Below are positions 1-64,000 of a DNA stretch of 64,000 nucleotides, piece after piece. The first letter of the stretch is position 1, and every line of letters begins with the position of its first letter. The stretch lies in contig JAQGHF010000002.1 of NCBI GenBank assembly GCA_028288995.1, positions 62,001 through 126,000 on the forward strand. The letters are read 5' to 3'. The DNA comes from Candidatus Saccharimonadota bacterium. Lineage in GTDB: Bacteria > Patescibacteriota > Saccharimonadia > Saccharimonadales > Saccharimonadaceae. The notes beneath the pieces are model-generated. The model was not told the DNA's origin, made no database searches, and saw only the letters and a program-made list of their open reading frames with translations. The position numbers and the translations under genes were made by a program.

Positions 1-618
1 TTCAAATGGTTTGTCGACTTTATCTCTTAAATGTTTTATATGAACATCTACGGTACTCGTCCAGCTATTTGTATGTGAGCTCCAGACATGATCCATGATC
101 ATATCTCGAGTCATTATTCTGCCCTTATTAATAATCAAGTATTCTAATATATCGAATTCCTTACGACGTAGCTTGATATCGACTCCTAATCTCGAGACTT
201 TGTGTTGGTCTACATCCATCTTAAGATCGCGGTATTCGATCATTGATCGTATATGGTTCCTGTTTTGTCGACGACCGACGGCTGCAATCCTGGCACGTAA
301 CTCATCAGTATTAAAAGGTTTTGTAACGTAATCGTCTGCGCCGGCATCTAGTAAGCTTATTCGGTCTGTCATATCGGAATTACCAGTGAGTACGAGGATG
401 GGATTGTTAACTTTTAGCAAACGCATATTCTTACAAACCTCTAACCCTGACATACCCGGCAAACCAAGATCTAAAAGAATAACACCGTATTCAATTGATT
501 TAACTCTTTCTAGCGCATCTTCACCATTCTCAACTACATCAACAACGTAAGATTTCCTAAGGTAATAGGATATTCTTTCCGCAAGGCGTTGATTATCTTC
601 AACAAGAAGTAATTTCAT
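1..618 (-). CDS. OmpR-family response regulator (C-terminus cut by window edge)
   Basis: DNA-binding response regulator of a two-component system. The frame is open from an ATG at 618 to the window edge (206 residues seen). The receiver domain is residues 1-115, with acidic pair E7/D8, phosphoacceptor D50 in LLDLGLPG, T78 and K100 in VTKPF, all canonical. A winged-helix Trans_reg_C domain starts near residue 126 and its recognition region (TVDVHIKHLRDKVD) is visible, so only the last few residues are missing. A partner histidine kinase would be expected beyond the left edge; none is in the window. Regulon unknown. Confidence 0.93.
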   Translation of the reverse strand, partial: MKLLLVEDNQRLAERISYYLRKSYVVDVVENGEDALERVKSIEYGVILLDLGLPGMSGLEVCKNMRLLKVNNPILVLTGNSDMTDRISLLDAGADDYVTKPFNTDELRARIAAVGRRQNRNHIRSMIEYRDLKMDVDQHKVSRLGVDIKLRRKEFDILEYLIINKGRIMTRDMIMDHVWSSHTNSWTSTVDVHIKHLRDKVDKPFE

Positions 619-724
619 ATTTCTTTGTAATATCTTTCATATTACTTAAGCTTATGCCATTTTTATTAAATAATCTTTAACTTTTTTAGCGGGCTTGTGT
701 ATTCAAGAGGAGTATCATAAAGAC

Positions 725-1252
725 ATGACCATTTACGACCTCTTAGTCCGTATATTCGCTGACGGTGGTGTTGTCGCTGTTATCCTCATCGGCGGCCTTG
801 TCCTACTCTTCAAGATTCCCAAAGGCAAACGCTTTGAAGCCTATACTCGCATTCTTATGGCGGGTCTGACGACCTACTTAATTGCGAAATTTGTTGCCTC
901 AATCTATCAACCATCGTTCGAACGTCCTTTCGAGCTGCTGGGCGCTGCACCTGGTGCACTCTACCTTAATAATCCTGGTTTTCCATCAGACCATGCACTA
1001 TTTGCAACCGCCATTACTGCAGCCGTTTGGTTTGAGACTCGCATGAAAAAGACCACGCTAGTACTAGTGGTTCTGACGGTATTAATGTGTGTTGGTCGAG
1101 TGTTGGCGCTAGTTCACACGCCACTCGATGTCGCAGGGGGTATTGTCATAGGCCTTGTAGGTGCGGTATGGTATGTACATAAGACACCGGTGGGAGAAAA
1201 AGAGGTGAGTCATGGCACAGATAATCATCACAGATCAGCAAGCAGTCGCTGA
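725..1252 (+). CDS. PAP2-family membrane phosphatase (undecaprenyl-pyrophosphatase-like)
   Basis: Integral membrane lipid-phosphate phosphatase of 175 residues with about five hydrophobic helices. PAP2 motifs are visible: RP at 67-68, PSDH at 87-90 (PSGH variant), and a perfect R-x5-H-x3-D (R125, H131, D135). By family (BcrC/PgpB) it probably dephosphorylates undecaprenyl pyrophosphate or a related lipid, recycling the cell-wall carrier; the substrate is inferred. I chose the ATG at 725, with AAGAGGAG upstream at about 706-713, over an ATG at 695 that would add ten hydrophilic residues. The end overlaps the next gene by 41 bp, so the two are probably co-translated. Confidence 0.85.
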   Translation: MTIYDLLVRIFADGGVVAVILIGGLVLLFKIPKGKRFEAYTRILMAGLTTYLIAKFVASIYQPSFERPFELLGAAPGALYLNNPGFPSDHALFATAITAAVWFETRMKKTTLVLVVLTVLMCVGRVLALVHTPLDVAGGIVIGLVGAVWYVHKTPVGEKEVSHGTDNHHRSASSR

Positions 1253-1694
1253 ATCGTATGCAATGTGGGTACGAACTGTCGTACTTGGTGCCGTTACTGG
1301 AATTATCTTTTGGCTTCTGACTATTATCACCTCGCGTTACATTGTCGATCCGCTCGCATGCGGGCGACTGATGAATGCAACCCTCTGCGTTGATTCGATG
1401 CCTTTTGCTGGCAATATTGCTGCAATCTTAGCAGCGGTTGTCGGAGTCATCGCGATGGTGCGTATTGGTGCTGCACGACCGATTGTGATTGCCATTGCAT
1501 CGGCGGCACTCCTCTGGGATCTAGCAACGTGGACTGACGGACTTTTCTGGCTGGAAGCAGTTGCGTGGAGCATCGTTTTGTACGCAGCTGTCTATGCCTT
1601 GTTTGCCTGGATTACTCGTTATGCAACCCTTTGGATGACGATCGCAATCAGTGTACTTATTGTCCTCATTATTCGTATTGCACTCGTCCTGTAA
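1212..1694 (+). CDS. Small polytopic membrane protein, unknown function
   Basis: 160 residues with about four to five strongly hydrophobic segments (approximately 19-40, 64-83, 88-105, 112-135 and 140-160). No family recognised. The start is preceded by GAGGTGAG and lies inside the end of the PAP2 phosphatase gene, which implies translational coupling and perhaps a joint envelope role. Two cysteines lie in the first extramembrane loop (about residues 50 and 59). Function cannot be stated. Confidence 0.7.
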   Translation: MAQIIITDQQAVAESYAMWVRTVVLGAVTGIIFWLLTIITSRYIVDPLACGRLMNATLCVDSMPFAGNIAAILAAVVGVIAMVRIGAARPIVIAIASAALLWDLATWTDGLFWLEAVAWSIVLYAAVYALFAWITRYATLWMTIAISVLIVLIIRIALVL

Positions 1695-1777
1695 AATCCT
1701 GTAAAAAGCCTGAGAAAATCGTCGCAAACCATAGCCTTTATGCTAGAATAGCCACAGTAATAATCCGAGGGTAGGGA

Positions 1778-4006
1778 ATGGTCACTAAAAAGCAAAAGCA
1801 TGCTGTGTCTGTACATAAACACGTCAAGTTAAAGGCACACCACGCGAAGCCGTATCGCAAACGTCATGTTGGACTTTTGTTCGTCTCTTTATTGGCACTG
1901 ATCTTCCTCGGAACTCTTTTAGTGCAGTATCGTGATCAAATTGTTAGCGGTATTTCGAGTAGTAAGACCTTCGTCAGTGGTCTATTTCTTCAGAAGGATT
2001 CATATAATGTGAATGTTGCGTCATCTTATGGATTTAATATGACCTATGACCAAAAAACCTTCTACGGCAGTGCGATTAGTGATGATACAGGCGCCCTTTT
2101 CATTGGGAGTGAACTGAGCCAGCAACGTGCCTACACTATTGTGCGTGTTGCACCGAATTTTGCCTCAGGGACACACGCATCGACGGCAGGTTCAACGCTT
2201 ACTATGACACTTCACCCAGGTGGTGTAGGTGCGAAAAATACACTGGATGCCATTGCCTTGCAAGATGGTGGTATTGATTCAACAAAGGTTATGCGCGTCA
2301 CTACTGTCACCGCAAATATTGGCGGTGAAACGTTCCAAAAGAACACATGGCAATCAAAGGTTTCAAGTGCACTATCGCCAGCTTTGACTGCGAGATTTGT
2401 GACATATTCTGGGTTAGTACGGGGGGATGTCTTTACGATTGCTATTAGCCTTGGTGTGACAGGTACAGATGAGTCGGTTTATACGCCGGTGCTTAATACA
2501 CTTTCATTCGATAATAAAGTTGGCTTTGTTGCCACGCCGTCCGACGCTGTTATCGCGAAAGTCCAAGCATCGCGTAGTCTGCTTGATACGATCACAAACA
2601 CCGGTATTGCAGCAGCGGCTTCAAATAGTGTTAATTTGAGTGGGTCTGAACAAGTTGCAGCACTATATAGTCCGGCTGTCGTAAAGATTTATAACGCCTA
2701 CTGTATGGATATTTCAATTGACGGAAAAGCATATGGAACGGATTATTGTAGCGCCGCATCTGGGTCTGGTTTCTTCCTGAGTCAGGATGGATACCTTGCG
2801 ACGAATGGTCATGTTGCATCAGTAACACCACTTGATCTTGTCATTACTGATGCACTCAGCCAGTACGTCAATAAGGGTGAACCAAAGTATCTCGATTATC
2901 TGCTGAGTCTTACTACATTGAAGTCATCTAATATCCCTGCGAGCGCAACACCAACACAAGTTATCGGCCTTATGGTTGATGCGATGTACAAGCTTGATCC
3001 GACTCGCTTTACTGCAACAAACGATGTTGAGAATCTATTGGTACAGGTGACGTCAAAAAATCCTGATATCACCGCACTACTACAAGATACAAAAGATAGG
3101 ACAGCATACACAGCCGCAGATACGACTGTCTTGAAAGCAAACCTTGTTGCTGCGGATTATCGTGCGAATGATGGCTACGATGGATTTAAAGCATCTGACG
3201 TTGCGATCATTAAGGTAGACGGCAAAAACTTCCCAATCGTGAAGCTCGGGAGCATTAGCACAGCAGTTCAAGGATCTGATCTTTCTATCCTTGGCTATCC
3301 TGGAAATGCATCCGACAACGGTATCGTTGATTCAACTTCAAGCGAAGTGACACTGACAACTGGAAAAGTATCGTCAATCAAGAACGCATCCGGTAGCGAC
3401 AAGAAATTGATTGAAACAGACACGACAATTGGACACGGAAATAGTGGCGGTCCCGCACTTGCCAATAACGGTGAAGTGGTGGGAATCGCAACCTATACCG
3501 CCGATGGTTCAGGTAGTGGCAACAGTGTATTTAATTACATTCGTGATATCAAAGACCTAATCGATCTTGCGTCTGCCCGTAATATCACCTTTGATACGAA
3601 GAGTGCGACTCAAGCTGCATGGCAGGAGGGAATTGCGAACTTCTACACCTCGCATTACTCGAAGGCTCTAAAGAACTTTGCTGTTGTTGAGAACCTCTAT
3701 CCAAATGACTCAAAGGTTGCTAGCTTCACCGCAGCTGCACAGAAGAATATTGCAGACGGTAAAGACGTTATCGACTTTCCGTTGATTCCTGTGATCATTA
3801 TTGCGGTCATCGGGCTTGCCGGTGTCGGCTTTGGAATGTTGTTTATCATCCGCCATCACAAGAAGCACGTCATCTATAATGCTGGTGTTGCGCAGGGTAC
3901 GGTGCAACCCGTTGGTCCTGGTGATTCAACACAAACTGTCACTGTCTCACAAAATGGACCAACGGTTGGCGTACCACTCGTTTCGGACGATCCACCAAAG
4001 CAGTAA
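1778..4006 (+). CDS. Membrane-anchored trypsin-like serine protease with large insertion
   Basis: 742-residue S1C/HtrA-like protease. A basic His/Lys-rich N-terminus is followed by a membrane helix at about 31-50, a roughly 250-residue extracytoplasmic domain of unknown type, then the protease. The catalytic triad reads as H345 (ATNGHV), D474 (SDVAIIK) and S556 (GHGNSGGP). His and Asp are about 129 residues apart, far more than in ordinary trypsin folds, because of an inserted helical segment at about 350-460. After the protease come a short TPR-like stretch (about 610-650), a second membrane helix (about 669-692) and a cytoplasmic tail. No PDZ domain is seen. An SD-like AGGGTAGGG precedes the ATG. 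Probable role: envelope protein quality control or surface processing. Confidence 0.85.
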   Translation: MVTKKQKHAVSVHKHVKLKAHHAKPYRKRHVGLLFVSLLALIFLGTLLVQYRDQIVSGISSSKTFVSGLFLQKDSYNVNVASSYGFNMTYDQKTFYGSAISDDTGALFIGSELSQQRAYTIVRVAPNFASGTHASTAGSTLTMTLHPGGVGAKNTLDAIALQDGGIDSTKVMRVTTVTANIGGETFQKNTWQSKVSSALSPALTARFVTYSGLVRGDVFTIAISLGVTGTDESVYTPVLNTLSFDNKVGFVATPSDAVIAKVQASRSLLDTITNTGIAAAASNSVNLSGSEQVAALYSPAVVKIYNAYCMDISIDGKAYGTDYCSAASGSGFFLSQDGYLATNGHVASVTPLDLVITDALSQYVNKGEPKYLDYLLSLTTLKSSNIPASATPTQVIGLMVDAMYKLDPTRFTATNDVENLLVQVTSKNPDITALLQDTKDRTAYTAADTTVLKANLVAADYRANDGYDGFKASDVAIIKVDGKNFPIVKLGSISTAVQGSDLSILGYPGNASDNGIVDSTSSEVTLTTGKVSSIKNASGSDKKLIETDTTIGHGNSGGPALANNGEVVGIATYTADGSGSGNSVFNYIRDIKDLIDLASARNITFDTKSATQAAWQEGIANFYTSHYSKALKNFAVVENLYPNDSKVASFTAAAQKNIADGKDVIDFPLIPVIIIAVIGLAGVGFGMLFIIRHHKKHVIYNAGVAQGTVQPVGPGDSTQTVTVSQNGPTVGVPLVSDDPPKQ

Positions 4007-4013
4007 ACGTATA

Positions 4014-4050
4014 AAGAATCCCACTCTTAGCGAGGGGGTCCTTTATTATT
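4014..4050 (+). terminator. Imperfect terminator after the serine protease gene
   Basis: Imperfect inverted repeat (AAAGAATCCCACTC ... GAGGGGGTCCTTT) followed by a T-rich run, directly after the protease stop and just before the -10 box of rmuC. Several mismatches make it weaker than the other terminators in the window. Confidence 0.5.
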
Positions 4051-4060
4051 ATGCTTTTGC

Positions 4061-4066
4061 TATACT
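4061..4066 (+). promoter_or_regulatory. -10 box of a probably leaderless rmuC transcript
   Basis: TATACT with only 6 nt (AGTGAT) between it and the ATG at 4073. Since transcription usually starts 6-7 nt after the -10 box, the mRNA should begin at the start codon. No Shine-Dalgarno sequence is present. Confidence 0.65.
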
Positions 4067-4072
4067 AGTGAT

Positions 4073-5152
4073 ATGGAACAAGTCTTGTTGGTGATTCTTT
4101 TGGTAGTAGTCTTGGGTCTTGGGGCTGCGTTGTTTGCAATCAGCCAGCGTCTTCGTGATATGAAGCCGAATGACAACAATGGCGGTGTTGAAATGTTGAA
4201 ATCAGATGTGACGGAACTGAACCGAACGATTGCAGCCTTACAAACATCTCTTGGTGATAAGTTGGAACGAAACGCCACTAATATGCAATCGTCGATGCAA
4301 AGGCAGCTGACAGAAAGTGGTAAGTTGGTGAGTGATGTGACGCAGCGCCTTGCAAAACTAGATGAAACTAATCGCCGCGTTATTGATGTTGCGGATGAGC
4401 TGAAGACACTACAGAACGTGCTGCAAAATCCAAAGCAACGTGGAGTGTTTGGTGAATACTATTTGGAATCAGTGCTTTCTAATATCTTGCCGACAAAAAA
4501 TTATCAGATGCAGTACAAGTTTAAAGATGGCAATATTGCCGATGCAGTTGTCTTCCTTGATAAAGGATTGATCCTTGCGATTGACAGTAAGTTTAGCCTT
4601 GAGAACTATAATCGTATGGTTTCGTCGACGACAAAAGTCGAACGCGAAGAATGGCTCAAGAAAGTTCGCACAGACCTAAAAGGACGTATCGACGAAACGA
4701 GTAAATATATCTTGCCTGCAGAAAAAACAATGGACTTTGCGTTCATGTTTATTCCCAGTGAATCGTTATACTATGACCTCTTAATTGGGGATGTTGGAAC
4801 AGGTTCTTCGGCACGTGATCTTATTGAATATGCCTTCCGCGAGAAACAGGTGATTATTGTGAGTCCAACCAGCTTTATGGCGTATCTTCAGACCGTATTG
4901 CAAGGTCTTCGCAGCCTCCAGATTGAGGAGCAAGCAAAAGATATTCAGATCCAGGTAGGCAAGCTTGGGCGCCATATTGCGGCGTTCGATAGCTTTATGG
5001 GAAAGCTGGGGAATTCACTCGGTACGACAGTGAACCACTACAACAATGCGCACAAAGAACTTGGCAAGATTGATACCGATGTCGTCAAGATTGCGAACAC
5101 CGACAAGAGTGTTGAAGCGCTGTTGATCGATAGACCGCAACTCGACGAATAA
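4073..5152 (+). CDS. rmuC: RmuC family DNA recombination protein
   Basis: 359 residues. An N-terminal membrane helix (about 2-23) precedes a coiled-coil region (about 35-110). The conserved RmuC core begins near 120 (NPKQRGVFGEYYLESVL) and includes AIDSKFSLENY and FIPSESLYYDLL, typical of this PD-(D/E)xK-like nuclease family. RmuC limits inversions at short inverted repeats in E. coli; the biochemical activity is not well established. It lies alone behind its own leaderless-type promoter. Confidence 0.93.
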   Translation: MEQVLLVILLVVVLGLGAALFAISQRLRDMKPNDNNGGVEMLKSDVTELNRTIAALQTSLGDKLERNATNMQSSMQRQLTESGKLVSDVTQRLAKLDETNRRVIDVADELKTLQNVLQNPKQRGVFGEYYLESVLSNILPTKNYQMQYKFKDGNIADAVVFLDKGLILAIDSKFSLENYNRMVSSTTKVEREEWLKKVRTDLKGRIDETSKYILPAEKTMDFAFMFIPSESLYYDLLIGDVGTGSSARDLIEYAFREKQVIIVSPTSFMAYLQTVLQGLRSLQIEEQAKDIQIQVGKLGRHIAAFDSFMGKLGNSLGTTVNHYNNAHKELGKIDTDVVKIANTDKSVEALLIDRPQLDE

Positions 5153-5173
5153 TTATCTGCTAGAATACAGGTA

Positions 5174-5833
5174 ATGATAAAAAAGACAGAAAATTCGGCA
5201 CAAAACGCACATGACTACATGTTGATACTTGGTGCTTTGAGCGTTGCATTTTCGGAGGTTGAAAGAGCACCGAGATATCCGGATGGTGATCGCGAGACAG
5301 ATGTCGAACATAGTTTTCATTTGGCAATATCTGCGATGGAGCTTGCGGCTGACTTTTATCCTGATCTTGATATTGGACTCGTATCACAGTTTAGCCTGGT
5401 GCACGATCTTCCGGAAGTGTATGCCGGCGATGTATGGACCTTTGACATAAGTGACGAAGAACGCGCAAAGAAAGAGGCAACCGAGGCCCAGGCAACCACT
5501 CGGCTATTAAAAGAGCTACCTCCACATATGGCACAGCTTCTGGAAAGATACGAGGCTCAAGTTGAGCCAGAGGCTCGTTTCGTACGTTTCGTTGATAAGT
5601 TACTTCCTGCAATCATTAATATTATGGCCGGTGATGCGAATACATTTAAAGAAGATTATAACGTTGCCTCGATTGGTGATTTATTAAAAAGCCATGAAGG
5701 GCATCGACAAGAACTCTTACGAAAGTTTCCAGAGTTTGATTCGATACATATCGTCAAAGACTTGCTATTTGACTCGTTATCGAACTATGTCTATAGCAGC
5801 CAAAATTACAAAAACATTTTCAAAGACAATTAA
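5174..5833 (+). CDS. HD-domain hydrolase (YfbR-like)
   Basis: 219-residue HD superfamily metal-dependent phosphohydrolase. Metal ligands can be read: H in DVEHSFH, the HD pair in SLVHDLPE with a following acidic residue, and D in RFVDKLLP. The arrangement resembles HD_3/YfbR-type 5'-nucleotidases, so a nucleotide-salvage or house-cleaning role is plausible but inferred. TAGAAT at 5161-5166 lies 7 nt before the ATG with no SD, so the transcript is probably leaderless. A strong hairpin terminator follows at once. Confidence 0.8.
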   Translation: MIKKTENSAQNAHDYMLILGALSVAFSEVERAPRYPDGDRETDVEHSFHLAISAMELAADFYPDLDIGLVSQFSLVHDLPEVYAGDVWTFDISDEERAKKEATEAQATTRLLKELPPHMAQLLERYEAQVEPEARFVRFVDKLLPAIINIMAGDANTFKEDYNVASIGDLLKSHEGHRQELLRKFPEFDSIHIVKDLLFDSLSNYVYSSQNYKNIFKDN

Positions 5834-5864
5834 AATACCTCGCTGGTCATTAGCGAGGTATTTT
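5832..5864 (+). terminator. Bidirectional rho-independent terminator
   Basis: Perfect 13-bp stem (5832-5844 with 5852-5864, AAAATACCTCGCT arm) and a 7-nt loop, flanked by A and T runs. It separates the HD-hydrolase gene from the convergent aquaporin gene and can serve both strands. Confidence 0.9.
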
Positions 5865-5887
5865 AGTTTTGGTGTGTTACTTAGTAA

Positions 5888-6724
5888 CTAAGCTTCTTTG
5901 CCACGGAGTAGGTCGTAAATGACGAATCCGATGACAGCACCGATGGCTGGAGCAAGTGCGTAAATCGCAAATGGCCAGATGCTAGTCCAGCTGTATGCGT
6001 GCAAAGCAATCGCAACGGCAGGGTTAATAACGGCAGTTGCAGCAACGTAGCCAGCAGCACTTACAGCAATCATGAGAGCTGTAAAGATACCAAGTCCGAT
6101 GGTAAACGCACCAGTAAGACGGTCACGGACAACGCGGGTAGCGCTAGCGTAGGCAAGTCCAAGGATCGCTGTACCAGTTAACTCAGAGAAGAAGACGAAC
6201 CATTCTTTTCCAGTTAGTTTTGCAACGTCAGCAGCAGCAAACAATGATGGAGCTGTTTGTCCATATGCTTGCGCCTGTGCACTCACTGCATCAGCACCAC
6301 TGATGAAGCCATTGAGTACGACGTACGCAAGAGCAGCACCAAGACACTGCGCAACGATGTATCCGATAGCTCGTAACCAGCCGATACGGCGAGTAACGAG
6401 AGCACCGATAGTGATCGCAGGGTTAACGTGTGCACCTGAGATTGCCCCAAGTGTTAATATGATACCAACAAGTGCAAAGAGCACGAAAATTGGCTGTCCT
6501 TGTCCGGCGATGACCACACCAGCAAGTAGAAACGTTCCAACAAGTTCAGCGCCAAGTGCGCGCCAGAGTGCTACAGATCGAACAGATTGCTGGATATGTC
6601 CAGATAGTGTGCTCGACGTTGCAGCCACAGGAGCTGTCGTAACGGTCGTTTTGGTTGATTTAGCTGCAGCAGATTTCTTTGCTGGAGCCTTTTTATTTGT
6701 CGAAGCGGCTTTCTTCGTAGCCAT
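5888..6724 (-). CDS. Aquaporin/MIP-family channel with basic N-terminal tail
   Basis: 278-residue major intrinsic protein for passive water or small-solute movement. Six membrane helices and two NPA boxes are visible: SGAHVNPAIT (NPA 101-103) and AVINPAVAIA (NPA 234-236). The usual arginine after the second NPA, part of the ar/R selectivity filter, is valine here, so selectivity may be altered. The first about 45 residues are a Lys/Ala/Thr-rich tail (AAxKK-type repeats) absent from typical aquaporins. On the minus strand the start is preceded by AAGGAGGG at good SD spacing and a TATACT further upstream. Confidence 0.92.
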   Translation of the reverse strand: MATKKAASTNKKAPAKKSAAAKSTKTTVTTAPVAATSSTLSGHIQQSVRSVALWRALGAELVGTFLLAGVVIAGQGQPIFVLFALVGIILTLGAISGAHVNPAITIGALVTRRIGWLRAIGYIVAQCLGAALAYVVLNGFISGADAVSAQAQAYGQTAPSLFAAADVAKLTGKEWFVFFSELTGTAILGLAYASATRVVRDRLTGAFTIGLGIFTALMIAVSAAGYVAATAVINPAVAIALHAYSWTSIWPFAIYALAPAIGAVIGFVIYDLLRGKEA

Positions 6725-6804
6725 ATGTTTCCCTCCTTATAGTCAACATGGTTACAGTATAGCATAAACAGCAACTGTCTAGTTTGATGTATACTAGGGC
6801 ATAT

Positions 6805-7041
6805 ATGGCACTATTTGTAAGACAAGATGAGAATCGATCTGAACTGCAGCAACGACTGGCAACCGAACTGCAAGATCGCGCAAGAAAAAAGGCTGAAGAA
6901 GCCGAACTTCCTGATGGCGTGACTGACTCACAGTATATAAAGGGAACGAAAGAAGGCTCAAGTCTGCTTTGGCTTTGGGTTGTTATCGGTATCCTGGTTG
7001 TTGCTGTCGCAATCTTCATTATCATAAAAACGGCTAAGTAA
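6805..7041 (+). CDS. Small single-pass membrane protein, unknown
   Basis: 78 residues: an acidic/basic, probably helical N-terminal half (about 5-40, ending near LPDGVTDSQ) and one C-terminal membrane helix (about 54-74) ending in KTAK, giving a tail-anchored look. No family recognised. I chose the ATG at 6805 over 6784 because TATACT at 6790-6795 would overlap the longer reading frame and lies 9 nt before this ATG. Monocistronic. Confidence 0.6.
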   Translation: MALFVRQDENRSELQQRLATELQDRARKKAEEAELPDGVTDSQYIKGTKEGSSLLWLWVVIGILVVAVAIFIIIKTAK

Positions 7042-7083
7042 TAAAACCAATGCAAACGGCTTACAGCCTCGAGCGTTTTAGCG

Positions 7084-7089
7084 TATAAT
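7084..7089 (+). promoter_or_regulatory. -10 box of the pheST operon
   Basis: TATAAT ending 11 nt before the pheS ATG. The predicted 5' leader is only a few bases, with no Shine-Dalgarno motif. Confidence 0.6.
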
Positions 7090-7100
7090 AACGACTAGTT

Positions 7101-8114
7101 ATGCCAAGTCATGATTTAGATTCTGTACGACTGCAACTTTTGGAGCGGGTAAAGACAAGCGAGACACCTCGTGATATTCTTCGTGCCCCAGAATTTAAGG
7201 ATTTGTATAGTGCAATTGGTACATTGGCACCCGAAGAAAAGGGTCCTTATGGAAAAGCAGTCAACGAATTAAAACAAGCGATTGAGACCGCCATTGAAGC
7301 CCGCGAGGATGAACTGGAGAGTAGTGAAATTGAAACACTCGATGTAACAGCGCCTTGGGATGTAAATAGTACACAACCTGAATTCTTACCAACCAACGAA
7401 GGATCTGCGCACCCTTTAACAACTGAGATGACGAACGTTATCGACATCTTTACCCGTATGGGATTTGAAGCAGTCGAGTCTCGTCAAATTGATGATGACT
7501 ATCATATGTTCGGATCTTTGAACTTTCCTGAAAATCACCCGGCACGTGATGGCTATGATACCTTCCGTACAGAAGAAGGCTTTATTCCTCCCGCACATAC
7601 TAGTACGATGCAAAACCGTATCCTTAAGGCCGGGAAAGACAAACTTGAAGCTGGCGGACAGATTGCTGCCATTAGTTATGGTCGTGTCTTTCGTAACGAA
7701 GATGTCGATGCAACTCACGAACACACGTTCCATCAGGTTGAGGGTGTCTTTGTCAGTAAAGATGCAACACTTGGCGACATGCTTGGCACACTTCGCAGTT
7801 TCTTCGAAGTCTATTACGGACAGACACTTCGTATTAAGACACAGCCGGCATATTTCCCATTTGTTGAACCTGGACTAGAGTTCGCCATTGAAAAACCAGC
7901 AGCACTTGGTGGTAAATCTGGTGAGTGGCTTGAGATGCTTGGATGCGGCATGATTCACCCGAATGTCCTCCGCGAGGCAGGCATTGATCCAACCAAGTAC
8001 CGTGGCTTTGCCTGGGGTGGTGGTGTTGAGCGTCTCGTTATGTTGAAATACGGCATTGAAGATCTTCGTCATTTTGAATCTGCAAAACTTAATTTCTTGA
8101 GGAAGTTCGCATGA
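7101..8114 (+). CDS. pheS: Phenylalanyl-tRNA synthetase alpha subunit
   Basis: 337 residues, the usual length. Catalytic subunit of the alpha2-beta2 enzyme that charges tRNA-Phe. An N-terminal coiled-coil arm (about 1-80) is followed by the class II catalytic core with HPLTTEM, the GRVFRNEDVDATHEHTFHQ region and the motif 3 GFAWGGGVERLVMLKYG. Its stop overlaps the pheT start by 4 bp (ATGA), so the subunits are translationally coupled. Confidence 0.97.
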   Translation: MPSHDLDSVRLQLLERVKTSETPRDILRAPEFKDLYSAIGTLAPEEKGPYGKAVNELKQAIETAIEAREDELESSEIETLDVTAPWDVNSTQPEFLPTNEGSAHPLTTEMTNVIDIFTRMGFEAVESRQIDDDYHMFGSLNFPENHPARDGYDTFRTEEGFIPPAHTSTMQNRILKAGKDKLEAGGQIAAISYGRVFRNEDVDATHEHTFHQVEGVFVSKDATLGDMLGTLRSFFEVYYGQTLRIKTQPAYFPFVEPGLEFAIEKPAALGGKSGEWLEMLGCGMIHPNVLREAGIDPTKYRGFAWGGGVERLVMLKYGIEDLRHFESAKLNFLRKFA

Positions 8115-10618
8115 TCGTTTCCGTAAACTGGCTAAAAAAATTTACCGATATTGATGTTTCGATCGAAGAGCTCACTGAGCTTATTGGTGCTCGTTTGGTT
8201 GAAATCGAGAGTGTCGAAGACTTGGGTGAAAAATACAAAGACGTGATTGTCGTGAAGGTTGTTGAGTGTAGCCCGGTTCCAGATTCTGACCACTTGAATC
8301 TGACAAAAATTGATGACGGCGGGAAAGTACAAAACGTTGAACGTGACGAAAATGGACTCGTCCAAGTTGTCTGTGGCGCACCGAATGTGACAGCTGGTAT
8401 GTTAGCTGCGTGGCTTCCACCAGAAAGTATTGTTCCTGAAACATTCGCTGACAAAGAACCATTTGTTCTTGGTGCTCGTGAACTTCGTGGCTTTATGAGT
8501 AATGGGATGCTTGCCAGCGCAAAAGAACTTGATCTATACGATGACCACAGCGGCATTGTTGCCGTTGATAAAGAGGCTGAACCAGGTACAAGTTTCGCTG
8601 AATTGTATGAATTAAACGACTATCTGCTTGATATTGAAAACAAATCATTGACCCACCGCCCTGATGCCTTCGGTATTATTGGATTTGCTCGCGAAGTTGC
8701 CGGCATTCAAGGTAAGGCTTTTACGACACCAGCATGGCTTGATACCCTCAACCCTGAAATTACTTCGAACAGTTCTGTTGAGACACCTTCTGTGACGATC
8801 GACGAGCCAGAACTTTCTGATAGGTTCCAGGCGATTGTGCTATCTGATGTGAGTGAATCTGCACAGTCTCCATTAGAAATTCAGACTTACTTATCACGAA
8901 GTGGCATTCGCCCAATTAGTGCGATTGTTGACGTTACGAACTATATGTTACTTCTTGCTGGTCGTCCGCTGCATGCGTTTGACTACGATAAATTACTTGC
9001 CGTAAATAATGACAAGATTGATATTCATGTGCGTTCAGGACGAGAAGGTGAAACACTTGCACTGTTAAGCGGGAAAACAATTGAACTTAGTACTGATGAC
9101 ATCGTTGTTGCGAACGGGGAAACTGCAGTGAGTCTCGCTGGTGCGATGGGTGGTGCGGCGACTGAAGTTGACGCGAATACCAAACGAATCCTTGTAGAGT
9201 CAGCAACATTTAACCTATATAAACTTCGTGCAGTCCAAATGCGACACGGTATCTTTAGTGAATCAATTACTCGCTTGACGAAGGGAATTCCTGCACCGCT
9301 TGGTGCGCCGGTGTTAGTTGAAGCAGCCAAGATGATGGGGCAGTTTGCTGGTGCGGTTATCGCGAGTGATATTACTGATGCGTATCCTGGTAAGCACACC
9401 CCAATCATAGTTTCATTACAAGAACCTATCGTTAACGAGACACTTGGTACGCAGTTTAGTGCAGCCGACATTAAGGAACTATTGGAGAACGTTGAATTTG
9501 ATGTTGCAGTAAATGGCACCGATATTACGGTTACTGTGCCTTATTGGCGTAATGATATTCATATTACTGAAGACATCATCGAAGAAGTGGGACGACTCAG
9601 TGGATTTGATTCAATTAATCCTGTACTGCCGACACGCGACTTTACGGCTGTTCGTCCGAGTGATTTTGACCTGCTACGCGCAAAGGTTCGTGGTCTCCTA
9701 GTTCGTGCTGGTGCTAACGAAGTATTGACCTATAACTTCATTCACGGTGATGTGATGCGTAAGGCAGGACAGAATCCCGAAACTGCCTATCGATTGACGA
9801 ATAGCATCAGTCCTGACCTTCAATACTATCGCCAAAGTATTGTCCCAAGTTTGCTTGTAAATATTCATCCAAACATCAAGGCTGGCTATGACCATTTTGC
9901 GATCTTTGAATTAAATAAATTCCACACGAAGCTCACCGGTCTTACTGAAGAGAATGTACCGAAAGAACTTGATGGACTTGGGTTTGTTGTTGCGGCAAGT
10001 AAAAAAGCAAATAAAAAATCCGAAGGCGCTGCGTATTATGAAGCGAAACGCTATCTTGATTACATTGCGACTGAACTTGGTCTTGAGTTTGCCTACGAGC
10101 CACTTGAAGCTGATGCGGATTATCCGGTGACACAACCTTTTGAACCAAAACGAAGTGCCCGCGTATGGGACACGAAAACTCGTGAGCGAATTGGTGTGAT
10201 TGGTGAATTTAAAAAGTCTGTACAGAAAGCATTCAAACTTTCTGACAATGTGGCTGGATTTGAAATCTCACCAGTCTCGCTTTTGAAACTGACTTCCGCG
10301 CTCGGAACGAGCTATGAGCCACTGAGTAAATATCCTGGCACTGATCGTGACGTTTCATTCCAGGTTGCCAGCGATGTGACCTACGGACAAGTGTATGACG
10401 CAGCAAAAAATGCACTGAGTCATGATAGCGATTCGACACTTCGAATTACTCTGACGCCACTCGATATCTATGAACCAGAATCCGGAGAGACAAAGAATGT
10501 CACGCTCCGGTTTACACTTGGTTCGTATGAAAAGACATTGACAGGTGATGAAGTGAATAAAATAATGGCAGATGTGACTGAAAAAGTGACGACCGCGACA
10601 AATGGAAAGGTAGTGTAA
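8111..10618 (+). CDS. pheT: Phenylalanyl-tRNA synthetase beta subunit
   Basis: 835 residues, near full bacterial length. An N-terminal tRNA-binding OB domain (about 40-150, VVECSPVPDSDHLNL) is followed by B3/B4 editing domains (about 210-400), B5 (about 410-480), a catalytic-like core (about 490-690) and the C-terminal ferredoxin-like anticodon-binding domain (about 740-835, SKYPGTDRDVSF). It pairs with pheS upstream. The stop overlaps the next start by 1 bp (TAATG), so the FKBP gene is in the same operon. Confidence 0.97.
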   Translation: MIVSVNWLKKFTDIDVSIEELTELIGARLVEIESVEDLGEKYKDVIVVKVVECSPVPDSDHLNLTKIDDGGKVQNVERDENGLVQVVCGAPNVTAGMLAAWLPPESIVPETFADKEPFVLGARELRGFMSNGMLASAKELDLYDDHSGIVAVDKEAEPGTSFAELYELNDYLLDIENKSLTHRPDAFGIIGFAREVAGIQGKAFTTPAWLDTLNPEITSNSSVETPSVTIDEPELSDRFQAIVLSDVSESAQSPLEIQTYLSRSGIRPISAIVDVTNYMLLLAGRPLHAFDYDKLLAVNNDKIDIHVRSGREGETLALLSGKTIELSTDDIVVANGETAVSLAGAMGGAATEVDANTKRILVESATFNLYKLRAVQMRHGIFSESITRLTKGIPAPLGAPVLVEAAKMMGQFAGAVIASDITDAYPGKHTPIIVSLQEPIVNETLGTQFSAADIKELLENVEFDVAVNGTDITVTVPYWRNDIHITEDIIEEVGRLSGFDSINPVLPTRDFTAVRPSDFDLLRAKVRGLLVRAGANEVLTYNFIHGDVMRKAGQNPETAYRLTNSISPDLQYYRQSIVPSLLVNIHPNIKAGYDHFAIFELNKFHTKLTGLTEENVPKELDGLGFVVAASKKANKKSEGAAYYEAKRYLDYIATELGLEFAYEPLEADADYPVTQPFEPKRSARVWDTKTRERIGVIGEFKKSVQKAFKLSDNVAGFEISPVSLLKLTSALGTSYEPLSKYPGTDRDVSFQVASDVTYGQVYDAAKNALSHDSDSTLRITLTPLDIYEPESGETKNVTLRFTLGSYEKTLTGDEVNKIMADVTEKVTTATNGKVV

Positions 10619-11226
10619 TGGCAACAAGTACAACAAGAGCACAACAAATTGGAATCTGGATTATCGCAGTAGTTTTGACTGTTGGTACAATCGGATCATT
10701 TATCGTATTGATCCTTGCAAACGATAATTCTACAAAGGACGCAGCAACATCACAGGCAAGCCAGGCGAAGCAACTCGCTGACTATACTGCGCAGCAAAAA
10801 GCTGCAGCCGCAACGAATGCTGCGAACTCAATTGCACTTTCTGGTTATAGCGCCGCAGCATTTGACCCTACGTCAGTCACCGCACTGCAAAAAGATATTC
10901 TTGTTGCAGGTACGGGTGATGAAGTGAAATCAACTGACTCAATTAGCGCAAGTTACTTTGGATGGACGAGTGATGGTGTGATCTTTGACAGCTCAACAAA
11001 GAAAGACACGAATACTGATACGCCGGTCACGTTTGCACTCAGCTCCGTCATTAAGGGTTGGACAGATGGACTGACAGGACAGCGAGTAGGAAGTACGGTG
11101 AAGCTGACCATTCCTTCTGACCAAGCATATGGAACTGCAGGATCAGGTATGATTCCAGCAAATGCACCACTGCAGTTTATCGTAGTGATCCATTCAATTG
11201 GCGCAGCGGCAACAGCTGCACAATAA
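10618..11226 (+). CDS. Membrane-anchored FKBP-type peptidyl-prolyl isomerase
   Basis: 202 residues. An N-terminal membrane helix (about 12-36) is followed by a low-complexity Ala/Gln-rich linker (about 40-85) and an FKBP domain (about 95-200), with GWTSDGVIFDSS, VIKGWTDGLTGQRVGS and the Y/G-rich DQAYGTAGSGMIPANAPLQF signature. It should catalyse proline isomerisation in proteins outside the membrane. The 1-bp overlap with pheT places it at the end of that operon, although the functions are unrelated. Confidence 0.9.
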   Translation: MATSTTRAQQIGIWIIAVVLTVGTIGSFIVLILANDNSTKDAATSQASQAKQLADYTAQQKAAAATNAANSIALSGYSAAAFDPTSVTALQKDILVAGTGDEVKSTDSISASYFGWTSDGVIFDSSTKKDTNTDTPVTFALSSVIKGWTDGLTGQRVGSTVKLTIPSDQAYGTAGSGMIPANAPLQFIVVIHSIGAAATAAQ

Positions 11227-11242
11227 TTTTTAGCATAAGTAG

Positions 11243-11263
11243 TATACTATATTAAGTATAGTA
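11243..11263 (+). promoter_or_regulatory. trxB promoter -10 box with overlapping palindrome
   Basis: TATACT (11243-11248) overlaps a perfect inverted repeat TACTATA-ttaag-TATAGTA (11245-11263). The palindrome would cover the -10 box and the transcription start, a good place for an operator. Downstream, AAGGAGAG and GGGAGAGG precede the trxB ATG. Confidence 0.5.
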
Positions 11264-11287
11264 AATAAGGAGAGACCAGGGAGAGGT

Positions 11288-12250
11288 ATGGATAATTCAA
11301 TTAAAGAAGTCAAAGAGGTGGTCATGATTGGGGCAGGACCAAGTTCTTTGGCGGCCGCTATCTATACGACTCGTGAAGATATTGACACGACTTTGTACGA
11401 GAAGAGCGCCATTGGTGGACTTGCGGCAATTACTGACATTGTCGACAACTATCCTGGATTTCCCGAAGGAATTGAAGGCTTGACGCTCGCTGGTCATCTT
11501 GAAAAGCAAGCCGAACGATTTGGCGCGCACATCGAATACGGCGATGTCACATCCTTAAAAGATGAAGGTGACCATAAAGTATTGGTCGTCGACGGCGCTG
11601 AAGTAAGAGCCAAAGTTGTCCTTATCGCCACTGGAAGCGATTACAAAAAAATTGGTGTTCCCGGTGAAGCTGAACTATATGGTCGTGGCGTGCATTACTG
11701 CGCAACGTGTGACGGTGCATTTTACCGTGAAAAGAAACTCGTTGTCATCGGCGGCGGAAACTCTGGCTTTCAAGAGGCATTGTTTTTGACTCGCTATGCA
11801 ACGCATATTGATCTTTTGGTACGTAGCAAGGTGAGCGCAAGTGACATTTTGCAGCATGATATGCAGAAATTCGTTGAATCTGGAAAGGTAACGATTCACC
11901 TTCAGACAACAACTGAAGAAATTATTGCGACTGACGGTCGTGTGACTGCCGTGAATGCAATGAAAGCAAATGAACCTGTCACATTTATTACCGATGGTGT
12001 CTTTGTATTTGTTGGGCTTTTACCTAACACACAGTTCCTTGAAGGAAGCGGCATTGAACTTGATGCACGCGGGCTGATTAAAACTGATGAGCTCCTCCGT
12101 ACAAATATGAAGGGCGTGTTTGCGAGTGGTGACGTTCGAAGTGGCGCAACGATGCAGATTGCAAGTGCGGTCGGTGAAGGTGCCTCAGCGGCACTTTCCA
12201 TTCGTGAGTATCTTGAAGACTATAATCGCGATCCATCTTTAGAGGTTTAA
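11288..12250 (+). CDS. trxB: Thioredoxin reductase
   Basis: 320-residue class II pyridine nucleotide-disulfide oxidoreductase. The FAD-binding GxGxxS/A motif is at about 15-20 (IGAGPSS), the redox-active CATC is at 138-141, the NADPH-binding GGGNSG is in the second Rossmann domain, and the C-terminal FAD contact region reads GVFASGDVRSG. It passes electrons from NADPH to thioredoxin. Two overlapping purine-rich SD motifs precede the ATG, in contrast to the leaderless genes nearby. It ends 8 bp from the convergent PLD gene. Confidence 0.95.
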   Translation: MDNSIKEVKEVVMIGAGPSSLAAAIYTTREDIDTTLYEKSAIGGLAAITDIVDNYPGFPEGIEGLTLAGHLEKQAERFGAHIEYGDVTSLKDEGDHKVLVVDGAEVRAKVVLIATGSDYKKIGVPGEAELYGRGVHYCATCDGAFYREKKLVVIGGGNSGFQEALFLTRYATHIDLLVRSKVSASDILQHDMQKFVESGKVTIHLQTTTEEIIATDGRVTAVNAMKANEPVTFITDGVFVFVGLLPNTQFLEGSGIELDARGLIKTDELLRTNMKGVFASGDVRSGATMQIASAVGEGASAALSIREYLEDYNRDPSLEV

Positions 12251-12258
12251 GGTAAAGT

Positions 12259-13245
12259 TTAGGCTTTGATGTATGTTTCGTAAAAAGATTCGAGCTGATC
12301 GATAATCGCAGGATCAGCTGTTTCGAGCGCAATCTCTCGTGTGCCGAATAGCACACCAGTGAATGCAAAGTTATGTGATCCAGTGATGGCAACTCGAGAA
12401 CCGTCCTCCATCGTAAAGATAATAAACTTTGCGTGGAGGTACGGTTCTTTTATGTATCGGGTTTTAAGACCACTCGTTAGCATGCTCAGGCGAATGAGTA
12501 TTCGGTTCAACGTATCAGCTTGTTCTGGACGGTTAAAGTACAGTTCAACATCTTTCTTTTTAAGAATGCGTGCGAGTTTCCCTGTTGGACAATACTGTGA
12601 CACAAAGACAATATGTGATGCTTCTTTTGCAAGTTCAAGAGCGCGTCGATAAATGACAGAATGAGCGATGATACCACCGTCGATGAGGACTGAATTACCT
12701 TCGAGTTCGTATGTCACACTCGGGTAGTTCGTTGATGTACGTTCAGCTTTTGCGATACGATTTTGCTCGTAGCCAAGTCGGTCTGCGAGTCGGTTGTTTT
12801 CGAGTCTGAACATATAGTCGGTATTTTCGGCAATACCACCTTGATACATATTCACACCACCAAAGACGAAACAAGTGTTATCGACGACACACCATTTAGT
12901 GTGTGTACGACCATTAAGTAGTGTAATCCGTCCACGACCAAGCCAGAGGAACTTTACTCCAGCCGCTTTGAGGCTTTTCACCATGTGATTCACTTCTTTC
13001 ACACCTGGACTATAGTATTTCAAGGGCAAGAAGCCGCCACTCACTTCACCGTAGGTAAAGATATCGGCAGTTACAGTAACGGTAACACCACGCTTCGCCG
13101 CTTCTTCAAGCGCGGCAATTAATGCATGCGTTGCTGGGTGATCGGCAATCACCATAGAAATCAAAAAAATACGTTTTTCAGCTTTCTTTACAAGTTCAGT
13201 TGCTTGCTTGATATAGTCAGGTGGCAAGACTAATTTCATATTCAT
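12259..13245 (-). CDS. Phospholipase D-like (HKD) protein
   Basis: 328-residue PLD superfamily protein with two HKD motifs: HTKWCVVD in the N-terminal half and HAKFIIF with a distal GSHN in the C-terminal half. It could be a cardiolipin synthase-type transphosphatidylase or a PLD nuclease; the sequence does not decide. I took the ATG at 13245, because TATAAT lies on the minus strand at 13255-13260, 9 nt upstream. A longer frame to 13425 would overlap the divergent ppa gene by almost 100 bp and is rejected. No membrane helix is seen in the chosen protein. Confidence 0.82.
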   Translation of the reverse strand: MNMKLVLPPDYIKQATELVKKAEKRIFLISMVIADHPATHALIAALEEAAKRGVTVTVTADIFTYGEVSGGFLPLKYYSPGVKEVNHMVKSLKAAGVKFLWLGRGRITLLNGRTHTKWCVVDNTCFVFGGVNMYQGGIAENTDYMFRLENNRLADRLGYEQNRIAKAERTSTNYPSVTYELEGNSVLIDGGIIAHSVIYRRALELAKEASHIVFVSQYCPTGKLARILKKKDVELYFNRPEQADTLNRILIRLSMLTSGLKTRYIKEPYLHAKFIIFTMEDGSRVAITGSHNFAFTGVLFGTREIALETADPAIIDQLESFYETYIKA

Positions 13246-13330
13246 CTTTCTACGATTATAAACTGTCCAGCGCATTCTAGTACATATTGGGTAAAAACTG
13301 ATAAAATACAGGTAATAGAAATAGGAGAAC

Positions 13331-13864
13331 ATGATGGCAGACTTTAACAAAATTTTAACACCTGGTGATATCGATAATGGTACGGCTAACGTCGTCATCG
13401 AAATTCCAACTGGAAGTAGTAACAAAATTGAATGGAATCGTGACCTTGCAGTCTTTCAGCTTGATCGCGGGGAACCAACAATTTTTGGAAAACCAACAAA
13501 CTACGGATTTATTCCACAAACACTTGATGAAGACGGCGACGAGCTTGACGCACTTGTTATTACAAGCGAACCGCTGCCTACAGGTATCTTCCTCGAAGCG
13601 AAGATTATTGGTGTCATGAAGTTTGAAGACGACGGTGAAATTGATGATAAGATTGTTTTCGTTCCTGCCGATGACCGCAATACCGGAAATGCCATCAACA
13701 CACTTGAAGATCTTCCAAAGCAACTTTTGAATCAAATTGAATTCCATTTTAATCACTATAAAGATCTGAAGAAACCGGGCACGACTATCGTAAAAAGTTG
13801 GGGTGATATTGCAGAAGCCAAAGCAGTCATTCGCGAATCAATCGAGCGTTGGAACACGAAGTAG
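13331..13864 (+). CDS. ppa: Inorganic pyrophosphatase (family I)
   Basis: 177 residues, the bacterial family I length. Signature residues include NYGFIP, the DEDGDELDALV metal-binding stretch and VPADDRN. It hydrolyses pyrophosphate released by biosynthetic reactions. AGGAGA precedes two tandem ATGs (13331 and 13334), and either may be used. The downstream phosphatase overlaps its end, so the pair is probably co-transcribed. Confidence 0.95.
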   Translation: MMADFNKILTPGDIDNGTANVVIEIPTGSSNKIEWNRDLAVFQLDRGEPTIFGKPTNYGFIPQTLDEDGDELDALVITSEPLPTGIFLEAKIIGVMKFEDDGEIDDKIVFVPADDRNTGNAINTLEDLPKQLLNQIEFHFNHYKDLKKPGTTIVKSWGDIAEAKAVIRESIERWNTK

Positions 13865-14634
13865 TGAGTTCTGACGACCAAGTGGTTATCGATACTCAGG
13901 CACTCGTTGTGGATGTGTTTAAGGGTTTTCGTGATGAACTATTGGGTGTCTTTGGCAACACTGAGCACACAAGTAAGCTAGACCATTCTCCGGTAACAAT
14001 TTACGACGTGAAGGTTGAAGAAGCGTTAAAAGCGAAACTTGCAGAAGCTTTTCCTGACATGGGATTCGAAGGCGAAGAGACTGGTGCATCCGGAAATAGT
14101 GAAACCTATTGGCTTGTTGATCCTATTGATGGCACATCGAGCTTTATTCGAGGGCTGCCGTTTAGTACTAACATGGCTGCACTCGTACATGATGGTGAAG
14201 TGATCGCCGCGGTTGTGTATGATTTCGTTAATGATTTTCTTTATACAGCACTAAAAGGGAGAGGCGCCTTCAAAAACGGTGAACCAATCCATGTTAATAC
14301 TGCTCGTGAGCAGGGCAACTTGTTTATTTACTCGATGACACGAATAAAATTTGGACATATCCAAGAAGCATTAGGCGAGTTGCGCATGCGGACAATGCTA
14401 CCAGTTGGCGCGTCGGGACATGAATACATGATGCTTGCTGAGGGTAAGATTGATGGTATTGTGAACCTCGTCAAAGGCAAAGGCTATTACGATAATGCAC
14501 CGGGCGTCTTTATCTGCGAAGAAGCAGGGGCAGTGTTGCTACCATATGATGATAAAAAAGGTGTCTATCGAGGTCAATTTATTATCGGTTCACCACTCGT
14601 TACTGAACTCATCGAGCATAGCGGACTTATCTAA
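13849..14634 (+). CDS. Inositol monophosphatase-family phosphatase
   Basis: 261-residue sugar-phosphate phosphatase with IMPase motifs: FEGEETG and WLVDPIDGTSSF for the metal site and YDNAPGVFICEEAGA in place of the usual WDxAAG. Possible substrates are inositol phosphate, 3'-phosphoadenosine phosphate or fructose 1,6-bisphosphate; this cannot be resolved here. The ATG at 13849 lies inside ppa (16-bp overlap). A GTG at 13864 overlapping the ppa stop would drop five residues and is equally reasonable. Confidence 0.85.
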   Translation: MEHEVVSSDDQVVIDTQALVVDVFKGFRDELLGVFGNTEHTSKLDHSPVTIYDVKVEEALKAKLAEAFPDMGFEGEETGASGNSETYWLVDPIDGTSSFIRGLPFSTNMAALVHDGEVIAAVVYDFVNDFLYTALKGRGAFKNGEPIHVNTAREQGNLFIYSMTRIKFGHIQEALGELRMRTMLPVGASGHEYMMLAEGKIDGIVNLVKGKGYYDNAPGVFICEEAGAVLLPYDDKKGVYRGQFIIGSPLVTELIEHSGLI

Positions 14635-14641
14635 GAACGCA

Positions 14642-15313
14642 TTATTTTCTCATTATGGCGACCATAGCGTGGTCACCGTCGATTTCTCTCTGTCCTTTTA
14701 GGAATTCACTGTACGAGAAATAATTCTGGTCTTTGTCGGTTTCGGCAGGGTTATCGATAATGTTGTCGTCTAAAATACCGGCAGTATGCAACTGCTCAAA
14801 GGTTACTTCTTTCATACCTTTATTATCAAGTGCCCAGATCGGATAGACATCTTTTCCCGGTGCAGGTCCAAGCCATACTTTCATCTCTTTAGGGTCGCTA
14901 TCATAGTGAATTTTTAGATACTCAACAAACTTCATCCCACCCTGTTGTTCGAGGCTATGGCGACCCAGGTGAGCGAGACCGAGTACGTGATGCACAGGGT
15001 CGTAGAATGTTGCACAGATGCAGTCAGCGGCAGGAAGAAATAATGCATGATTTGGTTCTGTCACGACAAGTGCGTCGTATGGAATCTCAAGTGTTCCGTA
15101 CATCCCGTCGGATTTATTAGTATCCGTTACTTCAGCGTAACGACAAAAATCATCGGAATCGAACGTTATTCTCATTCGTGTTGATTGTTCGAGGGTAATG
15201 TCGTGAGCAGCAAGAAATACTCTGCGATTCTCGACTACTTTTTGGTCGCCCGGATCATCACTATTAAACATACTTCCGTCTGCAACCGTTGAAGTTGCAA
15301 CAAAAACGTCCAC
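14642..15313 (-). CDS. PgeF/YfiH-like (DUF152) protein, divergent
   Basis: 223 residues with the core signature of the polyphenol-oxidase/purine-nucleoside phosphorylase family: LFLPAADCICATFYDP followed by LGLAHLGRH, supplying the conserved Cys and second His. The first zinc His, normally in a QVHG motif, is not evident: the matching region reads MRITFDSDDF. Active enzyme or degenerate relative cannot be told from sequence. It starts with GTG at 15313 and overlaps the stop of the upstream rel gene by one base (TAGTG), so they form an operon. Confidence 0.75.
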   Translation of the reverse strand: MDVFVATSTVADGSMFNSDDPGDQKVVENRRVFLAAHDITLEQSTRMRITFDSDDFCRYAEVTDTNKSDGMYGTLEIPYDALVVTEPNHALFLPAADCICATFYDPVHHVLGLAHLGRHSLEQQGGMKFVEYLKIHYDSDPKEMKVWLGPAPGKDVYPIWALDNKGMKEVTFEQLHTAGILDDNIIDNPAETDKDQNYFSYSEFLKGQREIDGDHAMVAIMRK

Positions 15314-16905
15314 TACTTTTCTTTCTTCCTCATCGTCTTAACACGAATGATTGCCGCGGCATGACTGATGCCACTAATAATACCGAGTTGGCGTAGCTGT
15401 GCCCGGAGTTTGTTACGTGCGTGTGTAGTGGTGACATGATCAAGCCATGCCTGTTTTGGCGAACTATTCTTTCTCGTCATCACTTCAACGATGTCACCAT
15501 TATGAAGCGGCTCATTGAATGGTCGGATCATGCCATTTACGTGGAATCCGTTAGCGTGCTTACCGATGTCGCTGTGAACAAGATAAGCAAAGTCGAGCGG
15601 TAATGCACCTTCGGGCAGGTTATAGATATCACCCTTTGGAGAGTAGACAAAGATGCGGTCACCAAATAAATCGATGTTAAGCTGATCGGATGTAATATCC
15701 TCACCACCACGAAGTTTGTCCGCAACTTCCTGCAGTTGATTGATCCATTGCATATGAGTTGGAAGGATCGAGCTCTTTTTGCCACGTGTGTAATCTTTTG
15801 AGCCTTTTTGTTCGTGGTAGTGGAAGCTCGCCGCTAGTCCACGCTCTGCAAATTCATGCATATCGTAGGTACGAATCTGGAATTCAATAATCTGTTTCGT
15901 TGGCGTGATGACTGTTGTGTGAAGACTTTGGTAGCCGTTTGGTTTTGGAACGGCAATGTAATCTTTAATACGGGCAATCATTGGCTGATACAGTGAGTGG
16001 AGCACTCCGAGAACGCGGTAACAATCTTCTTTTGTTTCAACAATAATACGGAGCGCCATTAAGTCATATATATCGTCGATGCTACCACTTTTTCGTAGTT
16101 TTTTGTGAAGACTATATACGCTTTTCACGCGACCATTGATTTCGAACTCTACCTTTTCATGGTGGAGGGCTTTAGCGATTTCATCACGAACGATACCTAA
16201 TTTACGCGTACTTTTACCGAGGCGTTTACGAATAAGGTTTCGTAGTTTTTTAAATTCAGTTGGATCGAGGTAGCTAAAGGCGAGCTCCTCAATCTCCATG
16301 CGGACGCGACCCATACCAAGACGGTCGGCCATAGGTCCGAATACTTCGAGACTTTCGCGCGCGATCTTCACCTGTTTTTCTTTTGACATGTGCTGCAGCG
16401 TCTGAAGGTTATGGAGGCGATCTGCGAGTTTGATAATGATGACGCGAACATCTTGTCCGACCGCGATCAAAAGTTTTGAAAGATTATCCTTCGTTTGAGG
16501 GAGGTATTCTGCAAGGTCTTGCATGCCAGCGCGGGCCTGTGAGACTTTGGTGACACCATCAACGAGGAAGGAAACATCTTTGCCAAAAAGTGTTTCAAGT
16601 TGTTCGAGTGTTATGTTTGTGTCTTCAACTGTATCGTGAAGCACGCCTGCAAGGACACTATCGATGTCCATACCCCAATCAATAAGAGTTCCTGCGACAG
16701 AGAGCGGGTGTATAATATATGGCTCACCACTCTTTCGCTTTTGACCAATGTGCGCTTTCGTCGCAATATCAATGGCATGTTCAAGCTCGAGGACTTGATC
16801 CTCCTCATAATGTGGAGCTGCCTTCTCGAGTAATTCACTCTTTTTCATAGCCTTATTAGTATACGGAGAATCGCGGTTTTTGTCAGCTGGAGTTTTCTTT
16901 GACAT
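15313..16905 (-). CDS. rel: Rel/SpoT-type (p)ppGpp synthetase/hydrolase, short form
   Basis: 530 residues, clearly shorter than the usual about 730. An N-terminal HD hydrolase domain (about 40-190, with YIIHPL and LHDTVEDT) precedes a synthetase domain (about 240-360, with IKDYIAVPKPNGYQSLHT and EFQIRT) and a TGS domain (about 405-470). The zinc-finger and ACT domains of standard long RSH proteins are absent. It probably both makes and destroys (p)ppGpp in stress, but ribosome-dependent control through the missing C-terminus would differ. TATACA lies 11 nt before the ATG on the minus strand. Confidence 0.92.
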   Translation of the reverse strand: MSKKTPADKNRDSPYTNKAMKKSELLEKAAPHYEEDQVLELEHAIDIATKAHIGQKRKSGEPYIIHPLSVAGTLIDWGMDIDSVLAGVLHDTVEDTNITLEQLETLFGKDVSFLVDGVTKVSQARAGMQDLAEYLPQTKDNLSKLLIAVGQDVRVIIIKLADRLHNLQTLQHMSKEKQVKIARESLEVFGPMADRLGMGRVRMEIEELAFSYLDPTEFKKLRNLIRKRLGKSTRKLGIVRDEIAKALHHEKVEFEINGRVKSVYSLHKKLRKSGSIDDIYDLMALRIIVETKEDCYRVLGVLHSLYQPMIARIKDYIAVPKPNGYQSLHTTVITPTKQIIEFQIRTYDMHEFAERGLAASFHYHEQKGSKDYTRGKKSSILPTHMQWINQLQEVADKLRGGEDITSDQLNIDLFGDRIFVYSPKGDIYNLPEGALPLDFAYLVHSDIGKHANGFHVNGMIRPFNEPLHNGDIVEVMTRKNSSPKQAWLDHVTTTHARNKLRAQLRQLGIISGISHAAAIIRVKTMRKKEK

Positions 16906-16979
16906 TGCTAGGCCAGTGTATATACTAAAGAGGTTATGATTATTGGCTTAATATGCGTAAGCAGGGGGATGTGGTCAAG

Positions 16980-17996
16980 ATGAGCAAGACAAAAATAGGA
17001 ATTAACGGATTTGGCCGTATTGGACGAAATGCATTTAAAATTGCTTTCGACCGCAGCGATTTAGAAATTATCGCGATTAATGACCTTACAGACACAAAGA
17101 CACTCGCGTACTTGTTGCAACACGACAGCAACTACGGTGCATACAAACACGTTGTTGGGTACGATGAAACCGGTATCATTGTTAATGGACAGCATGTCAA
17201 AGTACTTGCAGAAAAAGATCCCGCAGCACTTCCGTGGGGTGACCTTGGTGTTGAACTCGTTATCGAATCAACAGGACGATTTACTGAAAAAGAAAAAGCT
17301 GAGCTTCACATTCAAGCTGGCGCAAAGCGCGTTGTCATTAGCGGTCCATCAAAGAGCGATGGCGTTGATACAATCGTGCTTGGTGCTAACGAAGACAAGA
17401 TCGCAACCGCATCACAAATCATCAGCAACGCAAGTTGTACGACTAACTCACTCGGTATGGTCATGGCGATCCTTGACGGCGAATTTGGTGTTGAGAAATC
17501 ACTCCTTACGACTGTTCACAGCTACACAGCAAGCCAAGCGCTTCAAGACGCTCCCTCAAAGGACCTTCGTGAAGGTCGTAATGCTGCTGAAAACATCGTT
17601 CCTACAACAACTGGTGCTGCAATTGCAGTGACAAAAACATTGCCACAGCTTGCTGGTAAGTTTGATGGACTCAGTATTCGTGTCCCGACCCCAGTTGTTT
17701 CAATTAGCGACATCACCGTTCTTCTTGGACGCGATACAACAGTTGAAGAAATCAACGAAGTATTTAAGAAAGCTGCAAAAGAGCCGTTCTACCAAGGGAT
17801 TCTTGGTGTGAGCGAAGAGCCACTGGTGAGCCGTGACTACATTGGTAACAGCCACTCTGGTGTTGTTGACCTTCTTCTCACAAAAGTTGTGGGCGGAAAC
17901 CTTGCAAAAATTATGGTCTGGTATGACAACGAATGGGGTTACAGCAACCGTCTCGTTGAACTCATCGCAGATGTGGGAAAGACCTTGCAGGAATAG
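16980..17996 (+). CDS. gap: Glyceraldehyde-3-phosphate dehydrogenase
   Basis: 338 residues, normal length. The NAD-binding Rossmann motif INGFGRIGR is at the N-terminus, catalytic C153 lies in SNASCTTN, and HSYTASQ supplies the active-site His. It oxidises glyceraldehyde-3-phosphate in glycolysis. An ATG at 16953 and a GTG at 16971 are in frame upstream; I chose 16980 because it places the Rossmann motif at the usual distance from the N-terminus and AGGGGG lies upstream, though 11 nt away. It opens the carbon-metabolism block on this strand. Confidence 0.95.
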   Translation: MSKTKIGINGFGRIGRNAFKIAFDRSDLEIIAINDLTDTKTLAYLLQHDSNYGAYKHVVGYDETGIIVNGQHVKVLAEKDPAALPWGDLGVELVIESTGRFTEKEKAELHIQAGAKRVVISGPSKSDGVDTIVLGANEDKIATASQIISNASCTTNSLGMVMAILDGEFGVEKSLLTTVHSYTASQALQDAPSKDLREGRNAAENIVPTTTGAAIAVTKTLPQLAGKFDGLSIRVPTPVVSISDITVLLGRDTTVEEINEVFKKAAKEPFYQGILGVSEEPLVSRDYIGNSHSGVVDLLLTKVVGGNLAKIMVWYDNEWGYSNRLVELIADVGKTLQE

Positions 17997-18038
17997 GCGC
18001 TATTATAACCGTAATGGGCTTATACTAGGATATATATT

Positions 18039-18488
18039 ATGAAGATCTTTTTGGGCAGTGATCACAATGGTTTCCACATGAAGGAAAAAGTATTTGCGTA
18101 TCTTGTGAAGCATGGGTACGATGTTCAAGACGTCGGCGATGAACGGCTTGATCCGGATGACGATTTTCCTCAGTTTGCGCAAGCCGCTGCCCTTCAAGTT
18201 CTTGGCGAACAAGAAGGGGAAGCACGTGCCATCCTCTTGTGCGGCGGTGGTCAAGGTATGGCCATGGCCGCAAATCGTTTTAAAGGTATACGTGCCAGTG
18301 TTGTCTGGGATGCTTTTGAAGCAAAGATGACACGCAACGACAATGATAGTAATGTCCTGGCATTGCCATCACGGGTCCTTGAAAGCGAAGATGGAACATG
18401 GCAGGGCATTATTGAAACATGGCTCAGTACACCATTCGCTTCTGCGGTTCGGTATAAGCGGCGCAATGCTGAGATAGACGAGCTCTAA
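18039..18488 (+). CDS. rpiB: RpiB/LacAB-family sugar-phosphate isomerase
   Basis: 149 residues, RpiB size. The N-terminus GSDHNGFHMKEK matches the phosphate/substrate loop, and the catalytic cysteine is in LLCGGGQGMAMAANRFKGIRA-like sequence. The usual CGTGIG reads CGGGQG, so the threonine used in ring opening is missing and substrate preference could differ from ribose-5-phosphate. Context (rpe and transketolase next door) supports ribose-5-phosphate isomerase. TATACT is at 18021-18026. Confidence 0.85.
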   Translation: MKIFLGSDHNGFHMKEKVFAYLVKHGYDVQDVGDERLDPDDDFPQFAQAAALQVLGEQEGEARAILLCGGGQGMAMAANRFKGIRASVVWDAFEAKMTRNDNDSNVLALPSRVLESEDGTWQGIIETWLSTPFASAVRYKRRNAEIDEL

Positions 18489-18503
18489 AATCATGGGTAG
18501 AAT

Positions 18504-19148
18504 ATGGCAATAGTGGCGCCAACAATTTTGACAGAGACCTTAGACGACTATAAAACGTCGATTGATCGTTTGGCGCCCTTTGCCAAGCGCGTCCATATTG
18601 ATATTAGTGATGGTGAATTTGCACCTAACTTCCTTCTCGGCGAAGCACAGCTCTACTGGCCGAAAGAATGGGAAGTTGATATTCATGCAATGGTCTCGCG
18701 TCCAAGCGAACATATCGCACAGCTTATCAATTTGAAGCCGAACCTTATCATTTTTCATGCAGAGATCCAGGAAGATCGTGCAGTCCTGGTGAATCAAATC
18801 AAGACTGCGGGCATTAAGGCTGGCGTTGCTTTACTACGTTCGACAGTTCCCTCGACGCTTGCGGATATCATCAGAATTGTTGACCACGTTATGATCTTTT
18901 CTGGAGAACTAGGTAAGAATGGTGGTACCGCAAGTTTGATGCAACTCGAAAAAGTACGACTCGTCAAAGCAATTAACCCTGCAGTAGAAATTGGTTGGGA
19001 TGGCGGGGTCAATTTGGAGAATGCATATACATTGGCGCAGGGTAATGTGAATGTTTTGAACGCGGGCAGTGCTATCTCTGGAGCGGAAGATCCAGCAGCG
19101 GCGTATGAAGCATTGACGAAAGAAATTAATAAACACGGAGTGATTTAG
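18504..19148 (+). CDS. rpe: Ribulose-phosphate 3-epimerase-like protein (divergent)
   Basis: 214-residue TIM barrel. Metal-site positions are kept: HIDISDGEFAPN (His and Asp), DIHAMV, and GWDGGVN near the C-terminus with the catalytic Asp. The phosphate loop, normally NPGFGGQ, is replaced by a stretch reading FSGELGKNGGT, so it is an unusual Rpe. Interconversion of ribulose-5- and xylulose-5-phosphate fits the neighbouring rpiB and transketolase genes. It lies 15 bp after rpiB and 1 bp before the transketolase gene. Confidence 0.78.
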   Translation: MAIVAPTILTETLDDYKTSIDRLAPFAKRVHIDISDGEFAPNFLLGEAQLYWPKEWEVDIHAMVSRPSEHIAQLINLKPNLIIFHAEIQEDRAVLVNQIKTAGIKAGVALLRSTVPSTLADIIRIVDHVMIFSGELGKNGGTASLMQLEKVRLVKAINPAVEIGWDGGVNLENAYTLAQGNVNVLNAGSAISGAEDPAAAYEALTKEINKHGVI

Positions 19149-19149
19149 G

Positions 19150-20013
19150 GTGGATAAACTGACGGTTCCTCAAATACAGCAAAAGGCGAATGACATTCGC
19201 GAAGATATTATTCGTATGCTTGAAAAAGCAGGAAGCGGGCACAGTGCCGGTCCACTTGGGCTTGCTGACATTTTTGCGGCGCTGTATTTTAACATTTTGA
19301 ATATTCGTCCAGAAGACCCTGAATGGGCTGATCGTGATATCTTCTTCCTCAGCAACGGACACACCGTCCCCGTCCAATATGCTGCGATGGCTGAAGCTGG
19401 TTTCTTCGATAAAGAAGAACTCCTGACGCTTCGAGCATTCGGTAGCCGTCTCCAAGGTCACCCAGAACGTGAACGCCTCCCTGGTCTTGAAAACACAAGT
19501 GGTCCTCTTGGGAGCGGACTTTCTCAAGCTGCAGGTTACGCCTACACGATGCAGTACATGGATGCGATCAAACACCGTTACGTCTATGTTGTCATGGGTG
19601 ATGGTGAGCTAGACGAGGGCAATATCTGGGAAGCGGCAATGTTTGCTGGTAAGAACAAACTTTCTCAACTGATTGGGTTTATCGACCGAAACAATATCCA
19701 GATTGATGGAAGCACTGAAGATATTATGCCCCTCGAAGACCTTAAGGGTAAATGGGAGTCATTTGGTTGGCACGTTATTGAAATTGATGGTCATAACATT
19801 GAAAGCATTATTGATGCTGTTAGCCAAGGACGTGCGATTACGAATCGCCCAACGGTAATCATTGCACATACGATCCCAGGTAAGGGCGTCGACTTTATGG
19901 AATATGACTATAAATGGCATGGCACGCCACCAAACAGTGAACAAGCGAAGATTGCACTCGAAAAGTTACGAACACTTGATGGAAAGATTACTCACGAAGG
20001 AGCAGGCGTATGA
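19150..20013 (+). CDS. Transketolase, N-terminal (TPP-binding) subunit
   Basis: 287 residues, starting with GTG. It carries the pyrophosphate-binding half of transketolase: AGSGHSAGPLG, HTVPVQYA and the TPP motif GDGELDEGNIWEA followed by DRNN. The C-terminal half is the next gene, overlapping by 4 bp (ATGA). Two-gene transketolases are known in archaea and some bacteria, so this is a natural split rather than a frameshift. Together the subunits move two-carbon units between pentose and triose/tetrose phosphates. Confidence 0.92.
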   Translation: MDKLTVPQIQQKANDIREDIIRMLEKAGSGHSAGPLGLADIFAALYFNILNIRPEDPEWADRDIFFLSNGHTVPVQYAAMAEAGFFDKEELLTLRAFGSRLQGHPERERLPGLENTSGPLGSGLSQAAGYAYTMQYMDAIKHRYVYVVMGDGELDEGNIWEAAMFAGKNKLSQLIGFIDRNNIQIDGSTEDIMPLEDLKGKWESFGWHVIEIDGHNIESIIDAVSQGRAITNRPTVIIAHTIPGKGVDFMEYDYKWHGTPPNSEQAKIALEKLRTLDGKITHEGAGV

Positions 20014-21005
20014 GTTACCCACTAGACCCTAGCCTATTTAGCGATAACATGAAACTTGATCCAACACGTGCTGGATTTGGTCGTGGTTTGAAAGCTGCGG
20101 GCGAAGCAAACGAAGCAGTCGTTGCGCTATGTGCCGACTTAACTGAAAGCACGCAGATGCATCTCTTTAAAGAAGCATTTCCAAAGCGATTCGTTGAGGT
20201 TGGTGTTGCTGAACAAAACCTCGTCACTGTCGCAAGTGGTATGGCACGTGCTGGAAAAATTCCATTCACGAGTAGCTATGCAGCCTTTAGCCCCGGACGA
20301 AACTGGGAACAGATTCGTACGACCATTGCTTTGAATAATCAACCGGTAAAGATCGTTGGTTCACATGCGGGTATTTACACGGGTAAAGACGGCGCAACCC
20401 ATCAAATGCTTGAAGACATTGCATTGATGCGCGTCCTTCCTAGAATGGTAGTAATTGCCCCAGGTGATGCAATTGAAGCCGAGAAAGCAACAAAAGCAAT
20501 TGCTGAAAATGGCAAACCAAGCTACATTCGTCTCGCTCGTGAAAAGACACCAGTATTTAGCGTGGAAGAGTCACCATTTGAAATTGGTAAGGCATACATC
20601 CTTAAGGATGGAACCGATATTTCACTTATGGGTACCGGAACGATGACCTATCAACTATTGGTTGCTGCAAAGCTGTTGGCTGAACAGGGCATTAACGCTG
20701 AGGTAGTGCACGTTCCAACGATCAAACCACTTGATGAAGAAACAATTGTCGCAAGCGCAAAACGAACTGGTCGCGTGATTACTGCCGAAGAGGCACAGAT
20801 TGCTGGTGGCTTCGGGAGCGCTGTAACAGAACTGTTATCTGAAAAACTTCCTGTACCAATCCACCGATTTGGGATGCAAGATCGATTTGGTGAGTCTGGT
20901 GATCCGAAAGACCTCTTTAAAGCCTTTGGTCTCACCGGGGAGCAGATCGCCGAATCAGTTAAGACATGGTGCGTGGATACTCCTCGGTACCATCAAGAAG
21001 CATAA
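20010..21005 (+). CDS. Transketolase, C-terminal (Pyr and C) subunit
   Basis: 331 residues. The pyrimidine-binding domain (about 15-180) carries the catalytic glutamate in VEVGVAEQNLVTVASG and the FTSSYAAF and GKDGATHQMLEDIA motifs. The transketolase C-terminal domain is about 200-320 (ITAEEAQIAGGFGSAV). It pairs with the preceding subunit and is translationally coupled by the ATGA overlap. Homology to 1-deoxyxylulose-5-phosphate synthase is general to the fold; the split form and context favour transketolase. Confidence 0.92.
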   Translation: MSYPLDPSLFSDNMKLDPTRAGFGRGLKAAGEANEAVVALCADLTESTQMHLFKEAFPKRFVEVGVAEQNLVTVASGMARAGKIPFTSSYAAFSPGRNWEQIRTTIALNNQPVKIVGSHAGIYTGKDGATHQMLEDIALMRVLPRMVVIAPGDAIEAEKATKAIAENGKPSYIRLAREKTPVFSVEESPFEIGKAYILKDGTDISLMGTGTMTYQLLVAAKLLAEQGINAEVVHVPTIKPLDEETIVASAKRTGRVITAEEAQIAGGFGSAVTELLSEKLPVPIHRFGMQDRFGESGDPKDLFKAFGLTGEQIAESVKTWCVDTPRYHQEA

Positions 21006-21056
21006 GTGATATACTAATTTCAAAGCTATATTTTAGATAATTTTTAGGGGGCATAC

Positions 21057-21968
21057 ATGGGCATATCAATTCGAGAGATTCGGGACAATACAACGCGAGC
21101 ACGTCATCTAATGCAACGGTCTCGACAGCAACATTTTGCTGTCGGTGCGTTCAATATTGATAACCAAGATACGATTATTGCAGTTATGGAAGCTGCGCAG
21201 GCGACTAATTCACCAATTCTCGTCGAAGTGACACACGATGAAGTAAAAGCGATGGGACTTGATAATATTCGTGATCTTATCGATAACTACAAGCGTCAAT
21301 ATGGTGTTGAGGTATACATTAACCTTGACCACAGCCCTGCCGTTGAGGATGCAAAGCGTGGAATTGATGCTGGATTTGAATTCATTCACATCGATGTTTC
21401 TCAAGCGAACCATGATGCCACTGACGAAGAGATTATTGCTGCAACAAAAGAAGTGGTGGAGTACGCAAAGTTTACTGGTGCATTGGTTGAAAGTGAACCG
21501 CACTACTTTGGCGGAAGCAGCAATGTTCATACGGAAGACATTGACTACGAAGAAATCAAGAAGACATTCTCAACTCCAGAGGGTGCGAAAGCCTTTGTTG
21601 ATGCAACAGGTATCGATACGTTTGCTGCCGCAATTGGAAATCTCCACGGTAAGTATCCTGTTCCAAAACAACTTGACCTCGAGCTCTTGCAGGCAATTCG
21701 CGACAATATAGATTGTCAGATTAGCCTTCATGGCGGAAGTGGTACACCCGGTGAATACTTCCAAAAAGCTGCACAAATTGGTGTGAGTAAAGTAAATATT
21801 AATAGTGACTTACGATTTGCATTCCGCGAAAATCTTGTAAAGGTCCTTGCTGACAATCCTGATCAATACGCTGTCGTAAAGATTATGGAACCAGTTCGTG
21901 AAGCCGTTCGTGCTGTTGTAGAAGAAAAGATTGCTGCACTTGGATGTGCAGGCAAAGCAGTTCTTTAG
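21057..21968 (+). CDS. fba: Class II fructose-bisphosphate aldolase
   Basis: 303 residues. Zinc and substrate motifs are visible: VYINLDHSP, the ESEPHYFGGS stretch (variant of the usual ExExGxIGG), AIGNLHGKYP, ISLHGGSGTP and VNINSDLRFAF. It cleaves or forms fructose 1,6-bisphosphate (tagatose bisphosphate is also possible in this family). It has its own TATACT near 21009 and an AGGGGG SD before the ATG. A terminator shared with tal follows. Confidence 0.9.
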   Translation: MGISIREIRDNTTRARHLMQRSRQQHFAVGAFNIDNQDTIIAVMEAAQATNSPILVEVTHDEVKAMGLDNIRDLIDNYKRQYGVEVYINLDHSPAVEDAKRGIDAGFEFIHIDVSQANHDATDEEIIAATKEVVEYAKFTGALVESEPHYFGGSSNVHTEDIDYEEIKKTFSTPEGAKAFVDATGIDTFAAAIGNLHGKYPVPKQLDLELLQAIRDNIDCQISLHGGSGTPGEYFQKAAQIGVSKVNINSDLRFAFRENLVKVLADNPDQYAVVKIMEPVREAVRAVVEEKIAALGCAGKAVL

Positions 21969-21991
21969 TAAAGACAATTCAAAGATTTTTT

Positions 21992-22027
21992 AAAAGCTAT
22001 TGCGTCATTTTTGACGTGATAGCTTTT
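21992..22027. terminator. Shared fba/tal terminator
   Basis: Hairpin with outer arms AAAAGCTAT (21992-22000) and ATAGCTTTT (22019-22027) and inner arms CGTCA and TGACG around a T loop. It overlaps the last codons of minus-strand tal, and A/T runs on both sides allow termination from both directions. Confidence 0.85.
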
Positions 22028-23076
22028 AGTAATGAGTCAAAAGATGCTTGGAACTTTTGGATTCCTTCGTTTTCGAGAGTTTTAGCAACTGATGCAAAAT
22101 CGATGCCGACCCGCTCAAGGTTACTCATGGTTTCTTTTGCGTGCTCAATATAGTCGCTCGAAATAGCTTGAGTGTTCTCTGGAAGGTGATCAATAATTTT
22201 TGTAATTGTGTCTTCCGGTAATGTGTTCACCGTATGAGGTGCAACAAGGTAGGTAACATACATAAGGTCATCGTACGCAGGGTTCTTGGTTGAAGTTGAA
22301 GCCCAGAGCAATCGTTGGATGCCAGCGCCATCTGGGTTTGTCTCGAGCATCCTAGCGAACTTATCAAGGAAAATGCTATAAGCGATATGTGCTTGAGCGA
22401 CAGCTGCTTGACCGCGAAGATCAAGTGCTTCCTGTGTGCCAATTACTTCGAGTCGCTTGTCGATTTCGCTATCAACACGACTGACGAAGAAAGACGCGAC
22501 GCTTCGTGCCAAGTTTTCTCGCCCTAGTTCGTGTGATGCAAGATGTGCGTCAGCAACTAAGTTGTAGTGGTCAAGACTGAAGATAAGTGTCACATTGACG
22601 TTAATGCCTGCAAGAAGTAGGTCGCGAATAATTGGCATACTTGCATCGGTTGCTGGAACTTTTACCATAAGGTTTGGCTGACCAACTTCTTGCCAAAGGC
22701 GTTTTGCTTGCTCGAGGGTTGACATAGGGTCTTCTGCGAGTCGGGGAGATACCTCAAGTGAAACGAAACCATCACCACCGTTACTCTCGTCCCAGATAGG
22801 ACGAAGTAATGCGGCAGCTTCCTTAATATCGTCTTCAATGATTCGCCAGTAAATTGTTTCAGCATCCGCACCAGTGGCGGCAAGTGTTTTAATTTGCTCA
22901 TCGTAGGCGCCGCTACCAAGAATGGCTTTCTCGAGAATCGTTGGATTAGAGGTAACACCACGGACTCCGTTTGAAACGTAGTCAGCTAGTTTTCCTGAGT
23001 GAAGGAGGTCTCTGCTTAGGTTATCGAGCCATGGACTTTGATTAAATTGCTGGTGAAGCTTTTCAAGGTTATTCAT
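21997..23076 (-). CDS. tal: Transaldolase
   Basis: 359 residues, the longer transaldolase type. The N-terminal GVTSNPTIL is diagnostic, and the Schiff-base lysine is in NLMVKVPATDA, with NVNVTLIFSLDHY and the SFFVSRVDSEID phosphate region further on. It transfers dihydroxyacetone units and completes the non-oxidative pentose phosphate set with the genes on its left. TATACT on the minus strand (23085-23090) is 8 nt before the ATG with no SD, so the transcript is probably leaderless. The start lies 36 bp from that of the divergent PfkB-type kinase. Confidence 0.95.
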   Translation of the reverse strand: MNNLEKLHQQFNQSPWLDNLSRDLLHSGKLADYVSNGVRGVTSNPTILEKAILGSGAYDEQIKTLAATGADAETIYWRIIEDDIKEAAALLRPIWDESNGGDGFVSLEVSPRLAEDPMSTLEQAKRLWQEVGQPNLMVKVPATDASMPIIRDLLLAGINVNVTLIFSLDHYNLVADAHLASHELGRENLARSVASFFVSRVDSEIDKRLEVIGTQEALDLRGQAAVAQAHIAYSIFLDKFARMLETNPDGAGIQRLLWASTSTKNPAYDDLMYVTYLVAPHTVNTLPEDTITKIIDHLPENTQAISSDYIEHAKETMSNLERVGIDFASVAKTLENEGIQKFQASFDSLLKAITSKMTQ

Positions 23077-23084
23077 TTGTCATA

Positions 23085-23105
23085 AGTATACCAAAGATGT
23101 ATCAT
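23085..23105. promoter_or_regulatory. Divergent overlapping tal / pfkB-type promoters
   Basis: The minus-strand -10 box for tal (TATACT, 23085-23090) and the plus-strand -10-like TATCAT for the kinase (23100-23105) lie back to back between start codons 36 bp apart. Each promoter's -35 area falls on the other promoter, so simultaneous use looks sterically difficult. Confidence 0.55.
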
Positions 23106-23112
23106 AGTGCAT

Positions 23113-24078
23113 ATGGTTATAATTTGCGCGCTGGGTGCTGCTTCACAAGATGTCTTCCTGAGCGGCAAAGGCATAAGCTCTCAACTCGATGCCTCGTCCA
23201 ACGAGTATGTTGAAGAATTTAAATTAGGAGCTAAGCTCAACGTTGAACATGTTCTTTTTGCGACTGGTGGTGGTGCAACAAACGCCGCAGTTACATTTAG
23301 TCGCCAAGGACTTGAAGCAAGTTTTATTGGTCGTGTAGGCAAGGACATTGCCGGGCATGGAGTTTTAAGTGAACTCGATAAGGAACACGTTGATACCTCC
23401 AAAACTATTTACGACGAAGTATTAGGTACTCAGTATTCGACGATTCTCGTGACAGAATCAGGTGAGCGAACTATTTTGGTATATCGTGGTGCTGCCCAGG
23501 CACATACGGCAAAAGAATACGAGGAAATTGATTTTAAAAGCTATGGATGGTTATACGTATCATCATTTGGCGGTGCATATGAAGCGCTGGACATTATTTT
23601 TGATCATGCAAAAAAATCTGGTATAAAAATTGCCTTTAATCCTGGTCAAGCAGAGCTTGATCAGCCTGAACTCTTAAAAGGTTTGCTTGAAGACGTTGAA
23701 GTGCTACTGCTTAATAAAGATGAAGCAGCACTTGTCGTTGAAGGTAGTTCAAGTGAAGAACTTGCTCATCACTTGCTACACTATGTTCCTGTCGCCGTCG
23801 TGAGTGATGGTCCTAATGGTGTTGTAGCAACGGATGGAAAGACAATTATTGAAGCCGGAATGTACGAAGATGTTCCCGTTATCGATCGAACCGGTGCTGG
23901 CGATGCCTTTGGATCTGGGTTTGTGAGTCAGTATGCTCAGGGCAAATCGATAAAAGAAGCGGTTGTATTTGGAAGTGCAAATTCAACATCAGTTGTAACG
24001 AAATTTGGAGCAAAAGAGGGTATTTTACATCAAGGTACTGTTCTTCACGATATGCCGGTTAAAGAGAGGGAATTTTAA
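23113..24078 (+). CDS. PfkB-family carbohydrate kinase
   Basis: 321 residues in the ribokinase superfamily. Sequence shows the N-terminal TGGGATNAAVTFSRQG sugar-binding motif, the FIGRVGKD region, and the C-terminal ATP/anion-hole motif DRTGAGDAFGSGF with the catalytic Asp. The substrate could be ribose, fructose, adenosine or a sugar phosphate; the place next to pentose-phosphate genes suggests a sugar entering that pathway, as inference. The ATG at 23113 is preferred to a GTG at 23107, since TATCAT ends 7 nt before it. Confidence 0.85.
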   Translation: MVIICALGAASQDVFLSGKGISSQLDASSNEYVEEFKLGAKLNVEHVLFATGGGATNAAVTFSRQGLEASFIGRVGKDIAGHGVLSELDKEHVDTSKTIYDEVLGTQYSTILVTESGERTILVYRGAAQAHTAKEYEEIDFKSYGWLYVSSFGGAYEALDIIFDHAKKSGIKIAFNPGQAELDQPELLKGLLEDVEVLLLNKDEAALVVEGSSSEELAHHLLHYVPVAVVSDGPNGVVATDGKTIIEAGMYEDVPVIDRTGAGDAFGSGFVSQYAQGKSIKEAVVFGSANSTSVVTKFGAKEGILHQGTVLHDMPVKEREF

Positions 24079-24079
24079 C

Positions 24080-26038
24080 ATGGCAAAATTTTTACGAGAC
24101 TTATTAGATGCAGAAGAACCAATCTTTACGGAGTCACTTCGTCAGCTTGAACATGCAAGTGGTCGTACGGCTGCTGATACGAAATTAATTGGTGACATCG
24201 TTGCGAAAGCACACGAGAATCTTCGTCAAATGGGACTGAGTCCTGCCATTGCGACTGGCGAGGAAGTCTACCATGGTCTTGAAGCTCGACTTGAAAGTGA
24301 TATTAAGCGCCTCGTTCGAATTATTGGCGCTGAAGAGTCTCGATCTGAAGATGTGCAGTATCTTGTGCCGTTTATGGTGAAAGCTGCTAATAGCGTCAAC
24401 TTCAACCGTAAGGTATTTGTCATCAAGCACGAAAGTGCAAAAAACCTCCTTCGCCAAATGCCACCGAAGGCATTGATGGAAAAACTTGGCTACGATGATA
24501 TCGAAGCAATGTTTGATCACGAAGACTTTAGTGAACTTTACACCGCTCTTCGTTTCTCTGAAGGTCCTGAATGGCTCAATAGGTATGATGAACTGTTTGA
24601 AACTGTTACACCTGAAGACTATGAAGAACGCGACCTTAAAATTGTTGTTATGGACCACAACAAGTATGTCGATCTTGCAGCTCACTTCGTGCAAAAGAAG
24701 CTTCACAATGTGACACACACAAAAGAAATGGGTGTGATTGTGGTGACACCCATGTACGCCAAGACGATGCGTGGTCTTGTGTTGAAAACGCTGCCACTTT
24801 TGTTTCATTACATGAACGAAGTAAAGCTCTACTCGACATTCTTCAAGCTAAAGAGTCAACAGCCGCATTTTGGTAAGACTGTGGTGAGTACATTGGTTGC
24901 AGACCCAGGCGATGCAAGCCTGATGGTTGGTCACAAAATTCACTGGCGTGTGATTCAGCGGTACCTTGGTAAGCACAAAGAAGACAGCATTAGTACGATT
25001 GCCTTTGAGCCACACGTACAACCAGAAGATCTTCACTGGCGACGTGCTGAAGATCTCCTTTTTGAACTTGACCCAGAACTAGAATTCTGGAAAGATCGTG
25101 ACTACGTTGGACTTATATATGACGGCTTTCCAGTTGCATTCAACCTTTTTGATGTCAGCTTTGCGTATTCAAACAAAGAACCATATGAAAATCGTTACGC
25201 GTATCACTTCCGCGAAAGTTTGTGGAACGAAATCTTTGTCCGTTACATGGGCTTCAAGAACTTGGCTTCACAGGTACTTGAGAAACTTGATAACAGCGCT
25301 GTTTCACCTGAAAAGTTACCTGTCAGGAAACCAAAGACCGTGCCTGCGCTTCGAAGAGAGAATTCGAAACATGATTTGCTAGTGAGAAGGAGACTCATCG
25401 ATGCAGCCGAGGGTCGTCTTGATGGTGTGACTGAGGAGTTTGATAAAGTGTTCGACATGCTTGGTAAGTATGACAAAACGGTCACTGTTTTTGGATCCGC
25501 ACGGAAACCACAAGAAGATGGCATTTCTTCAAATGCATACGAACTTTCTCGCCGACTTGCAGGTGATGGCTATGCAGTCGTCACTGGCGGCGGTTACGGG
25601 GTTATGGAGGCATCGAATAGAGGTGCTTATGATGCCGGGGGTAACTCAATCGGATTGAATATCCTTCTGCCACATGAGCAAAGTCTCAATAACTACACGA
25701 CCGAAAGCTTTCAATTTCAGCATTTCTTTGGTCGCAAGGTCGCAATGACACTTGATGCAAGTGCCTACATCTTTTTTGCGGGCGGCTTCGGAACACTCGA
25801 TGAATTATTTGAAATTCTTGCACTCGAAGAGACAAATAAAATTCCACGTGCACCAATCATTCTGGTTGGCTCAGACTTCTGGGGACCAGTTGACGAATTG
25901 ATACGAACACTCCTCTTAGAGCGCTTTGGAACAATTAGCGACAACGATCATAAGCTCTATAAAGTCATGGATAATCACGATGATATTATTCATGTCATCA
26001 ACCAGTATGAGCATGAGTTGAACAAGTCAAAAGATTAA
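24080..26038 (+). CDS. Large protein: unknown N-terminal region fused to LOG/TIGR00730-like domain
   Basis: 652 residues. The C-terminal about 190 residues form a LOG-type Rossmann domain (VTVFGSARKP, VTGGGYGVMEASNRGA, and AGGFGTLDELFE in the place of PGGxGTxxE), the fold of cytokinin-activating nucleoside-5'-monophosphate phosphoribohydrolases. The N-terminal about 450 residues match no family I recognise; they are largely charged and helical, with a hydrophobic stretch near 225-245 (GVIVVTPMYAKTMRGLVL). Plain LOG proteins are about 180-250 residues, so this architecture is unusual. The ATG at 24080, 1 bp after the kinase stop with GAGAGGG upstream, is the start. Function: perhaps nucleotide turnover, inferred from the C-terminus only. 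Confidence 0.75.
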   Translation: MAKFLRDLLDAEEPIFTESLRQLEHASGRTAADTKLIGDIVAKAHENLRQMGLSPAIATGEEVYHGLEARLESDIKRLVRIIGAEESRSEDVQYLVPFMVKAANSVNFNRKVFVIKHESAKNLLRQMPPKALMEKLGYDDIEAMFDHEDFSELYTALRFSEGPEWLNRYDELFETVTPEDYEERDLKIVVMDHNKYVDLAAHFVQKKLHNVTHTKEMGVIVVTPMYAKTMRGLVLKTLPLLFHYMNEVKLYSTFFKLKSQQPHFGKTVVSTLVADPGDASLMVGHKIHWRVIQRYLGKHKEDSISTIAFEPHVQPEDLHWRRAEDLLFELDPELEFWKDRDYVGLIYDGFPVAFNLFDVSFAYSNKEPYENRYAYHFRESLWNEIFVRYMGFKNLASQVLEKLDNSAVSPEKLPVRKPKTVPALRRENSKHDLLVRRRLIDAAEGRLDGVTEEFDKVFDMLGKYDKTVTVFGSARKPQEDGISSNAYELSRRLAGDGYAVVTGGGYGVMEASNRGAYDAGGNSIGLNILLPHEQSLNNYTTESFQFQHFFGRKVAMTLDASAYIFFAGGFGTLDELFEILALEETNKIPRAPIILVGSDFWGPVDELIRTLLLERFGTISDNDHKLYKVMDNHDDIIHVINQYEHELNKSKD

Positions 26039-26096
26039 GCATTTACTTTTTGGCGTTAGCGAATTATGCTAGGCGTATAAGGTAGTGGGGTGTTTG

Positions 26097-26678
26097 ATGA
26101 AATTGGGGGCAAGGATGAAGAGCAAGCGAGGTCTCATTGTCATAATCATTGTTCTAGGGATAGTGTTGCTTGTCGTTGGCGCCGTTGTGCTTACGAAAAA
26201 AACAACCCAACCATCAGCCACTGATACTTCAAAACAAGTCACGGCTGCAAAAGACACGACGACAGAGACGGATGTAACCGATGGAGTCTCCAGCGCAACG
26301 GCTTCAACCACGCCAGCGGTTGACCCTGGAACACTGACGTCAGTCGATATTGCACCGTTTGGTGTTACTGTATTTTACTCGAAAGGAACACCAGGCTTTG
26401 AGTTTACTGTGCTAAAGACAGCTGATCGAACGCAATATGTTCAATTCACTTCTTCTGATCTTGTTGGGACAAAGTGTACGAATGACCAAGGCGCCTTTGC
26501 TTCGATCATTAAAAACCCATCTACCAGTGAAGCTCAGACAACCTCACAAACAACAAAAGTAGGTAATGATACCTACGGATTGTCGCTCGCGAGTGCGGGT
26601 TGCACAGGTAACGCTGACCTATTGACACAGTATCAAACTGGTTTCAAAAACGGCTTTACAAGTCTCAAGGCCCTGTAA
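26097..26678 (+). CDS. Membrane-anchored extracytoplasmic protein, unknown
   Basis: 193 residues: a basic N-terminus, one membrane helix (about 12-34), a Thr/Ser/Ala-rich linker to about 80 and a small globular domain with two cysteines (about 127 and 177) that could form a disulfide. No family recognised. Starts at 26085 (GTG), 26097 (ATG) and 26115 (ATG) are all possible; 26097 has GGGGTG just upstream, but 26115 would place the basic residues directly before the helix. No lipobox is visible. Confidence 0.6.
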   Translation: MKLGARMKSKRGLIVIIIVLGIVLLVVGAVVLTKKTTQPSATDTSKQVTAAKDTTTETDVTDGVSSATASTTPAVDPGTLTSVDIAPFGVTVFYSKGTPGFEFTVLKTADRTQYVQFTSSDLVGTKCTNDQGAFASIIKNPSTSEAQTTSQTTKVGNDTYGLSLASAGCTGNADLLTQYQTGFKNGFTSLKAL

Positions 26679-26704
26679 TTTCTTAAGCATCTATACAATG
26701 ATGA

Positions 26705-26740
26705 ATGACCATACGGTCATTTGGTGAAAAATAGTATAAT
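26705..26740 (+). promoter_or_regulatory. uvrB promoter with palindromic operator-like site
   Basis: TATAAT at 26735-26740 ends 8 nt before the uvrB ATG, with no SD. A perfect inverted repeat ATGACC-atac-GGTCAT (26705-26720) lies over the position expected for the -35 box. Its half-site and 4-nt spacing are reminiscent of LexA-type SOS boxes (GAAC-N4-GTTC), but the bases differ. Confidence 0.5.
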
Positions 26741-26748
26741 AGGTTCTA

Positions 26749-28719
26749 ATGGATTCAACTTTCCGCCTACAATCTGCTTATAAACCAACTGGCGATCAAC
26801 CATCTGCAATCGCTGGTCTTATTAAAGGTCTCGATAATGGTGACAAAGAACAGACACTGCTTGGGGTGACAGGAAGTGGTAAAACCTTTACGATGGCGAA
26901 TATTATTGCTGATCGTGGTGTACCGACTTTGGTTCTCGCGCATAACAAAACATTGGCTGCGCAGCTCTATAGTGAATTTAAATCGTTCTTCCCAGATAAC
27001 GAAGTCCACTACTTTGTGAGCTACTTTGATTACTACCAACCAGAAGCCTATATCGCCAGTAGCGACACCTACATCGAAAAAGACAGTAAGATCAACGACG
27101 AGATTGATCGCCTCCGTCACGCGGCAACAACGGCTCTCTTAACGCGTCGTGACACGATTATCGTCGCCAGTGTCAGTTGTATCTACGGAATTGGTTCACC
27201 AGATGACTATGCTGAAATGTCGATTACGATTAAAAAAGGTGAGCGTCGTCAGCAAGACAAATTTATTCGTCTGCTAACTGACATTCAGTATCAACGAAAC
27301 GATATCGATTTTCATCGTGGTACATTCCGCGTTCGCGGCGATATTGTCGATATTTTCCCGGCCGGTAGTGACGTTGCGTATCGCATTGAATTTTTTGGTG
27401 ATGAAGTTGAGCGAATTACTCGAATTGATCCTCTCACAGGTGAGATTCTTGGTGAGCCAGATGAAACGACCGTTTTCCCAAGTAGTCACTACGTGACACC
27501 GAAAGCAAAACTGGAGCAGGCGATTGTACAGATCAAAAAAGAATTCGAAGAACGAATGGAGTTTTTTGAATCACGCGATATGCTCCTTGAAGCACAGCGC
27601 CTTGGTCAACGTACGAAGTACGATATTGAGATGCTTGAAGAGACCGGGTTTGTAAAAGGCATCGAGAACTATAGCCGTTACCTGACAAACCGTGAGCCAG
27701 GTGAACAGCCTGCGACGCTCCTTGATTATTTCCCTGATGACTTTATGCTATTTGTCGACGAAAGCCACATGACACTTCCACAGGTTCGCGGTATGTATAA
27801 TGGTGACCGTGCAAGAAAAGAAGTGTTGGTTGATAACGGATTCCGTATGCCAAGTGCACTCGATAACCGCCCACTCACATTTGATGAGTTTAACAAGCAT
27901 ATCAACAAGGCGATCTATGTCTCAGCAACGCCAGCAGACTATGAACTTGCGCATAGCCCTGAGCCAATCCAGCAGATTATTCGTCCTACAGGACTGATTG
28001 ATCCTGAAATTATTATTCGTCCGACGACTGGTCAGATTGACGACTTGATCGCCGAAATTCGTGAACGTGTTGAAAAGAGTCAGCGTGTGTTGGTAACGAC
28101 TTTGACGAAGCGAATGTCAGAGGATCTCTCAACGTACCTCCAGGAGCTGGATATCAAGACGGCGTATATTCACAGTGAAGTTGATACGCTAGAGCGCAGT
28201 GACATTCTACGTGACCTTCGCTCTGGCGTGTATGATGTACTCGTTGGTATTAACCTGCTTCGTGAAGGACTCGACCTTCCTGAGGTAAGTCTTGTTGCAA
28301 TTATTGATGCCGACAAAGAAGGCTTCCTTCGTAGTACAAGTGCACTTATACAGACGATTGGTCGTGCCGCGCGTCACCTTGAGGGAAAAGTATTGATGTA
28401 TGCAGATAAGACGACCGATTCAATGCAACGAGCAATTGATGAAACGGGTCGTCGACGCACCATTCAAGCAGCATATAATGTGGAGCATAATATTACGCCG
28501 ACAAGCGTAGCAAAAGAGATTGATGAAGGGCTTCGTGCGATCATTCCGAAAAAGGATGACGGAAAGCCAAAGCTTAATCTTAAGAAAATTCCGAAAGATG
28601 AATACGCAAGTCTTGTGAAAGATCTGTCTGGACAAATGGATCTTGCAAGTGCGAATCTTGAATTTGAAAAAGCCGCAGAGCTTCGCGATCTCATTTCTGA
28701 GATACGCTCAAAAATGTAA
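26749..28719 (+). CDS. uvrB: Excinuclease ABC subunit B
   Basis: 656 residues, full length. The damage-verification helicase-like subunit of nucleotide excision repair. Walker [11 protein letters not shown] is near residue 40, followed by the beta-hairpin region [18 protein letters not shown], motif [12 protein letters not shown], motif [11 protein letters not shown] and a C-terminal UVR motif (about 620-655) that contacts UvrC. Monocistronic; the promoter with a palindrome suggests damage-linked control. Confidence 0.97.
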
Positions 28720-28765
28720 CGCAGAATATACCCCTTTAAATTGTTCATTATCATTGGTATTACGG

Positions 28766-28771
28766 TATAAT
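28766..28771 (+). promoter_or_regulatory. -10 box of the gat operon
   Basis: TATAAT ending 8 nt before the gatC ATG and no Shine-Dalgarno sequence, consistent with a leaderless mRNA. Confidence 0.65.
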
Positions 28772-28779
28772 ATAAGTAT

Positions 28780-29070
28780 ATGACACAAATCTCCCGCGAT
28801 GATGTGCAGCATCTAGCACAGCTGAGTAGTTTGCAGCTTACTGACGATGAAGTAAGCGCTTTACAGATCGACCTCGAAAATATTGTTGGGTATATTCAGC
28901 AGCTTGATGAACTTGATACGACAGGAGTTGAGCCAACGTACCAAGTGACTGATCTTCAAAATGTCTGGCGTGAGGATGTGGTTGATAATTATGGCATCGA
29001 TAAGGCAGCTTTATTGGCGCTTGCACCCGCAACAGAAGCCGAGCAGATAAAGGTACCAAAGGTTCTCTAA
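28780..29070 (+). CDS. gatC: Asp/Glu-tRNA amidotransferase subunit C
   Basis: 96 residues, the usual GatC size. The N-terminal DVQHLAQLSSLQLTDDE and the central VEPTYQVTD with DVVD (usual LRxD) match the family. It stabilises the GatA-GatB complex that converts Glu-tRNA-Gln and Asp-tRNA-Asn to the amidated forms. First gene of gatC-gatA-unknown-gatB; 2 bp to gatA. Confidence 0.93.
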   Translation: MTQISRDDVQHLAQLSSLQLTDDEVSALQIDLENIVGYIQQLDELDTTGVEPTYQVTDLQNVWREDVVDNYGIDKAALLALAPATEAEQIKVPKVL

Positions 29071-29072
29071 GT

Positions 29073-30443
29073 ATGAGCAAAATTTCTGACTTTATTGGCG
29101 TTTCTGCACGTAAGAATGTTGAAGAAGCGATTGCGAAGGCGCATGCACACGAATCGTTCCATGCGCTACTAAGTCTGACCGAAACTCGTGCACTCGAACG
29201 CGCTGACGCCGTTGATCGAGGTGAAATTACTGGCTCTCTTGCCGGCGTGCCGTTTATTGCGAAAGATAACTTTTTGACGCTTGGTGGTACGACAACTGCA
29301 GCAAGTAAGATTCTCGAGAATTTTGAAGCACCTTTGCAAGCCACGGCAATTGAAAAGCTTGAGGCTGAAGGGGCAATTTGTATCGGGAAGGCTAACCTTG
29401 ACGCATTTGCGCACGGTGGAAGTACTGAAAACTCTGCGTTCGGTCCCACTAAGAACGCAGTTGACCAGGAACGGGTCGCCGGTGGAAGTAGTGGTGGCTC
29501 GGCTGTTGTCGTTGCGCTCGGTATTGTTCCATTTGCGCTTGGAACTGACACTGGCGGCTCAATCCGTCAGCCAGCAAGTTTCAATGGCGTTGTCGGCATG
29601 AAACCTACTTACGGAACAGTGAGTCGGTACGGTGTTGTTGCAATGGCGAGTAGCACTGATACGATTGGCGTGTTAGCTTCTAATACTGATGATGCCGCGC
29701 TCGTTATGGGCGTCATGAGTGGTAAAGATACGAAAGACATGACGACGTTACCTGATTTTTTTACACCAACCATTTTGGAAGGCAAAAAGAAAATTGGTCT
29801 CATCAAGGAAGCGATGACCGATGATGTTGACCCTGAAGTTCGACGAGTAACTAATGAATACATTGAAAAACTACGATCAGCTGGTCATGAAGTTGAAGAA
29901 GTCAGTCTCTCCCTTTTGAAATACGCCCTCGCGATTTATTACATTGTTGTTCCTGCGGAAATTAGTAGCAACTTAGGTCGATATGACGGTATTCGATATG
30001 GTCGTCGAGCTGATGCATCTCGACTAAGTGAACTGTATGGTTCATCGCGCGACGAGGGCTTTATGACGGAAAACAAACGACGCATCATGATCGGAAGTTA
30101 CGTACTTTCAAGTGGTTTCTTCGATGCCTATTATTTGCAAGCACAGAAAGTTCGCACGTTGCTTATCAATGAATTTAATGAATTGTTTCAGTCATTCGAT
30201 GTTTTGGTTGCGCCAGTTGCACCAACTCCAGCATTTAAACTAGGTGAAAATACCAACGATCCAATAAAGATGTATCTTGCTGATGTCATGACCGTCCCTG
30301 CAAGTCTTGCTGGTCTTCCAGCGATTAGTGTTCCGGCTGGTAAAAATGAGCAAGGGCTTCCTATCGGTGTCCAACTTATTGGAAAACGTCGTGACGATGC
30401 ATTGCTATTAGCACTTGCAAAAACTATCGAGGAGAACGCGTAA
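29073..30443 (+). CDS. gatA: Asp/Glu-tRNA amidotransferase subunit A
   Basis: 456-residue amidase-signature glutaminase. The catalytic Ser-cisSer-Lys elements are in FIAKDNF, VAGGSSGGSA and DTGGSIRQPA. It releases ammonia from glutamine for GatB. The start codon follows gatC by 2 bp; the stop overlaps the next start by 1 bp (TAATG). Confidence 0.96.
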   Translation: MSKISDFIGVSARKNVEEAIAKAHAHESFHALLSLTETRALERADAVDRGEITGSLAGVPFIAKDNFLTLGGTTTAASKILENFEAPLQATAIEKLEAEGAICIGKANLDAFAHGGSTENSAFGPTKNAVDQERVAGGSSGGSAVVVALGIVPFALGTDTGGSIRQPASFNGVVGMKPTYGTVSRYGVVAMASSTDTIGVLASNTDDAALVMGVMSGKDTKDMTTLPDFFTPTILEGKKKIGLIKEAMTDDVDPEVRRVTNEYIEKLRSAGHEVEEVSLSLLKYALAIYYIVVPAEISSNLGRYDGIRYGRRADASRLSELYGSSRDEGFMTENKRRIMIGSYVLSSGFFDAYYLQAQKVRTLLINEFNELFQSFDVLVAPVAPTPAFKLGENTNDPIKMYLADVMTVPASLAGLPAISVPAGKNEQGLPIGVQLIGKRRDDALLLALAKTIEENA

Positions 30444-30868
30444 TGGACCAATCAATTTCAGTCATTTTCTTTATTGCAGCCATTTTTGTGTTTGGTGCGA
30501 TTCTTTATGCGGTCGTATCACTGACACGTCGTGGTCCAACAACGCTTGATGTTGAGAAGTACCGTACTCGTTGGATGACCATTGAGCAGCAGCTAAAGCG
30601 CGATGAATCGATGACCTATCATATGACGGTGCTTAATGCTGATACACTCCTCGACCAAGCACTGAAAGATAAGGGTATTGCCGGCGAAACGATGGGCGAA
30701 CGTATGAAGCAAATGCAGCCGAAGTGGTCAAACGCTAATAATGTCTGGACAGCCCACAAGCTTCGTAACCAAATCGCACATGAGCCTGATGTAACGTTGA
30801 GTTATGACAGCGCGCGGCGAGCACTGTTGTCGTTTAAACAAGCTCTGAAAGACATAGGAGCAATCTAA
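30443..30868 (+). CDS. Membrane protein with HEPN-like RNxxxH motif, inside gat operon
   Basis: 141 residues. One N-terminal membrane helix (about 6-28), then a charged helical cytoplasmic domain ending in KLRNQIAHEPDVTLSY, in which R108-N-x3-H113 matches the R-x4-6-H motif of HEPN domains (many of which are RNases or RNA-binding). It is inserted between gatA and gatB with 1-bp overlaps on both sides, so it is part of the operon. A link to tRNA or amidotransferase anchoring is speculative. HEPN identity rests on one motif plus helical character. Confidence 0.6.
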   Translation: MDQSISVIFFIAAIFVFGAILYAVVSLTRRGPTTLDVEKYRTRWMTIEQQLKRDESMTYHMTVLNADTLLDQALKDKGIAGETMGERMKQMQPKWSNANNVWTAHKLRNQIAHEPDVTLSYDSARRALLSFKQALKDIGAI

Positions 30869-32322
30869 TGGTGAGTCCTGAAATCTTAGATAAATACGAC
30901 ATGACAATTGGCATTGAATGTCATGTGCAGCTTGCAACAACTAGTAAGCTTTTTAGTGGTGCGGATAATGATGCGAACGGCAAAGCACCAAACGATGCAA
31001 CCAGCCCAATCGACTTCGGGCTTCCTGGTATGTTGCCAGTCTTGAACCATGAAGCGATTGTTCTTGCGGTTCGTGCTGGTAAGGCGCTGAATGCTGGTAT
31101 TGCACACGTCAGTCGTTTCGATCGAAAGCATTATTTTTATCCTGATCTTCCAAAAGGCTATCAGATTAGTCAGATGTATCAGCCGATTATTCTTGAAGGC
31201 TATGTCGAAGCACCACTGCTTGATGGCACGCTCGTTACAGTTCGCGTTCACCATGCGCATATCGAGGAAGATGCTGGCAAACTGACACACTATTCTGACT
31301 TTAGCCTCATTGACTTGAACCGTGCCGGTACGCCACTTATCGAAATTGTGTCAGAACCGGATATCCATTCGGCTGCCGCTGCAAAAGCGTATGCAACTGA
31401 GCTCCATCGTTTGATGACATTTGCTGGTGTGACGTATGGTGATTTGTATCATGGAAACATGCGTTTTGACGTGAATATTTCGGTTGCCCTGAAAGGTGCG
31501 ACCGAACTTGGTACACGTGCGGAAGTGAAGAACTTGAACTCATTCAGAAGTGTTGAAAAAGCCGCTGAATATGAATTTACTCGTCAAATTGAACGACTAG
31601 AAAAAGGTGAGAAGATTGTCCAAGAAACAAGGGGTTGGGATGACGCCTCTGGAAAGACAAGCTCACAGCGAAGTAAGGAAGATGCGCAGGACTATAGGTA
31701 CATGCCTGATGCCGATATCCCACCAGTTGTTCTCAGCGACGAGGATATTGCGGCTATGCAAGCAGAAGTGCCGCTCCTTCCTGCCTATTACCGCAATAAT
31801 TGGAAAACACTTGGGCTTGATCGCTCTGTTATCGAAGCGCTACTTGGAAACCAAAGTTATGCGGTTCTGATCACTGAAATTCAAAAAAGTGCCGGTGATG
31901 ATGCAGCACGCCGCGTCGCTCACTGGTTTGCAAGTTCAGTCACTGCGGGTGACGAGGAAACAGCGACAATCGCAAGCAACTTTGCGCCAGAGGGCTATAG
32001 TGAATTAGCTGATATGGTAAAGAAGAACGAACTTTCAAGTACTGCTGCGAAAGAAATCTTTATTGAGCTACTGACAAGTCAAGCATCACCACGAAAGATC
32101 GCTGAAGACAAAAATCTCTTACAGGAAAGTGACGAATCTGCAATTCTCGCCATTGTTGACGAAGTTCTGGCTGATCCTGCGAGTGCGCAGTCCGTTGCGG
32201 ATATAAAAGCCGGTCAGGATAAAGCAATTGGCTTCCTTGTTGGGCAGGTGATGAAGAAATCTGCTGGCAAGGCGAACCCTGGACTCGCCGGACAACTAAT
32301 TCGTAAACGATTGGAGGAGTAA
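30868..32322 (+). CDS. gatB: Asp/Glu-tRNA amidotransferase subunit B
   Basis: 484 residues. The kinase/transamidase core starts with GIECHVQLAT and contains the HHAHIEEDAGK, DLNRAGTPLIEIVSEPD and KNLNSFRS motifs; the C-terminal YqeY-like tail domain (about 330-484) ends with KANPGLAGQLI. It phosphorylates and amidates mischarged tRNA with ammonia from GatA. Last gat gene, 2 bp before galU. Confidence 0.97.
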   Translation: MVSPEILDKYDMTIGIECHVQLATTSKLFSGADNDANGKAPNDATSPIDFGLPGMLPVLNHEAIVLAVRAGKALNAGIAHVSRFDRKHYFYPDLPKGYQISQMYQPIILEGYVEAPLLDGTLVTVRVHHAHIEEDAGKLTHYSDFSLIDLNRAGTPLIEIVSEPDIHSAAAAKAYATELHRLMTFAGVTYGDLYHGNMRFDVNISVALKGATELGTRAEVKNLNSFRSVEKAAEYEFTRQIERLEKGEKIVQETRGWDDASGKTSSQRSKEDAQDYRYMPDADIPPVVLSDEDIAAMQAEVPLLPAYYRNNWKTLGLDRSVIEALLGNQSYAVLITEIQKSAGDDAARRVAHWFASSVTAGDEETATIASNFAPEGYSELADMVKKNELSSTAAKEIFIELLTSQASPRKIAEDKNLLQESDESAILAIVDEVLADPASAQSVADIKAGQDKAIGFLVGQVMKKSAGKANPGLAGQLIRKRLEE

Positions 32323-32324
32323 TA

Positions 32325-33200
32325 GTGAAGCAGCCAACGAAAGCAATTATTTGTGCAGCGGGGCTTGGGACTCGGTTCCTTCCACAAACGAAGGCGATGC
32401 CAAAAGAAATGCTCCCTATTGTTGACCGTCCAGTTATTCAAGTAATTGTCGAGCAAGCTGTTGCAGCCGGCGTGACAGAAGTTATTATTGTCACAGGTAG
32501 TACGAAACGTGCGATCGAAGACCACTTTGATCGAAGCGATCAACTTGAGGCAGAACTTCGTGAAAACGGCAAGGATGACAAAGCTGATGAGATTAAACGC
32601 GTCGCAGAACTTGCGAACTTTGTCTATGTTCGTCAAAAAGGGTTTCCAAAAGGAAATGCACGACCAATTCTTAATGCACGCCATCTCATTAATGATGATG
32701 AACCGTTCTTTGTGTTTTTCGCCGATGATTTTTTCCGTAGCGAGGTTGCATGGCCAATTCAGCTAAAAGATGCTTACAACAAAACAGGTAAGTCAGTCAT
32801 TTCCTTGATTGAAGTTGATGATGATGGAACAAGCAAATATGGCATCGTGAGCCTTGCTGACGAAGGAACAGATCGTCTTCACCGCATCAGTGGGTTTGTT
32901 GAAAAGCCAGGACCAGAACTCGCACCGTCTCATTTTGCATCAGTCGGAAGCTACCTTTTAACACCTGAGATTTGGCCAATTATTGAAAAAGAAAAAGTTG
33001 GTCATGGTGGCGAGATCGGTATTGCCGATAGCCTCGAAGAACTTGCAAAAACAGGTGAACTCTACGGTTTGTTTATCGAAGGTGTCTGGCATGACACGGG
33101 CGATCAGTTGAAATACATCAAAGCAGTTGTTGACCTTGCACTTGAAAGCGAAGAATACGGTGCAGAACTTACTGAGTTTCTCAAGCAACGTCTCAGCTAG
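32325..33200 (+). CDS. galU: UTP-glucose-1-phosphate uridylyltransferase
   Basis: 291 residues, usual size. The nucleotide-binding signature GLGTRFLPQTKAMPKEMLP is near the N-terminus, followed by VRQKGFPKGNARP, FFADDFF and FVEKPGP. It makes UDP-glucose for glycans. It starts with GTG, with GGAGGAGTAATAG just upstream (the SD lies across the gatB stop), so it is probably co-transcribed with gatB. Confidence 0.94.
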   Translation: MKQPTKAIICAAGLGTRFLPQTKAMPKEMLPIVDRPVIQVIVEQAVAAGVTEVIIVTGSTKRAIEDHFDRSDQLEAELRENGKDDKADEIKRVAELANFVYVRQKGFPKGNARPILNARHLINDDEPFFVFFADDFFRSEVAWPIQLKDAYNKTGKSVISLIEVDDDGTSKYGIVSLADEGTDRLHRISGFVEKPGPELAPSHFASVGSYLLTPEIWPIIEKEKVGHGGEIGIADSLEELAKTGELYGLFIEGVWHDTGDQLKYIKAVVDLALESEEYGAELTEFLKQRLS

Positions 33201-33269
33201 TTGTTTGCCCTCCACTTACGTTCAGGGTATAATAAGGATATAAAAGTTACCCATTAGAAAGGTTCCATC

Positions 33270-33530
33270 ATGAGCTCAGCTGCTGAAATACTAGTTATTA
33301 TCCTCGCCGTTGTGCTATCAGTCTTTCTGATCGTCGGCATTATTCTTGTTATTTACCTTATTCGCTTATCTGCAGAGATTCGACGCGTTGCAAAGACTGC
33401 AGCGCACGCTGTTGATTCGGTAGGATCTGCTGTAGCAAGTGTGTCGCGCCTCACATCTCCGTTCTTTATTGCAGAAATCATTGCAAAGTATATTAAGAAG
33501 TTCACTAAGACCTCAAGAAAGGGGAAATAA
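33270..33530 (+). CDS. Small membrane protein, DUF948-like
   Basis: 86 residues: one long membrane helix at about 4-30, then an amphipathic helix rich in Ala/Val (about 35-60) and a basic C-terminus. It resembles DUF948-type proteins that often stand next to YtxH proteins, which is the case here (2-bp gap). TATAAT lies near 33227 and an AAAGG SD precedes the ATG. Confidence 0.65.
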   Translation: MSSAAEILVIILAVVLSVFLIVGIILVIYLIRLSAEIRRVAKTAAHAVDSVGSAVASVSRLTSPFFIAEIIAKYIKKFTKTSRKGK

Positions 33531-33532
33531 TC

Positions 33533-33886
33533 ATGGCTAAAGGAAAAGTACTACTTGGAACAATTATCGGTGTTGCTGCAGGATTCGTCGCCGGAATATT
33601 AACCGCACCAAAGAGCGGAAAAGAGACTCGTGCAGAACTCAAGCAAAAAGCAGAAGACAAGAAAGCCGAAGCGATTGCTAAAGGCAAAGAAGTTCGTCAC
33701 AAAGCCGGTGATGTTGCTGAAGATGTTATCACGAAGGCAGAAAAAGTGACTGGTCAGGCGGCTGATAAGGTTGTATCTGCAACAGAGAAGGCTGCTGATG
33801 TCGTCGTCGATACGACCAAAGAACTAAAAGCAAGAAGCAGTGGCGTTGCAAAAAACGCTAAAACTATCATAAAGAATAATAAGTAA
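33533..33886 (+). CDS. YtxH-like stress/envelope protein
   Basis: 117 residues. The N-terminal hydrophobic glycine-rich segment followed by LTAPKSGKETRAELK is the YtxH signature. The rest is a long Lys/Ala/Glu helix (about 35-105) with heptad-like repeats, probably coiled coil. In Firmicutes YtxH proteins are general stress proteins of unknown mechanism. Operon with the preceding DUF948-like gene. Confidence 0.85.
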   Translation: MAKGKVLLGTIIGVAAGFVAGILTAPKSGKETRAELKQKAEDKKAEAIAKGKEVRHKAGDVAEDVITKAEKVTGQAADKVVSATEKAADVVVDTTKELKARSSGVAKNAKTIIKNNK

Positions 33887-33901
33887 TTCTTTCTAAAGAA
33901 T

Positions 33902-33937
33902 GACGCGCCGTTCATTATCAAAAGGCGCGTCTTTTTT
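33902..33937 (+). terminator. Strong rho-independent terminator
   Basis: GACGCGCC (33902-33909) pairs with GGCGCGTC (33924-33931), followed by seven T residues. It closes the DUF948/YtxH operon. Confidence 0.93.
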
Positions 33938-33948
33938 GTAACTTACGA

Positions 33949-33954
33949 TATAAT
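33949..33954 (+). promoter_or_regulatory. -10 box, probably leaderless gene
   Basis: TATAAT ending 7 nt before the ATG at 33962. It follows closely after the preceding terminator, so this is an independent promoter and there is no room for an SD. Confidence 0.65.
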
Positions 33955-33961
33955 CATACTT

Positions 33962-34243
33962 ATGATCAAAAAAGCTATTCATAAAGTAAAAACAGACAAC
34001 GAGAATGGTGCTCGTAAAGCAATCCTCGAAGACCTATTTTACGACTTTCATAAGAGTCGACGCCAAGTGTATCTTATGAACTTCTTTAGAGGTATATCCT
34101 TTGGAGTCGGAAGCATCCTCGGTGGTACAATTGTTGTCGCAGTACTTATTTGGATACTCAATCTCCTTGTCGATATTCCTGGTGGTATTGGCGAATTTGT
34201 TCAGTACATCGTGAATACCGTCCAGCAACACGCTACAAAATAG
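33962..34243 (+). CDS. Small membrane protein, DUF5665-like
   Basis: 93 residues. A basic N-terminal part with FYDFHKSRRQVYLMNFFRGISFGVGSILGGT leads to one membrane helix (about 45-70) and a short amphipathic tail. The RGxxxGxGxxxGGT-then-helix layout fits DUF5665 proteins; function unknown. Own promoter between two transcription units. Confidence 0.65.
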   Translation: MIKKAIHKVKTDNENGARKAILEDLFYDFHKSRRQVYLMNFFRGISFGVGSILGGTIVVAVLIWILNLLVDIPGGIGEFVQYIVNTVQQHATK

Positions 34244-34336
34244 CTATAACGAGGGGACTACTCACTTTTTTACTACAGACGACTGAGCGCAGATTCGCTA
34301 TACTAAGAATATTAAGGAATACTCCGGGGAGTAGGG

Positions 34337-37300
34337 ATGCGGGCAGAAGCGAAAACAGATCAAACGACAGCGCAATCTCTAGTTGCGTCTAGCTATGTGC
34401 ACCTCCATAATCATACACATCACAGCGTGCTTGATGGACTTACAAAGATCCCTGCGCTGGTCGATAAGGTCAAAGACCTCGGTATGGAAGCAGTCGCTAT
34501 TACAGATCACGGAACAATGTCTGGTGTCATTGAGTTTTATAAAACTGCTAAGGCTTCAGGTATTAAGCCGATTATCGGTATGGAAGCCTACGTCGCTGCT
34601 CGGTCACGTCATGATCGTGATCCACAAAAAGACAAGGCACGCTATCACGTTATTATCTTAGCGATGAATAAAATTGGGTATCAGAACCTGATGCGCCTCA
34701 GCTCAATAGCGAACCTTGAGGGCATGTATTATAAACCCCGTATTGATCACGAGCTTCTTGAAAAGTATAACGAAGGGCTGATTATTCTTTCTGGCTGTGC
34801 CAGTGGTGAGATCGGTGAAAATTTAAAGAACGATAACTACGAAGAGGCGAAGCGGGTCGCAGCTTGGTATAAATCTGTCTTTGGCGACCGTTACTACCTT
34901 GAGATGCAAGACCACGGTCACCAGGATGCACCTGCTCGTTGGGATGTACAAACCAAGATTAACGACCACCTCGAAAGACTTGCGAAAGAACTTGATATTC
35001 AACTCGTTATCACGAGCGATGGGCATTATCTCGCTCATTCTGATCAAGACGCGCACGAGATTCTGCTTTGTGTGGGCACAGGTTCATTCCTCTCTGACGA
35101 AAAACGAATGTCACTGAAGGACTTTGAACTCCATGTGACCGAACCTTTAGATCTTATTGAGCGATGGGGAAAGACACACGCCCAGGCAGTACTAAACACA
35201 AAGGTAATTGCTGATCGTTGTGATGTTGAGTTGGAGCTTGGGGGCATTTTGATCCCAACCTTCCCAACACCTAAAGGACATAGCGAAAAAAGCCTACTGC
35301 ACCAAATGGTGTTTCAAGGGCTTTCTGTCCGCTATGGTGATCTTGAATCTGAAGATCCGCTTTCGCGACCAGTTGAAGAATACAGGAAACATATTCCTGC
35401 GGAAGTACTTGAGCGTGCTGACTACGAATTAGGTGTGATTGATCGTATGGGATTCAATGGGTACTTCTTGATCGTTCAGGACTTTATTAACTGGGGCAAA
35501 GACAGAGGCATTATCTTTGGACCTGGTCGTGGTAGTGCAGCTGGATCCATCGTATCCTATGCTGTTCGCATCACAGAACTTGATCCTCTAAAATACGACC
35601 TGCTGTTTGAGCGTTTCTTGAACCCTGATCGTATTAGCATGCCGGACGTCGACATTGATATTCAGGACACACGTCGCGACGAGGTGATTCAGTACTGTAC
35701 CGAAAAATATGGGACAGAGCGTGTGGCTAACATCGTGACATTTGGTAAGATGGCAGCGCGCGCCGCAGTTCGTGACGTTGCGCGTGTGCTACAAGTGCCT
35801 TACGCTGAAAGTGATCGTCTTGCAAAACTGATTCCACCGCCCGTACAAGGTCGGCACATTCCACTTTCTGTCAGCGTCGTTGAAGATGCGGATCTTCGTC
35901 ACGAATATGAGTCTAATCCAACAGTAAAGCGGGTACTTGATTATGCGATTCAACTCGAAGGCACGATTCGAAGTCACGGTGTACACGCTGCGGGTGTCGT
36001 GATCGCACCGGACGATATTGTGAAGTTCGCACCAGTTGAAATGTCACAAAAAGGCGTGGTTGCAACGCAGTATCCGATGGGTCCAGTTGAAGAGCTCGGA
36101 CTGCTGAAGATGGACTTCCTAGGGCTTTCAAACTTAACAACTATCAACAACGCACTTCGAATTATAAAGAAGGTTTTTAAAACTGACATTAACTTACAAG
36201 AGATTCCGCTCGATGATGTAGATACATATACACTCCTCCAAAAAGGTGACACGACCGGTGTTTTCCAGCTTGAATCTGCCGGCATGAAACGATATCTTCG
36301 AGAACTAAAGCCAACCGTCTTTGATGATATTGTCGCGATGGTTGCGTTGTATCGCCCAGGTCCAATGCAATTTATTGACGACTTTATTAAGCGAAAACAT
36401 GGTGAGCGCGAAATTACGTATGCACATGCAAAGATGGAAGATGCACTACAATCAACCTACGGTGTCCTCGTCTATCAGGAACAGGTTATGCAGATCTCAA
36501 AAGACCTTTCAGGGTTTACCGGAGGTGAGGCTGACACACTCCGTAAAGCGATCGGTAAAAAGAACCTCGAGATGATGGCGAAGATGAAGACACGCTTTAT
36601 TGAAGGTGCTGCTGAACAATCAGGCGCAAACAAAAATGATATGGAAAAGTTCTGGAAGCAGCTTGAGGACTTTGCCGCATACTGTTTCAACAAGTCTCAC
36701 GCAGCGTGTTACGGCATGATTGCGTATTGGACTGCATACCTCAAAGCACATTTTCCAGAGGCTTTCATGGCAGCGCTGATGACCAGTGACCAAGGTGATC
36801 TTGATCGACTCGCCATCGAAATGAACGAATGTAAGCACATGGGAATTAAGGTACTTTCACCAGACGTTAACGAATCATTCGTTGAGTTTGCGGTAGTACC
36901 TGATAGAAAGGAAATTCGCTTTGGCATGGCGGCAATTAAAGGCGTTGGGACTGCTGTGGTTGAGGAAATTCTCCGTGCGCGGGCTGAAGGCAAGTTCCAA
37001 TCTGTAGAAGACTTTGCAAAACGTGTATCAACATCTCGAGTGAATAAAAAGGCGTGGGAATCTTTAATTAAGACGGGCGCATTTGATACGTTGGCTGACC
37101 GTTCAGACCTTCTCTTTAATCTTGAAACGATTCAGGCCTTTGCCTCAAAATTACAGAAGGAAGCACTGAGTGGACAGACCGATCTATTTGGTGGTCTTGG
37201 CGATTCAACTATTTTGGCGCAGCCCTCTGTCGCCATGCTTGATGCACCGGTAAAGCATACGGATAAAGAGCGGCTTGGCTGGGAGCGTGAACTGCTTGGA

Positions 37301-38035
37301 CTGTATATAAGTGCACACCCACTTGATAATTACGATGCGTACTTTAACGAGCAAACAGTGCCGATGACCGAGCTTTCAACTGATATTGACGGTAAAGCTA
37401 TTACTGTCGGCGGACTTATCTCATCGGTGCGAAGTATTGTGACAAAAAGCGGATCGAAGATGGCATTTGTGAAGATTGAAGATAAAACTTCTGAGACGGA
37501 GATTATTGTCTTCCCAAGTATTTATGAAGTTGTTGGCGGTCAACTGATGCAAGATGCAGTGATTCGTGTGACCGGAAAAGTAAATGCTCGTGACCGTGAT
37601 GGAAACCTCAGCGCTGACATTAAAATTATTGCTGATGACGTTCAGATCGTTGATGACTCAGAGCTTCGTAACTATGAATCGCACGGCAACAAGATGGCAA
37701 AGCCGAAAGCACACACTGCTGGTGTGATGGCAAAACGAAATAAAGCGGCGACGAAGAATCAGGAAGTTGAAAGGAAGTCGGCGGTCGTCTATGCAGTCGT
37801 AGAAGCTGAGCCTATCAAGAAGCTGTTTGTTCATGTTAAAGACCCTGATGATAAAGACGCTTTGATGAAATTGAAACAGATCTGCGGGCAGTACCCAGGT
37901 GTGAGTGAGATCGTTCTTGTACTTGGTGCTGATAAGAAGTCAGCCATAAAAATGCCATTCAAAGTTGACGGCAGCGACAACCTGATCGGTGCTTTAGTAA
38001 AGATTCTTGGTGAAGACGCGGTTGTCTTTAAGTAA
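34337..38035 (+). CDS. dnaE: DNA polymerase III alpha subunit
   Basis: 1232 residues, the replicative polymerase (DnaE1-type length). The N-terminal PHP domain starts with VHLHNHTHHSVLDG and includes ITDHGTMSG. The polymerase core has FGPGRGSAAGSIVSY and the catalytic Asp motif MPDVDIDIQDTRRDEV; the finger and thumb domains, a helix-hairpin-helix region (about 850-930) and a C-terminal OB fold (about 1020-1110, ITVGGLISSVRSI) follow. An extra about 120-residue tail after the OB fold resembles the usual DnaE tau-binding region. A TATACT near 34300 and SD GGGGAG precede the ATG. Confidence 0.97.
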   Translation: MRAEAKTDQTTAQSLVASSYVHLHNHTHHSVLDGLTKIPALVDKVKDLGMEAVAITDHGTMSGVIEFYKTAKASGIKPIIGMEAYVAARSRHDRDPQKDKARYHVIILAMNKIGYQNLMRLSSIANLEGMYYKPRIDHELLEKYNEGLIILSGCASGEIGENLKNDNYEEAKRVAAWYKSVFGDRYYLEMQDHGHQDAPARWDVQTKINDHLERLAKELDIQLVITSDGHYLAHSDQDAHEILLCVGTGSFLSDEKRMSLKDFELHVTEPLDLIERWGKTHAQAVLNTKVIADRCDVELELGGILIPTFPTPKGHSEKSLLHQMVFQGLSVRYGDLESEDPLSRPVEEYRKHIPAEVLERADYELGVIDRMGFNGYFLIVQDFINWGKDRGIIFGPGRGSAAGSIVSYAVRITELDPLKYDLLFERFLNPDRISMPDVDIDIQDTRRDEVIQYCTEKYGTERVANIVTFGKMAARAAVRDVARVLQVPYAESDRLAKLIPPPVQGRHIPLSVSVVEDADLRHEYESNPTVKRVLDYAIQLEGTIRSHGVHAAGVVIAPDDIVKFAPVEMSQKGVVATQYPMGPVEELGLLKMDFLGLSNLTTINNALRIIKKVFKTDINLQEIPLDDVDTYTLLQKGDTTGVFQLESAGMKRYLRELKPTVFDDIVAMVALYRPGPMQFIDDFIKRKHGEREITYAHAKMEDALQSTYGVLVYQEQVMQISKDLSGFTGGEADTLRKAIGKKNLEMMAKMKTRFIEGAAEQSGANKNDMEKFWKQLEDFAAYCFNKSHAACYGMIAYWTAYLKAHFPEAFMAALMTSDQGDLDRLAIEMNECKHMGIKVLSPDVNESFVEFAVVPDRKEIRFGMAAIKGVGTAVVEEILRARAEGKFQSVEDFAKRVSTSRVNKKAWESLIKTGAFDTLADRSDLLFNLETIQAFASKLQKEALSGQTDLFGGLGDSTILAQPSVAMLDAPVKHTDKERLGWERELLGLYISAHPLDNYDAYFNEQTVPMTELSTDIDGKAITVGGLISSVRSIVTKSGSKMAFVKIEDKTSETEIIVFPSIYEVVGGQLMQDAVIRVTGKVNARDRDGNLSADIKIIADDVQIVDDSELRNYESHGNKMAKPKAHTAGVMAKRNKAATKNQEVERKSAVVYAVVEAEPIKKLFVHVKDPDDKDALMKLKQICGQYPGVSEIVLVLGADKKSAIKMPFKVDGSDNLIGALVKILGEDAVVFK

Positions 38036-38521
38036 TTAGGTAGAGAGTGCGTACAACGCAATGCCGGTGGCAACGCTCACATTAAATGATTCTTTTTTTC
38101 CAATCATAGGGATTTCAATGATATCTTCACATTGATCAAGGAGGTCTTGCTCGATGCCGTGCACCTCTTCGCCAATCAGGAGAGCGACTTTCTTCGGAGC
38201 ATTGTAATCTTTAAGGCTCATACTTCGATCTGCTTGCTCAAGTCCAACGATGCGATAGCCAAGATCTTTTAACACCTGAAGAGGGGGCAGCTCAACGTGT
38301 TCAAACGGAACCAGTGTTTCGGCACCAAGGGCTGTCTTATGAATTTGCGCGGTTAGTTTTTCAGAAATGTGAGGCAGGCGAGTGTCATTCAAAACTTTAG
38401 GATAAGGCGTATAGCCACTCAAAATAATCTTCGTGATACCGAAACCTTCAGCTGTACGAAAAATAGCGCCAACATTGTGGGTTGAACGAATATTATGAGC
38501 AATAACGACGATTTCGGGCAT
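38036..38521 (-). CDS. SpoU/TrmH-family RNA 2'-O-methyltransferase (small)
   Basis: 161 residues. SPOUT signatures: HNIRSTHNVGAIFRTAEGFG near the N-terminus, VALLIGEEVHGI and IPMIGKKESFNVSVATGIALY forming the knotted SAM site. It probably methylates a tRNA or rRNA ribose; the exact target is not evident. An ATG at 38530 adds MTQ, but the minus-strand -10 TATAAT (38529-38534) overlaps that codon, so the ATG at 38521, 7 nt downstream of the box, is the likely start. Its stop abuts that of the convergent dnaE. Confidence 0.88.
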   Translation of the reverse strand: MPEIVVIAHNIRSTHNVGAIFRTAEGFGITKIILSGYTPYPKVLNDTRLPHISEKLTAQIHKTALGAETLVPFEHVELPPLQVLKDLGYRIVGLEQADRSMSLKDYNAPKKVALLIGEEVHGIEQDLLDQCEDIIEIPMIGKKESFNVSVATGIALYALST

Positions 38522-38585
38522 TTGGGTCATTATAGCACTTGATTACCACTATAAATTGCTTATGTTTTTTGATAGGATGAATGTA

Positions 38586-40208
38586 ATGGACGAACAGAAA
38601 ATTCAGGAGCGTGCCCGTGAGCAAGAAGAACAGTCGACCCAAGGTCGTGCTTCTATTCTTGGCATGGAGTATCTCGATACCCGATCGATCGATCAGACAA
38701 TCGAGCTTGTTCCCGATATTCTCACGAACGAAGATATGCATAAGAACCGGCTTGTTACACTTCGAGCTGGAGGTGACTCCTCATCGTGGCAGTTCGGCGT
38801 CACGACGCAAACACCACAGTCTTTCATGCGAGAGCTGACGGCAAAATATGCTGCTCAAGCACAAAACACGAATTTCGTTCTGATTAGTTTGGGTGGGTTT
38901 AACGTGCTGATGAACCGCTACGATCCACCGGTTATCGCAGTGTACGACGATATCAAGATTGCGAAAGAAGGCGATAGCGACACGATCGGCGAGGTGAGTA
39001 AGACATTGAACTCTGTCGGAAGTGATGAGGTCTTCGATTATCTTATTACCCAGGCAGATCGCCTCGGGGCAAGCGACATTCACATCGAGAATCAGCGAAA
39101 TGGTATTCGTATTCGTATGCGTATTGATGGAGCATTACACCCAGTTGCAGAACTTGATAGCGATAGATACCGTGTTATTTTAGGTGCACTTGCATCACGC
39201 GCCAATATTTCTACCGCAGCGACTGAACCTCAATCTGGGCACCTCCAAAAAGAAATTACTATTGATGGTAATACACACCTACTAAATATGAGGGTTGAGG
39301 TGATTCCAACAATGTATGGTCAAGACGCGGTGCTTCGTTTGTTTAACTATGACGAATCGATGTTAAACCTTGACCGACTAGGTATTGGTCCAGATGAACG
39401 AAAAGAAATCGATGAGATTATTAGTCACCCCCGCGGCATGGTATTGATGGTCGGTCCAACCGGTTCAGGTAAATCAACCACCCTGTACAGCATGATTAAT
39501 GCGCTCAATACGACTGACCGTAAGATTATTACCCTTGAAGACCCAATTGAATATGGTATTTCTGGCATTTCCCAGATTCCTGTCGATACAACTGGTGGTC
39601 AGAGCTTTGCAGATCACCTTCGATCAGTGCTTCGTTTAGATCCTGATGTGGTGATGGTCGGTGAGATCCGTGATGCGGATACTGCAAAGACGGCAATTCA
39701 AGCTTCGATTACTGGACACCTTGTCCTTTCAACATTCCACGCAAATTCTACAGCAGCAGCGTTTAGTCGTATGGTTGACCTGATTGGTGTGAACCCAATC
39801 TTTAGTACGGCAATTCGCCTCGTGATTGCGCAACGATTAGTTCGCCGCCTCGATGATACGTCGAAGGAAGCCTATGACCCTGATGAATCAACGCGTAATT
39901 GGGTGAAGTCTACACTCGCGAACTTACCCGCACATGTTGAAAAGCCAGACCTCGATACCTTCAAACTATATCGTCCTGTTGCTAGTGAGAGCTCTCCCTT
40001 TGGCTATAGTGGACGTATTGTGATCATGGAGCAGATGGTCGTCACCGAAGCCATACAGAAGTTCCTACGCGGTGATGTCGCTGATGTTCATACTGAAATT
40101 ATCGAGCAAACTGCTCGTGCGGATGGTATGGTGACACTCCTAGAACGCGGTGTTCTCGCAGCGCTTCGTGGTGAGACGACACTCGATGAAGTAAACCGGG
40201 TCATTTAA
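38586..40208 (+). CDS. PilB/GspE-type secretion or pilus ATPase
   Basis: 540 residues. An N-terminal MshEN/N1-like domain (about 1-135) precedes the ATPase core: Walker A GPTGSGKSTT, Asp box with TLEDPIEY, Walker B VVMVGEIRDADTA, and His box TGHLVLSTFHAN. The four-cysteine zinc motif common in PilB/GspE is not seen. It powers type IV pilus or type II-like secretion; Saccharibacteria are known to have type IV pili, but no other pilus gene is in this window. The ATG at 38586 is chosen over 38556, with a weak -10 (TAGGAT) 7 nt upstream. Confidence 0.9.
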   Translation: MDEQKIQERAREQEEQSTQGRASILGMEYLDTRSIDQTIELVPDILTNEDMHKNRLVTLRAGGDSSSWQFGVTTQTPQSFMRELTAKYAAQAQNTNFVLISLGGFNVLMNRYDPPVIAVYDDIKIAKEGDSDTIGEVSKTLNSVGSDEVFDYLITQADRLGASDIHIENQRNGIRIRMRIDGALHPVAELDSDRYRVILGALASRANISTAATEPQSGHLQKEITIDGNTHLLNMRVEVIPTMYGQDAVLRLFNYDESMLNLDRLGIGPDERKEIDEIISHPRGMVLMVGPTGSGKSTTLYSMINALNTTDRKIITLEDPIEYGISGISQIPVDTTGGQSFADHLRSVLRLDPDVVMVGEIRDADTAKTAIQASITGHLVLSTFHANSTAAAFSRMVDLIGVNPIFSTAIRLVIAQRLVRRLDDTSKEAYDPDESTRNWVKSTLANLPAHVEKPDLDTFKLYRPVASESSPFGYSGRIVIMEQMVVTEAIQKFLRGDVADVHTEIIEQTARADGMVTLLERGVLAALRGETTLDEVNRVI

Positions 40209-40245
40209 TTACTGCTTAACCCTTTCAAAAACAGATCTACTATGG

Positions 40246-40251
40246 TATATT
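40246..40251 (+). promoter_or_regulatory. Putative -10 box of rplS
   Basis: TATATT with a weak -35-like TTTCAA (40223-40228) at 17-bp spacing. This gives a leader of about 35 nt before the rplS ATG, unlike the leaderless genes. Confidence 0.4.
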
Positions 40252-40292
40252 AGATATTCGATTGCAGATATAAAAGATTAAGTGAGATATAG

Positions 40293-40817
40293 ATGAGTTT
40301 TGAACTTATTAAATTGGTAAACGAAGCACAAAAGAAGCCAGCTGTTGTTGACGCAAAAAGCGGTGACACTGTTCGCGTTCACCAGAAAATTAAAGAAGGC
40401 ACGAAAGAACGTATTCAGATTTTTGAAGGCGTTGTCATTCGTGTTGACCGTGCAGCATCGCACACAGCACGTATTACTGTGCGTAAGATTGCCAGCGGTG
40501 TTGGTGTTGAAAAGAGCTTCTTGCTCCACAGCCCACTTGTAGAGAAGATTGAAATTACACGTCGATCTAAGGTTCGTCGTAACTACCTTTCATACCTACG
40601 CGCACGAAGTGGTAAAAGTGCACGTCTTCGTGGTGTTAACTTTGACCGTGAAGGTATTAATGATATTCGTGACATCCACGCTGAAGAAGAAGCTGCACGT
40701 CTTAAGGAAGAAACACACCTTGCTGCTGAAGCTAAATTAGCTGAAAAAGCTGCTGTAGATGCTGAACTTGCTGCAAAGCAAGCTGAAGTTGAAGCACGAC
40801 ACGAAGAAACAGCGTAA
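40293..40817 (+). CDS. rplS: Ribosomal protein L19 with Ala/Glu-rich C-terminal extension
   Basis: 174 residues; the ribosomal L19 core is about 1-112 (GDTVRVHQKIKEGTKERIQIFEG, SFLLHSP, KVRRNYLSYLR). The remaining about 60 residues are an acidic, Ala/Glu/Lys-rich helix, not part of typical L19 (about 115 residues). L19 sits at the 30S-50S interface; the tail may form an exposed helix. A strong terminator follows. Confidence 0.93.
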   Translation: MSFELIKLVNEAQKKPAVVDAKSGDTVRVHQKIKEGTKERIQIFEGVVIRVDRAASHTARITVRKIASGVGVEKSFLLHSPLVEKIEITRRSKVRRNYLSYLRARSGKSARLRGVNFDREGINDIRDIHAEEEAARLKEETHLAAEAKLAEKAAVDAELAAKQAEVEARHEETA

Positions 40818-40834
40818 GCTACCCCCTTCATATT

Positions 40835-40864
40835 AAACGCTCTCGTTCTGAGAGCGTTTTTATT
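40835..40864 (+). terminator. Terminator after rplS
   Basis: Perfect 10-bp stem AAACGCTCTC / GAGAGCGTTT around a 5-nt loop (40845-40849), followed by a T run. Confidence 0.93.
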
Positions 40865-40912
40865 TTGGACTGAATTAATTTAAGAATGTTTGTAGAATGA
40901 ATAGGTATAGTT

Positions 40913-41845
40913 ATGGATATGATCTTAGGAATTGACGAAGTTGGAAGAGGGCCATGGGCAGGTCCGTTAGTTGTGGGCGCTGTGGTACTAGGCGATGCAT
41001 CAATTGAAGGACTCACTGATAGCAAGAAGTTGACGAAGAAAAAACGTGATGCACTCGATGTGTTAATCCGACGCGATGCTGCAGGATTTGGACTTGGATG
41101 GGTCCCTGCGCATGAAATCGATGTGATTGGACTCGGTGCTGCACTTCGGCTAGCGACAATTCGTGCTGTTGAACAGGTCAAAACTCCTTACCATGAAATT
41201 ATTATCGATGGCACCATTAATTTCCTCAGTGAAACAACGAAAGGTCGATACGTTACGATGCTGCCTAAGGCAGACCTGTTGATACAAAGCGTTTCTGCTG
41301 CTTCTATCATCGCAAAGGTAGCGAGAGACAATTACATGGCCTTGCAGGATGATGTATACCCAGGGTACGCGTTTAGTAGTCACGTTGGATACGGAACAGC
41401 TGCGCATCGTGCGGCAATTGACACCTTGGGCGTGACGCCACTTCATCGGCTATCGTTTGCGCCACTTAAAAAATACGGAGACAAATATAAAGATATCAGT
41501 AATACGACCAAAGGTATTGGCGATGCCGCCGAGGAAGTTGCTGCAGCGTACCTACGCGACGAAGGTCATACTATTCTGGAACGTAACTGGAAAACAAAGT
41601 TTTGTGAAATTGATATCGTGTCAGAAAAAGACAGTGTGGTGTATTTTTCTGAAGTAAAATACCGTCAATCAATAGCCCAAGGTGGCGGACTTGCTGCGAT
41701 AACCTCAAAGAAACAGCAACAAATGAAGTTTGCGGCTGAATATTATGCTTTGTCGAAAAGGTTAAAGGATATTTCGATGAAACTCGTTGCTATTTCACTG
41801 TCAGGTCAACCACCGAAAGTCGATGAGTATCTAGAGCTCGAGTAG
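40913..41845 (+). CDS. rnhB: Ribonuclease HII - YraN (UPF0102) fusion
   Basis: 310 residues with two domains. Residues 1-about 195 are RNase HII (GIDEVGRGPWAGPLVVGAVV, DSKKLTKKKRD, ASIIAKVARD), which removes RNA from RNA-DNA hybrids. Residues about 203-310 are a complete YraN/UPF0102 nuclease-like domain (GDAAEEVAAAYL, CEIDIVSEKD in place of the usual GEID, and SEVKYRQS). The two genes are often neighbours in bacteria; here they are one frame. The ATGs at 40913 and 40919 are both possible. Its 3' end overlaps the convergent aminopeptidase by 15 bp. Confidence 0.93.
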   Translation: MDMILGIDEVGRGPWAGPLVVGAVVLGDASIEGLTDSKKLTKKKRDALDVLIRRDAAGFGLGWVPAHEIDVIGLGAALRLATIRAVEQVKTPYHEIIIDGTINFLSETTKGRYVTMLPKADLLIQSVSAASIIAKVARDNYMALQDDVYPGYAFSSHVGYGTAAHRAAIDTLGVTPLHRLSFAPLKKYGDKYKDISNTTKGIGDAAEEVAAAYLRDEGHTILERNWKTKFCEIDIVSEKDSVVYFSEVKYRQSIAQGGGLAAITSKKQQQMKFAAEYYALSKRLKDISMKLVAISLSGQPPKVDEYLELE

Positions 41846-44353
41846 GGCTTTTCGGACTACAGCTTCGTCACGGGCAATGTGCGCAATTTTGCTTTCAAGT
41901 TCAACGATACCTAGTTCGATGTTCCGTCTTAGTGCAACTTCAGCTTTCAAAGGTTCAAAAAAGTCTTTATATTCCTGTAGCTGCTGCGTGGTCATAAGAC
42001 AGATCGCAACGTAGCGAGGAAAGGCGTCATAGCTCTTGTCGCCACCAAATGTTTCCTGCATCCACGCCCATTCATCACGACCCCAACGCCATGTTGTCAC
42101 TCGAGCGTATCGGTTTCGAAGTAACGAGACAAACCAACGCATGAAATCTTGTGGACGAACGATTGATTGATCTTTGAGGATACCAAGCAGACGCTCGATA
42201 ACTTCTGGACTCCTGGTTGAGGTAATCGCCGAGGCGATGTCTTCTTTCAATTCACTTGAAGTGGTTTTCTGGTGTTCAGCAAGGAGGGTGTCTATTATTG
42301 TTTGATCCGTTGCGTAGCGAACGACGGTAGCAATAATATTAACGCGAAGGTTCGGATCAAGCTCTTCTATCGGTGTCGAGGTATATATTTTATGAACCTT
42401 TTCGAGAATTTCTGGTCGTTCACTGTAAATCATCAGGCCAACCACGATGCTTCGAAGTTTTGTGTCAGATTCGGTTTCACCTGGTTTTGCTTCCCAACCA
42501 AGTCGTTCAAATTGCTTCTGCGCAAGTTGCCCTGAATAGGCGCGTAATTTGTTTTCAAGCGCAATGTCCGTTTCAACGAATTTCTTTAGTTCGTTCAAGG
42601 CGACAAGCATAATGTCCCACACTGCCTCAACAGTTTCGTCTTTGTAATATCCCAGCAGAGGAACCAGTGCGGCGCTAGAGATCAGACTCGCTTGCGCCAG
42701 AAGCGCTTGTTCGTTTAAAAGTTTCAGGCGGTCAATGTCGGAAAGCGTCGCAAGTGAGCCAACGAGCTCGGCGAGGAGTGAAGGCGTGTAATGCGTAATG
42801 AAGTGCGCTGTGCTGTCGTGATTGATAATAAGGGGCGAGTCAGAACTTCGCTCTACTGTCAGTGTTTTTTCAGTCAGAAGGCGAGGGAGGTTCTTATCGG
42901 AAGCACCGAGGGGTATTGGCCATAACTTTTCCGAAGCCTGGTGTGGTCCAATAAAGAATTGCTCTTGTGAGAGATGAATAGTATCGCCTTCCTCTGATAC
43001 GCTCAGGACTGGATAGCCCGATTGTGAGATCCAAGTGTTCATGAGTAGTCCAATATCTTGTCCAGAGGCATCGCTGAGACACTCCCATAGGTCATTTGCT
43101 TCGGTATTTTGATATGCATATTTCTTGAAATATACTTTTAGCCCCGCTTGGAGGGTTGCATCACCAATGTAGGTCTGCAACATGCGTAGGAGCCGACCAC
43201 CTTTGGCATACACAATCGAAGGGTCAAAAATAGTCGAAATCTCATCAGGGTGATGGACCTCTGTCTGAATCGCTTGGACGCCGTCAAGGCTGTCACGACG
43301 AAGTGCTTGGACGACTTCGTACGTAGCTTGGTCAAGCCAAATATTCCAGTCAGGTTCTAGTGCGTCAACACAAATGTATTCCATCAAATTCGCGAAGCTT
43401 TCGTTCAACCAAAGGTCATTCCACCATTTCATAGTGACAAGGTTGCCAAACCATTGATGGCTTAACTCATGAGTAATCGTGAGTGCTGCTTGCTGGCGTG
43501 TTTGGAGTGATCCAGTCTTAGGATCGGTCAGCAACGCAATCTCTCGGTAGGTAACCAATCCCCAGTTTTCCATTGCGCCGGACGAGAAATCAGGAAGTGC
43601 AACATGGTCAGACTTTGGGAGTGGGTAGGGAACTTCAAAGTACTCATCAAAGAATTCGATGCCACGAGTTGCAATATCGAGCGCAAAGTCGAGACTTTCT
43701 GGAGTTTGCGCTGGCGTCGCGTAGATGTTTACTTCAACGCCACTTTTCGTTTTCGCGGATTTCTTTTGCAACTCCCCAATAACCCACGCAAGGAGGTAGC
43801 TACTCATACGTGGCGTTGTTTCAAAAGTTGTGACGAGGAGGTCATTTTCAACTCGTTGGTCTTTGACGGGCATATTCCCAAGCACAACAACACCTTGCTC
43901 GGTAGAAAGTATCACGTCAAATGTTGCTTTTGCCTCAGGTTCATCGATACAGGGGAAGGCTTCTCTGGCATGGTGACTCTCAAATTGTGTGGCAAGTAGT
44001 TCTTTCTTGACGCCATCGTGTTCGTAGTAACAAGGATAGAGTCCGTGCATCCCATCAGTAATTTCACCAGAGAACCCAACGACGACGACATGTGTGCCAC
44101 CTGTAATGTCAGGATGCGTGATCGTCAGCTCTTGGTCTTCATTGTTAAGTGAAAAGTCAGCTCGTTTACCGTCAAAAGTTACTGACTGGATGGCAAGATC
44201 CTTGGCGTGTAACATAATGTTTTTTGCACCAACGACGGATTCACCATTGATAGTGACAGTTCCGGCGAAAGTTCGACCAATACGGTCAAGCGATACTGAT
44301 AGTTGATAGTGTTCTGGAACGAATGTCTGAATAAGTCGGGCTACAGTCTGCAT
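41831..44353 (-). CDS. pepN: M1-family zinc aminopeptidase
   Basis: 840 residues, full length for gluzincin aminopeptidases. The exopeptidase motif SGAMENWGLV is followed by the zinc motif HELSHQWFGNLVT with the distal Glu in NESFAN, and an ERAP1-like C-terminal helical domain (about 500-840). It removes N-terminal amino acids from peptides, useful for an organism with few amino acid pathways. No signal peptide, so probably cytoplasmic. TATACT on the minus strand (44362-44367) lies 8 nt before the ATG; probably leaderless. Confidence 0.95.
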   Translation of the reverse strand: MQTVARLIQTFVPEHYQLSVSLDRIGRTFAGTVTINGESVVGAKNIMLHAKDLAIQSVTFDGKRADFSLNNEDQELTITHPDITGGTHVVVVGFSGEITDGMHGLYPCYYEHDGVKKELLATQFESHHAREAFPCIDEPEAKATFDVILSTEQGVVVLGNMPVKDQRVENDLLVTTFETTPRMSSYLLAWVIGELQKKSAKTKSGVEVNIYATPAQTPESLDFALDIATRGIEFFDEYFEVPYPLPKSDHVALPDFSSGAMENWGLVTYREIALLTDPKTGSLQTRQQAALTITHELSHQWFGNLVTMKWWNDLWLNESFANLMEYICVDALEPDWNIWLDQATYEVVQALRRDSLDGVQAIQTEVHHPDEISTIFDPSIVYAKGGRLLRMLQTYIGDATLQAGLKVYFKKYAYQNTEANDLWECLSDASGQDIGLLMNTWISQSGYPVLSVSEEGDTIHLSQEQFFIGPHQASEKLWPIPLGASDKNLPRLLTEKTLTVERSSDSPLIINHDSTAHFITHYTPSLLAELVGSLATLSDIDRLKLLNEQALLAQASLISSAALVPLLGYYKDETVEAVWDIMLVALNELKKFVETDIALENKLRAYSGQLAQKQFERLGWEAKPGETESDTKLRSIVVGLMIYSERPEILEKVHKIYTSTPIEELDPNLRVNIIATVVRYATDQTIIDTLLAEHQKTTSSELKEDIASAITSTRSPEVIERLLGILKDQSIVRPQDFMRWFVSLLRNRYARVTTWRWGRDEWAWMQETFGGDKSYDAFPRYVAICLMTTQQLQEYKDFFEPLKAEVALRRNIELGIVELESKIAHIARDEAVVRKALLEL

Positions 44354-44466
44354 ATATACCTAGTATAGCAACCAAATGACCGGCTTACAAAAGTTGAAAT
44401 ATTAAAACATTCTGTTGCAAACACATCGAACCGTATAGCCTCCTTGGCACTATTGCCTACATAATT

Positions 44467-44472
44467 CATACT
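44467..44472 (+). promoter_or_regulatory. -10-like box, probably leaderless nuclease gene
   Basis: CATACT ending 6 nt before the ATG at 44479, without any SD sequence. Confidence 0.45.
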
Positions 44473-44478
44473 AAGTAT

Positions 44479-45168
44479 ATGAACATGCGTCTTCGGAGGA
44501 ATATTGTCGCCTTGCTTAGTCTGATAGGGTTTGCTGCAGTTATTCTGGCAGCTGCACCACCTGTGATTGAAGAGACGAATAAAGCTCAAACAGCGGCGGT
44601 CGTCGCACAGCCTTCGGGATCGGCGGCAAAAACACTCGAAAGCTTGGCTGTGAAAGGTCGTGCTCCGAAAACTGACTATTCGAGGAGCCAATTTGGGAGT
44701 GGGTGGACAACAACCAGCGGCTGCGATACGAGGAATATTATTTTACACAGGGATTTACAGAATCCAGTCGTCGATGAAAAATGTGTCGTGACTTCCGGTA
44801 CATTAAATGACCCGTATACGGCAATGGTGATTATTTTTACAAAAGGAAGTAGTGCCATCCAGATAGATCATGTCGTTGCTTTATCTGATGCCTGGCAAAC
44901 CGGTGCGCAGGTCTTAACGAGAGCACAGCGAATACAACTTGCTAACGATCCGATGGAGCTTATTGCAGTGCAGGGAGATGCGAATCAACAAAAGAGTGAT
45001 GGTGATGCAGCAACCTGGCTGCCTTCAAATAAAAGTTTTCGCTGTGAATATGTTGCCCGTCAAATTGCCGTAAAGCAAAAGTATAGCTTGTGGGTAACTC
45101 TCGCGGAAAAACAGGCAATGCTCGACGTCTTGACAACGTGCCCGGATCAAGCGCTACCGGCAAAGTAG
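44479..45168 (+). CDS. Secreted HNH endonuclease-family protein (DUF1524-like)
   Basis: 229 residues. N-terminal signal peptide or anchor (basic start, hydrophobic about 8-26, AAA-P end), a variable linker, then a domain with the pattern of exported HNH/DUF1524 proteins: SGCDTRNIILHRDL, DPYTAMVI, IQIDHVVALSDAW (catalytic pair D130-H131), LANDPMELIAVQGDANQQKSD and ATWLPSNKSFRCEYVARQIAVK. Four cysteines can form two disulfides, consistent with export. It probably degrades extracellular DNA or RNA; nucleotide scavenging is a plausible purpose for a nutrient-dependent organism. Confidence 0.85.
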   Translation: MNMRLRRNIVALLSLIGFAAVILAAAPPVIEETNKAQTAAVVAQPSGSAAKTLESLAVKGRAPKTDYSRSQFGSGWTTTSGCDTRNIILHRDLQNPVVDEKCVVTSGTLNDPYTAMVIIFTKGSSAIQIDHVVALSDAWQTGAQVLTRAQRIQLANDPMELIAVQGDANQQKSDGDAATWLPSNKSFRCEYVARQIAVKQKYSLWVTLAEKQAMLDVLTTCPDQALPAK

Positions 45169-45174
45169 TCCTTC

Positions 45175-45203
45175 TTGCGTTTGCGCACGCCATTCGTTAT
45201 AAT
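45175..45203 (+). promoter_or_regulatory. nusA promoter
   Basis: -35 TTGCGT (45175-45180), 17-bp spacer, -10 TATAAT (45198-45203). The predicted start is near 45210, giving a leader of about 73 nt before nusA, which contains a terminator-like hairpin. Confidence 0.7.
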
Positions 45204-45217
45204 AGCGACAGTACATT

Positions 45218-45240
45218 CCGGCCAGCAGGTCGGATTTTTT
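45218..45240 (+). terminator. Terminator-like hairpin in the nusA leader (possible attenuator)
   Basis: CCGGCC (45218-45223), loop AGCA, GGTCGG (45228-45233), extended by one T-A pair, then A and six T. It lies downstream of the nusA promoter but only 50 bp after the stop of the nuclease gene, so it may be an attenuator, the nuclease gene's terminator, or both. Confidence 0.65.
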
Positions 45241-45282
45241 CATAGAAAAGTACTTAGGTACATAAGAAAGGAATGAGAAATT

Positions 45283-46422
45283 ATGGATGAATTAAATCTA
45301 AAACAATTGACTCTCGCGGTTCGAACAATCGCTGAAGAGAAAAACCTCCCAGAAGAAATCGTTATGTCAGTTATTGAACAAGCGATCGCTGCTGCATGGC
45401 GCCGTGATAATGGTGAACGTGATCAAGAAGTTCGTAGCGAACTTAATATCGATAAGGGTACCGCAAAGGTATTTGTATCTCGTGAAGTCGTTGAGATCGT
45501 TGGAAGTGATGCCCACGAAATCAGTCTTGCAGATGCAAAGAAGGTTAAAAAAGACGCTGCACTTGGTGACATGATCGAAGAAGAACATGAAGTGAGTAGC
45601 TTCGGGCGTGTTGCTGCGCAAACTGCAAAGCAAGTTGTATTACAACGACTTCGTGAAGCGGAACGTGAAGTTGTGCTGAGCGAATACGAAGACAAGATCG
45701 GTACCGTCGTGAACGGAACTGTTCAACGTGTTGAGCCACGGGTTATTCGTATTGAAATCGGTAAAGCAAACGGTATTATTCCACAAAGCGAACAAATTCA
45801 AGGTGAATACTACAGTGTTGGTAGCCGCATCAAGGTCTTCATTAAAGATATTGAGCGTGACAATCGTGGTCCACAGCTTATCCTTAGCCGTGGCAACACT
45901 GAATTTATTGAATATCTCTTCCGCCAAGAAGTTCCTGAACTTGAAACTGGTGCAGTAGAGATTAAAGCGATCGCTCGTGAGGCTGGACGCCGAACAAAGC
46001 TTGCTGTTGCAAGTACAGTACCTGGTGTTGATCCAGTCGGTACATTCGTTGGTGGTCATGGAACACGTGTTCAGGCCGTCATGAACGAAGTTGGTGACCA
46101 AGAAAAGATCGACATCGTTACTTACGATCCAGAAATCGAACAGTTTATCAAGAACGCACTAAGTCCAGCGGAAGTTGCAAAGGTTGTGATCCGTGAAGCT
46201 GACAAGCGTGCGACTGTCTACGTCAACGAAGACCAACAGTCTATCGCTATCGGTCGTGGTGGACAAAACGTCCGTCTCGCAAGCCGACTTACTGGCTATG
46301 AGCTTGATATTGAACAAGCAACGGCTGTTCCAAAGCCTGCTGCAGATAAAAACCCAAAGAAGAATATCGAAGATAGCCTTCTCGACGCCGCCCGGGAAGT
46401 TGAAGAAACTCCAGAAGCGTAA
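45283..46422 (+). CDS. nusA: Transcription termination/antitermination factor NusA
   Basis: 379 residues. N-terminal RNA polymerase-binding domain (about 1-125), S1 domain (about 130-200, GTVVNGTVQRVEPRVIRIEIG), KH1 and KH2 (about 225-345, VDPVGTFVGGHGTRVQAV and SIAIGRGGQNVRLASRLTG), then a short acidic tail. The C-terminal acidic repeats of E. coli NusA are absent, as in most bacteria. AAAGGAATGAG precedes the ATG. It influences pausing and hairpin termination, which is notable given the hairpin in its own leader. Confidence 0.96.
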   Translation: MDELNLKQLTLAVRTIAEEKNLPEEIVMSVIEQAIAAAWRRDNGERDQEVRSELNIDKGTAKVFVSREVVEIVGSDAHEISLADAKKVKKDAALGDMIEEEHEVSSFGRVAAQTAKQVVLQRLREAEREVVLSEYEDKIGTVVNGTVQRVEPRVIRIEIGKANGIIPQSEQIQGEYYSVGSRIKVFIKDIERDNRGPQLILSRGNTEFIEYLFRQEVPELETGAVEIKAIAREAGRRTKLAVASTVPGVDPVGTFVGGHGTRVQAVMNEVGDQEKIDIVTYDPEIEQFIKNALSPAEVAKVVIREADKRATVYVNEDQQSIAIGRGGQNVRLASRLTGYELDIEQATAVPKPAADKNPKKNIEDSLLDAAREVEETPEA

Positions 46423-46450
46423 GTTTTCGTACAATTCGAATACACAAAAA

Positions 46451-46477
46451 TTAGCACTCTATTGACCCGAGTGCTAA
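46451..46477. promoter_or_regulatory. CIRCE operator (HrcA site)
   Basis: Perfect CIRCE element: TTAGCACTC, 9-nt spacer, GAGTGCTAA. HrcA binds this sequence to repress heat-shock genes. It sits directly upstream of clpC and its spacer contains the -35 box. Confidence 0.95.
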
Positions 46478-46489
46478 TTTTGCTATACT
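46462..46489 (+). promoter_or_regulatory. clpC promoter nested in CIRCE
   Basis: -35 TTGACC (46462-46467) inside the CIRCE spacer, 16-bp gap, -10 TATACT (46484-46489). HrcA bound to CIRCE would block RNA polymerase directly. Confidence 0.8.
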
Positions 46490-46558
46490 AGATATAGAAC
46501 CAAGCGAAAAAACAAAATAAGCTTGCGCTTCTTATATAGGAGGATAGATAATAAGATT

Positions 46559-49039
46559 ATGGCTGATGATTTTGCAGAATTTATCTCGCATCTCACCGAC
46601 AATGCACGGACTAGTCTTCATCATGCCACCTTGATTGCTCAAGGGTATGGAAGCCCCTACATTGGTACCGAACACCTTCTACTTGGGGTTATGGCGCAAG
46701 GCGCGTCAGTGGGTGCGAAAATCTTAGCAGATGCTGGTGTGACGCTTGACCGCGCACAAACTGCACTTAATATGGTTCCCGTGTCTGCCGTTGTTGGCGG
46801 GCTTAGTACGAAGAGCCTGAGCGAAACTGCAAAACTGACACTTAAAATGAGTTGGGATATTGCACAAGAGTTTCACCAGGATTACCTAGGAACAGAACAT
46901 ATTCTTTACAGTATTTTAACGCAGAAGAATGCCCGTGCAACGGTGCTCCTTCGTGATATGAATGTAAATATTACTGATATTGTGTCAGAGCTTGAAGAGT
47001 ATCTTGATCGTCAAGGTGACGCGTATATTCAGAGTGATGATGAGACTGTGACTGAATCGAAAAAAACACCACAACGAAAGGGTGCACTTGGAACATTCGG
47101 AACTGATTTAACGGCACGTGCTAAAGAGGGTCGCCTTGATCCAGTGATTGGACGTGGTGAGCAAGAAGAGCGCCTTGTGACAATTCTTAGCCGACGTACC
47201 AAGAACAACCCAGTCCTTATTGGTGAACCTGGGGTCGGTAAGACTGCAATTGTTGAAGGTCTTGCGCAGCGTATTGCCAGCGAAGATGTGCCAGAGCACT
47301 TGCTCGACAAGCGTATTGTGCAACTTGACCTCGCGGGTATGATTGCTGGTACAAAGTATCGTGGTGAATTTGAAGAGCGCCTCAAAAAAGTTGTCTCAGA
47401 ACTCCAAGAGCAGAAGAATGTTATTGTCTTTATCGATGAACTTCACTTGCTCGTCGGTGCTGGTGCAGCTGAAGGTGCACTTGATGCCGCAAACATGCTG
47501 AAACCTGCGCTTGCTCGTGGTGAAATCCGTTTGATTGGTGCGACGACACTCGATGAATACCGAAAGCATATCGAAAAAGATACTGCCTTAGAGCGACGAC
47601 TTCAAACGATTGTTGTTCCAGAGCCAAAACTCAAAGACACAATCGCTATCCTAAAGGGATTAAAGCCTTATTATGAAAAGCATCACGGTGTCACTATCAG
47701 TGATGAAGTTATTGAAGATGCTGTCTATATGGCTGACCGCTACATTAATGAACGTTACATGCCAGACAAAGCCATTGATGTGATTGATGAAGCCGCTGCA
47801 CGTGTCCGTGTTAAATCTGGACGTAAGCCAAGTAAGCTTCGCGACTACATGCGCCAACTCAAAAATCTTAATGAAAAGATGGAAGAGGCTGTGACCGGCG
47901 AAGATTACGAACGAGCTGCACTGTATAAGACACGAATTAGTCAGCTCAATACGAAACTTGAAGAAACTCGGGCAGAGTACGAAAAGAAAACTCCCGTTGT
48001 CCTCGGCGATGAAGATATCGCCTATGCAATTTCCCTCATGACTGGCATTCCTGTGAGTCGTGTACAAAAGTCCGAAGCGAAACTCCTTCGAAACCTGGAA
48101 GGTCACCTTGAAAAGTATGTGATTGGACAACGTGAAGCTGTTGAAAAGGTATCACGTGCAATTCGTCGAAGTCGAAGTGGGGTTGCAAGTAGCAAACGCC
48201 CTATCGGATCATTTGTCTTTATGGGTCCAACCGGTGTTGGTAAGACGGAGCTTGCAAGAGTACTCGCACGAGAAGTCTTTGGAAGTGAAGACAACCTTAT
48301 CAAGATAGACATGAGTGAATTTAGTGAACGCCATAACGCAAGTCGACTCGTCGGTGCACCTGCTGGCTATGTTGGCTATGAAGATGGCGGGCAATTGACC
48401 GATAAGATTCGTCGCCAACCGTATAGCGTTGTCTTGTTCGATGAGATTGAAAAGGCGAACCCTGAAGTCTTCCATTTGCTCCTGCAGATTCTTGAAGATG
48501 GAGCGTTAACAGATGCAAAGGGTCACAAGGTTGATTTCTCAAACTCGATTGTCATCTTAACGAGTAACTTGGGCGCTGATCGTATGATGAAAGAGTCAAG
48601 TCTTGGCTTTAATGCGATTACACGAAACGACCAGAAACACTTGGATGATGTTCATAATGAAAACGCACTTGCTGCGGAAGAAGCTTTGAACCGTATTATG
48701 CGACCAGAGCTTATCAACCGCTTTGACTCGATTGTTACTTTCCGAGCACTCACAAAGAAAGAAGTTGGTAAGATCTTTGATAAGTTACTTGCTGAACTTC
48801 AAGATCGTTTAGTGCGAAAGGGAATTCATCTTGTGATTGCGGCATCCGCGAAACGGCAAATTATCGCTGAAGGTCACGATGAGAAATATGGTGCACGTCC
48901 CCTTAGACGTGCAATGCAAGATCTGTTAGAATTACCTGTAGCTGATGGCATTTTATCCGGAGAATACGAAAAGGGTACTGTGCTAAAGATATCTGCGGTA
49001 AGGGGAAAAATTCAGATCAATGTTGGACAAGAAGCATAG
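46559..49039 (+). CDS. clpC: ClpC-type AAA+ chaperone ATPase
   Basis: 826 residues. Clp_N repeats (about 1-140), first AAA+ domain with Walker A GEPGVGKT near 222, a middle region with a UVR-type motif ([21 protein letters not shown], about 440) typical of ClpC rather than ClpB, second AAA+ domain with [10 protein letters not shown] near 556, and a ClpB-D2-small domain. It unfolds proteins, usually for ClpP. AGGAGG lies 15 nt before the ATG, a long spacing; no better in-frame start is visible. Heat-shock control by HrcA is implied by CIRCE. Confidence 0.94.
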
Positions 49040-50024
49040 CCCAAGACGAACAATTGTTGGTGGACTGTTCAGTATTGCTATCCTCGGGATTGCAGCTTTC
49101 CTCCTTTTAAATCAACAGTACGTCAAAGATCAAATTACGGTATGGTCATATAGAGTACCATCGAACGTACAGACGATTGAAAGTCGTATCGATTTTTCGG
49201 GGAGAGGAAAATTCTACTTTTATGCAACACAACCTGAATTGGACGGATCTGATAAATTCAACGCAGACTGTCCACGTCAGGAAGTAGGCAACCCAATTCT
49301 TGGATGTTATGCCTCGGGTAGGATTTACGTTTACGATGTGACGAATGCGCAGCTTGATGGTATTGAAGAAGTAACGGCTGCCCACGAAATGCTACACTCC
49401 GTATGGGAACGTATGAGTGATGCCGACCGTACTCGCGTTAGCGCGCTGCTTGAAGCTGAATACAAGACGCTTGGAAGTAATACAGATCTTACTGCGCGTA
49501 TGAGCTATTACCAGCGAACAGAACCGGGACAGTTCGATAATGAACTCCATTCTATCTTGGGAACTGAAATTGGTAATTTAAGCCCTGCACTCGAGACCTA
49601 CTATAAACAGTACTTTAATGATCGTCAGAAAGTTGTCGATTTACACGCACAATATAGCACTGTGTTTATAAATCTAAAGGCGCAATCAGACTCACTCTAC
49701 AATGATTTAACGACACTTGGGTCGAGCATTGAAAGTCGCTCGACGCAGTACGACGCAGACGTGAAACAATTGTCTGCTGATATTACGGCGTTCAACACCA
49801 GGGCGAATAATGGCGACTTCTCATCAATGGGTCAGTTTAATAGTGAACGCGCTGCACTCCTTGCTCGTTCAAACCAACTAGATGCGGATCGCGCATCGAT
49901 TAGTAGAGATATTGATATCTATAATTTGAAATACGCAGACTATCAAAAAGTATCAACAGAAATTGAAACGTTGAACAAGAGTATCGATAGTATTAAGGAT
50001 CTCCAACCGGCACCGTCAGTTTAA
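49020..50024 (+). CDS. Membrane-anchored HExxH protein with coiled-coil C-terminus
   Basis: 334 residues. One N-terminal membrane helix (about 11-30), an extracytoplasmic domain with two cysteines (about 82 and 93) and the zinc-peptidase motif AAHEMLHSVWERM (H122, E123, H126), then a long helical, probably coiled-coil region (about 200-330). The distal third zinc ligand is not certain (perhaps the Glu in DNELHSILGTE). I do not recognise a family. It overlaps the end of clpC by 20 bp and is thus under the same HrcA-controlled promoter, suggesting an envelope-stress role. Confidence 0.7.
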   Translation: MLDKKHSPRRTIVGGLFSIAILGIAAFLLLNQQYVKDQITVWSYRVPSNVQTIESRIDFSGRGKFYFYATQPELDGSDKFNADCPRQEVGNPILGCYASGRIYVYDVTNAQLDGIEEVTAAHEMLHSVWERMSDADRTRVSALLEAEYKTLGSNTDLTARMSYYQRTEPGQFDNELHSILGTEIGNLSPALETYYKQYFNDRQKVVDLHAQYSTVFINLKAQSDSLYNDLTTLGSSIESRSTQYDADVKQLSADITAFNTRANNGDFSSMGQFNSERAALLARSNQLDADRASISRDIDIYNLKYADYQKVSTEIETLNKSIDSIKDLQPAPSV

Positions 50025-50047
50025 TAATAATTACACTTTAAAGAGGC

Positions 50048-50053
50048 TATAAT
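50048..50053 (+). promoter_or_regulatory. -10 box of a probably leaderless radA transcript
   Basis: TATAAT ending 7 nt before the radA ATG and no SD. No clear -35 is visible at 16-18 bp. Confidence 0.6.
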
Positions 50054-50060
50054 ACATATA

Positions 50061-51413
50061 ATGGCAAAAGCTAAAACTCAGTTTGTCTGTCAAAATTGCG
50101 GAGCGGTACACAGTAAGTGGTCTGGGCGTTGTGATAACTGTGGCGAGTGGAATACCCTCGTTGAACAGATTGCGAACACAGGCTCATCTTCAGTTGCAAA
50201 AGCCTCAAGTACCGGGCACCCGTTAAAGGTCCAGTCTATTAAAGATATGACGATCGACGACACCTCGAAGCGAATACCGACAGGTGCTACCGACCTTGAT
50301 GTAGTGCTTGGCGGCGGTATTCTTCCTGGTGCAGTCGTTTTACTTGCCGGTCAACCTGGTATCGGTAAAAGTACCTTACTGTTACAGGTCACTGCATTTA
50401 TTGCAAAAACGACATCTGTTTTATATGTCAGTGGTGAAGAGTCTGCGAGTCAGGTAAAACTGCGTGCTGGACGCTTGGGCGCTGAATCAAGTGAACGATT
50501 AGACTTTGCTGCCAGTACGAGTGCGAATGATATTGCCGCAACCATTCGTGGTGGTCACTATGATTTGGTGATTGTTGACTCGATCCAAACACTAGCCCTG
50601 GATGAAATTACGAGTGCACCTGGAACAGTGAGCCAAATCACAAACAGCAGTAATGTCCTGATCCGTGCCGCAAAAGAAACCGGAACTGCAGTTATTCTTG
50701 TCGGACATGTCACAAAAGAGGGAAGTATTGCTGGTCCGAAAGTACTTGAACACCTTGTTGATGTCGTATTGCAATTCGAAGGTGATCGTTATGGTGGATT
50801 TAAGATTGTCCGCGCAGCAAAGAATCGTTTCGGATCAACCAATGAAGCAGCGATTTTTGAGATGTACGAAGAAGGTCTGCGACCTGTTGAAAATCCATCC
50901 GCTGCACTCCTTGCTGAACGTAATCCTGCCGATGGATCAGTTGTTCTAGCGACGCTTGAAGGCACACGACCACTGTTGGTTGAGATCCAAGCCCTTGTCA
51001 ATCCGACCAGTTTCGGGTATCCTAAGCGTACTGCGAGCGGGTTTGATCTCAATCGACTCAATGTGCTGATCGCCGTCATGGAGCGTCGCACGAAATTGAA
51101 TTTATCTGACAAAGACATCTATATCAATGTTGTCGGCGGTCTCAAACTAAACGATCAAGCAGCGGATCTTGCGATCTGTATGGCAATTGCCAGTGCTGCA
51201 GCAGGACGCCGTTTAGACGACGAAACGGTCGTCTTCGGTGAAGTAGGACTCGGTGGCGAAGTTCGCTCCGTCCCTGGTGTCGACAAACGTGTTGCAGAAG
51301 CAAAGAAGCTTGGCTTTAAACTCGCCATAGCGCCGAAAATACACAGTAAAAATACATTTATTAAACCTGTTGCCGATCTTCGCAGTGCGCTGATCGACTA
51401 CTTACAAAACTAA
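50061..51413 (+). CDS. radA: DNA repair protein RadA
   Basis: 450 residues, usual length. N-terminal zinc finger FVCQNCG ... GRCDNCGEW, RecA-like ATPase with Walker A AGQPGIGKST, the RadA-specific KNRFGSTNE motif, and a C-terminal Lon-protease-like domain (about 280-450). It promotes branch migration in recombinational repair. The PIN-TRAM gene follows after 14 bp, so the two are probably co-transcribed. Confidence 0.96.
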   Translation: MAKAKTQFVCQNCGAVHSKWSGRCDNCGEWNTLVEQIANTGSSSVAKASSTGHPLKVQSIKDMTIDDTSKRIPTGATDLDVVLGGGILPGAVVLLAGQPGIGKSTLLLQVTAFIAKTTSVLYVSGEESASQVKLRAGRLGAESSERLDFAASTSANDIAATIRGGHYDLVIVDSIQTLALDEITSAPGTVSQITNSSNVLIRAAKETGTAVILVGHVTKEGSIAGPKVLEHLVDVVLQFEGDRYGGFKIVRAAKNRFGSTNEAAIFEMYEEGLRPVENPSAALLAERNPADGSVVLATLEGTRPLLVEIQALVNPTSFGYPKRTASGFDLNRLNVLIAVMERRTKLNLSDKDIYINVVGGLKLNDQAADLAICMAIASAAAGRRLDDETVVFGEVGLGGEVRSVPGVDKRVAEAKKLGFKLAIAPKIHSKNTFIKPVADLRSALIDYLQN

Positions 51414-51427
51414 GAAGAAAAGAAATT

Positions 51428-52456
51428 ATGGAACTATTAATCATCTGCGCACTGCTTGTCATTGCCGCAGAAACTACCTATTTGGTAGTAGCTCAAACTA
51501 TTAAATTTAAGCATTCAAAGAAACAACATATGCCTATCTTTGTGGATACATCAGTATTGATCGATGGTCGTATCATTTCGATTGCCGAGTCAGGCTTTAT
51601 TACGAGCACACTCTTTATCCCAAGAAGCGTCGTTGGAGAACTACAGTTCCTCGCTGACAATGCAGACACTGAAAAGCGAAGTCGTGCACGTCACGGACTC
51701 GATATTGTGAAAGAACTGCAAGCTATGGCGAACGTGAAGGTTGAAATCTTTAACGATGGTACGAAAGCTGAAGAAGGTGTTGATAACCGTCTTCTGAAAC
51801 TCGCTAAGGAATATAACGGAGCGATTTGTACAATCGATTTTAACCTCAATAAGGTTGCACAAGTAGAAGGGATTCCCGTCCTTAATGTGAATGACCTCGC
51901 AAAGACACTCCGTATGGCGTATCTTCCCGGTGAAAAGATTAAACTTGAGCTGACACAAAAGGGAAATGATCAGCATCAAGCGATTGGACATCTTGATGAT
52001 GGCACGATGGTTGTCGTTGAACACGCTAGCAGCCAGATCGGTAAGATTGTTGAAATTGAATTTATCCGTGGTTTGCAAACTGCAGCCGGCAAAATGATGT
52101 TTGCTCGACTTGTTGGTGGTGGTGACCGTGACCTTGCAAAGAAGGCAGCACAAACAACGAAACGTGACCTTCCCAAGGTTAAATTACCACGACAGAAGGC
52201 AGTGAGGACAGAACGTATACAGCCGCAGGTCGCTGAACTGCCTCAGGAAGCGCCTGTCGCAACTCCAGCAGTAGATGTGCTAGTACAGCCATCTCGACCA
52301 AAACGTCCTCAGCAGCCTCGCTACAACAAGCCTGCTGGTCAAACGGCACAAGTCGATACACCTCAACAAGCACCTCGTAAGAACAACGGACGACAAAACA
52401 ATCGTCGACGAACACCTGAAGATAGTTTGTTTGAACTACTTGATAAGCAAGAATAA
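51428..52456 (+). CDS. PIN-TRAM domain protein (YacL-like)
   Basis: 342 residues. A single N-terminal membrane helix (about 2-22) replaces the four of typical YacL proteins. The PIN nuclease domain (about 37-150) shows acidic residues in IFVDTSVLIDGRI and CTIDFNLNKVA. A TRAM RNA-binding domain (about 175-240) follows, then a Pro/Gln/Arg-rich disordered tail (about 255-335). Probably a membrane-bound RNase or RNA-binding protein. Next to radA, as YacL often is. Confidence 0.85.
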   Translation: MELLIICALLVIAAETTYLVVAQTIKFKHSKKQHMPIFVDTSVLIDGRIISIAESGFITSTLFIPRSVVGELQFLADNADTEKRSRARHGLDIVKELQAMANVKVEIFNDGTKAEEGVDNRLLKLAKEYNGAICTIDFNLNKVAQVEGIPVLNVNDLAKTLRMAYLPGEKIKLELTQKGNDQHQAIGHLDDGTMVVVEHASSQIGKIVEIEFIRGLQTAAGKMMFARLVGGGDRDLAKKAAQTTKRDLPKVKLPRQKAVRTERIQPQVAELPQEAPVATPAVDVLVQPSRPKRPQQPRYNKPAGQTAQVDTPQQAPRKNNGRQNNRRRTPEDSLFELLDKQE

Positions 52457-52470
52457 AAAACTACTCATAT

Positions 52471-52504
52471 AAAAAAGAACCCCCATCATCGAGGGTTCTT
52501 TTTT
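52471..52504. terminator. Bidirectional terminator
   Basis: AAAAAAGAACCC (52471-52482) pairs with GGGTTCTTTTTT (52493-52504) around a 10-nt loop. It serves the PIN-TRAM gene and the convergent penicillin-binding protein gene. Confidence 0.93.
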
Positions 52505-52515
52505 ATATAGGTAGT

Positions 52516-55173
52516 TCAGTTTTGATTTGTGCCTGAGGTTTGGTAGTAGCCGGTGTCACTAATGGCAACACTGACAGCTCCCTTTGCTGGTGGAGGTCCA
52601 TTGTACGATGCCTTAAATGTATTACCGCTGAGTGTGACACCGCTGAGTTGTTGTGTACCGTTTAGGGTGATCGTCGCACTTGTTGAATCGAGAGGGAATG
52701 TACCCGGGTTGACGACAACCGTGATAGTTCCTCCTGAAGTGTTGATACTGACAATACTTGGCGATGCGTCACTACAGCTATGCTTGTCATCATCCTTTGT
52801 TGCGTCATATCCATTAGGGACGTTTGTGTAGATGTCTTTCTTTGTGACAGGGTCGGTTGATTTGGTGACATTGACGGTATCTTTAGCACCGTCAGGTGTA
52901 CAGTTTGTTGCCTTGAACTTAGACACCTTGTCGAATGTGAGTTGTGCATTTGATTGACCCTGAGTTGCGTTCCACCATGAAGGATAGACTTGGTTTACGC
53001 CACTTTGATTAATACGTTGAATACCAGCCGGTTGTGTAAACCAGTCACCTGATTTCCATTTACCTTCAGGTGCATAGATCTCTTTATGAGCGTATTCCAT
53101 AACCGAGGCAACAATTGGGCTACCGAGGGATGATGTACCATTCTTAAGGATTGTCGTGTCAGGGTTACCGAGCCAGACCCCCATAGTAAGTGCTGGACTG
53201 TAGCCAAGCATCCAGAGGTCTTTTGCGTTACCACCCTTGTCTGATGTACCTGTCTTGATAGCAAGCTTCACACCTGGAATATTCTTTGCTGCATAGTTAC
53301 CAAGCGCAGCACTCGCATTGGTGTCACTGAGGATGTCGTCCAGGACGTAGGCTGATTGCGCACTGACAACTTGTTTACCTGCCACATCTGACCATTTCTT
53401 GAGTGTTTCACCTGAGCTGTTCTTTACTTCAAGGACACTCGATTGTGGTTTGTAGATACCACCACGAGCGATTGATGCGTAGGCGTTCACAAGGTCAACC
53501 TGTTTCAATCCACACCCACCAATAGCCAGCGACAGACCTGCAGTCGTGTCTGCACCTTGCGTACAGTAGCTGCTTGCGCCCATATCGTGGATCGTTTGAA
53601 GCGTCGAGCCTTTCTTTGAGTTCTCATTAATAGCCATTGCCTTAACAGCCGGAACGTTACGAGAGGTTGCAAGACTGGTTCGAATCGTTATGTCACCAAG
53701 GAACTTACGGTCAGCGTTTTGGAGCGGCGCACCATAAATCTGGTCAATTGGTTCATCCTTTAGGATCGATCCGCTACCGTAGTTCTGTTGACCCGTCGGT
53801 TTCTGTTCAAATAATTGAGAGTAGACGAGTGGCTTAATCGAGGATCCTGGCTGAATGTAAGCCGTCGCGGCATTATCTTGACCGAATCCCTCGGCGTTAA
53901 AGTCTTTACTTCCGACTAGTGCGACGATTTGTCCAGTTTGTGAATCTTCTACCGTTGCGGCACCGTTTGTGAATCCAGCATAGGCAGGAACATATGAGTT
54001 AAACATATCGGTCATTGCTGATTCAAGCTTGGTCTGAATACGTAAGTCAAGTGTTGTGGTGACGGTCAGACCACCCTTACCAACTGTTGCTGTACCTAAT
54101 TCACTTTCAAGTTCAGAGCGAACCATTTGAACAAAGTGTGGTGCCTTAATACCTTCGTACTGACTTGCAAGTGGTTTCAATGTATCGAGGATTGGTTCTT
54201 TCTTTGCTTCATCTTCTTGGGCTTGTGTGATGTAGCCAACTTGGCGCATTGCATCAAGTACTTCGTGCTGACGGTTGATTAGCGCATCATGTCCAGCGAC
54301 ATTGTAAGGATCAAAGGTTGATGGGTTCTGCGGAATTGCGGCTAATAGCGACGCCTGTGCAAGTGAGAGATTCTTCGCAGGTATACCAAAGTACGTTTCT
54401 GCCCCGGACTCAGCACCGTTACGCCGACCACCATACGGTGACTCGTTGAGATACAATGTCAGAATCTGATCTTTGCTATACATACGTTCAATTTCAATGG
54501 AAAGGATTAACTCTTTAATCTTTCGAGGAATACCCCCGATACCACGGTTTGAAGCTTGATCGGCAAAGAACACTTGTTTCACAAGCTGTTGCGTGAGGGT
54601 CGAGCCACCTTGGACGTCACCACCCGTAAAGTTATTTACCGCTGCACGAAGCGTACCAGTAACACTAATACCACTGTGTTGGAAGAAGTTGCGGTCCTCG
54701 ATAGCGACGGTTGCTTTCTTGAGATTATCGCTGAGATCTGCGCTCGGAACGACTAACTTATAGTTACCGTCGCCTTTATCTTCCCACAGCAGTTGACCAT
54801 TACGGTCAAGGTAGGTCGTGACTGTCGATTGAACACGTTTATCAATTTCACCCGGTCGAATCTGATCGAGGTCCTTACGGAAGTAGGCGAACATTCCACC
54901 AACCAGCAGTGCAAGAAGAAGAACGACAATACCCAAAATTTTGAGAGCCATAATGACGCCACGTTTACTAAACCAGTACGCCCATAAGCGTTTTGGATGT
55001 AAACGATAGAGGAGTCGTTTTACGGGATGTTTCGGAAGCGTCGCGAGGTATTCTGCGCGACGCCTGGTTTCAATGTCTTTTTTAGCCTTTCGTTTGTTCG
55101 AAAGGTTTGCGTATACATTTAATTTACGCGAAGTAGATTTTTTAGCTTTAGCCACGTTTCCCCATTTTCCCAA
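52516..55173 (-). CDS. Class A penicillin-binding protein (PBP1A-like)
   Basis: 885 residues, bifunctional peptidoglycan synthase. A basic cytoplasmic N-terminus (about 1-72) and one membrane helix (about 75-97) precede the glycosyltransferase 51 domain (about 115-300, ATVAIEDRNFFQHSG and GGSTLTQQLVKQ). The transpeptidase domain (about 370-680) has SSIK near 444, the SRN triad and KTGTS. The Ser/Thr/Gly-rich C-terminal tail (about 750-885) resembles an Ig-like cell-wall domain. Start: ATG at 55173, or GTG at 55155. TATAAT stands about 45 nt upstream. Confidence 0.95.
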   Translation of the reverse strand: MGKWGNVAKAKKSTSRKLNVYANLSNKRKAKKDIETRRRAEYLATLPKHPVKRLLYRLHPKRLWAYWFSKRGVIMALKILGIVVLLLALLVGGMFAYFRKDLDQIRPGEIDKRVQSTVTTYLDRNGQLLWEDKGDGNYKLVVPSADLSDNLKKATVAIEDRNFFQHSGISVTGTLRAAVNNFTGGDVQGGSTLTQQLVKQVFFADQASNRGIGGIPRKIKELILSIEIERMYSKDQILTLYLNESPYGGRRNGAESGAETYFGIPAKNLSLAQASLLAAIPQNPSTFDPYNVAGHDALINRQHEVLDAMRQVGYITQAQEDEAKKEPILDTLKPLASQYEGIKAPHFVQMVRSELESELGTATVGKGGLTVTTTLDLRIQTKLESAMTDMFNSYVPAYAGFTNGAATVEDSQTGQIVALVGSKDFNAEGFGQDNAATAYIQPGSSIKPLVYSQLFEQKPTGQQNYGSGSILKDEPIDQIYGAPLQNADRKFLGDITIRTSLATSRNVPAVKAMAINENSKKGSTLQTIHDMGASSYCTQGADTTAGLSLAIGGCGLKQVDLVNAYASIARGGIYKPQSSVLEVKNSSGETLKKWSDVAGKQVVSAQSAYVLDDILSDTNASAALGNYAAKNIPGVKLAIKTGTSDKGGNAKDLWMLGYSPALTMGVWLGNPDTTILKNGTSSLGSPIVASVMEYAHKEIYAPEGKWKSGDWFTQPAGIQRINQSGVNQVYPSWWNATQGQSNAQLTFDKVSKFKATNCTPDGAKDTVNVTKSTDPVTKKDIYTNVPNGYDATKDDDKHSCSDASPSIVSINTSGGTITVVVNPGTFPLDSTSATITLNGTQQLSGVTLSGNTFKASYNGPPPAKGAVSVAISDTGYYQTSGTNQN

Positions 55174-55289
55174 TGTTTCCCCAAAAGTATTTTATCAGCA
55201 ATATCTTAACCATTATACCATTAAAAACGGTGCGTAAAGCCTGATTATTTGCTATACTACCAGAGAATAACGGATAAGGAGAAGATAGG

Positions 55290-56504
55290 ATGCGACTTTC
55301 CGAAGAACTGCAGTGGCGTGGCTTTGTCAATCAGATGACATATGCAGATATTACCGAACTTGATAACGGACCTATCTCTTTTTACTGGGGTGTAGACCCT
55401 AGTGCAGATAGTATGCAGGTAGGTAATTTTGCGGCTGCTATGATGGTACGACACTTTATTGAAGCAGGTCACAAGGCATACTTACTCGTCGGTGGTGCCA
55501 CAGGCATGATTGGTGACCCAGATGGCAAAAAGGATGAACGAAATCTTTTGACGATTGAACAGATTGCCCTCAACAAGGCTGCGATCACTGAGCAATACAA
55601 AACAGTATTTGCGGGAAAAGACTTTCAGATTGTCGATAACTACGACTGGTTCAAAGAAATTAACTACATTGATTTCCTTCGTACGGTTGGTAAGAATGTA
55701 CCGCTTAGTCAAATGCTCGGTCGTGAATTCGTGCAGTCACGTATTGGTGAAGACGGCGCAGGTATTAGTTACGCTGAGTTTAGCTACTCTTTAATTCAGG
55801 GATATGACTTCCTCCACTTACATCGCGAACACGGTGTTACGCTACAGGTTTGTGGTGCAGATCAATGGGGCAACTCAATTGCAGGTGTTGATCTTATTCG
55901 ACGACTTGATGGGAAAGAAGCACACGTGTACTCAACGCCACTTATTATGAATAAAGCGACCGGCAAGAAATTCGGTAAATCAGAAGATGGCGCTGTCTGG
56001 CTTGATGCAAACAAGACGAGTGTCTTTCAGTTCTACCAATTTTGGTTGAATGCTGATGACGAGGGGACTGCAGATTACGCAAAGGTCTTTACGATGCTGA
56101 GTCGTGATGAAATTACGGAGATGGAACGACAGATTGCAGAAAACCCGAGTGCACGCGTTGCACAAAAGACACTCGCTCATGAAGTCACCAAGATTGTTCA
56201 CGGTGAAGATCGCACAGCAAGTGTTGAACGTGTGACGAACGCATTGTTTGGCGGGTTACAATTCCATGAACTTTCTAGCGATGACCTTGAAGTGCTTGCG
56301 GGCGAAATTCCAACAGCACATACCGGTACTTCTCTAGTGGAAGTATTGGTTGGTACAGAAGTTGCGACGAGCAACGGTGATGCACGTCGTCTTATCGAAA
56401 GCGGTGCTGTTTCCGTCAATGGCGAAAAGGTCACTGAAGATTTTACTATTAGTGAAACGTCACTTGTGAAAAAAGGTAAGAATAGCTTTATTCTTGTTCG
56501 CTAA
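55290..56504 (+). CDS. tyrS: Tyrosyl-tRNA synthetase
   Basis: 404 residues, class I synthetase. A HIGH-equivalent region (DPSADSMQVGNF), the tyrosine/ATP site (LQVCGADQWGNS), the KMSKS-equivalent KFGKS, and a C-terminal S4 domain (about 340-404, RRLIESGAVSVNGEKV). TATACT and AAGGAGA lie upstream of the ATG, so this mRNA has a leader with an SD. Confidence 0.96.
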   Translation: MRLSEELQWRGFVNQMTYADITELDNGPISFYWGVDPSADSMQVGNFAAAMMVRHFIEAGHKAYLLVGGATGMIGDPDGKKDERNLLTIEQIALNKAAITEQYKTVFAGKDFQIVDNYDWFKEINYIDFLRTVGKNVPLSQMLGREFVQSRIGEDGAGISYAEFSYSLIQGYDFLHLHREHGVTLQVCGADQWGNSIAGVDLIRRLDGKEAHVYSTPLIMNKATGKKFGKSEDGAVWLDANKTSVFQFYQFWLNADDEGTADYAKVFTMLSRDEITEMERQIAENPSARVAQKTLAHEVTKIVHGEDRTASVERVTNALFGGLQFHELSSDDLEVLAGEIPTAHTGTSLVEVLVGTEVATSNGDARRLIESGAVSVNGEKVTEDFTISETSLVKKGKNSFILVR

Positions 56505-56506
56505 GC

Positions 56507-56512
56507 TAGTAT
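56507..56512 (+). promoter_or_regulatory. -10-like box before recG
   Basis: TAGTAT ending 6 nt before the recG ATG, overlapping the 14-bp spacer after tyrS. There is no SD, so recG may be read both from the tyrS transcript and from a leaderless one. Confidence 0.4.
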
Positions 56513-56518
56513 AGGTAT

Positions 56519-58549
56519 ATGAATGTCAGCGCGCCGCTAGGACAAATCAAAGGTGTTGGAGAAAAAACCGGGGCTGAATTTGAAGCTGCTGGGTTACACA
56601 CCGTCAACGATTTGATTAATTTTCTGCCTCGAGCATATGAGGACTTTTCACATGTGACATCAATTGCCGATGTGCATCCAGGAAAGTTAACGATTAAAGC
56701 ACGTTGCGAAAAGATTGCGACTCGTCCAGTGCGTCGAGGTCTTCGTATCACGACAGCAACCCTTGCCGATGAGACCGGAAAGCTACAAGCGGTGTGGTTT
56801 AACCAGCCGTATCGTGAAACACAGCTAAAGTCAGGTGAAGAATTCTTTTTCTCTGGCGAGTTTGAGTTTAACTACAATAAATACCAGCTAACGAATCCAA
56901 GTGCTGAAAAGGTCAGCGAGATGCCGGTACAAACAGATCGTATCCTTCCGACGTATCGAGCGATTCATGGGTTGAAGACACCGCTGGTTCGAAAGATATT
57001 GAATGAACTACGCCCACTGATGACGATGGTGCCTGAAACGTTGCCACTCTCATTAGTACAGTCAGAAAAGCTCGTAAGCCATAGTGATGCATTATTAGGC
57101 ATGCATTTTCCTGAGACAATTGAAGATATTTCAAAAGCCAAAGAACGAATTGGATTCGAAGAATTATTTGCCCTCCTTCTTGCTAGCCAAATGAATCGTA
57201 TTGAAAACGCAAAACTAAAAGGCTGGCATATTCCGTTTGACCAAGCGATCGTAAAAGCATTTGTCCAACAACTACCATTTGAACTAACAGGGGCGCAGCG
57301 CATTGCCGCATGGGATATCTTACAAGATTTTGAGAAAGAAGTCCCCATGAATCGATTACTTCAGGGTGATGTTGGTTCGGGTAAGACGGTCGTCGCTGGA
57401 CTTGCAGCCCGACAAGCTGCCCACGAAGGGTTTCAGACGGCATTAATGGCACCGACAGAGATACTTGCCTCACAGCACGCCGAAACACTTAATACATTAT
57501 TATCTCCATTTGGTGTGAAGGTGGGATTACTGACAGGTAGCGTCAAAGGCAAAGCACGCGAGACATTATATGCAGCAATTGCGAACGGTGATGTCCATGT
57601 TGTTGTTGGAACGCATGCACTTATTCAATCAACAGTGAACTTTCACCGGCTTGGCTTTGTGGTTATTGATGAACAACACCGCTTTGGTGTGAACCAGCGA
57701 CAAGCGTTACTGAGTAAGTCTGAACATATGCCGCACCTACTCGCAATGACAGCAACGCCAATTCCACGTAGCTTGGCGTTAACTGTCTACGGCGAACTCG
57801 ATGTATCGGTTCTAAACGAACTGCCAAAAGGACGTAAGCCAATTGCAACCAAGATTTGGTCACCAAATAGCCGCGCACAGCTGTATAGTCTTATTGAAGC
57901 GCAACTTGTCGAAGGTCGTCAAGCATACGTTATCTGTAGCTTGATCGATAATAATCCCGATAATGAACTGAAGAGTGTCGAGGCGGAATTTAAACGACTT
58001 GATCAAAAAGAATTTAAGCATCGTACGATTGGCTTGCTGCATGGCAAGATGAAATCATCCGAAAAAGATGAAGTCATGAAACGATTCGCAAATGGTGAAG
58101 TGGATATCCTTGTCAGTACGACAGTTGTGGAGGTTGGTGTCGACGTTTCAAATGCCACTGTTATTCTTATTGAAGATGCTGACCGCTTTGGTCTTGCGCA
58201 ACTGCACCAGCTACGAGGTCGTGTGGGACGAAGCGTTCACCAAAGTTATTGTTACCTCATGGTGAGCTCATCAAAAGCTCCAAGTCAACGATTAAAAGAA
58301 GTTGAGAAAAGTAATGACGGATTTTATCTCGCGGAAGTTGATCTTCGGCTTCGTGGTCCTGGTGAAATTTATGGTCGCGCACAACATGGTGAGCTAAACC
58401 TTCAGGTTGCAAGCCTGGCTGATACTAAATTGATTGCACGTGCTCAAAAAGCGGCAAAGGCATTCGTTGCTGCCGGTGCTGATTTGTTACAATATAAACA
58501 GTTACATAGAGACGTTGAGCATTATCAACGTTTAACGACACTAAATTAA
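56519..58549 (+). CDS. recG: ATP-dependent DNA helicase RecG
   Basis: 676 residues. Wedge/OB domain (about 50-140), Walker A GDVGSGKT (near 285), DEQH-type motif II VIDEQHRFGVNQRQ, motif III MTATPIPRSLA and motif VI QLRGRVGRS. It regresses stalled replication forks and migrates Holliday junctions. Followed by a gene of unknown function after 18 bp. Confidence 0.97.
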   Translation: MNVSAPLGQIKGVGEKTGAEFEAAGLHTVNDLINFLPRAYEDFSHVTSIADVHPGKLTIKARCEKIATRPVRRGLRITTATLADETGKLQAVWFNQPYRETQLKSGEEFFFSGEFEFNYNKYQLTNPSAEKVSEMPVQTDRILPTYRAIHGLKTPLVRKILNELRPLMTMVPETLPLSLVQSEKLVSHSDALLGMHFPETIEDISKAKERIGFEELFALLLASQMNRIENAKLKGWHIPFDQAIVKAFVQQLPFELTGAQRIAAWDILQDFEKEVPMNRLLQGDVGSGKTVVAGLAARQAAHEGFQTALMAPTEILASQHAETLNTLLSPFGVKVGLLTGSVKGKARETLYAAIANGDVHVVVGTHALIQSTVNFHRLGFVVIDEQHRFGVNQRQALLSKSEHMPHLLAMTATPIPRSLALTVYGELDVSVLNELPKGRKPIATKIWSPNSRAQLYSLIEAQLVEGRQAYVICSLIDNNPDNELKSVEAEFKRLDQKEFKHRTIGLLHGKMKSSEKDEVMKRFANGEVDILVSTTVVEVGVDVSNATVILIEDADRFGLAQLHQLRGRVGRSVHQSYCYLMVSSSKAPSQRLKEVEKSNDGFYLAEVDLRLRGPGEIYGRAQHGELNLQVASLADTKLIARAQKAAKAFVAAGADLLQYKQLHRDVEHYQRLTTLN

Positions 58550-58567
58550 GCCAGAAGTTACTTATAT

Positions 58568-59392
58568 ATGTATGCAGGAACCACCTACGGTAAAAAATCT
58601 GGACAACTCATTGGCGTCCATCAACGCATTGATCGCGTCGCCCGTCGACACCTGAAACCTTTCCTCCTAGGTAAAGAAACGTTTCCGACAGCAGCCGAAA
58701 TCCTTCATTTCGAAGGGGACAATGGACCAGATGGTATTAAACGTAAAAGTCCTTCAATTGACGAGCCGTGGCACTTTATCGACCCCGAGAAGTTTGAAGA
58801 TAACGAAGTCATGCTGATGATCTATGATCACCAGTTTAACCTCGCGCGCGCACTTAAAACAAAAAATGTTGAACGTGCAGCATTTGAAGCGGCATGGATG
58901 GCGCATGCAATTGTTGATGGCCTGACGCCGGCTCATCACTATCCACTTGCCGATAAAATCGAAGAACTATTTGGCATGCCCCACCATGAACGTAGCAGCG
59001 TGAAGGAAAAGAGTATTATTAAGGGTAATAATCGTCGCGATACTTTGTCAAAGAACTGGCAGTACTGGGGTAAGAGCGGTATTTTCATGAACCATTTCAT
59101 GTATGAATTTGGCGTAGCGACCGCGATCCTTGGTAATAATTTTGGTAAGGTCGTGATAACCAAGGATGACCTTGAAGCACTGAGGAAAGATGGATACGGA
59201 AAAACATTTGAAACCATCATGAAGCAAGTTATTGGACTCGGTACGTATGAGGAATATTCGAAAAACGGGTGGAGTCGCAACCTAGCGAAAACGGTGAGGA
59301 TGGAACTTGTTCCGTTGATTGTCCGCGCGGTCGTCCTTGGGTGGCACGTGTCCCTCACTATGAACCGAGACATGAATCGAGTTGCAAAATGA
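58568..59392 (+). CDS. Unknown protein with S1-P1/zinc phospholipase C-like motifs
   Basis: 274 residues, predominantly helical and basic. EPWHFIDP and AHAIVDGLTPAHHYP resemble the W/H/D and H-x3-D-x5-H metal patterns of the zinc-dependent phospholipase C / S1-P1 nuclease fold, but no signal peptide is present, which is unusual for that family. Assignment is tentative. It overlaps rsmD by 4 bp (ATGA). Start: ATG at 58568 after a TTATAT sequence; no SD seen. Confidence 0.5.
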   Translation: MYAGTTYGKKSGQLIGVHQRIDRVARRHLKPFLLGKETFPTAAEILHFEGDNGPDGIKRKSPSIDEPWHFIDPEKFEDNEVMLMIYDHQFNLARALKTKNVERAAFEAAWMAHAIVDGLTPAHHYPLADKIEELFGMPHHERSSVKEKSIIKGNNRRDTLSKNWQYWGKSGIFMNHFMYEFGVATAILGNNFGKVVITKDDLEALRKDGYGKTFETIMKQVIGLGTYEEYSKNGWSRNLAKTVRMELVPLIVRAVVLGWHVSLTMNRDMNRVAK

Positions 59393-59931
59393 ATGTCCGC
59401 TTGATCTCTGGACTCTACGGAGGAAGAATTATCGAAGGCTCCGGCACAAGCCGCACCCACCCAATGGGGGAGCGTATTCGTAATGCCATCTTTAATAAGA
59501 TTAACGCTGAGCTTGATGGAGCTGAGGTGTTAGACTCATTTGCTGGAAGTGGAGCCTTAGGACTTGAAGCACTGAGCCGTGGTGCAAAAACCGTAACATT
59601 TATTGAGCGCGATCGGGTTGCACAGAGAATTATTGGCAATAACATCGCATTATTGGGGGTAGAAGCCAATTCTTCTCTTGTAAAAGCACCAGTTCTAGGC
59701 TGGGTAAAATCAGCGCATAGGCAATTTGATATCATTTTCGCCGATCCACCCTATCATGACCCACAGTTATCCACAGTTTCTGAATTGTTTAGACTATTAA
59801 AACCCAATGGGCTTATGGTACTATCATACCCAGGTAGAAGTGAGACGCTGGCCGAAACGGGAGTTGTTGTGGTGGACAATCGTAGTTACGGAAATGCAGC
59901 GATCGCCTTTTACCGCAAAAAGGATGCTTAG
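59389..59931 (+). CDS. rsmD: 16S rRNA (guanine-N2)-methyltransferase RsmD
   Basis: 180 residues. N-terminal RLISGLYGGRII and the THPMGERIRNAIFN motif, SAM motif LDSFAGSGALGLEALSRGA, and catalytic DPPY in FADPPYHD are diagnostic of RsmD, which modifies G966 in E. coli numbering. A longer frame from 59269 would run inside the previous gene; ATG 59389 begins with the conserved motif and forms an ATGA overlap. Confidence 0.94.
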   Translation: MNVRLISGLYGGRIIEGSGTSRTHPMGERIRNAIFNKINAELDGAEVLDSFAGSGALGLEALSRGAKTVTFIERDRVAQRIIGNNIALLGVEANSSLVKAPVLGWVKSAHRQFDIIFADPPYHDPQLSTVSELFRLLKPNGLMVLSYPGRSETLAETGVVVVDNRSYGNAAIAFYRKKDA

Positions 59932-59942
59932 GCATCCTTTTT
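59917..59942 (+). terminator. Terminator overlapping the rsmD stop
   Basis: AAAAAGGATGC (59917-59927) pairs with GCATCCTTTTT (59932-59942), with the stop codon in the loop. Confidence 0.92.
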
Positions 59943-59962
59943 ATTTGGTTTTGTCCTATAAA

Positions 59963-59990
59963 TTGACACTGTAGGTAAATATGCTATAAT
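59963..59990 (+). promoter_or_regulatory. Consensus promoter of a leaderless unknown gene
   Basis: Perfect -35 TTGACA (59963-59968), 16-bp spacer, perfect -10 TATAAT (59985-59990), then 9 nt to the ATG at 60000. This is the clearest full promoter in the window and leaves no room for an SD. Confidence 0.85.
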
Positions 59991-59999
59991 ATATTGCAT

Positions 60000-60845
60000 A
60001 TGGATGATAATCTAGATTTCGATACTTTCTTAGAGTCTGCCTCCGACGCGGAGCGCACTCAGCGCGAAGCTGAGCTTTATAAGGTGCAGCTTGATGCTCG
60101 TTTTCAAGAAGCCATTGAAAGATTTGATCCACAACCTCGTTATACTGATGCTGATCCTGTAGTGCAGGATGACTTACAAGCAGCCGCAGCGGCTGAACTT
60201 CTGGGTCACCTAAGGGAAACTATCGATAAACCAGACCATATGTCTCTTGAAGAATTCGAAGATTTTTTGAATATTCAGGCAATGAGCATCGTCAAAAAAT
60301 ATGCAGCAAATGAAGTTGTTTTTACGACTAGACTATTAATGGATGTTGCGGTTTATGAGTATACATCCGTATCTGGGATTGTTGATGAAGAAAAGCATCT
60401 CGCTTCAAAGAAACAGCTTATTGCCGATATGATTGTACTTTACGAATTTGATGCTAATGATCCATGGGTAACGTTCGTCAACCAGTTTAGCCCAGGCGAA
60501 TCGTTTGATCCGAATTCAGTTGAAGACCAAGATTATATTTTTAACTCTTTGCAGACACTTGCTAACCGAGATGAGGATGATCGTCGTAACTCTGAACGAC
60601 AACAAGCACTTGTGCGAATAATTTACCCCGATTTTAACAATGATACGTTTGACGAAACACTTGTCGATGAATGTATACATGCTCTTAAGCTAACGACACA
60701 GCTTATGGCTACAGGAATACTGGAGCATAATGTATTTGAGCGAGAAGCCCGAGTAGTAAAACTCTGTGCTGCATTCAACATGGGGCAGTCCGCCAAGGAA
60801 CAGATTCTCGCATTTCTTCAGCTTCACTACCCAGTTAAAGCATAG
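60000..60845 (+). CDS. Acidic helical protein, unknown
   Basis: 281 residues, strongly acidic at the N-terminus (MDDNLDFDTFLES), without signal peptide or membrane helix and apparently almost all helical, so probably a soluble cytoplasmic protein. No family or catalytic motif recognised. It is preceded by the best consensus promoter in the window and followed by a strong terminator, so it is a monocistronic and probably well-expressed gene. An in-frame TTG at 59994 is rejected in favour of the ATG. Confidence 0.75.
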   Translation: MDDNLDFDTFLESASDAERTQREAELYKVQLDARFQEAIERFDPQPRYTDADPVVQDDLQAAAAAELLGHLRETIDKPDHMSLEEFEDFLNIQAMSIVKKYAANEVVFTTRLLMDVAVYEYTSVSGIVDEEKHLASKKQLIADMIVLYEFDANDPWVTFVNQFSPGESFDPNSVEDQDYIFNSLQTLANRDEDDRRNSERQQALVRIIYPDFNNDTFDETLVDECIHALKLTTQLMATGILEHNVFEREARVVKLCAAFNMGQSAKEQILAFLQLHYPVKA

Positions 60846-60862
60846 TTTAAAATCTTGTTACC

Positions 60863-60900
60863 AAATCAAAAAGCAGACCAGCCGATCTGCTTTTTGATTT
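60863..60900. terminator. Bidirectional terminator
   Basis: Perfect 15-bp stem AAATCAAAAAGCAGA / TCTGCTTTTTGATTT around an 8-nt loop (60878-60885). It terminates the unknown gene on the plus strand and tRNA-Leu(UAG) on the minus strand; its last base overlaps the tRNA CCA end. Confidence 0.93.
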
Positions 60901-60984
60901 GGTGCGCGCGAAAGGACTTGAACCTTCACGCCCGAAAGCACTAGCTCCTAAGGCTAGCGTGTCTACCAATTCCACCACGCGCGC
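60900..60984 (-). tRNA. tRNA-Leu (anticodon UAG)
   Basis: 85 nt including an encoded CCA. The acceptor stem GCGCGCG / CGCGCGC, class II form with a long variable arm, T-loop GGTTCAAGTCC and anticodon stem CTAGC / GCTAG around loop CTTAGGA (anticodon TAG) are all visible on the minus strand. Confidence 0.95.
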
Positions 60985-61000
60985 ATAAATTGTTTGCAAC

Positions 61001-61093
61001 GCTCGCGTGTCTACTCATATCTTAGACCACCACGTGCGCATATATTTAGTACGCTAGCGTGTCTACTCATAATCGAGTCCACCACTTGCGCAT
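61001..61093 (-). repeat. Two degenerate copies of the tRNA-Leu 5' half in its own leader
   Basis: Two 41-bp units (61001-61041 and 61053-61093), about 52 bp apart, repeat the 5' half of the adjoining tRNA-Leu(UAG) (60953-60986). All three begin, on the minus strand, with ATGCGC, continue G-TGGTGG and end in GTAGACACGC-AGC. Both copies carry the same 7-nt enlargement of the D-loop region and differ from each other at about ten positions. Neither can form a full tRNA. They lie between the promoter and the mature tRNA, so they form most of its 5' leader. Confidence 0.85.
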
Positions 61094-61101
61094 TACAGAA
61101 G

Positions 61102-61130
61102 ATTATAACAGAGATGAGATTGTTTGTCAC
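61102..61130 (-). promoter_or_regulatory. Promoter of tRNA-Leu(UAG) leader
   Basis: On the minus strand: -35 GTGACA (61125-61130), 17-bp spacer, -10 TATAAT (61102-61107). Predicted start near 61095, directly before the first repeat copy, giving a leader of about 110 nt. Confidence 0.75.
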
Positions 61131-61196
61131 GACCTAACTCGCTTGTGCTATCATAGAGGCAAAGCAATACGAATGTTATAGAGGACGGACGGGGAA

Positions 61197-62795
61197 ATGA
61201 ATAAAATTGCAGTGTATCTGAATGAGCATCTATTGGGTGAAGTCACTAGTTCAAAAGCGATGCGTCGACGTTTTAGTCGCGATGGAAGCGTACTAACGAT
61301 TACCCCTGAAATTATTGCATTCCCACGTATTACGAATGACATTCGCAAGGTTGCTCGTTTCTCATGGCAACTTGCAGAAAAAGGTCACCCACTTGGACTC
61401 ACGATTCGTGGTATGGGAAGTGATACAACTGGCGCTGCAATTGGCAAGGGTATGATTCTCAGTACATCTGCCCACCTCAACAATATCCTTACACTTTTGA
61501 CGAAAGACCGCCTCGTTCAAGTACAGCCTGGTGTGACGTTCGAAGCTTTGAATAATGCGTTGAAGTGGCAAGGACTTGCACTCCCAAATTCACCAAAGAA
61601 TGAACGATATGGGACAATCGGTGGTGCCATTGCAACGAATGCACTTGGTGACAAAGGCGAAGTCAGCGGTGCGATTGAAAAGCTTGAAATCGTTCTTGCA
61701 AACGGTGATTTGATTGAAACCGGACGTATTGGTAAACATGATCTTAACAAGAAGCTCGGTCTTCAGACGTTTGAGGGTGAGATCTATCGCAAGATCGAAG
61801 GACTTCTTGAAGATAATGATGAAATCATAAAACAGCTTGCAGCTGACCGTACTCGTGACAATATTGGCTACAAGAGCCTTGCGCTCGTCAAAGAGAAGGA
61901 CGGTTCATTTGATTTAACGCCATTATTCGTAGGAAGCCAGGGAACGCTTGGTATCATTTCTGAAATTGTCCTAAAGACGGAGTTCTATAAAGAGCAAACT
62001 ATTGCCGTTGCTGTTGTTCAGGATACCGGTATGGCTCGTGATATTACTGATCGTTTGATTGAGCTGAGCCCGTCAGTCCTGCGAACTATTGACGGTGAGT
62101 TATTCCGTCGTGCAGCAGTGCTTGGTGCACAGGCAAGCTTGCTCGGATCCGTCGAAGCGATCGGGACTGTTATTTACGTAGAATTTAACGATCCTAGTGA
62201 TCGTGCGCAGCTTGGAAAGCTCAAGAAAATGCGTAAACTTCTCAATAAGTTAAGTGTTGGGATGGTTGACTCATCTGACCACCAGATTGATGAGTTTGAG
62301 GCAGTGCTTGAAATTGGTGAATCGCTCCGTCGTGCAGGAAATGACGACGAGATTGCATTGCCGATTATTGATGGGGCATTTGTTCCTGCGGGACGACGCG
62401 AAGAGTTTACGGAAGCATTAACGGAACTCACGACGAAGCATCACATTGCAGTGCCACTTGCAACGAATGTGCTGACGGGAACTATCGATGCGTATCCGGT
62501 TCTGAAGCTTGATGCAATTAGCGACAAGCAAAAACTCTTCCGGTTGATTAGTGACTACGCGGAGCTTGTGACTAAAACTGACGGTGCCTTCGTGAGTGAC
62601 GGGAGCGAAGGTCGTCTAAAGGCGAATGCTGCTTGGGCAACCATTACAGAAGCTGAAGCCCATCTCTACGAACAGCTTCGTGCGATTTTCGACCCATTCG
62701 GTACAATGAACCCTGATGTGAAGCAGAAGAATGACATCCGTAGTCTCGTTGCGGCACTTCGAACATCGTTCGATGGATCTGATTTCGTTGCTTAA
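61197..62795 (+). CDS. FAD-binding oxidoreductase (GlcD/lactate dehydrogenase-like)
   Basis: 532 residues of the vanillyl-alcohol oxidase/GlcD flavoprotein family. The PCMH-type FAD-binding domain (about 35-220) shows LTIRGMGSDTTGAA, VQVQPGVTFEALN and the GTIGGAIATNALG loop; the C-terminal substrate cap runs to about 510 and ends in FDPFGTMNPDVK. Candidate substrates are lactate, glycolate or other 2-hydroxy acids. No 4Fe-4S partner is adjacent. GGACGGACGGGG precedes the ATG. Confidence 0.88.
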   Translation: MNKIAVYLNEHLLGEVTSSKAMRRRFSRDGSVLTITPEIIAFPRITNDIRKVARFSWQLAEKGHPLGLTIRGMGSDTTGAAIGKGMILSTSAHLNNILTLLTKDRLVQVQPGVTFEALNNALKWQGLALPNSPKNERYGTIGGAIATNALGDKGEVSGAIEKLEIVLANGDLIETGRIGKHDLNKKLGLQTFEGEIYRKIEGLLEDNDEIIKQLAADRTRDNIGYKSLALVKEKDGSFDLTPLFVGSQGTLGIISEIVLKTEFYKEQTIAVAVVQDTGMARDITDRLIELSPSVLRTIDGELFRRAAVLGAQASLLGSVEAIGTVIYVEFNDPSDRAQLGKLKKMRKLLNKLSVGMVDSSDHQIDEFEAVLEIGESLRRAGNDDEIALPIIDGAFVPAGRREEFTEALTELTTKHHIAVPLATNVLTGTIDAYPVLKLDAISDKQKLFRLISDYAELVTKTDGAFVSDGSEGRLKANAAWATITEAEAHLYEQLRAIFDPFGTMNPDVKQKNDIRSLVAALRTSFDGSDFVA

Positions 62796-62800
62796 TCTGG

Positions 62801-62836
62801 TATAATTTGTCATGCGTATCCGCGCTGGTGCGGATA
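62801..62836 (+). promoter_or_regulatory. tRNA-Leu(CAG) -10 box and leader hairpin
   Basis: TATAAT at 62801-62806, then a perfect 7-bp hairpin TATCCGC-gctggt-GCGGATA (62817-62836), ending 10 nt before the mature tRNA. There is no T run, so it is a leader structure rather than a terminator, probably near the RNase P cleavage site. Confidence 0.6.
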
Positions 62837-62846
62837 ACAAAGATAT

Positions 62847-62933
62847 GCGCGCGTGGCGGAATTGGTAGACGCGCTAGCTTCAGGTGCTAGTGTCAGCAAT
62901 GACGTGGAGGTTCAAGTCCTCTCGCGCGCACCA
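62847..62933 (+). tRNA. tRNA-Leu (anticodon CAG)
   Basis: 87 nt including an encoded CCA. Acceptor stem GCGCGCG / CGCGCGC, D-arm GGAATTGGTAGAC, anticodon loop TTCAGGT (anticodon CAG) on stem CTAGC / GCTAG, long variable arm and T-loop GGTTCAAGTCC. The 5' half is nearly identical to that of tRNA-Leu(UAG). Confidence 0.96.
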
Positions 62934-62985
62934 ACATAAGGTCGTCCCTTTGGGGCGATTTTATTTTATTCCTGCAAGTTATATG

Positions 62986-62991
62986 TATAAT
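62986..62991 (+). promoter_or_regulatory. -10 box of a probably leaderless gene
   Basis: TATAAT with 6 nt (ACCGCT) to the ATG at 62998; no SD. Confidence 0.7.
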
Positions 62992-62997
62992 ACCGCT

Positions 62998-63432
62998 ATG
63001 AGTGAGACTGTCCCTGTTTATCCAACCACACGTCAAGAATACGATTATCGTTCCAAAGAGCGTGTGAAAGCCCAAAAGTTAGCACGAGGTGTGCTCTATA
63101 TCTTGATGCTTGAAGTTGAAGGGAGTCAAACGAAAGCTGGACGGCTGACCGTAGAGGTGGCGAGGCTTCCTGTCTTTGGTGCGAATATATCTGAAGAGGC
63201 AGCACCTATGGAAGTGCTGTTTATGAATGATGATGCGCAGCCAGTATTTCAGCTGACTGGGCTGATGAAACTTGATCAACTTTACCTTCAGCCAAGTCAT
63301 TTACGATTGGTCGATGACGGATCGATTCTAAGAGAAGGATACTTTCTCGCAGATGAAAGCGCAGTAGACATGACCATGCAACGACATGAGCTTGTTGACG
63401 TGGGCAATCATACGAGTGGATTCTCCCTTTGA
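62998..63432 (+). CDS. Small soluble protein, unknown
   Basis: 144 residues, mixed alpha/beta, without signal or membrane segment; it looks like a small beta-rich domain (about 40-130, RLTVEVARLPVFGAN and PVFQLTGLMKLDQLYLQP). No family recognised. A longer frame starting at 62884 would begin inside tRNA-Leu(CAG) and is rejected; the ATG at 62998 is 6 nt after TATAAT. It is followed by the SpoU methyltransferase gene, possibly overlapping it. Confidence 0.65.
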   Translation: MSETVPVYPTTRQEYDYRSKERVKAQKLARGVLYILMLEVEGSQTKAGRLTVEVARLPVFGANISEEAAPMEVLFMNDDAQPVFQLTGLMKLDQLYLQPSHLRLVDDGSILREGYFLADESAVDMTMQRHELVDVGNHTSGFSL

Positions 63433-63463
63433 CATAAAGCTCACGGCAGTACACACTAGATTG

Positions 63464-64000
63464 ATGCAAGATGAAATTATTGGTGTTGGTCCGCACCCAG
63501 AACCATGGCCTACTGACCCGAAATTTGACCGGATGCTTTTACAAGAAGGCGACAAGCGTAATGTTCTCGATAAATATCACTATTGGACGGTTGCTGCAAT
63601 TAAAACAGACCTCGATGAACATCGTATTGATCTAGAGATTGCGATTGAAAACCTTCAACGTGATTACAATATGGGAACGATCGTGCGTGCTGCCAATGCG
63701 TTCAATATCAAAAAGGTTCACATCATTGGTCGTAAACAGTGGAACAAACGTGGCGCAATGGTCACTGATCTTTATATGAATATCCAGTATCACGATGATG
63801 TCAAAACATTCGCCGAAGCAATGAAAAAGACTGGTCGAGATATGATCGCCGTTGATATCGTCGCGGGCGCAAAGAATCTTTCAGAAGTAAAGTTACCTGC
63901 AAATGCGGTGTTGGTATTTGGCGCCGAGGGTCCTGGGCTGAGTAAAGAAATGCTTTCTACTGTCAACGAAACTGTGATGATTGAACAATTTGGTTCAACC
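63464..64000 (+). CDS. SpoU/TrmH-family RNA methyltransferase (3' end beyond window)
   Basis: 179 residues seen, open at the right edge. An N-terminal extension of about 60 residues (GPHPEPWPTDPKFD) precedes the SPOUT domain: NLQRDYNMGTIVRAANAF, KKVHIIGRKQWNKRGAM, and LVFGAEGPGLSKEML with MIEQFGST at the edge, motifs of the knotted SAM-binding site. Target unknown. A GTG at 63416 in the same frame would add 16 residues and overlap the previous gene by 17 bp; neither start has an SD. Confidence 0.85.
   Translation, partial: MQDEIIGVGPHPEPWPTDPKFDRMLLQEGDKRNVLDKYHYWTVAAIKTDLDEHRIDLEIAIENLQRDYNMGTIVRAANAFNIKKVHIIGRKQWNKRGAMVTDLYMNIQYHDDVKTFAEAMKKTGRDMIAVDIVAGAKNLSEVKLPANAVLVFGAEGPGLSKEMLSTVNETVMIEQFGST

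Follow-up and report, generated by a model that had tools for sequence, protein, structure and literature searches.

The window, a stretch of 64,000 nucleotides from the genome of a Candidatus Saccharimonadota bacterium, carries a row of genes which, judged from their sequences, is the non-oxidative pentose-phosphate pathway. The row starts with glyceraldehyde-3-phosphate dehydrogenase (GAPDH, 16953–17996) and continues with ribose-5-phosphate isomerase B (RpiB, 18039–18488), ribulose-phosphate 3-epimerase (Rpe, 18504–19148), the N- and C-terminal halves of transketolase as separate genes (19150–20013 and 20010–21005) and a member of the class II fructose-bisphosphate aldolase family (21057–21968), all on the plus strand. 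Rpe and both transketolase halves are named from best matches below the curated cut-offs, and the best matches of the aldolase fall just below theirs. An antisense transaldolase (21997–23076, minus strand) lies between the aldolase and a PfkB-family sugar kinase (23107–24078, plus strand), the latter being the only PF00294 match in the genome and reaching no NCBIfam equivalog cut-off. The PfkB gene stops at 24078 and, after one base, the ATG at 24080 opens a gene coding for a protein of 652 aa (24080–26038, plus strand, according to the open reading frame and its translation) in which an N-terminal part, here called N, is fused to a LOG domain. Downstream of this N-LOG gene there is a small gene followed by UvrB- and GatCAB-like genes, named by eye. 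The small gene (26085–26678) encodes a protein of 197 residues in which inspection by eye shows a hydrophobic stretch close to the N terminus and which matches nothing in Pfam or NCBIfam; it is present in 11 of the 12 loci found by the contig search described below and absent from L010.

The reading frame and its C-terminal LOG domain, as given in the preliminary description, were both borne out, the domain by a TIGR00730 score of 134.5 bits against a curated cut-off of 96.35 (residues 466–643) and by PF03641 at 105.4 bits. The motifs GGGYGVMEA and AGGFGTLDE are present as quoted there, at residues 503–511 and 567–575. The same description regarded about 450 N-terminal residues as unknown; residues 1–430 indeed gave no credible match in Pfam, NCBIfam, PADLOC or the PDB sequences, while the boundary lies nearer residue 415–430. 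Within N, residues 1–75 (24080–24304) form the first half of what is here referred to as the frame, shared with the frame-PfkB2 proteins discussed below (profile match with 99.7% probability over 75 columns), and residues 335–405 (25082–25294) form its second half. The middle segment between them (residues 76–334, 24305–25081), missing in the frame-PfkB2 proteins, contains both the most conserved block of N (311–337) and the least conserved one (76–110). A variable linker at about residues 416–446 (25325–25418) has the highest dN of the protein, 0.18–0.29 in three comparisons, and a helix, a candidate for the N-terminal one that builds the hexamer in type-II LOGs, is predicted at 450–461, where the model has a pLDDT of 39–65 and ahead of which the sequence alignment to type-II LOG already begins. 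The type-II LOG domain itself, with the catalytic R552 and E575, occupies residues 466–643 (25475–26008), all segments being on the plus strand.

The fusion is real and not an assembly artefact, since full-length fused open reading frames (646–682 codons, 60–89% identity) were found in all 12 loci of relatives identified by the contig search, one of them on the complete chromosome CP075337.1, and since 13 of the 17 genomes of the window's genus carry it. In a further genome of the genus (G010) the LOG part lies at a contig end. When the contig loci and the genus survey were matched by contig positions, 11 of the 12 loci proved to belong to genomes also in the survey, and with L010, G004 and the window added the sequence search for the same architecture arrives at 14 distinct genomes with the fusion. 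The view that normal LOG proteins are single-domain overlooked PpnN, which has two flanking domains (PMC6717881). In a literature search confined to one library, the best-ranked entries (the first 15 of 498, 17 and 437) had no title or abstract start describing the N-LOG architecture or tying LOG to this gene row. N-LOG joins a known class of enzyme, in a new architecture, to a partner family that is widespread and undescribed.

By sequence and by predicted fold the LOG part is nearest to type-II LOGs, the best matches being CgLOGII (Cg1261), TtLOGII (TT1465) and the Neisseria structure 9us2, at 39–41% identity and Z of about 26. The window protein retains their AMP-site residues and the stretch preceding the Rossmann core but differs in its conserved N-terminal part of about 430 residues, where CgLOGII has a disordered stretch of 40 residues (PMC5379747). 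R552 and E575 align with the catalytic Arg155 and Glu178 of CgLOGII (PMC5379747), and the equivalents of Phe152, Lys156, Asp177, Gly171, Phe173, Gly174 and Thr175 are all retained, including the four AMP-contacting residues of the motif (Gly171, Phe173, Gly174 and Thr175; 4/4). The strict motif PGGxGTxxE is matched at eight of nine places, P170 of CgLOGII being A567 in the window protein. This proline is not among the AMP contacts named for CgLOGII in the excerpted text of PMC5379747, and P, A or G alternate at the first place of PGG among close relatives. The suggestion that the altered motif matters finds no support: all the residues named for AMP binding and catalysis are kept, and within the motif P170 alone has changed. 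The AGG form looks trivial. Among the five residues of the prenyl pocket there is one change, M185 to L582, as in TT1465. Type-II LOGs cleave AMP to adenine and ribose 5-phosphate (PMC5379747). A match to PsyrA in PADLOC (19.6 bits, E 1e-4, residues 466–525) is weak, falls on the shared Rossmann core and is the sole PADLOC match, and a role in defence was accordingly rejected.

Profile searches of Pfam and NCBIfam revealed no well-described family covering the N-terminal part, in agreement with the preliminary description. Isolated weak Pfam matches to GPDPase_memb (1/36 rows, E 4e-4) and RTP (3/36, best E 0.0046) were set aside because they appear in at most three of the 36 rows and are unsupported by the others. 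That N could be a degenerate PfkB or LOG was ruled out by profile-profile comparison; the probability against PfkB was 0.3% and a Pfam PfkB match is absent. The 36-row N profile is matched by the window at 637.6 bits over positions 1–410, by construction since the window is itself a row of the profile. In a sample of 286 genomes spread over the phylum, the profile found N or the frame in 29, seven by the frame only and nine outside the class, class membership and the frame-only subdivision being counted by hand. Scanned viral contigs gave no relative. In other families of the order N is encoded on its own, at about 415 residues. Three comparisons give N a dN of 0.05–0.11 at dS values of 0.83 and above, mostly saturated, to be compared with a dN of 0.08–0.10 for LOG and that of the linker given above. 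In a diverse, hand-picked subset of 14 N sequences there are 14 invariant positions, nine of which are charged, His or aromatic (D180, E182, E216, H243, F264, W289, W337, D358 and W382). These sequence comparisons set N apart as a separate Patescibacteria family under purifying selection.

Structure prediction of the N-terminal part was run and searched, giving models of low confidence. The full-length model has a pLDDT of 62 and the rows of its fold search cover the LOG part, whereas the N-only model has a pLDDT of 49 and a best Z of 5.5 (3o0y, 204 residues, 5.5 Å), and in Foldseek it finds nothing that reaches E 0.001, the best hit having E 0.74. The alignment behind the models left out the more divergent N relatives, and with such low confidence they point neither to a known nor to a new fold. 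One divergent relative from outside the class (L093:5020–6201, 75 bits) has no PfkB match upstream and is followed by an open frame of 1196 codons.

The slot after PfkB was compared in 64 loci, gaps being measured between stop-to-stop frames and L013–L024 left out as duplicate loci. A same-strand PfkB lies less than 1 kb upstream of N or the frame in 62 of these, the exceptions being L087 and L093. The aldolase precedes in 46 of the 64 loci and a UvrB-like gene follows N or the frame in 47, several loci ending too early; in L046, labelled as frame alone or cut, the contig ends inside N. The frame is a shortened N, found in the window's family, which keeps residues 1–75 and 335–405 and lacks the middle, and in 10 of the 64 loci it is joined to a second PfkB kinase (PfkB2). 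These frame-PfkB2 proteins (L049–L056, L058 and L098) share with N-LOG the slot after PfkB and the two frame halves, but they are without the middle segment and their kinase comes from another clade than the window's PfkB; in trees PfkB2 clades with the PfkB that precedes N in 18 loci from other families. In G013 (L059:4351–6671) the frame (179 codons), a second PfkB (336) and a type-II LOG (259) are three separate open frames, while in its near relative G012 the frame and PfkB2 form one, so fusions and splits recur in this slot.

The PfkB of the window groups with those of L003, L054, L060 and L098 (465–497 bits; a five-row clade, 100/100), and the ones of L001 and L002 are less similar to it (357 and 348 bits), though the N-LOG proteins of the latter two are 87–89% identical to that of the window. 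An antisense transaldolase adjoins PfkB in the window as well as in L003, L054, L060 and L098, and as this holds for all five loci of the clade, PfkB and transaldolase look to have been swapped together as a pair. L045 has a transaldolase at the same place with a PfkB of another clade.

To describe the association with LOG, 118 genomes of the order were surveyed for two types, sLOG (SLOG cluster 4 proteins, PF18306) and LOG-B (type II LOG), adjacency meaning less than 2,500 bases on the same contig. Cross-matches between the types and DprA-like matches were omitted, and split matches were merged into one span. N was found in 103 genomes and the frame in seven, together 110, and a counted LOG of either type is present in 109 of these; the one without it (G045) is truncated where its contig ends. 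The two types occur together in one of the 118 genomes by the thresholds used (Fisher p 3e-18, the genomes not being independent). The sLOG counts omit G055 and G354 (101 and 124 bits, both without N), whose inclusion gives p = 6e-20, as well as second copies in G365, G370 and G378; those of LOG-B omit weaker matches (for example C11 of G048 at 76 bits, G386 and G410 at 55–58 bits) and include G407, a piece of 70 residues at a contig end. In 84 of the 103 N genomes and five of the seven frame genomes, an sLOG follows on the same strand at no more than about 1 kb from the match; the median gap between the N and sLOG matches is 54 bases. LOG-B is convergent beside N or the frame in six genomes, upstream and adjacent in one, fused in three, and present without N or frame in three others. 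In the order the place after N is usually taken by sLOG. It carries the same R and GG.G(S/T)..E signature as the fused LOG, but it is encoded separately, shares about 30% identity with the fused domain and nearly excludes LOG-B from the genome.

In a tree of 17 LOG-B rows, nine fused and two unfused rows of the window's genus make up one clade (100/99), inside which the unfused pair groups, though weakly (86/76), with one divergent fused row, so that fusion followed by separation is possible on this topology. In our reading LOG-B took the place of sLOG beside N and then fused to it. Outside the class the link between LOG and N is weaker than in the order. In the 286-genome sample sLOG is present in five of the nine N-bearing genomes outside the class against 45 of the 252 others (p 0.015, counted by hand), and in L088 it lies 5.5 kb from N.

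The best explanation, put forward tentatively and at somewhat less than an even chance, is that N-LOG is a nucleotide-ribose salvage enzyme in which N couples a putatively active LOG domain to PfkB and the ribose 5-phosphate is burned via the gene row. The LOG domain would hydrolyse nucleoside 5'-monophosphates to base and ribose 5-phosphate, which would pass to RpiB, Rpe, transketolase, transaldolase, aldolase, PfkB and GAPDH and then be burned. N is constantly found with PfkB, its frame is fused to PfkB and LOG is its companion in the order, from which we infer that N is the coupling part; it would act together with PfkB and, within the order, LOG, most likely by docking LOG or gating it in response to the kinase's state or its sugar phosphates. 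In the window's genus N and LOG are mostly a single polypeptide. The proposal in the preliminary description that base release is coupled to another activity thus gains from the gene context and from two LOG types beside N, one of them fused; the partner activity can be narrowed to that of a PfkB-kinase-associated protein of pentose-phosphate gene rows.

The genome holds one PF03641 LOG and one PfkB, and no match in it was found to the PRPP synthase N-domain (PF13793) or to PF00365 PFK, absences that are probable and not certain as the genome is 98% complete; a search for Pribosyltran gave one match over the cut-off. With no PRPP synthase match, no way of returning ribose 5-phosphate to nucleotides is seen and, PF00365 PFK being unmatched too, freed ribose 5-phosphate would most plausibly enter the pathway of the gene row. 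A rhizosphere Saccharibacterium has been inferred to rely on external nucleotides and to be without PFK and PRPP synthesis (PMC6031116), and PFK is rare across CPR genomes (PMC7304191). Several observations count against this explanation. AMP hydrolysis by a type-II LOG requires long incubation (PMC5379747), 568–790 bases separate PfkB from N or the frame in six of the 62 loci, and three of the 17 genomes of the genus (G003, G012 and G013) have another arrangement. LOG-B lies elsewhere, distant or on another contig, in nine genomes, the latter perhaps partly reflecting broken assemblies (the N of G376 is at a contig start), eight of the 118 genomes have neither N nor frame, five of these with a counted LOG, and outside the class no sLOG was found within 1.1 kb downstream in the eight of nine N loci with more than that length of downstream sequence.

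The main rival to coupling gives N an enzymatic activity of its own, in sugar-phosphate or nucleotide metabolism, and makes the fusion a bifunctional channelling enzyme; this reading is conceivable but rather doubtful. It agrees with N standing alone beside PfkB, with no neighbouring LOG, in other classes and with the invariant charged, His and aromatic positions of the picked subset; however, N has no family or fold match to any enzyme, the models being weak, and relatives without the middle segment have a second PfkB in the slot, so that an enzymatic activity of N would have to be dispensable or replaceable. Gating by alarmones, with N acting as the PAG domains do in PpnN and (p)ppGpp opening the LOG site, appears improbable. 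PpnN (YgdH) is a multi-domain LOG relative gated by (p)ppGpp, likewise a larger protein built around a LOG-type core, and releases base and ribose 5-phosphate (PMC6717881); its chains match the LOG part at Z of about 19–20, and a RelA/SpoT family gene lies on the opposite strand, upstream of the row (15313–16905). On the other hand, the five Pfam matches obtained at E 10 or below include neither PAG1 (DUF4478) nor PAG2 (DUF3412) (HMMER filters drop most matches above 0.1), NF038390 (PpnN) scores 17.5 bits against a cut-off of 450, and the window protein, with a much larger N and no C-terminal domain, leaves no space for a C-terminal PAG2 beyond residue 643.

Two further readings concern the LOG domain itself. 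It might be a nucleotide sensor, not an enzyme, that reports the nucleotide level to N and PfkB, and with a Saccharibacterium inferred to depend on outside nucleotides (PMC6031116) such sensing would be useful; against this, none of the 17 aligned LOG-B rows departs from the catalytic Arg and Glu, nor any of the 24 sLOG rows from the residues at the same motif places, and the reading is very unlikely. Slightly less likely still is a role of LOG in producing cytokinin-type signals for a host or plant, a role proposed for the Saccharibacteria LOG of Ca. T. rhizospherense (PMC6031116). An IPPT family gene is present in the genome, but as IPPT occurs in 10 of 14 control genomes this says little, and the reading loses further because the N-LOG gene sits in a pentose-phosphate row and LOG beside N is the rule in the order.

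A stronger form of the salvage explanation, which we regard as possible and no better than doubtful, is that N is an undescribed Patescibacteria enzyme or allosteric module complexed with PfkB and LOG, making host-derived nucleotides an energy source. If true, nucleoside monophosphates would be split to base and ribose 5-phosphate and the latter led into glycolysis, making this a counterpart of the known nucleotide-ribose routes that does without RuBisCO and AMP phosphorylase. Such routes are known from archaea and some CPR bacteria. Saccharibacteria are reported not to make nucleotides, and their energy supply is poorly known. A LOG wired into the pentose-phosphate row across most of the order would make the idea that nucleotide ribose is burned directly testable, and caution is advised when reading Saccharibacteria LOG genes as plant-hormone genes. 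As N or its frame is conserved and unannotated in 110 of 118 genomes, its function would fill a gap in core metabolism.

Follow-up and report, generated by a model that had tools for sequence, protein, structure and literature searches.

Leaders that copy the 5' half of their own tRNA: a putative structured pre-tRNA element in Saccharimonadales

Bacterial tRNA genes are viewed as simple transcription units whose short leaders are discarded by RNase P. The tRNA-Leu(UAG) gene of the window, the whole 64,000-nt stretch of DNA analyzed here, raises the question of why a leader should repeat the 5' half of the tRNA that it precedes. A sequence-only reading had seen the acceptor 5' strand and the D-arm of the tRNA repeated in two 41-nt copies between promoter and tRNA, each with a 7-nt enlargement of the D-loop. 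Both copies were confirmed (61091-61051 and 61039-60999), and the segment between G13 and GUAGA is indeed 12 nt long in each, compared to 5 nt in the tRNA. The promoter had also been assigned correctly, and the predicted start, which had been set at the edge of copy 1, falls about 3-6 nt before it. The features of the locus are as follows.

61102..61130, minus strand: sigma-70-type promoter GTGACA-17-TATAAT, 11/12 matches, extended -10 with TG
61051..61091, minus strand: copy 1 of the tRNA 5' half, with acceptor 5' strand GCGCAAG, D-stem GUG/CAC, enlarged D-loop and antisense strand GCGU
61067..61078, minus strand: enlarged D-loop segment of copy 1, ACTCGATTATGA, local hairpin ACUC/GAGU
61051..61060, minus strand: antisense hairpin of copy 1, ACGCUAGCGU, in which the D-stem 3' strand precedes its complement
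60999..61039, minus strand: copy 2 of the tRNA 5' half, with acceptor GCGCACG, D-stem GUG/CAC, D-loop TCTAAGATATGA and antisense strand GCGU
61015..61026, minus strand: enlarged D-loop segment of copy 2, local hairpin GUCUA/UAGAC
60985..60998, minus strand: A/T-rich linker from copy 2 to the mature tRNA 5' end, expected RNase P site
60900..60984, minus strand: tRNA-Leu(UAG) with encoded CCA
60860..60903, minus strand: perfect 18-bp inverted repeat, likely an intrinsic terminator, beginning within the CCA end of tRNA-Leu(UAG)

The copies (43 nt each if the preceding AT is counted) are 84% alike, are spaced 52 nt from start to start, and have a 17-nt core in common with each other and with tRNA-Leu(UAG) itself; copy 1 begins 10 nt from the end of the promoter. 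Alignment of the first 32 nt of the tRNA to its own leader gave z = 8.5 against shuffled leaders. Among the other 38 tRNAs of the genome only tRNA-Ile exceeded 2.1 in this score, because a whole tRNA-Ala precedes its gene; a copy-bearing leader is found at only one of the 39 tRNAs, tRNA-Leu(UAG). Tandem Repeats Finder made no call for the two-copy array since the copies are too diverged. Copy 1 is predicted to fold as one imperfect hairpin (fold z = -2.80) and copy 2 has a similar predicted layout (fold z = -1.60). The two D-loop hairpins differ in their 5' strands and share the 3' sequence GAGUAGAC; base 6 forms an A-U pair in one copy and a C-G pair in the other. The units of the window are of a short form that consists of acceptor copy, D-stem copy, D-loop insert and antisense strand, with no second hairpin, in a two-copy and perhaps decaying array. 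The locus belongs to the genus of Candidatus Microsaccharimonas, its closest relative being L096.

Upstream of the promoter lies a 532-amino acid gene (61197-62795, plus strand) with the conserved sequence GSQGTLGIISE, which resembles FAD-linked oxidases. It is flanked by two divergently placed tRNA-Leu genes, an order kept across many Saccharimonadia. The second of these (CAG, 62847-62933) has a leader (62815-62846, plus strand) in which TATCCGC-gctggt-GCGGATA, a perfect 7-bp hairpin, takes the place of the tRNA-copy unit seen in congeners; this hairpin may be a remodelled remnant.

Random, non-conserved sequence at this position in relatives would have spoken against the sequence-only reading. 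This is not what we found, as copies recur in many genera (80 loci of named genomes, fetched via the oxidase gene between tRNA-Leu(UAG) and tRNA-Leu(CAG)). A core-anchored search returned 80 units at about 70 of 207 tRNA-Leu genes, with all five anticodons represented, and units also precede Ser(GCU), Phe and one Thr-like gene (L266, partly masked). The copied part is always the 5' half, roughly the first third, of the unit's own downstream tRNA, and the bearers are mostly leucine tRNA genes. In 16 congeners, one to three copies each were found before tRNA-Leu UAG, CAG, CAA and UAA, and an all-tRNA census of one genome (G012) placed units at these four as well as at Ser(GCU) and Phe. The complete genome of strain TM7i (CP075337.1) carries a unit before tRNA-Leu(UAG) (locus L114).

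The 14-nt insert motif TGCGTGAAACGCRA had 17 matches in 295 genomes of the order: 13 in tRNA leaders inside the copied 5' half (Leu, Ser, Phe) and four in coding sequence. Another pattern search gave one match of 18 outside tRNA leaders. With a covariance model of the D-arm-like core, matches were obtained in at least 18 of 295 genomes of the order Saccharimonadales and, class-wide, in at least 34 of 393 genomes, all within that order; these counts are lower bounds because the filters were strict. In a phylum-wide sample of 287 genomes, matches were again confined to the order, and every inspected match with a tRNA in reach lay just 5' of that tRNA. As far as tested, the family thus appears limited to Saccharimonadales, an order of very small parasitic bacteria (Saccharibacteria). 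Units are present at a minority of loci (28 of 88 for UAG, 27 of 71 for CAG) and are therefore not essential.

The 5' part of a unit copies nucleotides 1-13 of the following tRNA. Its acceptor copy (nt 1-7) is identical to the tRNA in 44 of the 80 core-anchored units, and mismatches, at 15/80 for nt 1, drop to 2/80 by nt 12. The D-stem copy, GUG/CAC or GCG/CGC, forms all three pairs in 72 of the 80. The D-loop hairpin is common across tRNA types and reads CUGCGU-GAA-ACGCAAAU.AU..GUAGAC, the typical insert being CUGCGU-GAA-ACGCAAAUNAUNN before GUAGAC; variants include UGCGU/ACGCA, UACGU/ACGUA, UGUG/CACA, UUGCUAU/AUAGCA, UUGCUUC/GAAGCA and GCUGC/GCAGC, and the inserts are shortened in the window's genus. 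An antisense hairpin, made by the four bases downstream of GUAGAC and the complementary bases that come next, occurs in 44 of 80 units (6.8 expected). Its antisense strand is complementary to the D-stem 3'/anticodon-stem 5' strand. It fits the anticodon stem of its own tRNA better than those of others that share the D-stem in 47 cases and worse in 14 (permutation 0/2000), with the limit that antisense and sense are not always separable because several anticodon-stem sequences (CTAG, CATG) are palindromic. Antisense pairing with the real D-arm can be long: 16 nt in L150, 14 nt in L171, and 15 nt in the Ser loci L287 and L288. Long forms continue with a second hairpin, N-GUC-CGARAU-GAC-N', followed by UAAACU and GUACNUU; in its stem, GCC/GGC and ACC/GGU occur as replacements.

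Two further candidates for these segments were rejected. A leader peptide that would open with ATG where the copy starts and end at a stop in the D-loop keeps neither its reading lengths nor its residues, and a putative internal promoter in UAAACU has no -35 element at a fitting distance.

Predicted promoters place the units inside the transcript, as expected of a structured cis-acting leader RNA. A -10-like box precedes the first copy at 77% of 70 copy-bearing loci, mostly 9-14 nt away, and stands directly before the tRNA at 7% of those loci compared to 64% of copy-free loci. The window promoter is kept at the orthologous tRNA in three relatives (G001, G014, G015), even where the copies are missing. 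Orthologous loci with and without a unit have a common promoter and differ by the unit, placed exactly at nt 1 of the tRNA. The promoter lies ahead of the first copy, and the units are therefore leader RNA inserted behind an unchanged promoter. RNase P RNA was found in nine and RnpA in eight of ten genomes tested, and both the RNA and the protein gene are present in the window genome; ordinary 5' processing is therefore expected, and absence of RNase P was ruled out as an explanation.

Compensatory changes, which the sequence-only reading had suggested seeking in relatives, occur in both hairpins. The acceptor copy has not changed in ways that keep it paired with the tRNA 3' strand. Cells with changes on both sides number 10 in the D-loop hairpin plus D-stem, compared to 3.6 after shuffling, and 11 in the second hairpin, compared to 3.6, the latter being a score that none of 500 shuffles reached, although in both tests some slid alignments (+2 slide) score nearly as well. 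These hairpins are conserved secondary structure with compensatory changes, as a structured cis-acting leader RNA would have. RNAalifold returned only six pairs on the raw alignment of long forms because linker length varies too much; shorter blocks aligned separately worked. In the acceptor copy, 62 of 83 changes break pairing with the tRNA 3' strand, and the D-arm core is retained in five units whose acceptor parts are unrelated (L318, L319, L323, L326, L331). The acceptor copy would thus seem to drift neutrally, as a passenger, and D-stem, D-loop hairpin, antisense hairpin and second hairpin appear to behave as structure.

Other roles for the acceptor copy and the fold were considered and set aside. 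The acceptor copy pairs with its unit's own linker no better than with other linkers (0.56), and its changes are neutral with respect to self-folding (percentiles 0.49 and 0.57). The stability of single hairpins was rejected as the main signal, the mean z being only -1.07.

We propose, with a probability of roughly 0.5, that the unit is an undescribed cis-acting structured pre-tRNA leader that is kept tRNA-like by recombination and has a putative function. It would act in cis on the nascent pre-tRNA until RNase P removes the leader. The D-stem 3' strand, in the copy or in the real tRNA, could have two alternative partners, the other strand of the D-stem and the antisense strand. The leader may thereby keep the precursor in an alternative fold and govern the speed or amount of tRNA maturation. 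The acceptor copy would be a passenger, kept tRNA-like by recombination between copy and tRNA, and the same recombination would also yield tandem copies and clean losses. A more specific proposal, which we hold only tentatively, is a hitherto undescribed class of bacterial RNA switch in which sense copy, antisense strand and real 5' half would form alternative folds and a tRNA-like D-arm in the leader would gate maturation of the copied tRNA, in several amino-acid families of one order.

The main rival is that the unit is a selfish or hitchhiking hairpin repeat, which would spread among tRNA genes by recombination or a transposition-like process and copy the local 5' half; unequal exchange would expand and contract the array, tolerated as RNase P cuts the leader off. 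Its patchy distribution fits both this view and a cis-acting leader. Units sit exactly between leader and tRNA nt 1 at some CAA and UAG loci of G014, G015 and G000 and are missing at others, and the Phe-tRNA unit is present in two of ten congeners with clean absence in the sisters. Identical tandem units occur at three loci (three in L133, two each in L256 and L323). Inserts are also concerted within genomes: similarity is 0.65 among different tRNA-Leu genes of one genome compared to 0.47 for the same isoacceptor in other genomes, and 20 of 23 matched comparisons were positive. An insert pattern had first been used to fetch part of these within-genome pairs, namely the CAA genes of G009 and G012, and the unbiased all-tRNA census confirmed those of G012. 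Tandem identity, clean absence and within-genome likeness point either to a shared trans factor or to recombination in cis between unit and tRNA combined with exchange among tRNA loci. The neutral drift of the acceptor copy likewise suits a hitchhiking repeat. Against it, no copies were found away from tRNA leaders and no autonomous partner was found, alignable long forms are kept at orthologous loci across several families, and the hairpins covary in the RNA sense. RNA-sense covariation, order-wide age and strict confinement to leaders favor a putative role in the transcript over a hitchhiking repeat, which we regard as rather unlikely.

Several other arrangements were seen in leaders and spacers. 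At L163 (tRNA-Val CAC) and at L150, L171 and L173 (tRNA-Leu UAG), the leader carries the tRNA 5' half first as a direct and then as an inverted copy, a layout as expected from fold-back template switching. In L269 (tRNA-Met), 28 nt of the 5' half recur 51 nt upstream as a plain copy with no D-loop insert, possibly a young duplication. The leader of L232 (tRNA-Glu CUC, G012) contains a hairpin, GGTCTCATCTC-tttt-GAGATGcAGACC, whose 5' arm opens with the first nine bases of the tRNA, with no copy of the D-arm. In three congeners only (L035, L049, L070), the spacer between tRNA-Val(UAC) and tRNA-Leu(GAG) contains a roughly 100-bp imperfect hairpin, conserved in its inner parts GGCTTCGCGCC and GGGCTGCAGARGCAC, which looks like another leader or spacer element.

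It is improbable that the units are functionless relics of local duplication or template switching at a tRNA gene. Plain and inverted copies of 5' halves do exist (Met L269, Val L163, Leu L150), direct-inverted-direct layouts arise from fold-back replication errors, and the acceptor copy decays, all of which a relic would explain. However, one insert, CUGCGUGAAACGCAAAU, is common to the leaders of Leu, Ser, Phe and Thr genes from different genera, which excludes independent local slippage as the source, and the structure covaries. Such a relic, which the sequence-only reading had listed, is disfavored because D-loop insert, second hairpin and antisense hairpin are conserved and covarying.

The sequence-only reading also suggested that the copies and the real 5' half may compete for the acceptor 3' strand, which is physically possible by predicted folding but shows no sign of selection. 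In the predicted ensemble, 30 of 68 loci have more than 30% of the tRNA 3' acceptor strand on the leader and a native stem under 0.3. Predicted capture of this strand was 0.48 compared to 0.18 with shuffled leaders, as a result of the identity of copy and tRNA in sequence. Native tRNA folding was not clearly lowered in these predictions (0.43 with units, 0.55 with shuffled leaders, 0.47-0.58 with copy-free upstream sequence). In the predicted fold of the window precursor, leader capture is weak, and the native stem, at 0.88, is hardly disturbed. A decoy 5' half selected to compete for the acceptor 3' strand, for which the exact acceptor copies and the predicted capture speak, is very improbable, since acceptor-copy changes preserve neither 3'-strand nor within-unit pairing, the core outlasts unrelated acceptor parts, and the window copies contain A-C mismatches.

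To our knowledge, no described kind of pre-tRNA leader copies the 5' half of its own tRNA and carries a conserved D-loop hairpin. A search of the open-access literature (subscription papers being outside its scope) found no description of such an element, and a study of CPR genomes that describes diverged RNase P RNAs and tRNA introns reports no tRNA-copy leader (PMC8172020). With a conserved, covarying leader element of this kind ahead of Leu, Ser, Phe and Thr-type genes, tRNA supply in these reduced, host-dependent bacteria would be controlled, or parasitised, via pre-tRNA folding. The units also matter for annotation because leaders that bear them look like broken tRNA genes.

Four known systems invite comparison. 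Integration scars at tRNA genes (attL/attR remnants) likewise leave a piece of the gene duplicated alongside, and integration had been named as a possible source of the copies. In the units, however, the 5' half is repeated one to three times at a spacing of about 50-110 nt with a conserved insert, only 10-80 nt of non-coding linker separates copy from tRNA, and neither an integrase nor a remnant of an element was found. REP/BIME sequences are also short hairpin units, sometimes in tandem, and the GTAG before the hairpin resembles REP; unlike them, the units are confined to tRNA leaders in one orientation and are not dispersed, the matches outside leaders being 1/18 and 4/17, these four coding. 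T-box leaders are structured 5' leaders that relate to tRNA, but they precede amino-acid genes, read a whole tRNA via specifier and antiterminator, and match Rfam, whereas the units precede tRNA genes and have no anticodon pairing element and no Rfam match. With Rfam 15, the T-box model matched neither the window nor seven loci; in those loci only the tRNA itself was matched (E up to 1), and in the window only the tRNA and a sub-threshold mascRNA match overlying it. The fourth system is the rtT RNA of the E. coli tyrT operon, where tandem partial repeats of the tRNA 3' end lie downstream of the gene in the same transcript. Partial tRNA copies in tandem beside their own tRNA gene, within one transcript, are the common trait. 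The tyrT copies are of the 3' end and lie downstream, whereas the Saccharimonadales units copy the 5' half (nt 1-13 and the D-arm 3' strand), lie upstream, carry a conserved D-loop hairpin and occur at many tRNA genes. The novelty of the units would rest on this structural combination of an own-tRNA 5'-half copy with a conserved D-loop hairpin, and their function is putative.
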